Origin: Bacteroidota bacterium
GTDB lineage: Bacteria; Bacteroidota; Ignavibacteria; Ignavibacteriales; Ignavibacteriaceae
Length of the DNA: 38,102 bases
Direction of reading: 5' to 3'
NCBI GenBank assembly: GCA_021815365.1
Contig: JAKAGZ010000021.1
Location: 6,693-44,794, forward strand
Shown here: piece by piece, positions 1 through 38,102 of the stretch
Numbering within the stretch: the first letter of the stretch is position 1
Layout: every line of letters begins with the position of its first letter
The notes under the pieces: model-generated
Databases searched by the model: none
The model's input: the letters and a program-made list of their open reading frames with translations, nothing else
What the model was told of the DNA's origin: nothing
Program-made: the position numbers and the translations under genes

Positions 1-125
1 AGCCCGGCAAAATTCAGAATAAGAAATAATGCACTGATAACGGCATTCCTTCTTGTTATCATCAGCACAGATGATACGGCAGATGTTATAGCAAAAACGA
101 AAAATAAAATTGTTTCTAAATTCAT
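1..125 (-). CDS. nuoJ: NADH-quinone oxidoreductase subunit J (NuoJ), N-terminal fragment cut by window edge
   Basis: Reading the minus strand from the ATG at 125 gives 41 codons before the window ends. They encode one hydrophobic segment, a basic patch and a second hydrophobic segment (MNLETILFFVFAITSA..., then ...TRRNAVISALFLILNFAG). The 'RNAVISALFLIL' stretch after the first membrane helix matches the NuoJ pattern 'RNPVHSALFLIL', a membrane subunit of respiratory complex I. The start lies only 3 bases after the asnS stop codon, so the two may be co-transcribed. The identification rests on about 40 residues, so it is good but not certain; the remainder of the gene and other nuo genes lie outside the window. 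Confidence 0.72.
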   Translation of the reverse strand, partial: MNLETILFFVFAITSAVSSVLMITRRNAVISALFLILNFAG

Positions 126-128
126 AAA

Positions 129-1424
129 TCAAGGAGTATTTCTGTAGATCATTCTCGGGAACGGTATAGTTTCTCTCACGTGATCGAGTCCGCAGATCCA
201 GCCGACAGTTCTCTCGAGACCCATCCCGAAACCCGAATGCGGCACTGAGCCAAATCTTCTCAGATCGAGGTACCATTCAAAAGCTTCCATCGGCAGATTA
301 TGCTCTTTAATTCTTTCCTGCAAAACATTGAGATCATCTTCTCTCTGACTGCCTCCGATGATTTCGCCATAACCTTCAGGTGCAAGAACATCAACAGCAA
401 GTGCCAGCTTTGGATTTTCGGGATCTCTTTTCATATAAAATGCCTTCACTTCTGCGGGATAGCGGTGAACCATCACAGGTTTGTCAAACTCATTCGAGAT
501 CACAGTCTCGTCAGTTCCGCCGAGATCATTTCCATACTGAAAATCAATCCCTTTCTTTTTTAAAATCTCAACAGCATCATCGTAAGAAATTCTCGGCAAA
601 GGTCTTTTTACATTTTTCAGAAGATCAGTATTTCTTTCTATAACTTTTAATTCTTCTTCCCTGTCTCTCAGGACAGTCTGCACAACATATTCAAGAAACT
701 CTTCAGCCAGGTCCATGTTGTCATTCAGGTTATTGAATGCGACTTCCGGCTCGACCATCCAGAATTCAGTTAAGTGTCTTCGTGTTTTTGATTTTTCAGC
801 GCGGAAAGTTGGACCGAAAGTATAAACTTTGCCGAGAGCCATAGCGCCGGCTTCTGCATAAAGCTGTCCCGACTGAGTGAGATAAGCTTTTCCAAGATCG
901 AAATAATCTGTTTCAAATAAAGTGGAAGTTCCTTCGCAGGCAGCGGGGGTAAGGATAGGAGTATCCATTAATGTAAATCCATTTTCATCAAAAAAGTCTC
1001 TTACAGCCTTAACAATTCTGTGGCGTATTTTTAAAATTGCAACCTGTTTTGAAGAGCGAAGCCAAAGGTGGCGCTTATCCATTAAGAATTCGATACCGTG
1101 CTCTTTTGGTGTGATGGGATAATCAACTGCTTCTGAAATAATTTTAAGACCCGTTGCGTCTAATTCAAAGCCGCCGGGAGCTCTTTTCTCTTCTTTTACT
1201 TTTCCCGTAACAGAGATTGAAGATTCCTGCCCGATCTTATCTGCAATCTCAAATATCTCATCAGAAACATTACCTTTGAAATAAACACACTGAAGATATC
1301 CTGTGCCGTCTCTTAAAACCAAAAATTTTATCTTCCCACCGGATCTTTTATTGTACAGCCATCCGTTCAGCGTAACTTCTTTTCCAACGTGGTCGGAGAG
1401 ATCTTTAATTGAAATTTTCTGCAT
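129..1424 (-). CDS. asnS: Asparagine--tRNA ligase (AsnRS)
   Basis: Class II aminoacyl-tRNA synthetase that charges tRNA(Asn) with asparagine in the cytoplasm. The 431-residue product has an N-terminal OB-fold anticodon-binding domain (about 1-100, '[24 protein letters not shown]') and a class II catalytic core. Motif 2 is at 207-227 ([20 protein letters not shown]), motif 3 at 398-412 (GFGMGLERT). The '[21 protein letters not shown]' form of motif 2 and the short length, without the GAD/insertion domain of bacterial AspRS, favour AsnRS. Length is normal for the family and the start is an ATG. It lies immediately upstream of nuoJ, an unusual neighbour. AspRS of the non-discriminating archaeal type is the alternative but is less likely. 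Confidence 0.93.
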
Positions 1425-1541
1425 TTACCGGAACATTTTTTTGAAATTTAATTCTTAAATATAAAGACGGGTGTTTATAAAAGCAAAGAAGTTCGCAAGT
1501 TTGGCAGCAGTATCACAACATGATTTAATAATAACCGAACA

Positions 1542-2573
1542 TCAATTCACTTCCCAGGTATTGCCGCTGAACAAAAGCTTTCTCAGATCACCTTCTCCTT
1601 TTGTTTTCTTCGCATCCTCCAATTGCTGATGCAGGTCTTCCTCATAAGTTGTTTTAAATTCCTGCCTCAGCACACCAACCGGAGTCGGGAAACCTTCCAT
1701 CTCTGTGAACTGAGAAATTATATGCGCCCTGAATGAATTTTTATCAAACTCATCGTGAACCCAAAGATCATTCACGGAATATTTTCCATCAGTCAGATCA
1801 ACAACAACAGGATTTAATCCATCGAGCTTTATTCCTTTATTTTTCTCCTTGCCAAATACCATCGGCTGATTATGTTCAAGAAATATTACGTGATCGGGCT
1901 TTGTATCTTTTTCAGTTAATATTTCAAATGCACCGTCGTTAAAAATATTACAGTTCTGATATATTTCAATAAAAGCTGTTCCTTTGTGCTCACCTGCTCT
2001 CTTCAGCATAGCCTGCAAATGTTTCGGATCCCTGTCGAGAGCACGCGCAACAAATGTCGCTCCCGATCCAACAGCAAGTGCTAACGGATTAAAAGGATAA
2101 TCAACACTGCCGAACGGAGTGCTTTTTGTCTTCTTCCCTTTTTCGGATGTTGGTGAATACTGCCCTTTGGTCAATCCGTAAATTCTGTTATTGAAAAGCA
2201 GAATTTTCAGATCTACATTTCTTCTGCAGACGTGAATAAAATGATTTCCACCGATGCTCAGCAGATCGCCATCACCAGATGCAACCCACACAGATAACTT
2301 TGGATTGTTAACTTTCACTCCCGTTGCTATTGCAGGCGCGCGTCCGTGGATTCCATGAATTCCATAGGTATTCATATAATATGGAAAGCGCGCAGCACAT
2401 CCTATACCCGAAACCCAGACATAATCTTCAATCTTTATTTTCAGATCGGGGGATACTCTTTGCGTTTGTGCAAGTATAGAATAGTCGCCGCAGCCGGGGC
2501 ACCATCTTACATCCTGTGATGAAGAAAAATCTTTCGCCGTATATTTTACTTCAGCGTTTCCATTATCTGCCAT
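1542..2573 (-). CDS. korB: 2-oxoacid:ferredoxin oxidoreductase, beta subunit
   Basis: Thiamine-diphosphate-binding subunit of a 2-oxoacid (probably 2-oxoglutarate):ferredoxin oxidoreductase, which interconverts 2-oxoglutarate and succinyl-CoA with reduced ferredoxin. The 343-residue protein shows RWCPGCGDYS (about 23-32), the ThDP/Mg site GDGD at 100-103 with NN at 128-129, and 'IYGLTKGQYSPTS' typical of the beta subunit. It starts 2 bases after the korA stop, so the two form one transcription and translation unit. In this lineage the enzyme serves either the reductive or the oxidative TCA cycle; the sequence alone cannot tell which. Substrate is inferred from the family. Confidence 0.9.
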   Translation of the reverse strand: MADNGNAEVKYTAKDFSSSQDVRWCPGCGDYSILAQTQRVSPDLKIKIEDYVWVSGIGCAARFPYYMNTYGIHGIHGRAPAIATGVKVNNPKLSVWVASGDGDLLSIGGNHFIHVCRRNVDLKILLFNNRIYGLTKGQYSPTSEKGKKTKSTPFGSVDYPFNPLALAVGSGATFVARALDRDPKHLQAMLKRAGEHKGTAFIEIYQNCNIFNDGAFEILTEKDTKPDHVIFLEHNQPMVFGKEKNKGIKLDGLNPVVVDLTDGKYSVNDLWVHDEFDKNSFRAHIISQFTEMEGFPTPVGVLRQEFKTTYEEDLHQQLEDAKKTKGEGDLRKLLFSGNTWEVN

Positions 2574-2575
2574 TT

Positions 2576-4408
2576 TTATTTTTCTCCTAAAATATTTTCT
2601 ATTTTCTTTTCAATCTCAGATGATTTGAAAGGCAGCCCCTGGATCTTGTTGAACGGCTGCACCCTTGCACCAACTTCACTTGAAAGAATTTTTGAAAGCT
2701 GTCCCATATTAAGCTCGGGACAAAGTATATATTTAAACTTTCTTAAAACATCGCCGGTATTTTTAGGTAAAGGATTTATATATCTGAAATGCGTCTGCGC
2801 AACTTTCAATCCTTTTTTCCTGCATCGGTTTACTGCTTCTGTAATTGCGCCGTAAGTTCCTCCCCACCCTCCAACAATTAATTCTGCGTCTTTATCCCCT
2901 TCCACATCAAGTTCCGGAATATCGTTCTCAATATTTTTAACTTTCTGCGCTCTCAATCTTACCATAAACTCGTGGTTCTCAGGATCGTAACTAACATTTC
3001 CAGTTATGTTTGCTTTTTCAAGTCCGCCGATCCGGTGTTCAAGTCCCGGTGTGCCGGGAAGTGCCCAGGGTCTTGAAAGATTTTCATCTCTTAAGTAAGG
3101 CTGGAAACCTTCTTTCTCTGTTCTGAATTTTACTTCAATCTTAGGAATAGAATCAGGGTCAGGAATTTTCCACGGCTCGGATCCGTTAGCGAGATAACCA
3201 TCTGACATTAACATAACCGGCACCATATATTTGGTTGCAATCCGGGTAGCTTCGAGCGCAAGATTAAAACAATCAGCAGGAGTTTTTGCTGCAAGAACAA
3301 CTATCGGTGCTTCACCATTTCTTCCGTACATTGCCTGAAGAAGATCAGACTGTTCTGTTTTTGTCGGCAGACCTGTGCTTGGTCCACCTCTCTGCACATC
3401 AATAATTATAATCGGAAGCTCTGTCATAACAGCCAGACCAATCGCTTCAGTTTTTAATGCGACGCCTGGTCCGCTAGTAGTTGTGATAGCAAGCGCTCCT
3501 GAAAATGCTGCCCCGATCGCAGCAGTTATTGCAGCGATCTCATCTTCTGCCTGGAAAGTTCTTACTCCGAAATTTTTGTGCTTGCTTAATTCGTGCAGAA
3601 TATCCGAAGCCGGTGTGATCGGGTATGAACCAAGGAACAAAGGAAGACCGGACTTAACAGAAGCTGTAACAAAACCAATTGCAAGAGCTTCGTTACCGGT
3701 AATGTTCCTGTATTTTCCTTTTGGCAATTTCGCAGGTTCTACCTGGTAACGGGTCGTAAATAATTCAGTGTTCTCACCGAAATAATATCCAGCCATCAAA
3801 GCTTTTTCGTTGCCTGCCGCAATATCGGGAGTGTTTTTAAATTTATTTTTGATCCATTGCTGAGTAGGTTCAACAGGTCTGCTGAAAAGCCAGTACATCA
3901 TTCCAAGTGCAAAAAAGTTTTTTGAGCGCGCAATCTCTTTAGCAGAGAGTCCGCTGTTCTCAAGAGCAGTTGCTGTAAGCTGACTCAACGGGACCGGGAT
4001 GACATTAAATCCGTCAAGCGAGCCATCTTCTAAGGGATTAGTTTCGTACTCTGCCAATCTCAGACTTTTAGAATCGAAAGAATTAATATTCACAATAATT
4101 GTAGAACCGGGTCGCATATTATTCAGATTTACTTTCAGTGCTGCAGGGTTCATCGCAACAAGCACATCAGGCTGATCGCCGGGAGTGTGAATATCGCTGC
4201 TGCTGAAATGAAGCTGAAAGCCGCTCACCCCGTAAGTAGTTCCAGCAGGCGCTCTGATCTCAGCAGGAAAATCAGGAAGAGTGCTCAGGTCATTTCCAAC
4301 CAGAGCGGTTGTGTTTGTAAATTGCGAACCAGTTAACTGCATTCCGTCACCGGAATCACCTGCAAATCTTACAGTCACATCGGTTAAATCCATTACTTCT
4401 TTTGACAT
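2576..4408 (-). CDS. korA: 2-oxoacid:ferredoxin oxidoreductase, fused gamma-alpha subunit
   Basis: Partner of KorB. At 610 residues it is a fusion: an N-terminal gamma domain (about 10-190, beginning VRFAGDSGDGMQLTGSQF) joined to the alpha domain with the pyrimidine-binding region (from about 240, 'LFLGSYPITPASDILHELSK', then 'ITTTSGPGVALKTEAIGLA') and a C-terminal transketolase-like domain ('ELIVGGWGGTYGAITEAV' near 510). The order gamma-alpha followed by a separate beta subunit is the usual KorAB arrangement in Bacteroidota, Chlorobiota and Actinobacteria. ATG start at 4408; the next feature upstream is the gene-poor region up to the TonB receptor, which is divergently transcribed, so the korAB promoter must lie in 4409-4550 or beyond. 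Confidence 0.91.
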   Translation of the reverse strand: MSKEVMDLTDVTVRFAGDSGDGMQLTGSQFTNTTALVGNDLSTLPDFPAEIRAPAGTTYGVSGFQLHFSSSDIHTPGDQPDVLVAMNPAALKVNLNNMRPGSTIIVNINSFDSKSLRLAEYETNPLEDGSLDGFNVIPVPLSQLTATALENSGLSAKEIARSKNFFALGMMYWLFSRPVEPTQQWIKNKFKNTPDIAAGNEKALMAGYYFGENTELFTTRYQVEPAKLPKGKYRNITGNEALAIGFVTASVKSGLPLFLGSYPITPASDILHELSKHKNFGVRTFQAEDEIAAITAAIGAAFSGALAITTTSGPGVALKTEAIGLAVMTELPIIIIDVQRGGPSTGLPTKTEQSDLLQAMYGRNGEAPIVVLAAKTPADCFNLALEATRIATKYMVPVMLMSDGYLANGSEPWKIPDPDSIPKIEVKFRTEKEGFQPYLRDENLSRPWALPGTPGLEHRIGGLEKANITGNVSYDPENHEFMVRLRAQKVKNIENDIPELDVEGDKDAELIVGGWGGTYGAITEAVNRCRKKGLKVAQTHFRYINPLPKNTGDVLRKFKYILCPELNMGQLSKILSSEVGARVQPFNKIQGLPFKSSEIEKKIENILGEK

Positions 4409-4554
4409 AAATTTTCCTCTCTGTCAACAAATATTAAAATAAACGAACAAGATTGAAACCCATAATTAAAGGACAAAATCACTCTGCCCGTTAAGAAGAA
4501 GCAGAGAAATAAATACAACGAGGGAATTACATTTAAGTTTTCAGAATTGATCGT

Positions 4555-4640
4555 CCGTCGACCTCGGCAGGCCCGTCGGTCTCGGCAGACCGCCGAGGTC
4601 TGACGGATCGCCGAGACCGTACGGCCTCTGCGACGGGAAG
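4555..4640. repeat. GC-rich cluster of nested inverted repeats (REP/BIME-like)
   Basis: In a strongly AT-rich intergenic region this short block is conspicuously GC-rich and built from repeated units around CTCGGC/GCCGAG. Seen directly: GACCTCGGC at 4560-4568 pairs with GCCGAGGTC at 4592-4600, extended by CCGTC/GACGG past a one-base bulge; GGTCTCGGC at 4578-4586 pairs with GCCGAGACC at 4610-4618; and GGTCT-CGGC-AGACC (4578-4591) is itself a hairpin. The stems overlap and are mutually exclusive. It lies between the divergent korA and TonB-receptor genes. It resembles bacterial extragenic palindromic repeats; whether the unit recurs in the genome cannot be judged here. Confidence 0.7.
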
Positions 4641-4698
4641 CTATCCCGCAGTGGAAATATCGGGTTTTGTGATCTTTACTGCAATCCATCTCTTTAGG

Positions 4699-4966
4699 CT
4701 ACAAAAGACAGGCATTTTATTGGCAGATAAATTAAACAAGCGTGGAGTAATTGTCAACTCAAAACAGTTTGTAACATAGAATTTATTCATTGGACGAAGC
4801 TATCACTTCGCATTACGTCGGTCGGTGTTTCCATAAGAGCATACTTTACTGTTTTTGTTTTTTATTTTTTTCTTAATAAAAATTTAAGAATGGATGCTCT
4901 TTCTTTCTATTATTTAACTAATCAAAACCTTATTTTGTATTTTCCTATAATGCCTGTCTTTTCTAC
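4699..4966. mobile_element. MITE-like unit: 14 bp perfect terminal inverted repeats with 4 bp flanking duplication
   Basis: AAAAGACAGGCATT at 4703-4716 has its exact reverse complement AATGCCTGTCTTTT at 4949-4962. The 260 bp so bounded is flanked on both sides by CTAC (4699-4702 and 4963-4966), which looks like a target-site duplication. The interior has no convincing ORF and contains a second inverted pair, AGAGCAT (4836-4842) and ATGCTCT (4894-4900), separated by T- and A-rich sequence. A degenerate version of the terminus (AATGCTTGTCTGT) occurs at 5336-5348. The form fits a non-autonomous miniature element; no transposase for it is in the window. Confidence 0.5.
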
Positions 4967-5389
4967 TTTTAAACATAACTTCTTATTACATTATTGACAT
5001 ACATGTCACCAATAATTTCCAGCCATTGTCCACATTGTAAAAGAGCTACTTAAATTTAGCATCAGGCAGAAGCCGGACTAAACCAGCAATTGTGTGAAGA
5101 GGATTTAAATCCGGTTTAAAAATCTGTCCTAAACAAACAATGCCATAACCTTTTTTGTTATATTAAATTTAATTTGGACTGCATAGATTTTTGCTCAATT
5201 TTCTTAACAATTTTTTTATATGAATTTCCTTGCCCTATCAGAAAACTTTATTTATTTTACAGCAGTCATAAAATTACTGATTGGTTGATGAGGCCCTGCC
5301 AGGAGCAGGCAGGATTGCTTACCGATAATATACAGAATGCTTGTCTGTACTAACTATTTTCAAATCATAAGAACAGTGAGTTAGGAATA
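4967..5389. other. Non-coding upstream region of the TonB receptor
   Basis: No credible gene. It is AT-rich and contains a 12 bp perfect palindrome GGATTTAAATCC at 5101-5112 and a hairpin CCTGCC-AGGAGCA-GGCAGG at 5295-5313. The latter is of the short GC-rich kind often scattered through these genomes. A promoter for the receptor should lie here or in the possible leader ORF, but no convincing TTG...TAnnTTTG (Bacteroidota-type) promoter pair was found by eye. Confidence 0.5.
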
Positions 5390-5515
5390 ATGTTAAAAAA
5401 GTCCTTCGAATTTCTGACACATAAAAAATTAAAATTTTTTCTGAACCGTGCTTACGGCGCGTTCAAATTAATTAACCAACTATCAATCAACAACCTTATA
5501 AGGGAAGGTGTATGA
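5390..5515 (+). CDS. Possible 41-residue leader peptide overlapping the TonB receptor start
   Basis: An ATG at 5390, preceded by a GTTAGGAATA stretch with AGGA about 6 bases upstream, opens a frame of 41 codons (MLKKSFEFLTHKKLKFFLNR..., ending LSINNLIREGV). Its stop codon TGA (5513-5515) overlaps the receptor start ATG (5512-5514) as ATGA, the arrangement typical of translational coupling. The peptide is basic and matches no family I recognise. It could be a regulatory leader or merely an open frame by chance; the ATGA junction and upstream AGGA are the only support. Confidence 0.3.
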   Translation: MLKKSFEFLTHKKLKFFLNRAYGAFKLINQLSINNLIREGV

Positions 5516-8500
5516 AAAGATCAATTACGAAACTTTCGTTTTTACTGGCTGCGTTGTTTTTTCTTGCGCAGAGTTCTTCTTTTGCTCAGACAGCAACAAC
5601 AGCAAGTATCAATGGGGTAATTACCGATCAAAAAGGCAACCCTCTTCCGGGTGCAACAGTAATTGCTGTTCATGTTCCATCAGGAACACAATACGGAACG
5701 ACTACACGTGTGGACGGTAAATACAACTTATTATCTTTAAGAGTAGGAGGCCCATACGAAGTTACAGTTTCTTATGTAGGCTTTCAAACTCAGAAGGAAT
5801 CTGTCGAAAACCTTGCGTTAGGACAGACATATAATCTGGATGTAAGTCTTGCTGAAACAGCAGTCGAACTTTCAAGCGTAACTATTACTGCTGATAGAAA
5901 TGCTGTAATCAGCCAGGGGCGTACGGGTTCATCACAAAACGTTTCTTCAAAACAAATCCAGGAGATTCCTACTATATCACGAAGCTTTGCTAACTTTGCT
6001 AAATTATCCCCGATGTTTTCAGGGCAAAATTACCAGGCTGCAGGAAGAAGCAACAGGTATAACAATATCCAGATTGATGGTACACAATACAATGACCTCT
6101 TCGGATTAACCTCTCAGGGTACGCCCGGTGGGCAGACAGGTACTAACCCAATCAGTTTGGATGCTATCCAGGAATTCCAGGTAGTTATTGCCCCTTACGA
6201 TGTTAGGCTCGGCGGATTTACCGGTGGTGGTATTAACGCTATTACAAGAAGCGGTACAAACGAATATCACGGTTCTGCTTTTGCTTACGGCAGAAATCAG
6301 AGTTTAGTAGGAAAAAAATACAATGGCACTGACCTTCCAATCAGTGATTTTAAAGAATGGCAGTATGGTTTCAGGTTAGGCGGTCCTATACAGAAAGATA
6401 AAGTATTCTTCTTCGTCAACGGAGAAATTACAGGCCATAACGAACCAAGACCGAACCTTTCTTTAACAACCGGTCCTGCTGGTACCGAAGCTAATGCCAT
6501 AATAATACAGAATACCCTGGCTTCCCGAGGCTTTAATACAGGAAGTTACGGAGAATATACAACCCAGCAGCCAACAGGTAAGATATTTGCCCGCTTGGAT
6601 TTCAACTTATCTGCAAATCATAAATTGAATTTGCATTACAATTATGTAAATGCTAAAAATGATATTCTTGGCAACAGATCATCATCTTCTTCATTTAGTT
6701 TTGATTCTTACAGGTACCAATTCAGGAATCAGACAAATAATATAGTTGCCCAATTAAACAGCACATTCGGAAATAATATGGCTAATGAATTAATTGTTGG
6801 CTATACAACTATCCGCGACAAACGCGGTCCAGACGGTGCTCTGTTACCGGAAATAAATGTTAGAACACCTGGTTTAACTTACTATGCCGGAACAGACAGA
6901 TTTTCATCTGCAAATAAGCTTGATCAGAATATTTTCGAATTGACTGACAACTTCACCTACTTTTCTGGGAACCATACTTTCACAATAGGAACACATAATG
7001 AGTTCTTCTCATTTACAAACCTGTTCTTAAGATCTTTCGGCGGTTATTATGTATACAACAGCCTTGCAGATTTCCAGGCAGGTAAAGTCGGTTTCTATCA
7101 AAGAGTATTTTCAAGAATACCAGGCGATCCGCAGCCAGCAGCTAATTTTTCTGTAAGACAGTTTGGATTCTACGCGCAGGATGAATGGCAAGTTAATCCT
7201 AACTTCAGATTATCTTACGGTATAAGAGTTGACATACCTACTTATCCTGATAACCCGTTAGATAACCCGCTTGTAAGTGCTAATTTTCCTGGTATAACAA
7301 CTGCTTCTGCTCCAACTGGCAACGCACTTTGGGCACCACGTGTTGGATTTAACTGGGATGTTAACGGTGAAAGAACCACACAAGTCCGAGGTGGTGTTGG
7401 TGTATTCAGCGGGCGCCCGGCTTATGTATGGATATCCAACCAATATGGTAACACAGGTATGACGGCTGCAGAAGTTAACGGATTTGCCGGCACAGTATTT
7501 TCACCCGATCCAAATAAACAACCAGGCCCGGGTGACCCGGGAATTGGTGCAGCAAAGCTTCAATCTGAAATTGATTTGAGCAACCCCAATACCAAAATGC
7601 CTCAGATCGCAAGATTTGATTTAGGCGTTGACCGCCAACTGCCGCTTGGTTTTATCGGTACGATTGAATTTCAATATTCAAAAAGTATAAACGACTTTGT
7701 TTATAAAAAATTAAACATCGCACCTCAGATTGGAACCAACAAAGATGACGGAAGACCAGTATATGGCGGAACCGACAGCAAAGGAGGAAACTTCTTCGAT
7801 GTTATGTGGCTGACAAATACTAGCCAAGGTTATTCATACAACCTTTCATTCCAGGTTCAAAGAAATGTAGTAAGAGGATTTTCTGTTAACGCTGGTTATA
7901 CTTACGGAAAAGCTATGGACCTTAACAGTGTTAACTCATCACAGGCTGTTTCTCAGATGAGATTCAACCCTATTTCAAACGACGCAAATAACCCTACGTT
8001 ATCTCCATCACAATATGAAATCAGAGGTCGTGTGTTTGCATCTGTTGCATACACTGGTGAATTTTTCAAAAATGCACCCACAACAATTTCTGTATTCTAT
8101 AATGGTGAGAGCGGTGCGCCGTATTCATTCATTTACCTTGGCGATATAAACGGCGACGGTTTTGATTTTAATGACTTATTCTACATTCCGAAAGACAACA
8201 GCCAGATATTATTAGGCGCTGTTACAGGCGGTAAATATGTACCGAATCAGAGCATGTATGATGGGCTGAATAGTTTCATTGCCAACAATGAGTATCTGAG
8301 CACACACAGAGGACAGATCGCCGGAAGAAATGCTGACAGAAATCCCTGGGTTACTTATGTTGACTTACACATTTCTCAGGACATCCCGGTTATTACTGGT
8401 CATAGGTTCACTATCAATTATGATATACTTAACTTGATGAACCTTATCAATTCTGATTGGGGATGGAACAGCAGTGTTTTCAGCACATATACTATTGTAA

Positions 8501-8634
8501 ATAAAGTTGGTGTTGATCCTGCTTCTGGCAGAAATGTTTACTCATTTAGAGCACCTGCAAACAATACAGCATTTACACCTAGCAACCTGTCATCACGCTG
8601 GCAGATGCAGCTTGGCGTAAGGTATACTTTCTAG
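5512..8634 (+). CDS. TonB-dependent receptor, Oar-like, with N-terminal carboxypeptidase-regulatory-like domain
   Basis: Large outer-membrane beta-barrel transporter or adhesin, 1040 residues. Signal peptide 1-26 (…LAQSSSFAQ), then a CarboxypepD_reg-like beta-sandwich at about 30-125 (INGVITDQKGNPLPGATV…), a plug domain (about 130-250, with 'NNIQIDGTQYNDLFG' and 'ISLDAIQEFQVVIAPYDVR'), and the barrel, ending in the aromatic terminus QLGVRYTF expected for BAM-dependent insertion. A loop near 880 reads GDINGDGFDFNDLFYIP, a calcium-loop-like motif common in Oar proteins. The start at 5512 follows AAGGGAAGG and gives the intact signal peptide. No SusD partner or TonB/ExbB gene is adjacent, so the ligand is unknown; Oar family members have been linked to secretion or adhesion rather than glycan uptake. 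A strong terminator follows. Confidence 0.9.
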   Translation: MKRSITKLSFLLAALFFLAQSSSFAQTATTASINGVITDQKGNPLPGATVIAVHVPSGTQYGTTTRVDGKYNLLSLRVGGPYEVTVSYVGFQTQKESVENLALGQTYNLDVSLAETAVELSSVTITADRNAVISQGRTGSSQNVSSKQIQEIPTISRSFANFAKLSPMFSGQNYQAAGRSNRYNNIQIDGTQYNDLFGLTSQGTPGGQTGTNPISLDAIQEFQVVIAPYDVRLGGFTGGGINAITRSGTNEYHGSAFAYGRNQSLVGKKYNGTDLPISDFKEWQYGFRLGGPIQKDKVFFFVNGEITGHNEPRPNLSLTTGPAGTEANAIIIQNTLASRGFNTGSYGEYTTQQPTGKIFARLDFNLSANHKLNLHYNYVNAKNDILGNRSSSSSFSFDSYRYQFRNQTNNIVAQLNSTFGNNMANELIVGYTTIRDKRGPDGALLPEINVRTPGLTYYAGTDRFSSANKLDQNIFELTDNFTYFSGNHTFTIGTHNEFFSFTNLFLRSFGGYYVYNSLADFQAGKVGFYQRVFSRIPGDPQPAANFSVRQFGFYAQDEWQVNPNFRLSYGIRVDIPTYPDNPLDNPLVSANFPGITTASAPTGNALWAPRVGFNWDVNGERTTQVRGGVGVFSGRPAYVWISNQYGNTGMTAAEVNGFAGTVFSPDPNKQPGPGDPGIGAAKLQSEIDLSNPNTKMPQIARFDLGVDRQLPLGFIGTIEFQYSKSINDFVYKKLNIAPQIGTNKDDGRPVYGGTDSKGGNFFDVMWLTNTSQGYSYNLSFQVQRNVVRGFSVNAGYTYGKAMDLNSVNSSQAVSQMRFNPISNDANNPTLSPSQYEIRGRVFASVAYTGEFFKNAPTTISVFYNGESGAPYSFIYLGDINGDGFDFNDLFYIPKDNSQILLGAVTGGKYVPNQSMYDGLNSFIANNEYLSTHRGQIAGRNADRNPWVTYVDLHISQDIPVITGHRFTINYDILNLMNLINSDWGWNSSVFSTYTIVNKVGVDPASGRNVYSFRAPANNTAFTPSNLSSRWQMQLGVRYTF

Positions 8635-8657
8635 GTTGGATTATTCTTCTGCAAAAC

Positions 8658-8694
8658 AAAACCCGGCTTCTGAAAAGAGGTCGGGTTTTTTATT
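8658..8694 (+). terminator. Rho-independent terminator of the TonB receptor
   Basis: AAAACCCG at 8658-8665 pairs with CGGGTTTT at 8682-8689, followed by a T-rich tail (TTTTTTATTT). It lies 24 bases after the receptor stop codon. The A-rich left side could let it act weakly for the opposing minus-strand gene as well. Confidence 0.85.
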
Positions 8695-8773
8695 TCTAGC
8701 AGCAATAATAATCAACTTGTAAATTTTTTATTTTTTCTTTTCCTGAATATAATCTGTCAGCCCTTTTTTAGCA

Positions 8774-9106
8774 TCAGATTTGGATTCCATAGGAAAGTAT
8801 GTTCTTTATAAATGGCATTTCGGAATAGGCGTTCTTAAATTCGTCTTCAGAAAAAAACTTAACATCAAATTGCAGGTCTCTGAAAACACCGAACTCATAA
8901 ATTTCACTAAATATTTTACTTTCCTCCTTCCAATCAATTTTTTTTACAGTAACAATAAGTATATCAAAGTCGGTATCTTCCTTCCGTGCATAAACTTTGG
9001 AACCGTAACAGTAAACCTCTTCAATCAAAGCACCAAATTTTTTTCTTAAAAGATCTTTAAGCTCTAATATGCTTTTATAATCGTTATTACTCAATTCATT
9101 ACTCAC
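8774..9106 (-). CDS. MNT-type minimal nucleotidyltransferase (orphan)
   Basis: A 110-residue protein of the DNA polymerase beta-like nucleotidyltransferase superfamily. The signature YGSKVYARKEDTDFDILIV (about 34-52) holds the GS motif and the DxD metal-binding aspartates, and a third acidic position follows in 'LQFDVKFFS'. Such proteins usually act with a HEPN partner as a toxin-antitoxin pair in which the MNT subunit AMPylates and silences the HEPN RNase; no HEPN gene is adjacent here. The start codon is GTG at 9106, with AGGGAG about 11 bases upstream. After its stop a 20-codon frame (MESKSDAKKGLTDYIQEKKK) overlaps the end of the gene, perhaps the residue of a lost partner, but this is too short to identify. 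Confidence 0.78.
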   Translation of the reverse strand: MSNELSNNDYKSILELKDLLRKKFGALIEEVYCYGSKVYARKEDTDFDILIVTVKKIDWKEESKIFSEIYEFGVFRDLQFDVKFFSEDEFKNAYSEMPFIKNILSYGIQI

Positions 9107-9180
9107 TGGAAATCTTTCTCCCTAAAAATTTATATTCAACTGCCTGTTATAAAATAGCAAAGTATGTCCCGATATTCAAA

Positions 9181-9882
9181 TTATTTATTTGCTAAAACTG
9201 CTGCACACATTGCAACGGCTGTCTCTGTCCTTAAGCGGTTTTCTGTAAGATTGTATATGTGTCCTTTATCAACCAGTTTTAGTTCTTCATCGCCTAATCC
9301 CCCTTCCGGACCGAAGATGAAGAAATATTTTTTGCCAGGTACGATTTTCAAACTGCTGATATTCTTTTCAGCATTTTGTTCAAAAAGGATAATCTCAACT
9401 TTGTGTTTAACTACTTCCTTAAGACTATTAGCTTCTTTTATTTCGGGTAAGTAACTTCTTAAAGACTGTTTCATAGCAGCAAGAGCAATTTTATTCCATC
9501 TTTGAATCCTGGAAGTTTTTGCCACGGCTCTTTCAGAATCAAATACTAAAAAATTTGTAATGCCTAACTCAACAGATTTTTCAATCATGAATTCAAACCT
9601 GTCCGGATTTTTTAATCTCGGAATGCAGAAGGTAATATCTCTGAATTTATTTTCATAAGAATATTCTTTTTTCACAAGCGCAGTGAGATTTGTTTTGCCA
9701 ACAGAAGATATTTCTGACTGGAAAATCTTCCCGCCGCCGTTAGTAACATAAATTTCATCGCCGGTGGAATGACGCATTACTTTAGTGATATGACGGAAAT
9801 CATCACCGTTAATCGTCACAGAATTACCCAAAAATTTTTCCGTTTCAGAATAATAAAGCTCGATGTTAGAAAGATACTCCAT
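9181..9882 (-). CDS. rsmE: 16S rRNA (uracil1498-N3)-methyltransferase RsmE
   Basis: SPOUT-class methyltransferase that makes m3U1498 in 16S rRNA using S-adenosylmethionine. The C-terminal knot motifs are clear: FIFGPEGGLGDEEL and LRTETAVAMCA; the N-terminal PUA-like domain contains 'DDFRHITKVMRHSTGDEIYV'. I chose the ATG at 9882 (protein begins MEYLSNIELYYS, 233 residues), since family members start just before this strand. An upstream ATG at 9915 would add 11 residues and lengthen the overlap with the preceding gene from 17 to 50 bases. Neither start has a strong ribosome-binding site; overlap with the outer-membrane protein gene suggests coupled translation. Confidence 0.88.
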   Translation of the reverse strand: MEYLSNIELYYSETEKFLGNSVTINGDDFRHITKVMRHSTGDEIYVTNGGGKIFQSEISSVGKTNLTALVKKEYSYENKFRDITFCIPRLKNPDRFEFMIEKSVELGITNFLVFDSERAVAKTSRIQRWNKIALAAMKQSLRSYLPEIKEANSLKEVVKHKVEIILFEQNAEKNISSLKIVPGKKYFFIFGPEGGLGDEELKLVDKGHIYNLTENRLRTETAVAMCAAVLANK

Positions 9883-11200
9883 AGCCCAATATCCATTGTC
9901 TTTTGCCGAGATCATTTATGGCAAACTCAATCCTGAAAACTGAATAAGGCAGAATTAAAAACGTAAGTCCTGCCCCATAGCCTGAATCAAATTTTTTAAG
10001 GCTGACAGGTTCATTTTTTAACAGTGCTGTTCCGGCATCAGCAAAAGCTTCTGCATAAACGGCAATCCTGTATGAGAACAGAGCTTTAGGCAAAACCGGG
10101 ATAAAATTAATATTAAAGTTAAAATCTTTGATCAGCGGATAATTAAATTCAACAGAAGCGAAGTATGAAGTCCTGCCTTCACGCTCATTAAAAAAATATC
10201 CTCTCACCCTGTCTTCAAATCCCAGGAATGAATAATCGTAATATGGAACAAGCCCACCGAAGCTCGTTCTTGTTTTAAGTCGTGCTTTTGCACTGAGGTC
10301 ATCATTAAGCATGAAATATTTCCTGATATCAAAACTCAGTGTCCGGTAATTAATATTATCTATATTTAATCCTTTGAAGTCCAGGGTGGTCAGAAGATAA
10401 GTTCCGCTTCTCGGGAACTGGCTAAGATCGCGTGTGTCAAAAATATAACCTGCACCGACTGACAAAAGATGATCTATCCTTGCATCGGAAGCAGAAATTC
10501 CTTTTATAAAGACAGGAGATTCAATAACGCTGTATCCCGCACTGATAAATAATTTATTATAAAGCCCGAATCTTTTACCAATCTGAATTCCGCCGCCGCT
10601 TATTTTTTGATTAAAGTCCCCGCCGTAAAGTAATTTTGCTATTCCGCTCTTATTTTTTATTTGACCGTATGAAAGAGCAGCAGTCAAAAAAATATTTTTG
10701 TCTTTAATTATGTAAGGATTAAAATAAGAAATGAGATAAGTCGGGTCATAGCCAAATGCAGCGCGAAGCCTTATTTTTTCATTCACACCGCGAAAGTTCT
10801 GAAGATAGAGATCAATGCCGTACGATAATTTTCCCCAGTCGTTATCTTTGATCGTAATGAATGGAATCGGGTAAATATACCAGCCTTCATTCACTTCAAT
10901 GATTATATAATTCAAATTCCCGATCTTTTGCGGAACCAATCTCACATTAGTAAAAATACCAAGGCTGTAAATCCTCTCTTTGTTGTAATTCAGAATTTTG
11001 GGATTTACTTCATCTCCTACGTGGAAAGTTAATTCTTTCAGGATGATATAATCATCAGTTATCTTGTTGCCGGTTATTTTGATTGAGTCAACTTTTACCC
11101 GGTAATTGCCTGAATAAAAAGTTGTATCAGGGTTTTGTGAATAACCGAGGACTGAAGCATAAAATACAATTATTATTACCAGCAGTTTTCTTTTTATCAT
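9866..11200 (-). CDS. BamA/TamA-like outer-membrane protein (POTRA + surface-antigen barrel)
   Basis: A 444-residue Omp85-superfamily protein. Signal peptide about 1-21 (MIKRKLLVIIIVFYASVLGYSQ), a single POTRA-like domain at roughly 33-110 (VDSIKITGNKITDDYIILKE ... YSLGIFTNVRLVPQ), and a C-terminal beta-barrel ending in an aromatic residue (LGYGVSF). 'RGYFFNEREGRTSYFASVEFNYPL' around 330-355 matches the surface-antigen (D15) barrel core with its RGY motif. One POTRA and the short length show it is not BamA itself but one of the smaller paralogues found in Bacteroidota/Chlorobiota; its client is unknown. The stop overlaps rsmE. Confidence 0.82.
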   Translation of the reverse strand: MIKRKLLVIIIVFYASVLGYSQNPDTTFYSGNYRVKVDSIKITGNKITDDYIILKELTFHVGDEVNPKILNYNKERIYSLGIFTNVRLVPQKIGNLNYIIIEVNEGWYIYPIPFITIKDNDWGKLSYGIDLYLQNFRGVNEKIRLRAAFGYDPTYLISYFNPYIIKDKNIFLTAALSYGQIKNKSGIAKLLYGGDFNQKISGGGIQIGKRFGLYNKLFISAGYSVIESPVFIKGISASDARIDHLLSVGAGYIFDTRDLSQFPRSGTYLLTTLDFKGLNIDNINYRTLSFDIRKYFMLNDDLSAKARLKTRTSFGGLVPYYDYSFLGFEDRVRGYFFNEREGRTSYFASVEFNYPLIKDFNFNINFIPVLPKALFSYRIAVYAEAFADAGTALLKNEPVSLKKFDSGYGAGLTFLILPYSVFRIEFAINDLGKRQWILGYGVSF

Positions 11201-11249
11201 TAAATCTTTGTTGAAGGGTTTGCTGCATTAATGTATTCTTAATCTTGCC

Positions 11250-11322
11250 CTTAATCTTAATCTTGTTCTTAATCTTCTCATATCTTTATGGCATACAGAT
11301 TAAGAACAAGATTATGATTAAG
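11250..11322. repeat. Long inverted repeat built from TTAATC-type units
   Basis: Positions 11250-11275 and 11297-11322 are reverse complements over 26 bases with one mismatch, separated by 21 bases. Each arm is made of short units of the type CTTAATC / CTTGTTCTTAATC, and extra copies of the unit extend leftward (11237-11249). A T run (11324-11328) follows on the plus strand. It lies between the gcvP stop and the start of the outer-membrane protein gene, both on the minus strand, so it would fold in that transcript and might act as a processing or termination signal. The minus-strand side lacks a T tract. Confidence 0.7.
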
Positions 11323-11358
11323 ATTTTTTGCAGACACGTAACGTGGTCTCATAAAAAT

Positions 11359-14253
11359 TTAAGACACAACCTCTTCCGCATAATCAGAAACCGGGTTGCA
11401 GCTGCAAACAAGATTCCTGTCACCATAGGCATTGTTGACTCTTCCCACGCTGGGCCAGAATTTATTTTGCTTTGTCCAGGCAGCAGGAAAGGCTGCTTTC
11501 TCCCTGCTGTACGGATGGCTCCATTCGCCGGAAATTACAGAAACTAACGTATGCGGTGCATTCTTAAGTACATTGTCTTTCGGATCGGCATTACCATTTT
11601 CGATTTCCCTTATCTCTTCGCGGATAGAAAGAAGCGCATCGCAAAAACGATCAAGCTCTGCTTTTGATTCACTCTCGGTTGGCTCAACCATCAATGTCCC
11701 TGCAACTGGAAAAGAAACAGTTGGGGCGTGGTATCCGTAATCCATTAATCTTTTTGCAATATCTTCAACCTCAACATCAACACTTTTAAAAGGACGCATA
11801 TCGAAAATAAGCTCGTGTGCTACTCTTCCCCTTTGACCTTTATATAAAACTTTGAAATGATTCTCTAACTTTGCTTTGATATAATTTGCATTCAGTATTG
11901 CGACCTTCGAAGCTTTTGTTAATCCTTCAGCACCCATCATTTTTATATATGCATGAGAGATGACTAAAATTCCTGCGCTTCCCCACGGCGCCGATGAAAC
12001 AGCATGTACGCCATTTTTATGTCCGAGCTTTACCACCGGATGATCAGGCAGGAACGGAACGAGATGCTCAGCCGCTGCAATAGGACCAACTCCCGGTCCC
12101 CCTCCTCCGTGCGGAATGCAGAATGTTTTGTGCAGGTTCAGATGACAGACATCAGCCCCGATAATTGCAGGGCTGGTCAAACCGACCTGCGCATTCATAT
12201 TTGCGCCGTCCATATAAACCTGTCCGCCGTTATCGTGAATAATTTTACATATCTCTTTTATCTTTTCTTCAAACACACCGTGAGTAGAAGGATAAGTCAC
12301 CATTAAAGCGGCAAGATTATTTTTATTTGTTTCTGCTTTTTGCTTAAGATCGGAAATATCAATATTTCCGTTTGCGTCACAGCTTACAACAACAACTTTC
12401 ATCCCAGCCATAACTGCGCTTGCGGGATTAGTGCCGTGTGCAGAAGAAGGGATAAGAACTACATTGCGATGATTCTCTCCCCTGCTCTCGTGATATTTAC
12501 GAATTACAAGCAAACCGGTAAACTCTCCCTGTGCGCCTGAATTTGGCTGAAGAGATACACCTGCAAATCCTGTTATCTCTATGAGATCTTTTTCAAGCTG
12601 TTTGAATAATTCCTGGTAACCTGCAGTCTGGTCAAGCGGAGCGAAAGGATGAATATCAGCGAACTCGTGCAAGGTAACGCCAAGCATCTCCGTAGTTGCA
12701 TTCAATTTCATTGTACAAGAACCGAGCGGGATCATCGAATGTACAAGTGAAAGGTCTTTATTCTCAAGACTCTTCAAATATCTCAGCATCTCTGTTTCTG
12801 AATGGTGAGTATTAAAAACAGGGTGCAGCAAATAATCGTTTGCCCTTTTTAAATGCGAAGGTAATTTTGTTTTCAGGCTGTCAGCAATTTTTAGCAAATC
12901 ATTATCGTTGATTTTTTTATTTTCTGCTTCAGCAAAAACAGAAACGATCTCAATTATGTCATCAAATCCGGTGGTTTCTGAAAGCACGATACCTATAGAT
13001 AAGCCATCGTCGAAATATCTGAAATTTATTTTTTTAGACTCTGCCAGAAGTTTAATCTCCTCAGTTTTTGATTTGTCTTTACACTTTACGTGAAGAGTAT
13101 CAAAAAATTTTTCATTAGTCTGAACATAGCCGAGCAGCTTTAAAGCATCGTTCAGCAAGCGGGAATGGAAATTTATATTCTCAGCAATTTTTCTTATTCC
13201 ATCGGGTCCGTGATAAACAGCATACATCCCAGCCATCACAGCTAACAAAACCTGGGCAGTACAAATATTGCTTGTAGCTTTTTCTCTTCTGATATGCTGC
13301 TCTCTTGTTTGCAGCGCCATGCGGTACGCCTTGTTACCGTGAGAGTCAATTGAAATACCTATGATCCTGCCAGGCATATATCTTTTGAACTCATCTTTTG
13401 CAGCAAAAAATGCGGCGTGCGGACCGCCGTATCCCATAGGCACGCCAAATCTTTGCGAACTGCCAACAACCACATCAGCACCGAACTTTGCCGGTGGAGT
13501 TAATAATGCAAGGCTCAAAAGATCTGCAGCAACTGCTTTGAAAATGTTTTTCTTCTCTGCGGCTTCGAACAGTTCGTTATAATCGTAAACCTCCCCTTTC
13601 CCTGACGGATATTGAACCAGCATTCCGAATATTTCTTCATCAAGATTGATTTTCTTATGATCACCGATTTTTAATTTTAAACCAAGTGGTATTGCTCTTG
13701 TTTTCAGTACATCAATAGTTTGGGGGAAACAGTCTTCAGATACGAAAAATACATTGGCATTTTTATTTTTCCTTAACGAATAAAAAAGTGACATTGCTTC
13801 AGCGGCTGCTGTTCCTTCGTCGAGAAGTGAAGCATTTGCGATTGGCATTCCGGTTAGGTCAATCACGGCAGTTTGAAAATTCAGCAAAGCCTCTAGTCTG
13901 CCCTGAGAAATTTCCGCCTGGTAAGGAGTGTACTGTGTATACCAGCCGGGATTTTCCAAAACATTTCTCTGGATTATAGAAGGAGTAATTGCAGGATAAT
14001 AACCCATTCCTATATAAGATTTATATACCTTGTTCTTTGCTGCAATTTTTTTAAGATGCTGAATATAACCATACTCGGATAATGGTTCGTCAATATCCAA
14101 TTCTATTCCTAACCTAATGTGATGAGGAATTGTTTCGCTTATCAGAGCGTCAAGAGAATCAACACCTATAGTTTCAGCCATCTCTTTTATTTCGGCATCA
14201 TTGGGACCGATGTGCCTGTTAACAAACTTGTCGGGATGTTCAAAATTTTTCAT
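11359..14253 (-). CDS. gcvP: Glycine dehydrogenase (decarboxylating), P-protein, single-chain form
   Basis: PLP-dependent P-protein of the glycine cleavage system; decarboxylates glycine and passes the aminomethyl group to lipoyl-GcvH. At 964 residues it is the fused long form (homodimeric type), beginning with the typical '[28 protein letters not shown]'. The PLP lysine lies in [21 protein letters not shown] in the C-terminal half (roughly residue 715), and the first half carries '[12 protein letters not shown]'. Start ATG at 14253. No gcvT or gcvH is adjacent, and no glycine riboswitch could be recognised in the 200 bases upstream. Confidence 0.96.
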
Positions 14254-14375
14254 TATTTATTTTCGCTTCCTGGTTTGATTGGTACTTAAAAAGTGAACTA
14301 TAGAAAATAATTTTTATGTTTCTAATTTAATCAAATATTATATAAAATGGATAAAACATCTTTACTAATAAGAAG

Positions 14376-14413
14376 GAAAAACCCCTGGATTTTCTTCTCA
14401 GGAGGAATTTTTC
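14376..14413 (-). terminator. Probable terminator of the DUF4160-DUF2442 module
   Basis: Read on the minus strand, GAAAAA and TTTTTC close an imperfect stem (CC-T-CCTG pairing with CAGG-GG inside) around an A-rich loop, and a T-rich tail (TTTTTCCTTCTT) follows. It lies about 50 bases after the DUF2442 stop codon and before gcvP. The stem has two bulges. Confidence 0.55.
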
Positions 14414-14460
14414 GTAAGAGGTATATAATAAAGCTGTAACAGCAGCAGAATAAAAAACAA

Positions 14461-14763
14461 CTACTTTTTAATGCGCGATTGGAGCCAAAGTTTTAACGAA
14501 CTTTGACTCTCCCCGGAGGGTTTCCCTTTTATAAGATTTTCTATGCTAATATCCTCATCAAGGTCTGACCAATGAATGCCCTCACCATTACCTATTAAAC
14601 GCCAGTTATTCCTCTCCTTGCTGGTGCCGTGAAGAAGGCGTGGATACCACTCCAGTGGCACAACTATAGTTCGTCCATCAACAAAATCAACTATTAATGA
14701 ATCTTCATTGATCGTCACTTGCTGAGCAAGCGGTGATTGTATTTCAACTTCCGAAATATCCAT
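14461..14763 (-). CDS. DUF2442 family protein
   Basis: A 100-residue protein matching the DUF2442 pattern: an acidic N-terminal strand with 'LIVDFVDGRTIVVPLEWYPRLL' (about 23-44) followed by 'NWRLIGNGEGIHWSDLDEDISIENLI' (53-78). In many bacteria DUF2442 and DUF4160 genes occur as an adjacent pair, and the arrangement suggests a toxin-antitoxin-like or small regulatory module, although the function is not established to my knowledge. The ATG at 14763 sits inside the last codons of the original DUF4160 frame, so the pair was translationally coupled. The C-terminal tail 'KPSGESQSSLKLWLQSRIKK' is longer and more basic than the core domain. Confidence 0.85.
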   Translation of the reverse strand: MDISEVEIQSPLAQQVTINEDSLIVDFVDGRTIVVPLEWYPRLLHGTSKERNNWRLIGNGEGIHWSDLDEDISIENLIKGKPSGESQSSLKLWLQSRIKK

Positions 14764-14980
14764 TCCAAAAACTCACTATATCTTCTTGCTTTTCCTAAAT
14801 TAGTTTTCTAATACGACTACGTTCAGGCTGCCTGAATCCCCGACTGTGATGAAGTCTTGTCGGTGATATCCAGAATTTTGCTGTTTTATCATCTCTCTCA
14901 ACATAAACATGGATCGGTTCATCTTTATCTCCTGCATAAAAGAAAAAACGATACTGACCTTCCAAAAATACAGTTGGCAT
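14744..14980 (-). pseudogene. DUF4160 family protein interrupted by an in-frame amber codon
   Basis: The ATG at 14980 opens a clear DUF4160 protein (MPTVFLEGQYRFFFYAGDKD..., FWISPTRLHHSRGF), which stops after 61 residues at TAG (14795-14797). The same frame then continues for 16 sense codons (EKQEDIVSFWNGYFGS) to a natural TGA at 14744-14746. The continuation is what the family should have at its C terminus, a helix ending 'W-N-x-Y-F', so the amber codon most likely arose by mutation in a longer gene of 77 residues. The restored frame overlaps the DUF2442 start by 20 bases, the usual geometry. Either the gene is inactivated or truncated while still functional, or the TAG is a sequencing error or read through. 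Confidence 0.75.
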
Positions 14981-15056
14981 TTATAAATTCTTTATAGTAA
15001 TATAAAAAGAAATACAGCTACTTCAAAAATCTTTGCTGTGACCGGAAAACAGGGAG

Positions 15057-15830
15057 TTATAAATTGCCTGACTTTTCAATCTTCTTTAGCGCATTTTCTG
15101 CGGCATTTTGTTCAGCGTTTTTCTTGCTTTTCCCCTGCCCTATACCATATTCTTTTTCCGCCATTGTAACTTTGACCGTAAATATTTTATTATGATGCGG
15201 ACCTTCTTCTTTTGTAACGGTGTAAACCGGGATTTCTAATCTCTTCGCCTGTGCATATTCAAGGAGCTGGCTCTTAAAATTTTCGTCAATCAGATGAATC
15301 CCTGCTTTTGAATAAGGTACGATCAGTACACGGGACACAAAAGATTTTGCAGCTTCGAGTCCCTTGTCTAGAAAAACAGCACCGATCAGAGCTTCGAAAG
15401 CATCTGCAAGTATTGTTTTGGAATTATGTGTGAAACTAAGCGGAAGATTTTTGCTGACTAAAAGAAAATCTGCCAGCCCAATAGTTTCAGCAGCGTCTGA
15501 GATAGTTATTTTATTAACAAACTTAGCCCTTACTTTTGTTAAAAAGCCTTCATCTTCATCAGGAAAATTTTTATAAAGATATTCTGCAACTACTACACTT
15601 AACACAGCATCGCCTAAAAATTCCAGCCTTTCGTTAGAGACTTCAAATTCAGAATTCTGTTCTAAATATGAACGATGCAGCATGGCTTGCACAAAAAATT
15701 CTTTATCTTTTATTTTATAACCAACCAGTTTTTCTAACCTGCTGAATTTTTCAGGCGTCCATAACTGCCTGATATTATTCGTTGAGGGCTTTCTGAAAAT
15801 TCTGATTAAACCGGAAAAGAATCCTGCCAA
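15057..15830 (-). CDS. rnc: Ribonuclease III
   Basis: Double-strand-specific endoribonuclease that processes rRNA precursors. The catalytic signature NERLEFLGDAVL and the second acidic cluster ('ADAFEALIGAVFLDKG') are present, followed by a C-terminal double-stranded-RNA-binding domain ('FKSQLLEYAQAKRLEIPVYT... KSKKNAEQNAAENALKKI'). There is no ATG near the expected N terminus. The frame can begin at TTG 15848, but TTG 15830 has AGGAG five bases upstream and gives 257 residues, so I prefer it. An extra basic N-terminal stretch of about 30 residues precedes the RNase III fold. It lies downstream of acpP but is separated from it by a terminator, so it should have its own promoter. Confidence 0.93.
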   Translation of the reverse strand: MAGFFSGLIRIFRKPSTNNIRQLWTPEKFSRLEKLVGYKIKDKEFFVQAMLHRSYLEQNSEFEVSNERLEFLGDAVLSVVVAEYLYKNFPDEDEGFLTKVRAKFVNKITISDAAETIGLADFLLVSKNLPLSFTHNSKTILADAFEALIGAVFLDKGLEAAKSFVSRVLIVPYSKAGIHLIDENFKSQLLEYAQAKRLEIPVYTVTKEEGPHHNKIFTVKVTMAEKEYGIGQGKSKKNAEQNAAENALKKIEKSGNL

Positions 15831-16005
15831 AACAACTCCTGACCGCAAATCTGTAATTATTCTTTAACTTTAACTCTTCAATAATATAATTTACTAATTA
15901 GAAATGAAAAAAGCGCATCTATTGTTTGGTAAAAGCAAAGTAACAATTATAAAAGGGTAAGCAGATATTTTGAAAGCCGGAATATTTTAATTGAGAAGAA
16001 AGGAA

Positions 16006-16025
16006 AGCCCCGACTTGTCGGGGCT
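16006..16025 (-). terminator. Terminator after acpP
   Basis: AGCCCCGAC (16006-16014) and GTCGGGGCT (16017-16025) form a perfect 9 bp GC-rich stem with a two-base loop. On the minus strand it is followed by TTTCCTTTC, and on the plus strand by AAAAATAAAA. It ends the fatty-acid cluster transcript and separates it from rnc. Confidence 0.85.
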
Positions 16026-16042
16026 AAAAATAAAACGTAAGA

Positions 16043-16282
16043 TCACTTATTGCCTAATTTTTCTTTCAGATATTTCATTGCGTCGCCAACAGTACCGATC
16101 TTTTCAGCATCTTCATCCGGGATTGAAACGGAAAAAGCGCTTTCAAAACCCATTACAAGTTCAACGATATCGAGCGAGTCAGCTCCCAAATCGTTGGTAA
16201 AAGAAGCTTCCGGTGTAATTTGAGATTCTTCAACCCCTAACTTATCCATTATGATCTCTTTTACTTTAGCTTCAATATCCAT
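16043..16282 (-). CDS. acpP: Acyl carrier protein
   Basis: Carries growing acyl chains on a 4'-phosphopantetheine arm attached to the serine of [11 protein letters not shown] (about residue 36). The 79-residue acidic protein starts [20 protein letters not shown], the standard ACP opening. AGGAG lies about 7 bases before the ATG at 16282, one of the better ribosome-binding sites in the window, which suits a highly expressed protein. It is the last gene of the fab cluster before a strong terminator; the usual next gene, fabF, is absent. Confidence 0.96.
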
Positions 16283-16330
16283 ATTTGTTCTCCTATTAGT
16301 TGTTATTTTTTAGTTATCTGTTTGAATTAG

Positions 16331-17077
16331 TTACATTGTTAACCCGCCGTCTACAGCTAACACCTGTCCGGTAATATAATCAGCATCTGAGGATGCAAGA
16401 AATGCGGCTGTCTTAGCAATATCTTCAGGCTTTGCAATTTTATTTAATGGTATCTGTGAGAGCAATGCCTCTTTTTGTTTTTCATTTAAATTTTCTGTCA
16501 TATCAGTTAAAACATAACCAGGCGCAATGGCATTCACGGTTATATTTCTTGAAGCAAATTCTCTTGCAATAGATTTTGTAAATCCAATAACTCCAGCTTT
16601 TGAAGCAACATAATTTGCCTGACCAGGATTGCCTATCAAAGCCACAACTGATGAGATATTAATTATCTTTCCGTATTTCTGTCCCATCATTGGTTTAACA
16701 GCAAGCTTTGAATAATTAAAAACACTTTTCAAATTTGCAGCAATAACCTCGTCAAAATCTTCTTCTTTCATCCGCAGCAGTAAATTATCACGTGTAATGC
16801 CTGCGTTGTTCACTAAAATATCTAAACCGCCTAAATTTTCCAAAGCAAAACTGATAGTTTTTTCAGCTTCAGAAAATTTAGATGCATCAGCCTGAAAACC
16901 GAGCAATTTTACACCAAATTCAGAAGCCCTTTCTTCAATCTGTTTTGCTGCAGCAGCTGACTGGCTGTATGTAAAAACCACGCTGCATCCCTCTGAAGCC
17001 AATTCAAAAACAATGGCTTTGCCGATGCCCCTTGTTCCCCCGGTAACAATTGCTCTTTTATTTTCTAATTTTTTCAA
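16331..17077 (-). CDS. fabG: 3-oxoacyl-[acyl-carrier-protein] reductase
   Basis: NADPH-dependent short-chain dehydrogenase that reduces 3-oxoacyl-ACP in fatty-acid elongation. The 248-residue protein has the nucleotide-binding TGGTRGIGKA (about 13-22), LVNNAGITRDNLL, the catalytic Ser region INISSVVALIGNPGQ and YVASKAG (Tyr-Lys pair), ending QVLAVDGGLTM, all characteristic of FabG. The start codon is TTG at 17077, overlapping the upstream stop as TTGA, with GGGAG about 8 bases upstream. Confidence 0.94.
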   Translation of the reverse strand: MKKLENKRAIVTGGTRGIGKAIVFELASEGCSVVFTYSQSAAAAKQIEERASEFGVKLLGFQADASKFSEAEKTISFALENLGGLDILVNNAGITRDNLLLRMKEEDFDEVIAANLKSVFNYSKLAVKPMMGQKYGKIINISSVVALIGNPGQANYVASKAGVIGFTKSIAREFASRNITVNAIAPGYVLTDMTENLNEKQKEALLSQIPLNKIAKPEDIAKTAAFLASSDADYITGQVLAVDGGLTM

Positions 17078-17694
17078 GCTGCTTCTCCCGAAGGGACTCC
17101 AATTGAGTGCCCCGGTTTATCTGCCCTCTGTGAATAAAGATATTCTTTTCTGTATTCTTCAAGTTCTGCGAACCCTCTCTCACCAAAGAAATGAAGCAGC
17201 TCCTCACGGCAGGCTTCAAAAACAGATGTTTCTGCTTGTGGATTAATGTTACATGTTTTCAAGCGCTCTATATGTTCATCGTCTACTGTTAAAGCACCCT
17301 TAAAAATAACAAGTGGAAATAATATACAATAAAGCGGCTTATATTTCCACTTATAACTGTTTTCATTCATCGCAAGTTTTTGAAGGATGCACAGACCATC
17401 TTTATCGAGAAAAGTGCATTTATCATTTATCACCTCTGTACCAACAGCAACACCTGAATCAAAATCCTCATCTTCTTCAGCCGGCTCAAACCATTTTGAA
17501 GTGTCTTTGCACTGTGTCTCATCCATCAGAGGAATCAATCTTTCTTTTAAATTCAAAATTTTCTCACTTTCCTTTAAGTCAGTATAAACACCGAAATGAC
17601 AGCATTCACCGGTACATTTACAGCCGAATCTGAAAGTAAAAATTATTGGATCTATTTTAATACCATTTATTTCTTTAACAAAATTTTCAGGCAT
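17074..17694 (-). CDS. DUF3109 family cysteine-rich protein
   Basis: A 206-residue cytoplasmic protein with cysteines arranged as in DUF3109/YkgJ-like proteins: GCKCTGECCHFGVY near 30-40, CTFLDKDGLCILQKL near 92-106, then YCILFPLVIF and a late Cys. Such clusters are thought to bind zinc or an iron-sulfur centre, but no function is known to me. It is embedded between fabD and fabG, with an ATGA overlap with fabD and a TTGA overlap with fabG, so it must be translated along with the fatty-acid enzymes. That position hints at a role linked to lipid synthesis or simple co-regulation; the location is unusual for the fab cluster. Confidence 0.8.
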   Translation of the reverse strand: MPENFVKEINGIKIDPIIFTFRFGCKCTGECCHFGVYTDLKESEKILNLKERLIPLMDETQCKDTSKWFEPAEEDEDFDSGVAVGTEVINDKCTFLDKDGLCILQKLAMNENSYKWKYKPLYCILFPLVIFKGALTVDDEHIERLKTCNINPQAETSVFEACREELLHFFGERGFAELEEYRKEYLYSQRADKPGHSIGVPSGEAA

Positions 17695-18608
17695 CAGATA
17701 AACTTCTCCACATCAGCATATTTATCAATTCCAAATATTTTAACATCGGGGTTAATTCTTTTTACAAGCCCCTGCAATACTTTACCGGGACCGACTTCAT
17801 AAAATTCATCAAAGCCATCTGTGATCATATTTTTAATTGTTTCTTCCCACCTGACCGGAGAAGTTACCTGCTCAACAAGAAGTTTTTTTATTTTTTCTTT
17901 TTCAGTAACCGGCTTTGCTGTAACGTTAGCATAGACCGGAAACCTTGCATCATAAACAGGAGTTCCATCAAGAGCTTTTTCAAGCTTTTCTTTTGCAGAC
18001 ATCATCAAGGGTGAATGAAAAGCTCCGCTGACAACTAATTCTTTTACCAGCTTTGCACCTTTAGCTTTACAAATTTCCATAGCCTTTTTAACTCCGCTGA
18101 CCGAACCTGAAATTACAATTTGTCCCGGAGAATTTAAATTTGCAGACTGCACGATTCCTGCAGAGGATGCCTCCCTGCAGCATTCATCCACAACTGTTGC
18201 ATCCAGTCCTACAACAGCAGCCATTGTTCCCGGATTTTCTTCACCGGATTGCTGCATTGCTTTGCCCCTTTCCCTGACTAATTTAACCGCATCATAAAAT
18301 TGAATAGATCCGGCAGCAACCAGAGCAGAATATTCTCCAAGCGAATGACCAGCAGCGCCTTCAGCCTGTAATGTTCTTATAATGGAGGAGAGGACAACAC
18401 TGTGCAAAAAAATAGCTGGCTGAGTAAACTCAGTTTGTTTTAATTTTTCTTCAGGTCCGTTGAATAACACGTATGATAAATTGACTCCCAGCGCTTCGTC
18501 GGCAGTCTTTATCATTTCTTTAACTTCGACAGAGTTATCATAAAGGTCTTTCGCCATACCGACATATTGCGATCCTTGACCCGGGAAAAGAAATGCTTTC
18601 TTATTCAT
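17694..18608 (-). CDS. fabD: Malonyl-CoA:ACP transacylase
   Basis: Transfers malonate from CoA to ACP. The nucleophile motif GHSLGEYSALVAAG, the opening FLFPGQGSQYVGM, and 'VSGAFHSPLMMSA' with its catalytic histidine are all present; about 304 residues, normal. I start it at ATG 18608 (MNKKAFLFPG); the in-frame TTG six bases upstream is possible but less likely. It follows fabH by about 30 bases and overlaps the DUF3109 gene as ATGA. Confidence 0.95.
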   Translation of the reverse strand: MNKKAFLFPGQGSQYVGMAKDLYDNSVEVKEMIKTADEALGVNLSYVLFNGPEEKLKQTEFTQPAIFLHSVVLSSIIRTLQAEGAAGHSLGEYSALVAAGSIQFYDAVKLVRERGKAMQQSGEENPGTMAAVVGLDATVVDECCREASSAGIVQSANLNSPGQIVISGSVSGVKKAMEICKAKGAKLVKELVVSGAFHSPLMMSAKEKLEKALDGTPVYDARFPVYANVTAKPVTEKEKIKKLLVEQVTSPVRWEETIKNMITDGFDEFYEVGPGKVLQGLVKRINPDVKIFGIDKYADVEKFI

Positions 18609-18642
18609 TTTCAAATTTTCTTATTCTAAATCCAGTATAACC

Positions 18643-19644
18643 TTAAATTGCCCAAACAGCATAAGCAGCACCCCAGGTAAAACCTGCGCCGAAAGCTGCA
18701 AGAATTATTTTATCCCCTTTCTTCAATCTTCCATCCCTGTAATACTCAGTCAAACACAAAGGAATAGTTGCAGCGGTAGTATTGCCGTATTTATCAATGT
18801 TGATCATAACCTTATCTTTGGTTATTCCCATTCTTTCAGCAGTAGCGTCAATAATTCTTAAATTTGCCTGATGAGGAACGAGGAAGGCAATGTCTTCAGA
18901 TTTTAAATTATTTTTCTGCATAATCTCGTAAGAAATATCAGCCATACCCTTAACGGCAACTTTGAAAACTGCTTTACCGTCCTGGTAGAGGTAGTGCATT
19001 TTTTTCTCGACTGTTTCAAGTGTAGGAGGATTAAGGCTGCCTCCTCCTTTCATATACAAAGCATCCTTTCCGGATCCGTCTACTTTTAGAAGAGAATCCT
19101 GCAGACCAAAACTTTTATCTTCAGAGGGTTCGAGCAAAATAGCGGAAGCGGCATCGCCGAAAAGTATGCAGTTGTTTCTGTCAGTGTAATCCACAATCGA
19201 GCTCATCTTATCTGCACCGATGACCATTACTTTTTTATAATTGCCGCTTTCAATAAGCGAGCAGCCTGTTTGGTATGCAAATAAAAATCCCGAACAAGCA
19301 GCAGAAAGATCAAAACCCCATGCATTTTTCGCCCCGATCTTATCCTGAACGAGGCATGCTGTCGCAGGGAAAAACATATCGGGCGTTACAGTTGCCACAA
19401 TTATAACCTCAATTTCTTCGGCAGAAATATTTTTAGATCTTAATAAATCTTCGGCAGCTTTAGCTGCAAGATCGCTTGTAGCGCCGTTCTCTAATATTCT
19501 TCTTTCCTTAATGCCGGTCCTTGTTCTGATCCATTCATCTGTTGTATCAACAATTTTTTCAAAATAGGCGTTATCTAAAATTTTATCAGGGACGTACAAT
19601 CCCACTGCCGTAATTACCGCACTGAATTTTTTATTGCTGTTCAT
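18643..19644 (-). CDS. fabH: 3-oxoacyl-[acyl-carrier-protein] synthase III (KAS III)
   Basis: Starts fatty-acid synthesis by condensing an acyl-CoA with malonyl-ACP. The 333-residue protein has the catalytic Cys in DLSAACSGFLFAYQTG, His in VPHQANLRIIDAT, and Asn in KYGNTTAATIPLCL, the Cys-His-Asn triad of FabH. It follows plsX by 7 bases in the usual plsX-fabH-fabD order. Primer preference (acetyl or branched) cannot be read from the sequence. Confidence 0.96.
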   Translation of the reverse strand: MNSNKKFSAVITAVGLYVPDKILDNAYFEKIVDTTDEWIRTRTGIKERRILENGATSDLAAKAAEDLLRSKNISAEEIEVIIVATVTPDMFFPATACLVQDKIGAKNAWGFDLSAACSGFLFAYQTGCSLIESGNYKKVMVIGADKMSSIVDYTDRNNCILFGDAASAILLEPSEDKSFGLQDSLLKVDGSGKDALYMKGGGSLNPPTLETVEKKMHYLYQDGKAVFKVAVKGMADISYEIMQKNNLKSEDIAFLVPHQANLRIIDATAERMGITKDKVMINIDKYGNTTAATIPLCLTEYYRDGRLKKGDKIILAAFGAGFTWGAAYAVWAI

Positions 19645-19651
19645 TTATCTC

Positions 19652-20689
19652 TCAGTCACTTAAGTTAGAATATTTTTGTATCGAAGTTTCAATTTTCCTG
19701 ATCAGTTGCTTATGGTGCATTTCATTTGCTTTCAGCACCATATTTCTTATTGCTTTAACCGAGCTTGCACCGTGCCCTATAATACTAATTCCGTTTATAC
19801 CGAGCAAGGGAACGCCGCCGTGTTCCTGGTAATCAAAATCCTTCAGGATTTCTCTCAGCGTACTTCTTACCAGAGCAATTTTTAATTTGTTGAAAAAACT
19901 TTTATCTGCATACTCCTTAAATTTAAACTTCAGGAAAGGAATAACACTCTCGCCAAACTTAATCAAAATATTCCCAACAAAACCATCACATACAATTACA
20001 TTCGCAGTACCTTTCAGAATATCTCTTCCCTCAACATTGCCAATGAAATTAAGTTTAGTTTTTTTAATTAATTCAGCAGCGGCAAGAGTAACTTCATTGC
20101 CTTTGGATTCTTCTTCACCTACGCTTAAAATACCAACGGTAGGGTTTTCAATACCGAACATTTCGCGTGCGTAGATCGTTCCTATCACAGCATATTCCTG
20201 CAGATGTTTTGGTTTTGAATCAACACTTGCACCTACATCGAAAACCGTGCAAACTCCGGCTTGATTCGGCATATAAGCTCCGATCGTTGGTCTGCCAACA
20301 CCCGGTATCCTGCCGATTATCAGGGTCGAAGCAGCCATCACTGCGCCGGTATTTCCTGCACTGACGAACGCATCGGCTTTTTTTTCTTTGACTAAATTAG
20401 CGCCAACTACAATTGAGGAGTTCTGTTTTTTCTTCAGAGCTGTGGTCGGAGTCTCACCCATTTCAATTACTTCGTCAGCATTGATAATAAAATTTTTATC
20501 GAACAAAAGATTGTTTTCGGAAATTACGCGGAGTATCTCGTTTTCTTTTCCAACAAGATACAAATCAAAATCCTTTGAAAGGTTGTAAGCTTCAATTGCG
20601 CCAACTACAGAATTCTGCGGGGCGAAATCGCCCCCCATTGCATCAACAACTATTCTGCACCTGGACTTGTTGGATTCAGAATTGTTCAT
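19652..20689 (-). CDS. plsX: Phosphate acyltransferase PlsX
   Basis: Makes acyl-phosphate from acyl-ACP, feeding PlsY in phospholipid synthesis. The 345-residue protein opens with the family hallmark RIVVDAMGGDFAP and contains VCDGFVGNILIKFGE and GVPLLGINGISIIGHGASS, all diagnostic. ATG at 20689, 21 bases downstream of rpmF, in the conserved rpmF-plsX-fabH arrangement. Confidence 0.96.
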   Translation of the reverse strand: MNNSESNKSRCRIVVDAMGGDFAPQNSVVGAIEAYNLSKDFDLYLVGKENEILRVISENNLLFDKNFIINADEVIEMGETPTTALKKKQNSSIVVGANLVKEKKADAFVSAGNTGAVMAASTLIIGRIPGVGRPTIGAYMPNQAGVCTVFDVGASVDSKPKHLQEYAVIGTIYAREMFGIENPTVGILSVGEEESKGNEVTLAAAELIKKTKLNFIGNVEGRDILKGTANVIVCDGFVGNILIKFGESVIPFLKFKFKEYADKSFFNKLKIALVRSTLREILKDFDYQEHGGVPLLGINGISIIGHGASSVKAIRNMVLKANEMHHKQLIRKIETSIQKYSNLSD

Positions 20690-20710
20690 TAAAAAAGGAT
20701 TTTTTATGAA

Positions 20711-20890
20711 TTAGCTTTTAGGTAAAAACATTGAGCGTTCATTATAATAACCGCAGGCAGGGCAGGCACGATGTGTAAGTTTCATTTCACCGCAATTTGA
20801 GCACGTACCCAAAGCAGGAACTGCCGCTTTATAATGTGTTCTGCGTTTGTTTGTTCTTGACTTTGACATTCTGCGTTTTGGATTTGGCAT
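20711..20890 (-). CDS. rpmF: 50S ribosomal protein L32
   Basis: Small zinc-ribbon ribosomal protein. The ATG at 20890 gives the canonical [20 protein letters not shown] start, 59 residues; the longer open frame beginning at 20956 adds 22 residues with no counterpart in the family and overlaps the DUF177 gene, so I reject it. Two CxxC pairs (CSNCGE and CPACGYY) make the zinc ribbon. Co-transcribed with DUF177 upstream and plsX downstream, as in most bacteria. Confidence 0.96.
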
Positions 20891-20916
20891 TTTTATTTTC
20901 TCTTTTTTATTTTTAA

Positions 20917-21438
20917 TTAATTTAATTTGTTTCTTAATTTTTCCAAAGGCTGCCATCTTGGGTCTGCCTCATCTTTAGTGCAGCCGCATTCTCCATAGTT
21001 GAGGTCTTTACCACAGGAGGCGCACAAGCCTTTGCAATCTTCTTTACATAATTTTTTCATTGGAATTGCAATAAGCGCATAATCTCTGACGTCGTTTGCA
21101 ATATCAATTTTATCAGCATCAACAGGAAGATAAGTAAGATTTATATTGCCGCTGTCTTCGGGTTCGCTTCCAGTGTAGTTCCATTCCTTCGAAAAAAGAT
21201 AGACCATCTGATAATCTGTTTTAACTGTACTTTTAAGATCACATCCGCAGCGGTCACATTGATATTTTGCATTAAGAGTTAAAACCGCATTAAGCACTAT
21301 CTGGCTGTGTGATTTCGATAATTCTACTTCCACATTGCAATTTCCGTAGAAAGGCTCATCTACGCCTATCTCACTGATATTCTCATCAAAGCTTAAATTA
21401 TGAACACCGTCTCTGAGGTTCGAAATCTTAATAATCAT
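20917..21438 (-). CDS. DUF177 (YceD-like) protein
   Basis: Protein encoded directly before rpmF, as in most bacteria; YceD-family members are linked to ribosomal RNA or ribosome accumulation. I start it at ATG 21438 ([20 protein letters not shown]), preceded by GAGAGAA, giving 173 residues; the open frame continues upstream to 21642, but that part reads unlike protein and lacks family homology. Cysteine pairs are at CDRCGCDL in the middle and a cluster [23 protein letters not shown] near the C terminus, which suggests zinc binding. It is probably the first gene of the rpmF-plsX-fab transcript, with its promoter in the region upstream. Confidence 0.88.
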
Positions 21439-21806
21439 GGGAATTCTCTCACAAAGTGCAACATAGCTGTCCCTTCGTCGGGAATGCCTTTCCACAGGAA
21501 GCCTCGGATTGGCAAAAAATAAGCTAAAACAGAACGAAATATAGATATAGCTCATTTGATAATCAAATTTGCTTGGAAAAGTTTGAAGGTTACAGGTTTG
21601 TTTAACCGGCAGGTAATAAATCCGACCCAAAACAATTAACATTCAAATATTTCAATAATCCCAAACTGCAACCAGTAGTTGCATAATTACTCCAACCATT
21701 AGCCGGAAAAATTCCATATTGAAATGACAAAAATAAATAATTAAAATACCAGTACTAAAGTTGTAATATACAGTTTTACTTATCATTATTTTTAATGTGA
21801 ATCGAA
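21439..21806. other. Divergent intergenic region between DUF177 and AbiE
   Basis: No gene seen. It must hold the promoter of the DUF177-rpmF-plsX-fab transcript (minus strand) and leads into the AbiE promoter (plus strand). A TATATTTC sequence on the minus strand near 21540 resembles the Bacteroidota -7 element TAnnTTTG but differs at its last base. A small inverted repeat TGCAAC-CAGTA-GTTGCA lies at 21667-21683. Confidence 0.4.
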
Positions 21807-21837
21807 TCTTAGGCAAATTTCGTATATTTGCCTAAGA
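21807..21837 (+). promoter_or_regulatory. Palindromic operator over a TAnnTTTG-type -7 element, upstream of abiEi
   Basis: TCTTAGGCAAAT (21807-21818) and ATTTGCCTAAGA (21826-21837) are perfect 12 bp inverted repeats around TTCGTAT. The right arm contains TATATTTG (21823-21830), an exact match to the Bacteroidota -7 consensus TAnnTTTG. It ends 17 bases before the antitoxin ATG. AbiEi proteins are known to repress their own promoters through inverted repeats, so this is most likely the autoregulatory site. No clear -33 TTG at the usual spacing was seen. Confidence 0.65.
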
Positions 21838-21854
21838 AATGATTCAATAATATT

Positions 21855-22448
21855 ATGAATACTCTGCTTAAAATATTCAAAGCACACAATGGCTTTGCTA
21901 GAATGCAAGAACTCCGGAATAATGGTATCCAGACAAGAACAATTGCCAAAGCTGTTAATGACGGCATTGTTGAAAAAATCAAACCCGGTCTCTACAAGCT
22001 GGTAGATTACCCGTGGGATGAACACGGCAGCTTTGCGGATGTTTGCAGCTCTAATAACAAAGCTGTTATCTGTCTTACTTCCGCAGCTTCCTATTATGAT
22101 CTGACAACTTTTAATCCCTCCTACATAACAGTTGCCGTCCCTCATAATACGCCGGGCTTTAAGCTTGAATATCCGCCTATTCAAGTTTACTATTTCTCAC
22201 ATAAATATTATGAAACCGGACTAAATGAAATTAAAACTAAAAGCGGGCTTATAAAAATCTACGACCGGGAAAAGACAATATGCGATCTCTTTCGATACCG
22301 GAACAAAATAGGTGACGACATTGTCATTGAATCCCTAAAAAATTATCTCAGACTTAAGAAGCGGGACATTAACAAACTGTTTGAACATGCAGAGACTCTC
22401 AGCGTAAAAGGGAAAATACTTCCTTATGTAAAAGCGATTGTTGGCTGA
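21855..22448 (+). CDS. abiEi: AbiEi-like antitoxin / autorepressor (type IV toxin-antitoxin)
   Basis: A 197-residue protein with an N-terminal winged helix-turn-helix (about 8-50, 'FARMQELRNNGIQTRTIAKAVNDGIVEKIKPGLYKL') and the C-terminal AbiEi domain ('ICLTSAASYYDL', 'ITVAVPHNT', 'IKIYDREKTICDLFRYRNKIG'). Antitoxins of this family counter the AbiEii nucleotidyltransferase without binding it and repress the operon. Its stop overlaps the toxin ATG (TGATG), giving coupled expression. The operator lies immediately upstream. Confidence 0.88.
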   Translation: MNTLLKIFKAHNGFARMQELRNNGIQTRTIAKAVNDGIVEKIKPGLYKLVDYPWDEHGSFADVCSSNNKAVICLTSAASYYDLTTFNPSYITVAVPHNTPGFKLEYPPIQVYYFSHKYYETGLNEIKTKSGLIKIYDREKTICDLFRYRNKIGDDIVIESLKNYLRLKKRDINKLFEHAETLSVKGKILPYVKAIVG

Positions 22449-23353
22449 TGGCTAAAAAAGAAATTACAAATATTGCTTTATCTGTAAAAGAAAGGCTGAT
22501 TAACTATTCTCGTAAAAACTTTTTAGAGTTTAATTCTGTTCTGCTTCAATATATTCAAGAGAGATTTCTATTTAGAATTTCCAAATCTGTTTACTCAAAT
22601 AATTTTGTACTTAAAGGCGCACTTCTTTTTCTTGCCCATGATATAAGCAGGCTTCGCCCCACCAAGGATATTGATTTGTTAGGAAGCTCTCTTCCTAATA
22701 AGATAAAAGCTTTAAAAGAAATTTTCCAAGAAATAGCTTCAATAAATTTTGAAGATGGATTAACCTTTGATCCTCTTTCTATTTCTGCTGAGGAGATAGT
22801 TGAGCAGGGTGAATATCATGGTATTAGAATTAAATTAACCGCTAAGCTTGGTACTGCAATGCAACAAATCCAAATTGATATTGGTTTTGGCGATGTTATT
22901 TATCCCGGTTCTCTGATAATTGATTATCCTACTTTGCTTGATTTTGAAGCTCCTCACTTAAAGGTATATTCACTTGAATCTGCAATCGCAGAAAAATTTG
23001 AAGCTATAGTTTCACTTGGCATTGCTACAAGCAGAGTGAAAGACTTTTACGATATTCATCTCTTTGCTTCAAGTAAAGAGTTTGACCTTTTAACATTGCA
23101 CAATGCTTTAACAGAAACATTTAACAACCGGCAAACCTCAATTGAAAAACGCAATTCTATTTTTGCTGATAAGTTTAAGAATGATGAAGACCTCAATAAG
23201 CTTTGGTCGGCATTTCTTAAGAAACACTCACTTAAGTTAGATCGAAATTTTTCAGAAGTAGTTTCCAAAGTTGAAGCATTTGTTGAATCAGCTTGCAATA
23301 AAGTCAATTCAACTAAAACATGGAATTATAAAGATTGGAGATGGAATAGATGA
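22448..23353 (+). CDS. abiEii: AbiEii-like nucleotidyltransferase toxin
   Basis: A 301-residue member of the AbiEii/DUF1814 nucleotidyltransferase family, toxin partner of AbiEi; family members transfer nucleotides to essential RNAs (MenT toxins act on tRNA) and give abortive-infection phage defence. Motif I is 'FVLKGALLFL' and motif II the metal site RPTKDIDLLGSSL; later 'IQIDIGFGD' provides the third acidic position and 'YSLESAIAEKFEAIVSLG...RVKDFYDI' the conserved Lys/Asp region. ATG at 22448, overlapping abiEi by one base. Confidence 0.88.
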   Translation: MAKKEITNIALSVKERLINYSRKNFLEFNSVLLQYIQERFLFRISKSVYSNNFVLKGALLFLAHDISRLRPTKDIDLLGSSLPNKIKALKEIFQEIASINFEDGLTFDPLSISAEEIVEQGEYHGIRIKLTAKLGTAMQQIQIDIGFGDVIYPGSLIIDYPTLLDFEAPHLKVYSLESAIAEKFEAIVSLGIATSRVKDFYDIHLFASSKEFDLLTLHNALTETFNNRQTSIEKRNSIFADKFKNDEDLNKLWSAFLKKHSLKLDRNFSEVVSKVEAFVESACNKVNSTKTWNYKDWRWNR

Positions 23354-23445
23354 GTAATCTTCCTAAAGGTTGGACGAAGAATATATCAATATTTACCCTT
23401 AAATTTGAATTATCATTTACTTCCAAATTTGGACAAAATAATTAA
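23350..23445 (+). pseudogene. Truncated 31-codon stub resembling the start of an HsdS specificity subunit
   Basis: Overlapping the toxin stop, ATG 23350 begins MSNLPKGWTKNISIFTLKFE and stops at TAA 23443-23445. 'LPKGW' shortly after the initiator Met is the typical opening of type I restriction specificity subunits (HsdS target-recognition domains), where a GxV/L strand follows; here the homology is lost after about 9 residues. The overlap with abiEii as ATGA implies it was once the next gene of the operon, later deleted. The evidence is short, so this stays tentative. Confidence 0.4.
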
Positions 23446-23456
23446 ATAGCTGCATA

Positions 23457-24356
23457 ATGCTCACAGTACAAAACCTGACAAAGGAATATAAAAACGTAAC
23501 AGCAGTTAACGATATTTCTTTTAATGTTGAGCCGGGCAGAGTTTTTGGTCTGCTGGGACCAAACGGCGCAGGGAAAACAACTACAATAAGGATCGTCTTA
23601 AATATTATAAGACCAACATCAGGCTCAGTTCTGTTTAACAATAGATCCATCACAAATGAATTCTTCAACAAAATAGGCTACCTCCCCGAAGACAGGGGGC
23701 TCTATAAAAAAAGTAAAGTTATTGATGTCATTAACTATTTTGCTAAACTGAAAAACATTGACAAAAATTCTATCCGGCAAAAAGCTGACCACTGGCTGAG
23801 AAAACTTGAGATCGAAAATTACCGGCATAGAAAAATAGAAGAGCTTTCGAAAGGCAATCAGCAGAAAGTGCAGTTCATTACAGCCATAATTCACGATCCG
23901 GAACTGCTGATCCTTGATGAACCGTTTGCAGGTTTCGACCCGATCAATCAGCAGCAGATAAGAGAAACAATTTTGTCTTTTGTTAATTCAGGAAAGATCG
24001 TTATCCTTTCAACACACCAGATGGAAACTGCGGAAAAATTATGCTCTGATATTTTACTTCTGAATAACGGGAAGGAAGTCTGCAAAGGAAGTCTTGCAAA
24101 AATTAAAAAGGACTTCGGGACTAATAATATAAAAATTGAATTTGAAGGCGATGCTTCTTTCTTAAATTCACTTCCTGAAGTGAACTCTGCTGATCTGTAT
24201 GGTATTTACGCTGAGATACATCTGAAGAAAGAAATAAAACCTGCTGAATTCCTGAGAAAAATTTCCGGCAGGCTTTTAATAAACCATTTCTCAGTGATAG
24301 AACCTACGCTCAATAAAATATTTATAGATGCAATAAAAAACAGTAATCACAAATGA
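23457..24356 (+). CDS. ABC transporter ATP-binding protein (NatA/DrrA-like, DUF4162-type C terminus)
   Basis: ATPase of an ABC-2 type exporter. Of 299 residues, Walker A is at 34-42 (GPNGAGKTT), the signature loop at about 130-136 (LSKGNQQKV), Walker B at 150-156 (LLILDEPFAGFDP), and the switch His in 'ILSTHQMETAEKL'. The C-terminal 80 residues form the accessory domain found in NatA-like ATPases. It overlaps its permease by ATGA. Substrate unknown: NatAB-like systems export Na+, drugs or lipids. The start is an ATG following an AT-rich leader with no Shine-Dalgarno sequence. Confidence 0.92.
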   Translation: MLTVQNLTKEYKNVTAVNDISFNVEPGRVFGLLGPNGAGKTTTIRIVLNIIRPTSGSVLFNNRSITNEFFNKIGYLPEDRGLYKKSKVIDVINYFAKLKNIDKNSIRQKADHWLRKLEIENYRHRKIEELSKGNQQKVQFITAIIHDPELLILDEPFAGFDPINQQQIRETILSFVNSGKIVILSTHQMETAEKLCSDILLLNNGKEVCKGSLAKIKKDFGTNNIKIEFEGDASFLNSLPEVNSADLYGIYAEIHLKKEIKPAEFLRKISGRLLINHFSVIEPTLNKIFIDAIKNSNHK

Positions 24357-25597
24357 ATAAAATCTTTTCAGTTGCCAAATGGGAATTTATTGAGAAGGTA
24401 AAGACCAGGGCGTTTTTAATTTCTATGATAGTTACTCCTGTAATTATTATTGCTTTTGCTGTTCTTCCGACACTGCTTGGTAACCAGGAAGGTGAAGCTA
24501 CAAAAGTTATCGGCGTGGTTGATAAGTCGGGGCTTTATTTCGATGGCCTTAAAGAAAAAATCTCGGGTGATAAGCTTTCTGATAACCTGCCGAAGTATGT
24601 GCTTGTAAATTTAAGCACTGAAAAGAATGATGCTGACTCATTACAAAAATCTGCCGATAAAGAAGTTTTTGACCAAAAGATCAGCGCATACTTAATGATA
24701 AAGTACGGCGGCACTGATTCGGTAAACGTCCAGTGGAGAAGCAGGAGTGCTGCAAACTTTAATGATGTAAGAACCTTTGAACGCGCTTTTAACGATACAA
24801 GGATAGATCTGAAATTTAAACAGGAAGGGATTGATCCTTCACTGAAAAAATTCATCAGCAAAGAAGTAGATATTAAACCCATAAAAATAAGCAAAGAAGG
24901 AAGGGACACTGAATCCGACTTCCTGAACATTTTCTTTTCATCTTTTATATTTATTATCCTCTTAATGGTAATGATCATTTCTTCAGGGGGAATGCTGGTA
25001 AGAAGCCTGTTAGAAGAAAAATCAAACAGGCTGATAGAGATTTTAGTTTCGAGCTGTACACCTGCACAACTTCTCACGGGAAAGATATTCGGACTCAGCC
25101 TTCTCGGTTTATTCCAGATCGTAATATGGGGATTGATAGGGATCAGCCTTACAGGCGCAGGGACTGTTCATCCCGATGCATTTCAGAACATTCCCCTTAC
25201 TCTTGTTTATTTTATACTGGGATTTATTTTTTATACAGGAATATTTGTCGGCTTAGGCTCTGTAGTAACAACCGAGCAGGAAGCTCAACAGTTTACAAGC
25301 TACTTAAGTATGATACTCGTTTTACCAATTGTTTTTGCTATCACTGCAATACAAAATCCTAACTCGGAGTTTGTAAGAATATTATCCTATATCCCATTAA
25401 CAACTCCATCAATTATGCTTTTGAGACTGAATATTGCTCCCCTGCCCACCTGGGAAATTTTACTGACAATTTTTATTCTGCTTATCTCAATCTTTATTTC
25501 GATCCGGCTCTCTTCTAAAATTTTTAAGATTGGAATTCTTTCTTATGGCAAGAGACCATCGCTCCGGGAATTAATTAACTGGATAAAAGAAAAATGA
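24353..25597 (+). CDS. ABC-2 type permease (NatB-like)
   Basis: Membrane partner of the preceding ATPase, 414 residues. A first membrane helix (about 18-42, 'FLISMIVTPVIIIAFAVLPTLL') is followed by a large extracytoplasmic domain (about 45-190) and then five or so further helices (about 195-395), including the 'NRLIEILVSSCTPAQLLTGKIFGLSLLGLFQI' coupling region. This is the NatB/YhaP topology. Four-base ATGA overlap with the ATPase gene indicates stoichiometric expression. Confidence 0.9.
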   Translation: MNKIFSVAKWEFIEKVKTRAFLISMIVTPVIIIAFAVLPTLLGNQEGEATKVIGVVDKSGLYFDGLKEKISGDKLSDNLPKYVLVNLSTEKNDADSLQKSADKEVFDQKISAYLMIKYGGTDSVNVQWRSRSAANFNDVRTFERAFNDTRIDLKFKQEGIDPSLKKFISKEVDIKPIKISKEGRDTESDFLNIFFSSFIFIILLMVMIISSGGMLVRSLLEEKSNRLIEILVSSCTPAQLLTGKIFGLSLLGLFQIVIWGLIGISLTGAGTVHPDAFQNIPLTLVYFILGFIFYTGIFVGLGSVVTTEQEAQQFTSYLSMILVLPIVFAITAIQNPNSEFVRILSYIPLTTPSIMLLRLNIAPLPTWEILLTIFILLISIFISIRLSSKIFKIGILSYGKRPSLRELINWIKEK

Positions 25598-25633
25598 AAA
25601 TCATCTCTCATTTTTAATATTAATTAAACCATT

Positions 25634-26638
25634 ATGCTGATAATTTCATCTGCCATAGCTGCTGCAATTCCAATGTTAGTTTACCTGACGATCATCTGGC
25701 GATTTGACAGGTATGACCGCGAGCCTTTTGCACTGCTGCTGAAGAATTATCTCTGGGGAGCTTTGGGAGCTATAATACTTGCTCTCATCGGCAGCGGAGT
25801 TTTATCAATACTCTTTTCTTTCTTAATTCAGTCTAAAGAAATTCTGCAGAGGACTGAAACAATTATTATTGCACCTGTTATTGAAGAGATCACAAAAGGT
25901 ATTTTTCTTTTTATCACAGTAAAAAATATTAAATTCGATAATATGACTGACGGAATAGTTTACGGCGGGGCGATAGGTCTGGGCTTTGGAATGACAGAAA
26001 ATTTTCTTTACTTCATTGCTTACGGAAATACTTTATCGGAATGGCTGTCTATTGTATTGATCAGAACTTTATTTTCTGCGGTAATGCACTGCGTTTCCAC
26101 AGCAGCGTTCGGTGCTTTCCTTGGCTATGCAAAATTCAAAGACAGCTATGCAAAAACATCTTTAACTCTTGTTGGTTTGTTTACAGCAATGCTCATACAT
26201 TTTGCCTGGAACCTCAGTGTTAGTTTTGAATCAACTGCTTTGCCAGGATTTATCTTTATGATTTTTACGTTAGTAATTTTTATTGCTGCATATTCGGTTT
26301 CGGTTTTGAGTGAAAGGAAAATCATTACCGAAGAGCTTACTGATGAAACAGCAAGCGGCTTAATACCGCCGGAACATATAAACATTTTGAACTCCCCTTT
26401 GAGAAATAAAACAGGGTGGATTGATGAAAGTATTCGTAAATTATATATCAGCGCTGCAACAACTCTTGCATTCAGGAAAGTGCAGCTTCAGAATTCCAAA
26501 GGAATGAGTAAAATTTATTACGAAAAAGATGTGGAGTATTTCAGAAACTTTATTTCTAATTTATTATCATCCCGGAAGGAAACTGCAAAAGATTATACCC
26601 GGAATCCGGGAGAAACAAAACCTGGTGAAAAATTATGA
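25634..26638 (+). CDS. PrsW-family intramembrane metalloprotease
   Basis: Polytopic membrane protein of 334 residues. It has the PrsW signatures: EE at 84-85 in PVIEEITKG, GFGMTENFLYF at 117-127, H152 in 'SAVMHCVSTAAFGAFLGYA' and H189 in 'AMLIHFAWNL', the presumed zinc-site glutamates and histidines. PrsW in Bacillus cleaves an anti-sigma factor; the substrate here is unknown. A soluble C-terminal tail of about 110 residues ('LTDETASGLIPPEHINILNS') follows the last helix. Its stop overlaps the next ATG (ATGA), so it is coupled to the DUF2064-like gene. Confidence 0.85.
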   Translation: MLIISSAIAAAIPMLVYLTIIWRFDRYDREPFALLLKNYLWGALGAIILALIGSGVLSILFSFLIQSKEILQRTETIIIAPVIEEITKGIFLFITVKNIKFDNMTDGIVYGGAIGLGFGMTENFLYFIAYGNTLSEWLSIVLIRTLFSAVMHCVSTAAFGAFLGYAKFKDSYAKTSLTLVGLFTAMLIHFAWNLSVSFESTALPGFIFMIFTLVIFIAAYSVSVLSERKIITEELTDETASGLIPPEHINILNSPLRNKTGWIDESIRKLYISAATTLAFRKVQLQNSKGMSKIYYEKDVEYFRNFISNLLSSRKETAKDYTRNPGETKPGEKL

Positions 26639-27336
26639 TCAGACCTAATTCCTGTATCTATCTTGTATCAATGTTCCCTATGTTTAACGAGCGATCGGTT
26701 ACCCCATTAGGAAATATTGATGAGAAACACACTGCCCAGTTATATGCGAATTTATTTCTTAACCAAAAAGAGAATCTTAAACCTCTAATAGATTATACTT
26801 CTGTCTTATATGGCTTCGACGGAAATGACCGTGAAGATTTACCTGCTGAGCTTTCCCGTGCAGGCTGGAAAAATATTTTTCCGAATGCTGATGATCCCAA
26901 TCAACGAATTAAAAATATTGCTGACAAAAATTTCGGCTCATTTGACTGCAACCTGGTTATTTTTCCCAACTCAATTGGCTTCTCTGCTTCGGACCTAAAG
27001 AAAACTCTCGACCTGCTTACAATTGAATCCGAGGCTGTAATTATAGGCAAATCAATTAATGGCGGCGTTTCTTTTATTGGTTTTAATTATTTTAACCAGG
27101 AATTGATCCAGGAGGTAGACTGGAGCGGACTGATCTACGACAGCCTTCTACGCAAAGTTAATAAGTATGATAATTATGTATACGTCCGGGATAATTCTCT
27201 TATCGTCAATTCAGAAAGAGATTTTAAATTACTTTATACCGAACTTTCAAAAAGAGAGAGTCTCAGTTACTGCAGCCAGCAGATGCACGAAAAGTTCACT
27301 CATATTTTTATAGAATATAAGGAACTGTTAAAATGA
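26635..27336 (+). CDS. Degenerate DUF2064 / TIGR04282-like glycosyltransferase-fold protein
   Basis: A 233-residue cytoplasmic protein. The order of segments resembles DUF2064 (GT-A fold): 'IFPNADDPNQRIKNIADKNF' corresponds to the family's 'P-Q-GGDLGERL' segment, 'NLVIFPNSIGFSASDLKKTLDLL' to 'VLIGSDSPDLPPELLDEAL', 'EAVIIGKSINGGVSFIGF' to 'DVVLGPALDGGYYLIGL', and 'VDWSGLIYDSLL' to 'IPWST..VLEQTL'. The metal-binding Asp residues of GSD and DGG are replaced (FPN and NGG), so it probably lacks the usual catalysis. Assigned by motif order alone. It is linked by ATGA overlaps to prsW and to nadD. Confidence 0.5.
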   Translation: MIRPNSCIYLVSMFPMFNERSVTPLGNIDEKHTAQLYANLFLNQKENLKPLIDYTSVLYGFDGNDREDLPAELSRAGWKNIFPNADDPNQRIKNIADKNFGSFDCNLVIFPNSIGFSASDLKKTLDLLTIESEAVIIGKSINGGVSFIGFNYFNQELIQEVDWSGLIYDSLLRKVNKYDNYVYVRDNSLIVNSERDFKLLYTELSKRESLSYCSQQMHEKFTHIFIEYKELLK

Positions 27337-27911
27337 GCTCTGTAGGAATTATCGGAGGGACTTTCGATCCAATACACTATGGACATCTTATCACTGCCCG
27401 CGCAGTCAAAGAGATAAGAAAATTAAAAAAAATTATTTTCGTTCCCTGTTATATTTCGCCCCATAAAAAAAACCTGGTGAACGCCGATGCAGTACACAGA
27501 CTCGAAATGATTAAACGTGCTGTAAAGGGAATTGAAGGATTTGAAGTTTCTGATTTTGAAATTAAGAAGGGAGGAATTTCTTACACTATCGAAACGCTTA
27601 AACAATTCAGGAAAGAATATCCACGCATTGAATTAATAATCGGGTTTGATAACCTGGTAAAATTTGAAAGCTGGAAAGACCCGGATGAAATAGTGAAATT
27701 AGCGCAGCTCATAGTTATGAAAAGAAAGATTGACAAAGCACCAAAAAATACAAACAGATTTTTTAAATTGGCAATTATGGTCGACACTCCATTGATCGGC
27801 ATAAACGCGACTGACATCAGGGAAAGAATAAAAGAGGGCTTGCCTGTTGATTTTCTTGTCCCTGAAAAAGTAAAGGAATATATTTACGCATTTAATTTAT
27901 ACAGGGAATAA
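27333..27911 (+). CDS. nadD: Nicotinate-mononucleotide adenylyltransferase
   Basis: Transfers AMP from ATP to nicotinate mononucleotide in NAD synthesis. Of 192 residues, the nucleotidyltransferase opening GGTFDPIHYGHL (8-19) with the HxGH-type motif, and the closing 'GINATDIRERIKEGLPVDFLVPEKVKEYI' (ISSTxIR-like) are both characteristic of NadD. Overlaps the DUF2064-like gene by ATGA and is 3 bases upstream of the epimerase gene. Confidence 0.95.
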   Translation: MSSVGIIGGTFDPIHYGHLITARAVKEIRKLKKIIFVPCYISPHKKNLVNADAVHRLEMIKRAVKGIEGFEVSDFEIKKGGISYTIETLKQFRKEYPRIELIIGFDNLVKFESWKDPDEIVKLAQLIVMKRKIDKAPKNTNRFFKLAIMVDTPLIGINATDIRERIKEGLPVDFLVPEKVKEYIYAFNLYRE

Positions 27912-27914
27912 TGA

Positions 27915-28838
27915 ATGAAGATACTCGTTACAGGCGGAGCTGGCTTTATTGCTTCACATATCGCAGACGCATTCATAAATGAAGGGCACGAAGTTTTTAT
28001 ACTTGATAATCTTTCAACAGGCTTTGAAAAGAATATCAACCCCAAAGCAAAATTTATTAAAGCTGATATATGCGACAAACAATTAACTGACCTTTTCGAA
28101 AAAGAAAAATTTGATGTAGTAAACCATCACGCAGCACAAATGGATGTGCGAAGATCTGTTGCCGATCCTGCTTTTGATGCAGATACAAATATTATCGGTA
28201 CAATCAACTTACTCCAGAATTCTATAAAAACAGGAGTGAAAAAATTTATGTTCGCTTCTACCGGCGGCGCTGTATACGGCGAGCAAAATTATTTCCCTGC
28301 CGACGAGCTTCACCCCACTTCCCCGCTGTCTCCGTATGGAATTTCAAAACTTGCTGTTGAGAAATATTTATTCTTCTACAATGCACAGTACGGATTGAAT
28401 TACACTGTGTTAAGGTACGCAAACATTTACGGGCCAAGGCAAAACCCTTTCGGCGAGGCGGGTGTTATAGCAATCTTTACTTCAAAGCTGCTTAAAGGTG
28501 AACAGGCAATCATCAATGGGAGCGGAAAGCAAACGCGGGATTATGTTTTTGTCGGCGATGTCGTAAAAGCAAATTTACTTACTTTATATGACTATAAAAG
28601 TGATACCTTTAATATTGGAACCGGGAAAGAAACTGATGTTAACACTCTTTTCAATGAACTGAATAAAATTACAGGCAAAGGTCAGGAAGAGAAGCACGGC
28701 CCGGCAGCGCCCGGTGAACAAATGAGAAGCGTGATCACTTCAGAAAAATTATTCAAAAAATTCAACTGGAAGCCTGATACAGAATTACATAACGGATTAC
28801 AAAAGACAGTTCAGTTCTTTAAAGAACAAATAAAATAA
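27915..28838 (+). CDS. NAD-dependent epimerase/dehydratase (GalE-like)
   Basis: Extended short-chain dehydrogenase of 307 residues, probably a UDP-sugar 4-epimerase. The NAD-binding motif GGAGFIASH is at 7-15, the Tyr-Lys catalytic pair at 141-145 (YGISK), with 'FASTGGAVYGEQ' and 'LRYANIYGPRQNPFGEAGVIAIF' as in the archaeal/Chlorobi GalE-type proteins. 'QTRDYVFVGDVVKANLL' is the standard hinge. Substrate is inferred; dTDP- or GDP-sugar enzymes are alternatives. Follows nadD by 3 bases. Confidence 0.85.
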   Translation: MKILVTGGAGFIASHIADAFINEGHEVFILDNLSTGFEKNINPKAKFIKADICDKQLTDLFEKEKFDVVNHHAAQMDVRRSVADPAFDADTNIIGTINLLQNSIKTGVKKFMFASTGGAVYGEQNYFPADELHPTSPLSPYGISKLAVEKYLFFYNAQYGLNYTVLRYANIYGPRQNPFGEAGVIAIFTSKLLKGEQAIINGSGKQTRDYVFVGDVVKANLLTLYDYKSDTFNIGTGKETDVNTLFNELNKITGKGQEEKHGPAAPGEQMRSVITSEKLFKKFNWKPDTELHNGLQKTVQFFKEQIK

Positions 28839-28857
28839 ATCAGCTTAAAAATTTTAA

Positions 28858-29826
28858 ATGATAGAAAAAACTCTTATAGAAAAATTGCTGAACAATGACA
28901 GACGGTCGGTTGCAAGGGCAATTTCGATTGTTGAAAAAAATGATTCTGAATCTGCAGAGTTATTAAAAAATATTTATCCAAACGTTGGTAAAGCATACAG
29001 GATCGGCATCACAGGACCTCCCGGCGCCGGCAAGAGTACAATTACGAATCAACTGGCAAAACTTTTTATTAAAGAGAAGAAGACCGTTGGAATAATTGCT
29101 GTAGACCCTACAAGTCCTTTTACCGGAGGGGCACTCTTAGGAGACAGGATAAGAATGTCAGACATCGGGCAGCGAAACGATGTCTTTATCAGAAGTATGG
29201 CAACGAGAGGAAGCCTCGGCGGTTTGAGCAAAAAAGCTGTTGACGCAGCAGATGTTCTCGACGCCGCTGGTTATGAGATGATAATATTGGAAACAGTCGG
29301 AGTGGGACAGTCTGAGTTGGATATTGCACAGGCGGCAGATACAACAATGGTGGTGCTCGTTCCCGAATCAGGTGATTCAGTCCAGGCGATGAAAGCAGGC
29401 TTGATGGAAATAGCAGATTTTTTTGTTCTGAATAAAAGCGACCGCCCCGGAGCGCAGCAGGCAGTTACAGCGATAAAAACTATTTTATCAATGCGCGGTC
29501 AGGATGATCCAGGCATACAGGGATGGAGCACTGAAATAATCCAGTCAATAGCTTCAGAGAATGAAGGCATAATTGAAATTAAAAATGAAATTAACTGGCA
29601 TAAGAATTATCTTCTTAAAACCGGAAAGTTTTCTGCAAACCGTGTCAAAAGGATGAAAGTAAGGATCAAAGATATTGTTGAAGAAAAATTACGCAGTGAG
29701 TTATGGAGCGAGGCAAGGGAAAATTCATTAAATTTGTCATTAGAGAAAATCGCAGCAGGCAGGCAGGGTTTATCTCCTTATCATATTGCTGAAGAAATTT
29801 TAGAAAATTTTAAAGAACATATTTAG
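28858..29826 (+). CDS. meaB: MeaB/ArgK-family G3E GTPase (methylmalonyl-CoA mutase chaperone)
   Basis: P-loop GTPase that loads and protects coenzyme B12 of methylmalonyl-CoA mutase. Of 322 residues: Walker A GPPGAGKST at 53-61, the switch region VDPTSPFTGGALLGDRIRM, ETVGVGQSE and the guanine site NKSD, all diagnostic for MeaB. No mutase gene is within the window. It precedes an acyl-CoA dehydrogenase and a carboxyltransferase, which suits a propionyl/branched-chain acyl-CoA pathway. Confidence 0.93.
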   Translation: MIEKTLIEKLLNNDRRSVARAISIVEKNDSESAELLKNIYPNVGKAYRIGITGPPGAGKSTITNQLAKLFIKEKKTVGIIAVDPTSPFTGGALLGDRIRMSDIGQRNDVFIRSMATRGSLGGLSKKAVDAADVLDAAGYEMIILETVGVGQSELDIAQAADTTMVVLVPESGDSVQAMKAGLMEIADFFVLNKSDRPGAQQAVTAIKTILSMRGQDDPGIQGWSTEIIQSIASENEGIIEIKNEINWHKNYLLKTGKFSANRVKRMKVRIKDIVEEKLRSELWSEARENSLNLSLEKIAAGRQGLSPYHIAEEILENFKEHI

Positions 29827-29853
29827 GCTTAAAACTTAAATTACAGGGTGTAA

Positions 29854-31017
29854 ATGGAAACAACCGAATTAACATTCAATACAGAACTGACTGAAGATCA
29901 GTTAATTATCAAAAATACCGTCCGGGAATTTGCAGAAAATAATATCCGCCCAAGAGTAATGGAATTTGATGAGTCACAGGAGTTCCCGATGGAGATTATG
30001 CATCAGCTTGGCAAGCTGGGGTTCCTTGGAATTTTAGTGCCGGAAGAATTTGGCGGAGCCGGTCTCGGCTATGTTGAATTCGCAATAGTTGTTGAAGAGC
30101 TGGCTAAAGTAGATCCATCTATTGCATTATCTGTAGCTGCACATAACGGGCTGGGAACAAATCATATCTGTAGATTTGCAAATGACACGTTAAAGAAAAA
30201 ATATCTCCCCGATCTAACAAGCGGTAAAAAAATTGCAGCCTGGGGATTGACTGAATCAGTTTCCGGGAGCGACGCCGGCAGCTTAAGAACTACAGCCGAA
30301 AAAAAAGAAGATCATTACATACTTAATGGAAGCAAAACTTTCACTACTCACGGAACTGTCGGTGAAACTTTGGTAATTATGGCGATAACTGATAAAGCCA
30401 AAGGCAAAAAGGGAATATCTGCTTTCATACTTGAAAAAGGTATGGATGGTTTAATCGTTGGGAAGAAAGAGAATAAGCTCGGAATGCGCGCAAGCGACAC
30501 CACCCAACTGACTTTTGAAAATTGTAAAGTACCCGCTGAAAATTTGATCGGTGAAGAAGGTGAAGGATTTATTCAGGCAATGAAAATTCTTGAAGGCGGA
30601 AGAATTTCAATTGCTGCTTTAAGCGTAGGTTTAGCGCAGGGCGCTCTCGATGCTTCAGTAAAATATTCGAATGAAAGGAAACAGTTTGGCAAGAACCTCT
30701 CGGAATTCCAGGCAATTCAATTTAAGCTTGCAGATATGTCAATGAATGCTGAAGCAGCAAGATTACTTACCCTCCGTGCAGCTTATATGAAAGATAAGGG
30801 GCAACCGAACACAAGAGAAGCAGCAATGGCAAAATTATTCGCAAGTGAAATTGCAGAAAAGGCGGCAAGTGAAGCGGTACAGATATTTGGAGGCTATGGC
30901 TTTATTAAAGATTACCCGGTAGAAAAATTCTACCGCGATGTTAAGCTCCTTACAATAGGCGAAGGAACTTCTGAAATTCAGAGAATTGTAATTGCAAGGG
31001 ATTTACTGAAAGACTAA
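29854..31017 (+). CDS. Acyl-CoA dehydrogenase (short/branched-chain type)
   Basis: FAD-dependent enzyme that introduces the alpha-beta double bond in acyl-CoA, 387 residues. The FAD/substrate motif 'AAWGLTESVSGSDAGSL', 'GGRISIAALSVGLAQGALDA', 'RKQFGKNLSEFQAIQFKLADM' and the C-terminal 'IFGGYGFIKDYPVEKFYRD' are standard. The catalytic base is E370 in IGEGTSEIQR, typical of butyryl/short-chain enzymes; isovaleryl-CoA dehydrogenases use a different Glu. Substrate is not certain. It is 27 bases after meaB; a decayed repeat region follows. Confidence 0.92.
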   Translation: METTELTFNTELTEDQLIIKNTVREFAENNIRPRVMEFDESQEFPMEIMHQLGKLGFLGILVPEEFGGAGLGYVEFAIVVEELAKVDPSIALSVAAHNGLGTNHICRFANDTLKKKYLPDLTSGKKIAAWGLTESVSGSDAGSLRTTAEKKEDHYILNGSKTFTTHGTVGETLVIMAITDKAKGKKGISAFILEKGMDGLIVGKKENKLGMRASDTTQLTFENCKVPAENLIGEEGEGFIQAMKILEGGRISIAALSVGLAQGALDASVKYSNERKQFGKNLSEFQAIQFKLADMSMNAEAARLLTLRAAYMKDKGQPNTREAAMAKLFASEIAEKAASEAVQIFGGYGFIKDYPVEKFYRDVKLLTIGEGTSEIQRIVIARDLLKD

Positions 31018-31035
31018 AATATTTTATTACTTCGT

Positions 31036-31135
31036 GAAACTTTGTGATGTACTTTGTGCGACTTTGTGACCTCCCCTTCCTTTAGCTACACAAAGTTTCA
31101 CAGAGGCTGACACAAAGTCGCACAAAGAACGTAAC
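31036..31135. repeat. Left copy of a ~95-100 bp palindromic repeat (ACTTTGTG/CACAAAGT units)
   Basis: The left half is built of ACTTTGTG units (GAAACTTTGTG, GTACTTTGTGCGACTTTGTG), the right half of their complements (CACAAAGTTTCAC, CACAAAGTCGCACAAAG), so the whole copy can fold on itself. It aligns in the same orientation with 31260-31352 over its whole length, with scattered mismatches and short gaps. The two copies bracket the GxxExxY fragment. Confidence 0.8.
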
Positions 31136-31259
31136 GAAAATGAGATTAGTAAAATTATTCTTGATTCTGCATTCAAAATACATACGTCGTTAGGACCAGG
31201 ATTGTTAGAAAGTGCTTATAAAGTCTCTGAAAAATGGAATCAAACGATTAATACTTTGA
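31136..31259 (+). pseudogene. Remnant of a GxxExxY-family (PD-(D/E)XK-like) gene
   Basis: A frame with no start codon encodes NEISKIILDSAFKIHTSLGP followed by GLLESAYK, the near-exact opening of GxxExxY proteins; the name motif is G-L-L-E-S-A-Y. After about 30 residues the homology is lost (KVSEKWNQTINTLRNF), whereas intact members run to about 125 residues and contain the nuclease-like core. The frame runs on through the right-hand repeat to a stop near 31315. It is therefore a 5' fragment of a lost gene, flanked by palindromic direct repeats. Confidence 0.75.
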
Positions 31260-31352
31260 GAAACTTTGTGAAGTACTTTGCGGGACTTTGTGATCCACTT
31301 TTTCAGTTACACTAAGTTACTCAAAGGAAACACGAAGTCACACAAAGGTAAC
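31260..31352. repeat. Right copy of the palindromic repeat
   Basis: Begins GAAACTTTGTGAAGTACTTT like the left copy (one base different in the first 20) and ends ACAAAGGTAAC as the left ends ACAAAGAACGTAAC. The two halves are again complementary, though more degraded (CACTAAGTTACTC in place of CACAAAGTTTCAC). It lies just before the carboxyltransferase gene (ATG 31367) and must contribute its 5' leader. Confidence 0.8.
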
Positions 31353-31366
31353 AGAAAAAATAACTT

Positions 31367-33034
31367 ATGAAAAAAATCGGGCAGCCAAAGAAAGAGAATG
31401 AAACATTTCTTAAAAGAGAAGACTTCTACAAAAACCTTTTAAGGAAGCTTAATGCTGAAAAGACAAAGGTTAAACTTGGCGGCGGTCAGAAAGCAATTGA
31501 AAAGCACAAAGCAAAAGGCAAACTCACTGCCCGCGAACGCATTGCATCCCTTCTCGATAATCCGAATGATTTTTTTGAACTAAGCACTTTCGCCGCTTAT
31601 GGAATGTACGAAGAATACGGCGGTGCGCCATCTTCCGGAACAGTTTACGGCATCGGAAAAATCAACGGCAGATACCATGTCGTTGTCGCTAACGATGCAA
31701 CAGTCAAAGCAGGTGCCTGGTTTCCGATCACTGCTAAGAAAAATCTCAGGGCACAGGAAATTTCAATGGAAAACAGATTGCCGATAATTTACCTGGTAGA
31801 CAGTGCAGGAGTTTTTCTTCCGCTGCAAGATGAAATTTTTCCTGACAAAGAACATTTCGGAAGAATTTTCAGGAACAATGCGGTGATGTCTTCAATGGGC
31901 ATTCCGCAAATCTCTGCAATAATGGGACCTTGCGTTGCAGGCGGAGCTTATCTTCCGATTATGAGTGACGAGGCTTTGATTGTTGAAGGCGAAGGTTCTG
32001 TTTTTCTTGCAGGCTCGCACCTGGTGAAAGCTGCCATCGGCGAAGAAATTGATAATGAAAAACTCGGCGGTGCAAGAGTTCAATCAAATATTTCCGGCGT
32101 GACAGACTATATTATGAAAAGCGATGAGGAGTGCCTTGCCCAGATTAAAAGTCTGGTAAGTAAGTTTGGTGAAAGCCCAAAAGCAGGGTTTAACAGAACT
32201 GAAAGCCGCCCGCCGCAATTCTCACCTAAAGAAATTTATGGACTTCTGCCCGAAGACCCGATAAAGCCTTACGATATGTATGAAGTTATTGCAAGAATTG
32301 TTGATGATTCCGAAATAGACGAATACAAAGCGGGTTATGGAAAAACATTAATTACTGCCTATGCAAGAATTGACGGATGGGCAGTTGGGATAGTTGCAAA
32401 CCAGCGCACTGTCGTAAAAACTGAATCGGACAAGGGTGCGGGCGAAATGCAGGTTGGCGGAGTAATTTATTCCGACAGCGCAGATAAAGCAGCGAGATTT
32501 ATTATGAACTGCAACCAGAAAAAAATTCCGCTCGTGTTCCTGCAGGATGTAACGGGATTTATGGTAGGCAGCCGCGCTGAACACGGTGGAATTATAAAAG
32601 ACGGCGCAAAAATGGTAAATGCAGTCGCAAATTCTGTCGTTCCGAAAATAACAATTATCGTAGGCAACAGCTTTGGCGCGGGTAATTATGCAATGTGCGG
32701 AAAAGCTTATGACCCGAGATTTATTTTCATTTATCCAAATGCCAAAATTTCTGTGATGGGTGGTCAGCAGGCTTCGAGTGTTTTGCTGGATATAAAATTA
32801 AAGCAGGCACAAAAAAATGATAAAGAATTTTCTGAAGAGAACAAGAAAAAGCTGCTTAATGAAATTATGGAGTCCTATGAAAATGCGAGCAGCCCGCTTT
32901 ACGCAGCAGCACGTTTATGGGTTGATGAAATAATTGATCCGGCACTAACAAGAGAATATATTTCGATGGCGATAGATGTTGCGAATAATAATCCGGAGAT
33001 GCCGAGGTTTAGTACAGGAGTGATTCAGACGTGA
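31367..33034 (+). CDS. Acyl-CoA carboxylase carboxyltransferase subunit (methylcrotonyl-CoA carboxylase beta type)
   Basis: Biotin-dependent carboxyltransferase, 555 residues, with the N-terminal (about 45-290) and C-terminal (about 300-540) crotonase-like halves. 'LVDSAGVFLPLQDEIFPDKE' followed by 'HFGRIFRNNAVMSSMGIPQI' and 'GPCVAGGAYLPIMSDEALIV' follow the MccB pattern (family: LVDSGGANLPRQDEVFPD), not the PccB pattern. The enzyme would carboxylate 3-methylcrotonyl-CoA in leucine breakdown. The biotin carboxylase/carrier (alpha) subunit is not adjacent; the downstream space is taken by the DUF1670 element, which starts about 100 bases after the stop. No Shine-Dalgarno sequence; the leader derives from the repeat. 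Confidence 0.88.
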   Translation: MKKIGQPKKENETFLKREDFYKNLLRKLNAEKTKVKLGGGQKAIEKHKAKGKLTARERIASLLDNPNDFFELSTFAAYGMYEEYGGAPSSGTVYGIGKINGRYHVVVANDATVKAGAWFPITAKKNLRAQEISMENRLPIIYLVDSAGVFLPLQDEIFPDKEHFGRIFRNNAVMSSMGIPQISAIMGPCVAGGAYLPIMSDEALIVEGEGSVFLAGSHLVKAAIGEEIDNEKLGGARVQSNISGVTDYIMKSDEECLAQIKSLVSKFGESPKAGFNRTESRPPQFSPKEIYGLLPEDPIKPYDMYEVIARIVDDSEIDEYKAGYGKTLITAYARIDGWAVGIVANQRTVVKTESDKGAGEMQVGGVIYSDSADKAARFIMNCNQKKIPLVFLQDVTGFMVGSRAEHGGIIKDGAKMVNAVANSVVPKITIIVGNSFGAGNYAMCGKAYDPRFIFIYPNAKISVMGGQQASSVLLDIKLKQAQKNDKEFSEENKKKLLNEIMESYENASSPLYAAARLWVDEIIDPALTREYISMAIDVANNNPEMPRFSTGVIQT

Positions 33035-33046
33035 ATGATTTAGAAA

Positions 33047-33101
33047 ATGACATCACTCCCTTCCTGGAATAAATTTCACATAATCGTCAAAATGATGTCA
33101 T
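33047..33101 (+). terminator. Possible terminator or inverted repeat after the carboxyltransferase gene
   Basis: ATGACATCA (33047-33055) and TGATGTCAT (33093-33101) are perfect inverted repeats 37 bases apart, starting 13 bases after the stop codon, followed by CTTTGATATTTG. The loop is long and there is no long T run, so termination is uncertain. Confidence 0.35.
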
Positions 33102-33146
33102 CTTTGATATTTGAAATTTATTTAAAGTTTAGGTCATATGACCACA

Positions 33147-33182
33147 GGAGACTAAATTTATTTAACAAATTTAGAGGTCTCC
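33147..33182 (+). promoter_or_regulatory. Left-end stem-loop covering the first DUF1670 ribosome-binding site
   Basis: GGAGA(C) at 33147-33152 pairs with (G)TCTCC at 33177-33182, and CTAAATTT (33152-33159) with AAATTTAG (33167-33174). The AGAGG ribosome-binding sequence (33173-33177) sits in the right arm, 6 bases before the ATG at 33184. A transcript entering from outside the element would fold and hide it, as described for IS10/IS50 transposase genes. One transcript starting inside the left arm would not. Confidence 0.5.
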
Positions 33183-33183
33183 T

Positions 33184-34038
33184 ATGGATAAAATTAAAAA
33201 TACTGACCCTTACGGACTTAAGCGTCTCGAGTCTAAAAATGCTAAAAATGCTAAGAATGCTATCATTCAAAAACTCTCCCAGGACTTTAACCTGACTCCT
33301 ATTATTGCTGAAGCTTTTTATCAGCAAGTCTCTGTTTATTTTTCGGAACATTCTAACATCTCTCTTTCTTCTGGTGAAGTTTCCTACGAAGCTGTTTGTT
33401 CAACTGAACCGGCTGGCAAGCACATTCGGCTTACTCGTAAAGTTACTTGCCGATTGAAGCTTATGGACATTAACTCCGACTTTGATGCCCTGGCTAACTT
33501 TGGGCTTGCAGGAATGAGACGCCTTCGCATTGAACGTCTTACTCGTCAAGCCTATGATCAAGGGGCCCTGCTTACTTATGAAGACCTTGCTCTGCTGCTT
33601 ACTACTTCTCCAGCTACTGTTAAACGTGATATCTTTTTCCTTCGTAAAGATGGCAAGTTTATTATGACTAGAGGAACCAAGCTTGATATGGGCCCAGGGC
33701 TTTCTCATAAGTCTATCATCCTTGATTTTTACTTCAAAGGCTACTCCTTTACTGATATTGAGCTTAAAACCAATCACTCCGAGACTTCTGTTAAACGTTA
33801 TCTTGCTGATTTCGTTCAAGTTGCTACCCTATACAAACAAAACTTCTCTCAGCAGCAAATTCGTCTCATCGCCCAAAAATCTGACCGCCTCGTTAGAGAA
33901 TACATCCAGCTTTACGATATCTACTACAAGCTTGATAATAATCGCTTGCTTGAGCTTATCTCTCCTCAATCAGTTGATGAGACTGCTAAAAAAAAATCCC
34001 GATTTCCTTCCAGCAGAGGAGGCAGAAAAAATGAGTAA
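33184..34038 (+). CDS. DUF1670-like protein A, two helix-turn-helix segments
   Basis: A 284-residue protein that I place in DUF1670 from its middle and C-terminal pattern. N-terminal domain (about 28-100) of unknown fold ('LSSGEVSYEAVC... KHIRLTRKVTCRLKL'), then a linker 'RLTRQAYDQGALLT', HTH 1 at about 129-158 (LTYEDLALLLTTSPATVKRD), the 'TRGTKLDMGPGLSHK' hinge, and HTH 2 at about 172-211 (SIILDFYFKGYSFTDIELKT...). It ends in a basic tail (KKKSRFPSSRGGRK). An early repeat (KNAKNAKNA) comes from repeated 9-base units of DNA. No catalytic motif seen; likely a DNA-binding protein. It overlaps gene B by 8 bases. Whether DUF1670 proteins mobilise DNA is not known to me. Confidence 0.75.
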   Translation: MDKIKNTDPYGLKRLESKNAKNAKNAIIQKLSQDFNLTPIIAEAFYQQVSVYFSEHSNISLSSGEVSYEAVCSTEPAGKHIRLTRKVTCRLKLMDINSDFDALANFGLAGMRRLRIERLTRQAYDQGALLTYEDLALLLTTSPATVKRDIFFLRKDGKFIMTRGTKLDMGPGLSHKSIILDFYFKGYSFTDIELKTNHSETSVKRYLADFVQVATLYKQNFSQQQIRLIAQKSDRLVREYIQLYDIYYKLDNNRLLELISPQSVDETAKKKSRFPSSRGGRKNE

Positions 34039-34852
34039 ATCTTTAACCAAAGAACAAATCCAACTCAAAAAGTTTCGTCGGCTCTCTGATAAGTCTCTTG
34101 AGCAGCACCTGCTTTATCGTTTCCTTAATAACTATGGCTACGATAAAGGGGAGGTAACAGCTAAAGCTATCATCAACGATATCCTTCAGCTTATTGATCA
34201 TTTTTTCCTTGTCTCTTCAATTGATGATGACCTTCACCACATTAACTACGGTCAGCTTGTCTGGATGGCTGTGCCTGTTGATGAGTTTCCGCAAAGAAGT
34301 AAATCCATTGCCAGAACACGGCTCAAACCCGTTGTGCTTTCTTTTATTAACGACGAAGACATCTCGCATATTGCTCACGGCTTTGATTCTAAGTCTCTTC
34401 GTAAAAACCGGCTCAAGCGTTGGGTTGACCAAGCCTTCGACCAAGGTGCTTTACTTACTCAGCTTGATCTGGCTGTCTTGCTTGGCGTTTGTGATGCTGT
34501 CGTTAGTCAGTATGTTCAGGAAATTCAGAAAGAAGGTCATCTTCTGCCTACTCGTGGTAATATTCACGATCTCTCAGGAGCTATTACTCACAAAAGAGAA
34601 ATCATTACTCTTTATCTGCAAGGTTATCTTACTCCTGATATTGCTCTGAAAACCAATCACTCTAAAGAAGCCGTTGATCGTTACATCAAAGACTATCACA
34701 GAGTGGAGATCCTTTGGTCTCACGATATTAAAGACCCGGATAAAATATCTCTTCTTTCCAGGTTATCTAAACGAGTTGTGCAGCAGTATATTGATCTTTT
34801 ACCAGTTAAATTCAAAAACAGCTTGTCAAAGAACGATGAAAATACTAATTGA
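34031..34852 (+). CDS. DUF1670-like protein B, paralogue of A
   Basis: Starts at ATG 34031 (MSKSLTKEQIQLKKFRRLSD), 273 residues; the frame is open further upstream only because it is read inside gene A. It has the same order as A: N-terminal domain with 'HHINYGQLVWMAVPVDEF... SIARTRLKPVVLSF' (about 69-105, matching 'SLSSGEVSYEAVCSTEPAG'), 'KRWVDQAFDQGALLT', HTH 1 at 141-170, 'LPTRGNIHDLSGAITHK', HTH 2 at 185-222 (EIITLYLQGYLTPDIALKT), and a similar tail 'LSKRVVQQYIDL'. A and B are clearly paralogous but diverged, so they arose by duplication long ago and may form a heterodimer. Confidence 0.75.
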   Translation: MSKSLTKEQIQLKKFRRLSDKSLEQHLLYRFLNNYGYDKGEVTAKAIINDILQLIDHFFLVSSIDDDLHHINYGQLVWMAVPVDEFPQRSKSIARTRLKPVVLSFINDEDISHIAHGFDSKSLRKNRLKRWVDQAFDQGALLTQLDLAVLLGVCDAVVSQYVQEIQKEGHLLPTRGNIHDLSGAITHKREIITLYLQGYLTPDIALKTNHSKEAVDRYIKDYHRVEILWSHDIKDPDKISLLSRLSKRVVQQYIDLLPVKFKNSLSKNDENTN

Positions 34853-34875
34853 ACTTTATTTTAACTTCTTTATTT

Positions 34876-34906
34876 TAAGGGAAACGATTTGTTTTCGCTT
34901 CCCTTA
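34876..34906 (+). terminator. Hairpin near the right end of the element
   Basis: TAAGGGAA (34876-34883) and TTCCCTTA (34899-34906) pair perfectly; inside, CGA and TCG extend the stem past one mismatch. T-rich sequence follows (TTCTTGTTCTTTCTT). It may terminate the two-gene transcript or be a structural part of the element end. Confidence 0.5.
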
Positions 34907-34972
34907 TGGCTTCTTGTTCTTTCTTAACTTATTTATTTACAATTACTTATGTCTTCCTCTGGTCATATGATA

Positions 34973-35791
34973 CTATTTCAATAGGATAAACTTCTTTGTA
35001 GCGGTAAGATTTCCCGCCTGCATCGTATAAAAATATATTCCGCCCGGTAATTTGCTTCCATCAAAATTAACTGCATATATGCCAGCCGGTTTTTCTTCAT
35101 TTACAAGTGTCGTAATTTCTCTTCCAAGAATATCGTAGACTTTAAGATTAACAAACTGACTGCTGTTTAATTTATACTGAATAATTGTGCCGGGGTTAAA
35201 TGGATTAGGATAGTTCTGAGATAAATTAAACGGTATTATTTTCTTATTCTGACCTAAAACAGAGTTTAAGTTATCAAGTTTTATCACCTCTAGTTTATCA
35301 ACAAGTATCGCACTCGCAACAATTCCTCCTGCACCCATAGAAAGCATAATTTTCTTTCCGGCAGGGCAAAACAATGTATCTGCACTCTGGTAAAACGTCC
35401 ACTCTTTTTTATCTATGTAAACGTATGCCCCCTTAGAATAATTTCCTTCTATTTGAATAGAAGCGCCTCCTCCAATCTGTAAATTTTTGCCATAACAACT
35501 AAGAATAAAATATTCATCTTTATCAAAGGGACCTAAGGTAATCCAGGCATGAGGAACTATGCATGCACCGGAAACGTAAAGAGATTGTTTCCCTCCATCA
35601 GGCGGTGCGTCTGAATAAAATTTTCTGCTGCCGTATCCCTGCCAGCCAACTGTGTCATTAGGTGACTCAAACGAATTGAAATAAATCACCTGCCCAGGCT
35701 GTTGTGCCTGTAAAATCTGCTGATTTAAAATCAGGTTAATGAAAATGATAGAGAGCAAAACTGGTAAAGTAAAATGTCTTTTAGTTATCAT
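34973..35791 (-). CDS. Type IX-secreted protein with C-terminal sorting domain
   Basis: A 272-residue exported protein: signal peptide to about residue 30 (…LNQQILQAQQ), a beta-rich domain of about 150 residues with no recognised family ('VIYFNSFESPNDTVGWQGYG'), and a type A sorting domain from about 190 (LSQNYPNPFNPGTIIQYKL, VKVYDILGREITTLVNEE-like 'LKVYDILGREITTL', 'GGIYFYTMQAGN', ending KKFILLK). The middle resembles a carbohydrate-binding jelly-roll fold in composition, but this is a guess. Good ribosome-binding site AGGAGG before ATG 35791. The stop codon lies 2 bases from the DUF1670 element end, so the insertion just spared the gene. Confidence 0.85.
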   Translation of the reverse strand: MITKRHFTLPVLLSIIFINLILNQQILQAQQPGQVIYFNSFESPNDTVGWQGYGSRKFYSDAPPDGGKQSLYVSGACIVPHAWITLGPFDKDEYFILSCYGKNLQIGGGASIQIEGNYSKGAYVYIDKKEWTFYQSADTLFCPAGKKIMLSMGAGGIVASAILVDKLEVIKLDNLNSVLGQNKKIIPFNLSQNYPNPFNPGTIIQYKLNSSQFVNLKVYDILGREITTLVNEEKPAGIYAVNFDGSKLPGGIYFYTMQAGNLTATKKFILLK

Positions 35792-35841
35792 AACGCCTCC
35801 TTCTAAAAATTTTTTTAGATATATTCATTATAATATCTCCC

Positions 35842-37386
35842 CTACCTAATTAAATTCATCTTCCCTATAAACTGCTTTTCACCAACACTCAAAGAATACA
35901 AATAGACCCCGCTTGCAGCTTGCCTCCCAAAATTATCTTTGCCGTCCCACTTGGTCATATACTTACCGGCGGGCAGTTCTTTATCAAGCAATGTTTTTAC
36001 AATCCTTCCTTGTATATCATAAACAGTCAGGCGAACATTTGAATAGGCAAGATCACGAGGGATTGTATAAACAATAACAGTGGAAGGATTGAACGGGTTA
36101 GGATAGTTCTGCAAAAGAACAAAAGATTCTGAAATATTATTAGAAGTTCCTTCTATGGCGGTTGGTATTATAGAAATATTAATTTCGCTTACTGCTGGAA
36201 TGCTTGATAAATTTATAACTACTTTTTGCGGGTATGTTTTCTTATCGTAACCGATTTTATTTGCCTGAATAGTATAACTTCCGTTGGTCAGTGAAGGTAT
36301 GCTGTAATTTCCATCGTATCTTGAGATGCTAGTTGAAACAGTATCACCTGAAGAATCAATGGCGAGAATTAAAGTTCCACTTAAAGGTGAATTTGAATTA
36401 GATGTGATGGTTCCGGAAATTTCTCCGCCAATTGAATTTAATTTCTCCATTATAACATATATTCCGCTTAGTTTTACGTTCCCAGTCAGGTTTATTGCAT
36501 TTAGACTGTCTCCATAATATTTGCTTTTATAGCCTTCTTTATAGAATAAAAGTACATACTTCCCGTTTTTAAGATTTCCAATAAAAAACCTTCCATCATT
36601 TCCAGACCGTGTGCCGATCCATTCTCCACCAGTTACCGGGATTGCATACACTTCGACGCCAGACAGCCACATAGGATCACCAACCAAGCCAGAAATTGAG
36701 TTACTACCTGTAATCAATTTTGTTAAACTAAAATCAACGCCAGTTACATTTGGGTTGTTTTTAGTCACACTAACCGGTGTTGCGTCAAAACTGTTATTTA
36801 CATCTTTGTAATATTCAAGAAGGTAACCCGGCTGATATGCATACAAAGTGTAATTACCCTCAAAAACATTTATAGTATAATCCCCGTTCTGGTCTGTTCC
36901 TATAAACGTTGAATCATTATTCTCTAAAGAAGTCACAGCAATAAAAACACCTCTTAAAGGCATCTGTGTTCCCGCATCTCTTATCGTACCAGAAATGCTG
37001 CAAAGCTGAAGAACCGGAAAGGTAAAATTTATATCTGTAGTATTGCGGCTAAAAATTATTTTATCAGCATCCGTAAAAGATTGTTTGTTATTATAATACA
37101 GATGACGATTGGTTAACATATTCCCTTGAATATAACTAACGTATGCAGCTATATAATAAGCACCTGTATCTATAAGTACAGAATAGATCCCATTATTATC
37201 AGTCCTCCCACTAAAGAATTTACTATTGTCAATGTTTGCAAAGAAAATAAAAGCATTATTGAAAGGCTGCCCGTTATCATATCTTACTTTACCAGAAACT
37301 GTAACAGTTCCCGAATAATTTGCTGCTAGTTGTGCAGTAAGTTCAGTACAGGAAAAAACTAAAAAGAGTAATAATAATTTTTTCAT
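35842..37386 (-). CDS. Type IX-secreted protein with repeated carboxypeptidase-regulatory-like domains
   Basis: About 514 residues. Signal peptide (MKKLLLLFLVFSCTELTAQ), then four beta-sandwich CarboxypepD_reg-like repeats, recognisable by openings such as 'VTVSGKVRYDNGQPFNNAFI', 'CSISGTIRDAGTQMPLRGVF', 'NSISGLVGDPMWLSGVEVYA' and 'GEISGTITSNSNSPLSGTLI', each followed by 'DGxYxI' strands. The sorting domain at the C terminus includes LLQNYPNPFNPSTVIVYTI and ends GKMNLIR. Start taken at ATG 37386, spaced correctly from GGGGATG; ATG 37392 is an alternative. The repeats suggest a surface-exposed or matrix protein; ligand unknown. Confidence 0.85.
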   Translation of the reverse strand: MKKLLLLFLVFSCTELTAQLAANYSGTVTVSGKVRYDNGQPFNNAFIFFANIDNSKFFSGRTDNNGIYSVLIDTGAYYIAAYVSYIQGNMLTNRHLYYNNKQSFTDADKIIFSRNTTDINFTFPVLQLCSISGTIRDAGTQMPLRGVFIAVTSLENNDSTFIGTDQNGDYTINVFEGNYTLYAYQPGYLLEYYKDVNNSFDATPVSVTKNNPNVTGVDFSLTKLITGSNSISGLVGDPMWLSGVEVYAIPVTGGEWIGTRSGNDGRFFIGNLKNGKYVLLFYKEGYKSKYYGDSLNAINLTGNVKLSGIYVIMEKLNSIGGEISGTITSNSNSPLSGTLILAIDSSGDTVSTSISRYDGNYSIPSLTNGSYTIQANKIGYDKKTYPQKVVINLSSIPAVSEINISIIPTAIEGTSNNISESFVLLQNYPNPFNPSTVIVYTIPRDLAYSNVRLTVYDIQGRIVKTLLDKELPAGKYMTKWDGKDNFGRQAASGVYLYSLSVGEKQFIGKMNLIR

Positions 37387-37520
37387 ATACATCCCCGAAT
37401 TAAATTGCAGTAACAGGAGCTGTTAATAAATAACAAATTACCTGGTTATATTGTACTTAAAAATTTCACTATATTCAAATCAATTTTATTATTATCTATG
37501 ACCATTGATTTACAACTTAA

Positions 37521-38102
37521 ATGCTGATGAAATTAATAAAGAAGCAATCTTTCGTTTTGCTTATATCAATTTTTATAATTTCTTCTCAGGTTTTATTCTC
37601 ACAGCAAAGCAAACTCTCAAAGGGAGTAAATTACATTTCAGAATTCATTGCCTCTGATTATTTTAAAGGGCTTTCGAAAAACAACAGTGATCTTGCGCTC
37701 GTAGATACTATGTTCCTCCGCGCAGTTCATTTTGAAGATTTTGACTATTCTGAGGCGCTTCTTGCTCTCACATTCGCAGTAGTGCCGTACAAAAAAGTAC
37801 CGGTAAGGATACCGCTCTTAAATATTATGTTGGATTATCCGCTTACCTCCGCCGAAGATTCTGTATTCTTCTTAAAAAATAAACACCTCCCTAAAAATCT
37901 TTATTTCGATACACCTAAGGATGATTTTGGCGATAAAGATAAATTAGCACATTTCTTCGGAAGCGCCTATATTTCATATACCTCAAAGGTTTTTGATTTC
38001 GGAAATCTAATTGGTTATTTTGTAGAAGAGTTTGAAGAAAAATTTAAAGTACAGTCGGCCGCAGACCCACGGGATATGATGACAAATGTTTTAGGAAAAA
38101 TT
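37521..38102 (+). CDS. Exported protein of unknown function, 5' part (cut by window edge)
   Basis: Open for 194 codons to the window end with no stop, starting at ATG 37521 (or ATG 37527). The N terminus is a signal peptide (LIKKQSFVLLISIFIISSQV, then FSQQ). The rest is soluble, with 'DYFKGLSKNNSDLALVDTMF' and a segment 'DKLAHFFGSAYISYTSKVFD' followed by 'EEFEEKFK...DPRDMMTNVLG'. The spacing of DK-H, E and D..N..G recalls the DUF2279/YfiM-type pattern, where the motif is DK-x-x-H-F, E and D-x-x-x-N-x-x-G, but this is weak. Divergent from the secreted-protein gene at 37386; the shared 134-base interval should hold both promoters. Confidence 0.7.
   Translation, partial: MLMKLIKKQSFVLLISIFIISSQVLFSQQSKLSKGVNYISEFIASDYFKGLSKNNSDLALVDTMFLRAVHFEDFDYSEALLALTFAVVPYKKVPVRIPLLNIMLDYPLTSAEDSVFFLKNKHLPKNLYFDTPKDDFGDKDKLAHFFGSAYISYTSKVFDFGNLIGYFVEEFEEKFKVQSAADPRDMMTNVLGKI

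Follow-up and report, generated by a model that had tools for sequence, protein, structure and literature searches.

Paired DUF1670 genes in a probable site-specific mobile element found at the ends of T9SS sorting-domain genes

The window, which is the whole stretch of 38,102 nucleotides that was analysed (G000:C3:6693-44794, G000 being its own genome), carries an element of 1853 bp at 33124-34976. The element encodes two DUF1670 proteins, P1 and P2, and its boundaries come from a comparison of 23 elements and from the empty sites of two other copies. That it is a mobile element with T9SS gene ends as its target is nearly certain, as far as comparison of sequences can establish this. Within that limit, the comparison demonstrates mobility, the ends, the target, a 2-bp duplication, restoration of the stop codon, deleted copies, and scars. 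What explains the data best is an autonomous, IS-sized element that inserts site-specifically and is mobilized by its DUF1670 pair. This reading is probable, and end binding and strand exchange by the pair are inferred.

The element and its ends

The inverted repeat arms, 33134-33149 and 34955-34970, are 16 nt long and 94% complementary. The window contains TCATATGACCASAGGA twice without mismatch, at the two arms, and three times at up to 3 mismatches, where 0.37 are expected. The whole own genome holds the same two exact copies and two more with 2 mismatches. Two long same-strand genes, 33184-34038 and 34031-34852, lie between the arms, and the other listed open reading frames overlap them. 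P1 (33184-34038, plus strand, 284 aa) is a DUF1670 protein with an N-terminal domain that has no confident match, a winged helix-turn-helix (HTH), and two further HTH-like units. P2 (34031-34852, plus strand, 273 aa) is a DUF1670 paralogue of P1, to which it is 28% identical; the two genes overlap by 8 bp.

An earlier sequence-only reading of this DNA had described near-perfect terminal inverted repeats around two paralogous genes and had taken the repeats as the element's ends. The repeats and the paralogy are upheld, but the true ends are at 33124, 10 bp beyond the left repeat, and at 34976, 6 bp beyond the right one. The proposed 8-bp target duplication, TCATATGA, does not survive. TCATATGA is the palindromic subterminal site, whose sequence differs between subfamilies, and the real duplication is a 2-bp TT.

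The left end is side B. Outside it is a relic of the target gene's original end at 33118-33123 (minus strand), recognized in the sequence as the reverse complement of AAA TAA (Lys, stop), and the left copy of the TT duplication is 33122-33123. The outer part, AAAGTTTAGG, occupies 33124-33133 and is conserved in the window's subfamily; the flanks beyond it differ. The subterminal palindrome follows at 33134-33143 and reads GGTCATATGACC when 33132-33133 are included, with its dyad centre 14 bp from TT. On side A, the palindrome GGTCATATGA is found at 34961-34970, with its dyad centre 10 bp from TT, and the outer part at 34971-34976 reads ATAGTA on the minus strand. The right copy of TT, 34977-34978, forms the first two bases of the host gene's Lys codon.

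The host gene (34973-35791, minus strand) is an open reading frame of 272 aa with a T9SS type A sorting domain (TIGR04183 match at G000:C3:41677-41904), ending in GGIYFYTMQAGNLTATKKFILLK and a stop. Its stop codon is 34973-34975, so the element's right end falls inside this codon, and the right arm stops 2 bases short of it. The original Lys-stop is found beyond the left end. ATAGTA on side A contributes the Lys codon's third base and, after it, a new TAG stop. The 2-base spacing between the right repeat and a gene's stop, pointed out from the sequence alone, is part of the target rule and is not incidental. The operon is convergent with the T9SS gene in the window's subfamily and runs in the same direction as that gene in L006, L041, and L043.

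Target, duplication, and distribution

Alignment of the flanks reveals conserved bases outside the inverted repeats, and one side is the 3' end of a T9SS sorting-domain gene (GIYFY...KMILLK and a stop). The order is the gene up to AA, then the element from ATAGTA-palindrome to palindrome-outer part, then AA, a third base, and the original stop codon. On side A the element itself provides the third base and the new stop, and what stands behind side B is the host's old third base and stop (AAA TAA, AAG TGA, AAA TAG, CGA TAG etc.). Insertion is nearly silent because side A starts with ATAG or ATAA, which restores the lysine and the stop.

The 23 tabulated elements are those with both ends placeable by hand-made patterns; copies in L007, L248, and L251 were left out. 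Both sides are readable in 22 of the 23, and 19 of these are at T9SS tails. The other three are in a different gene (L012), behind another element (L031), and in sequence that could not be placed (L032). The same dinucleotide flanks both sides in 21/22 (20 AA, one CG), the exception being L030 with AG and CG. A stop triplet stands behind side B in all 22, including L012, where it is a TAA on the antisense strand. In seven elements that were measured, the dyad centre lies 10 bp from the duplication on side A; on side B the distance is 13 or 14 bp.

Empty sites were found for two other copies. The L012 element interrupts a gene that, read from its sequence, is presumably HIT/DUF4922-like, with a clean 2-bp duplication. 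Homologous intact genes in L140 and L141 align with it gap-free once one 2-bp copy is removed. This non-T9SS target, on the antisense strand, is AAAATGTTTATTGTAAACTAA, one base away from the consensus motif. The T9SS gene in G008 that is orthologous to the L022 host gene (tail GIYFYQLRAGNFVQTRKMIVLK and a stop) is uninterrupted and aligns through the joint, with gaps in the nearby intergenic part. The search for an empty site, suggested by the earlier reading, succeeded for these copies but not for the insertion in the window. The carboxylase gene next to it could be traced in 61/80 genomes, and of the 29 related loci inspected there, the window's own not counted, none has the same T9SS gene. 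Two of the 29 have a T9SS gene nearby that is similar in the sorting domain only.

A stretch of ~30-45 bp around L022 ~3957-4003 recurs many times in G033 and G008 as a short dispersed repeat and makes up most of the 38 and 13 matches in the search of these two genomes.

Strict targeting and near-silent insertion resemble homing elements, and homing by gene conversion would have P1/P2 cut or mark a T9SS tail, with repair copying the element in, as for homing endonuclease genes. The 2-bp duplications already disfavour this. Moreover, on one side the flanks of different sites have the sorting-domain tail in common and on the other they show no evident similarity, the unrelated L012 gene was entered with the same clean duplication, and no nuclease domain is seen. 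Homing is considered very improbable.

A contig scan of genomes for relatives identified 17 loci, labelled Ignavibacteria, other Bacteroidota, Verrucomicrobia, KSB1, Neomarinimicrobiota, and Zixibacteria. Because some of these contigs are only 3-6 kb long, an individual phylum label may reflect a binning error. DUF1670 occurs sporadically, in 8/59 relatives and 12/395 genomes of the phylum, several times at contig ends. Methanosarcina acetivorans also has DUF1670, as seen in a control search.

The first end pattern has 38 matches in the 395 phylum genomes, and the same pattern, slightly narrowed, has 56 in 164 genomes of the order. The union of both searches is 66 places, 48 of which follow a T9SS-type tail, in 20 genomes. 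Eleven belong to another class preceded by TG, and seven are unclassified. As read, L164 and L174 are unrelated, L223 is a tandem, and L167, L237, L242, and L255 have ends at odd or damaged sites. The window-type end has 41 matches in 19/164 genomes, with 38 at T9SS tails, the window's own included, and three elsewhere (L330, L334, L340). Together these are 84 distinct T9SS gene ends (48 and 38, two shared), two of which have the same last 26 bases. The T9SS call in this census is a regular expression on the tail and not a profile search. Reversed-pattern controls gave 2 matches in the 395 genomes, 0 in the 164, and 0 for the window-type end.

The TG-preceded class (L162, L163, L165, L166, L178, L179, L227, L231, L235, L236, L238) is mostly like TTTGATAGTATCAAATGATACTATC and is found in ten genomes. 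It is perhaps an operator common to those lineages.

Several genomes are multicopy: G043 has 9 copies, G041 7, G381 and G498 6 each, and G033 and G455 4 each. In G043, nine ends lie behind nine different T9SS genes without a difference over the 29-87 bp comparable pairwise. Six ends in G381 are identical over 125 bp behind differing host genes. Four ends in G049 are identical over 46-56 bp, and two of the four host tails are 97% alike. These identities rest on the compared end stretches, and full contents were not assembled; contigs break inside multicopy elements, as is expected for multicopy repeats. The criteria of a mobile element are met by the empty sites of two other copies and by identical ends at nine, six, and four loci in three genomes.

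The DUF1670 pair could instead be a resident operon with chance repeats, and the single copy in the window's own genome would be in keeping with this. The same ends at 84 T9SS gene ends and the gap-free empty sites of other copies refute it, and it retains practically no weight. Further copies of the ends and the pair, which the sequence-only reading had proposed to look for, are present in many hosts, and DUF1670 pairs elsewhere do have such ends. Its central proposal of an undescribed mobile element, a DUF1670 pair between inverted repeats, is supported by these copies and by the empty sites elsewhere.

The consensus of the 84 sites is AARATGnTnYTnnTnAA (~17 bp). All 84 occupied T9SS tails have AA at the exchange point, against 15/29 unoccupied tails (Fisher p 3e-10). 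Side B, where the bases are those of the original target, has AA in 20/22 (p 0.005), or in 17/19 for T9SS tails only (p 0.011). The G of the ATG codon is found in 74/84 occupied and 16/29 unoccupied tails. The 29 unoccupied tails are from the own genome only, with the window's occupied gene excluded. The comparison is one between genomes, and the tail rule for the 48 sites asks for a final Lys, favouring AA, so part of the AA excess may be codon usage or selection. Five of the seven unclassified sites also have AA; the other two are those read as unrelated. Target specificity is at the DNA level. The own genome has 64 TIGR04183 sorting-domain matches.

An element end at L255:1384 (G474) follows ...LGREVTTLVK and is read as lying within the sorting domain, not at the tail. 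This position suggests that a target-like sequence occurs at a second place.

No tblastn match to P2 at 1e-5 was observed in 72,556 plasmids or 50,697 phages, and a peptide-pattern scan of viral contigs found no relative. The 16-base end pattern matches 81 stretches in viral contigs, and 21 sites fit the longer side-A pattern. None of the 21 is at a T9SS-like tail, and they were taken as chance; the other stretches were not read. An origin as phage, plasmid, or viral cargo was rejected, with no relatives found in these scans.

The DUF1670 proteins, the palindromes, and the hairpins

P1 and P2 match DUF1670 (PF07900) with E 1.6e-52 and 2.2e-62 (178.5 and 210.7 bits, cut-off 25), and all 27 proteins of set A2 match it in Pfam. 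The nearest P2 relative found is 96% identical and comes from MAG CG1_02_37_35 (Ignavibacteria). Compared with the nearest relative L022, dN is 0.036 and 0.024 and dS is 0.47 and 0.50 for P1 and P2 (simple counting method), and by this estimate both genes are under purifying selection. Both proteins have a winged HTH and further HTH units, and the first ~100 N-terminal residues have no convincing match.

Eleven residues are invariant in 18 P1 and 18 P2 sequences (P1 numbering): G64, L91, R112, R118, Q126, L130, H175, I179, H198, Y206, and Y240. Identities to P1 go down to 22% in a set similar to these 36. The authors judge polar invariants of this kind to be uncommon in plain HTH regulators, and these residues may make up an active site. 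The invariant R, R, H, H, and Y are suggestive only with regard to a tyrosine recombinase, and no Phage_integrase-type domain matches by sequence in P1/P2 or among the best 25 of 48 families for the 27 proteins.

No nuclease, integrase, resolvase, or DDE domain was seen in P1/P2 in Pfam. For DDE domains this holds at E<=1, in line with the earlier statement that no known transposase is inside. Among the best 25 of 48 families, the 27 proteins give only a Tc3 HTH match from DDE elements (one protein, E 0.037). NCBIfam gives weak IS630 matches in 2/27 proteins (best E 0.00056) and an IS21 match in 1/27, whose positions within the proteins were not localized. Membership of the classical DDE insertion sequences is not met by sequence profile, and the fold matches are too weak to decide. 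For serine recombinases, the 2-bp overlap fits, and of the resolvase domains only the HTH matches (HTH_7, 4/27 proteins), with no resolvase catalytic domain among the best 25 of 48 families. No HUH/Y1_Tnp domain was seen in P1/P2 or among the best 25 of 48 families for the 27 proteins. IS200/IS605 membership is not met, given the 2-bp duplication and the lack of an HUH domain among the listed families. A defence system was also rejected: PADLOC matches are weak (best E 1.2e-4; WYL, CARF, mad1, and CasR models) and are read as HTH similarity. Two solved structures at E 0.9 by sequence were judged chance.

Structure models of the two proteins, as the earlier reading had advised, are of moderate confidence (pLDDT 76 and 78, pTM 0.44 and 0.46). 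The fold matches listed for them are weak and mostly HTH proteins, none with an E-value <0.001, and the only recombinases among them are Tn3 and gamma-delta resolvase chains at E 0.23 or more, which excludes nothing. Catalysis by P1/P2 has not been demonstrated because no catalytic domain is seen and the fold matches are weak and mostly HTH.

The tree of P1 and P2 groups elements by end palindrome, so that palindrome classes are clades. The classes are TCAwwTGAcc; GTATCAwwTGATAC; GGACAwwTGTCC; CGACATATGTCG beside TGCCAAATGTCC; GGAAGATCTTCC; and GCCATATGGC. Since the palindrome follows the tree, the proteins are tied to the ends, and the inference that P1/P2 act on the palindromes is held with considerable confidence.

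The distant pair L042:83-1805 (reverse-complement coordinates; G211) and L044:435-2158 (G270) has palindrome GCCATATGGC. Neither has a recognized T9SS target or an evident 2-bp duplication. The flanks end in CCCCT at one side and in AGGGG at the other, which looks like a position within a hairpin.

Full-length elements measure 1.69-2.08 kb. Shorter copies that keep both ends are 907 bp (L034), 949 bp (L036), 636 bp (L037), 480 bp (L258), and 220 bp (L245). Single-palindrome scars, with outer parts of both ends and AA on both sides, are found at 7/48 sites on the authors' reading (L181, L184, L188, L233, L234, L247, L254). They imply that the stretch separating the two palindromes was lost, through action of the pair or through replication slippage. 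L031 and L248 are tandems, with one element at a T9SS gene and, at side B of that element, another from a different subfamily. No joined-ends junction, from a circle or a same-type tandem, was found in 164 genomes.

Decayed copies are also observed. L251:2106, 6017, and 9941 (G458) are three decayed DUF1670 copies, each behind a T9SS gene and 3.9 kb apart. P1 is split over two frames between element ends at L026:2322-3153, and broken DUF1670 genes lie between ends at L036:2304-3064 and in L015 and L007. The copies in L036 and G025 are frameshifted or fused.

Strand exchange might fall to a recombinase that acts in trans, from the host or elsewhere, in the way that XerCD serves IMEX, with P1/P2 binding the ends, choosing the target, or regulating. 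The proteins look like multi-HTH DNA-binding proteins by profile and fold, and the deleted copies of 907, 949, 636, 480, and 220 bp keep both ends like elements moved in trans, though they may have shrunk in place. Against this, P1/P2 are under strong purifying selection and are the sole shared content seen in elements of many lineages, and a different P1/P2 clade goes with a different end palindrome. In addition, a 2-bp duplication is unlike the 6-8 bp overlap of Xer-type tyrosine recombinases. Movement in trans thus remains possible and is considered unlikely. Movement by the pair itself is preferred, and P1/P2 are inferred as the catalysts, at even chances or slightly better, because the element shows no further gene and nothing in it is recognized as a known recombinase.

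In an RNA hairpin at 33142-33187 (plus strand; z -3.80), the region of the P1 ribosome-binding site and start codon is base-paired with the inner edge of the end. From the end to the P1 start, 19 elements have z of -1.6 to -8.6, with 18/19 below -2.2; 12 of these regions were picked after earlier inspection, and the other seven were folded later and counted. In most elements, the P1 ribosome-binding site or start region has the end or its inner edge as pairing partner. The hairpin sequences differ between subfamilies, and L042 and L044 have their strongest stem deeper inside the element. The hairpin probably silences expression from read-through transcripts. A stem-loop behind P2 at 34877-34905 (plus strand) is a possible terminator; 34870-34915 folds to -13.3 kcal/mol, without shuffles, and the stem-loop is absent from the terminator scan listing. 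No RNA family matches at gathering scores. A stem-loop near each end, noted from the sequence alone, is thus present.

In the proposed mechanism, P1 and P2, the only proteins seen encoded, would bind the palindrome near each end. The bound ends would be brought to a ~17-bp target resembling the last codons of a T9SS sorting-domain gene. Joining with a 2-bp stagger would leave a dinucleotide, nearly always AA/TT, on both sides, and ATAG or ATAA of side A would give the host gene back its lysine and stop codon. Dozens of sorting-domain genes would offer many targets per genome, and the hairpin over the P1 ribosome-binding site would block expression from read-through transcripts. It is an even call whether paired DUF1670 proteins are a new recombinase class, that is, a multi-HTH heteromer moving elements into a T9SS-tail safe harbour with exact Lys/stop restoration in several phyla, with a putative catalytic centre of R112, R118, H175, H198, and Y206/Y240.

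Relation to known mobile elements

Within the literature searched, no paper naming DUF1670 or PF07900 was found, and none describing such an element, as judged from titles and abstract starts; the element family is apparently undescribed. Prokaryotic mobile elements are sorted by their recombinase, and the DUF1670 element family is mobile with none of the known ones seen. DUF1670 pairs, a family of unknown function, gain a role, and the existence of a new recombinase can be tested on them directly. The element also shows how a sorting signal shared by dozens of proteins can double, in their genes, as a landing site for mobile DNA, and an inserter that is precise to 2 bp and restores the stop would be of technical use.

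IS630/mariner-type elements have a 2-bp duplication (TA) and HTH domains. The DUF1670 element shares the 2-bp duplication and the HTH domains, with weak IS630 and Tc3 HTH matches. However, it duplicates AA/TT and not TA, has a target motif of ~17 bp, and shows no DDE domain match for P1/P2 or among the best 25 of 48 families.

In IS10/IS50, a hairpin in read-through transcripts hides the transposase ribosome-binding site. A comparable hairpin lies over the P1 start in the DUF1670 element, which has different ends and no matching transposase domain.

IMEX are small, have no recognizable recombinase, need dif-like sites, and use the host XerCD. The DUF1670 element is likewise small and without a recognizable recombinase, but it uses T9SS gene ends, a 2-bp stagger, and a conserved protein pair. 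IMEX membership is not met on account of the T9SS gene-end target, XerCD dependence aside.

The IS1202 family (ISAjo2-like) inserts next to dif/pdif sites and is described as like the DUF1670 element in being IS-sized, with terminal inverted repeats, one narrow target, and a fixed orientation (PMC10132070). The DUF1670 element has another target, a 2-bp duplication, and no transposase catalytic domain seen.

Tn7 at attTn7 (the end of glmS) and integrases at tRNA gene ends insert at the 3' end of a conserved gene and keep it functional. The DUF1670 element does likewise. No DDE, AAA+, or tyrosine recombinase gene is seen in it. Whereas Tn7 and the tRNA-end integrases use one or few sites, the DUF1670 element uses many T9SS genes.
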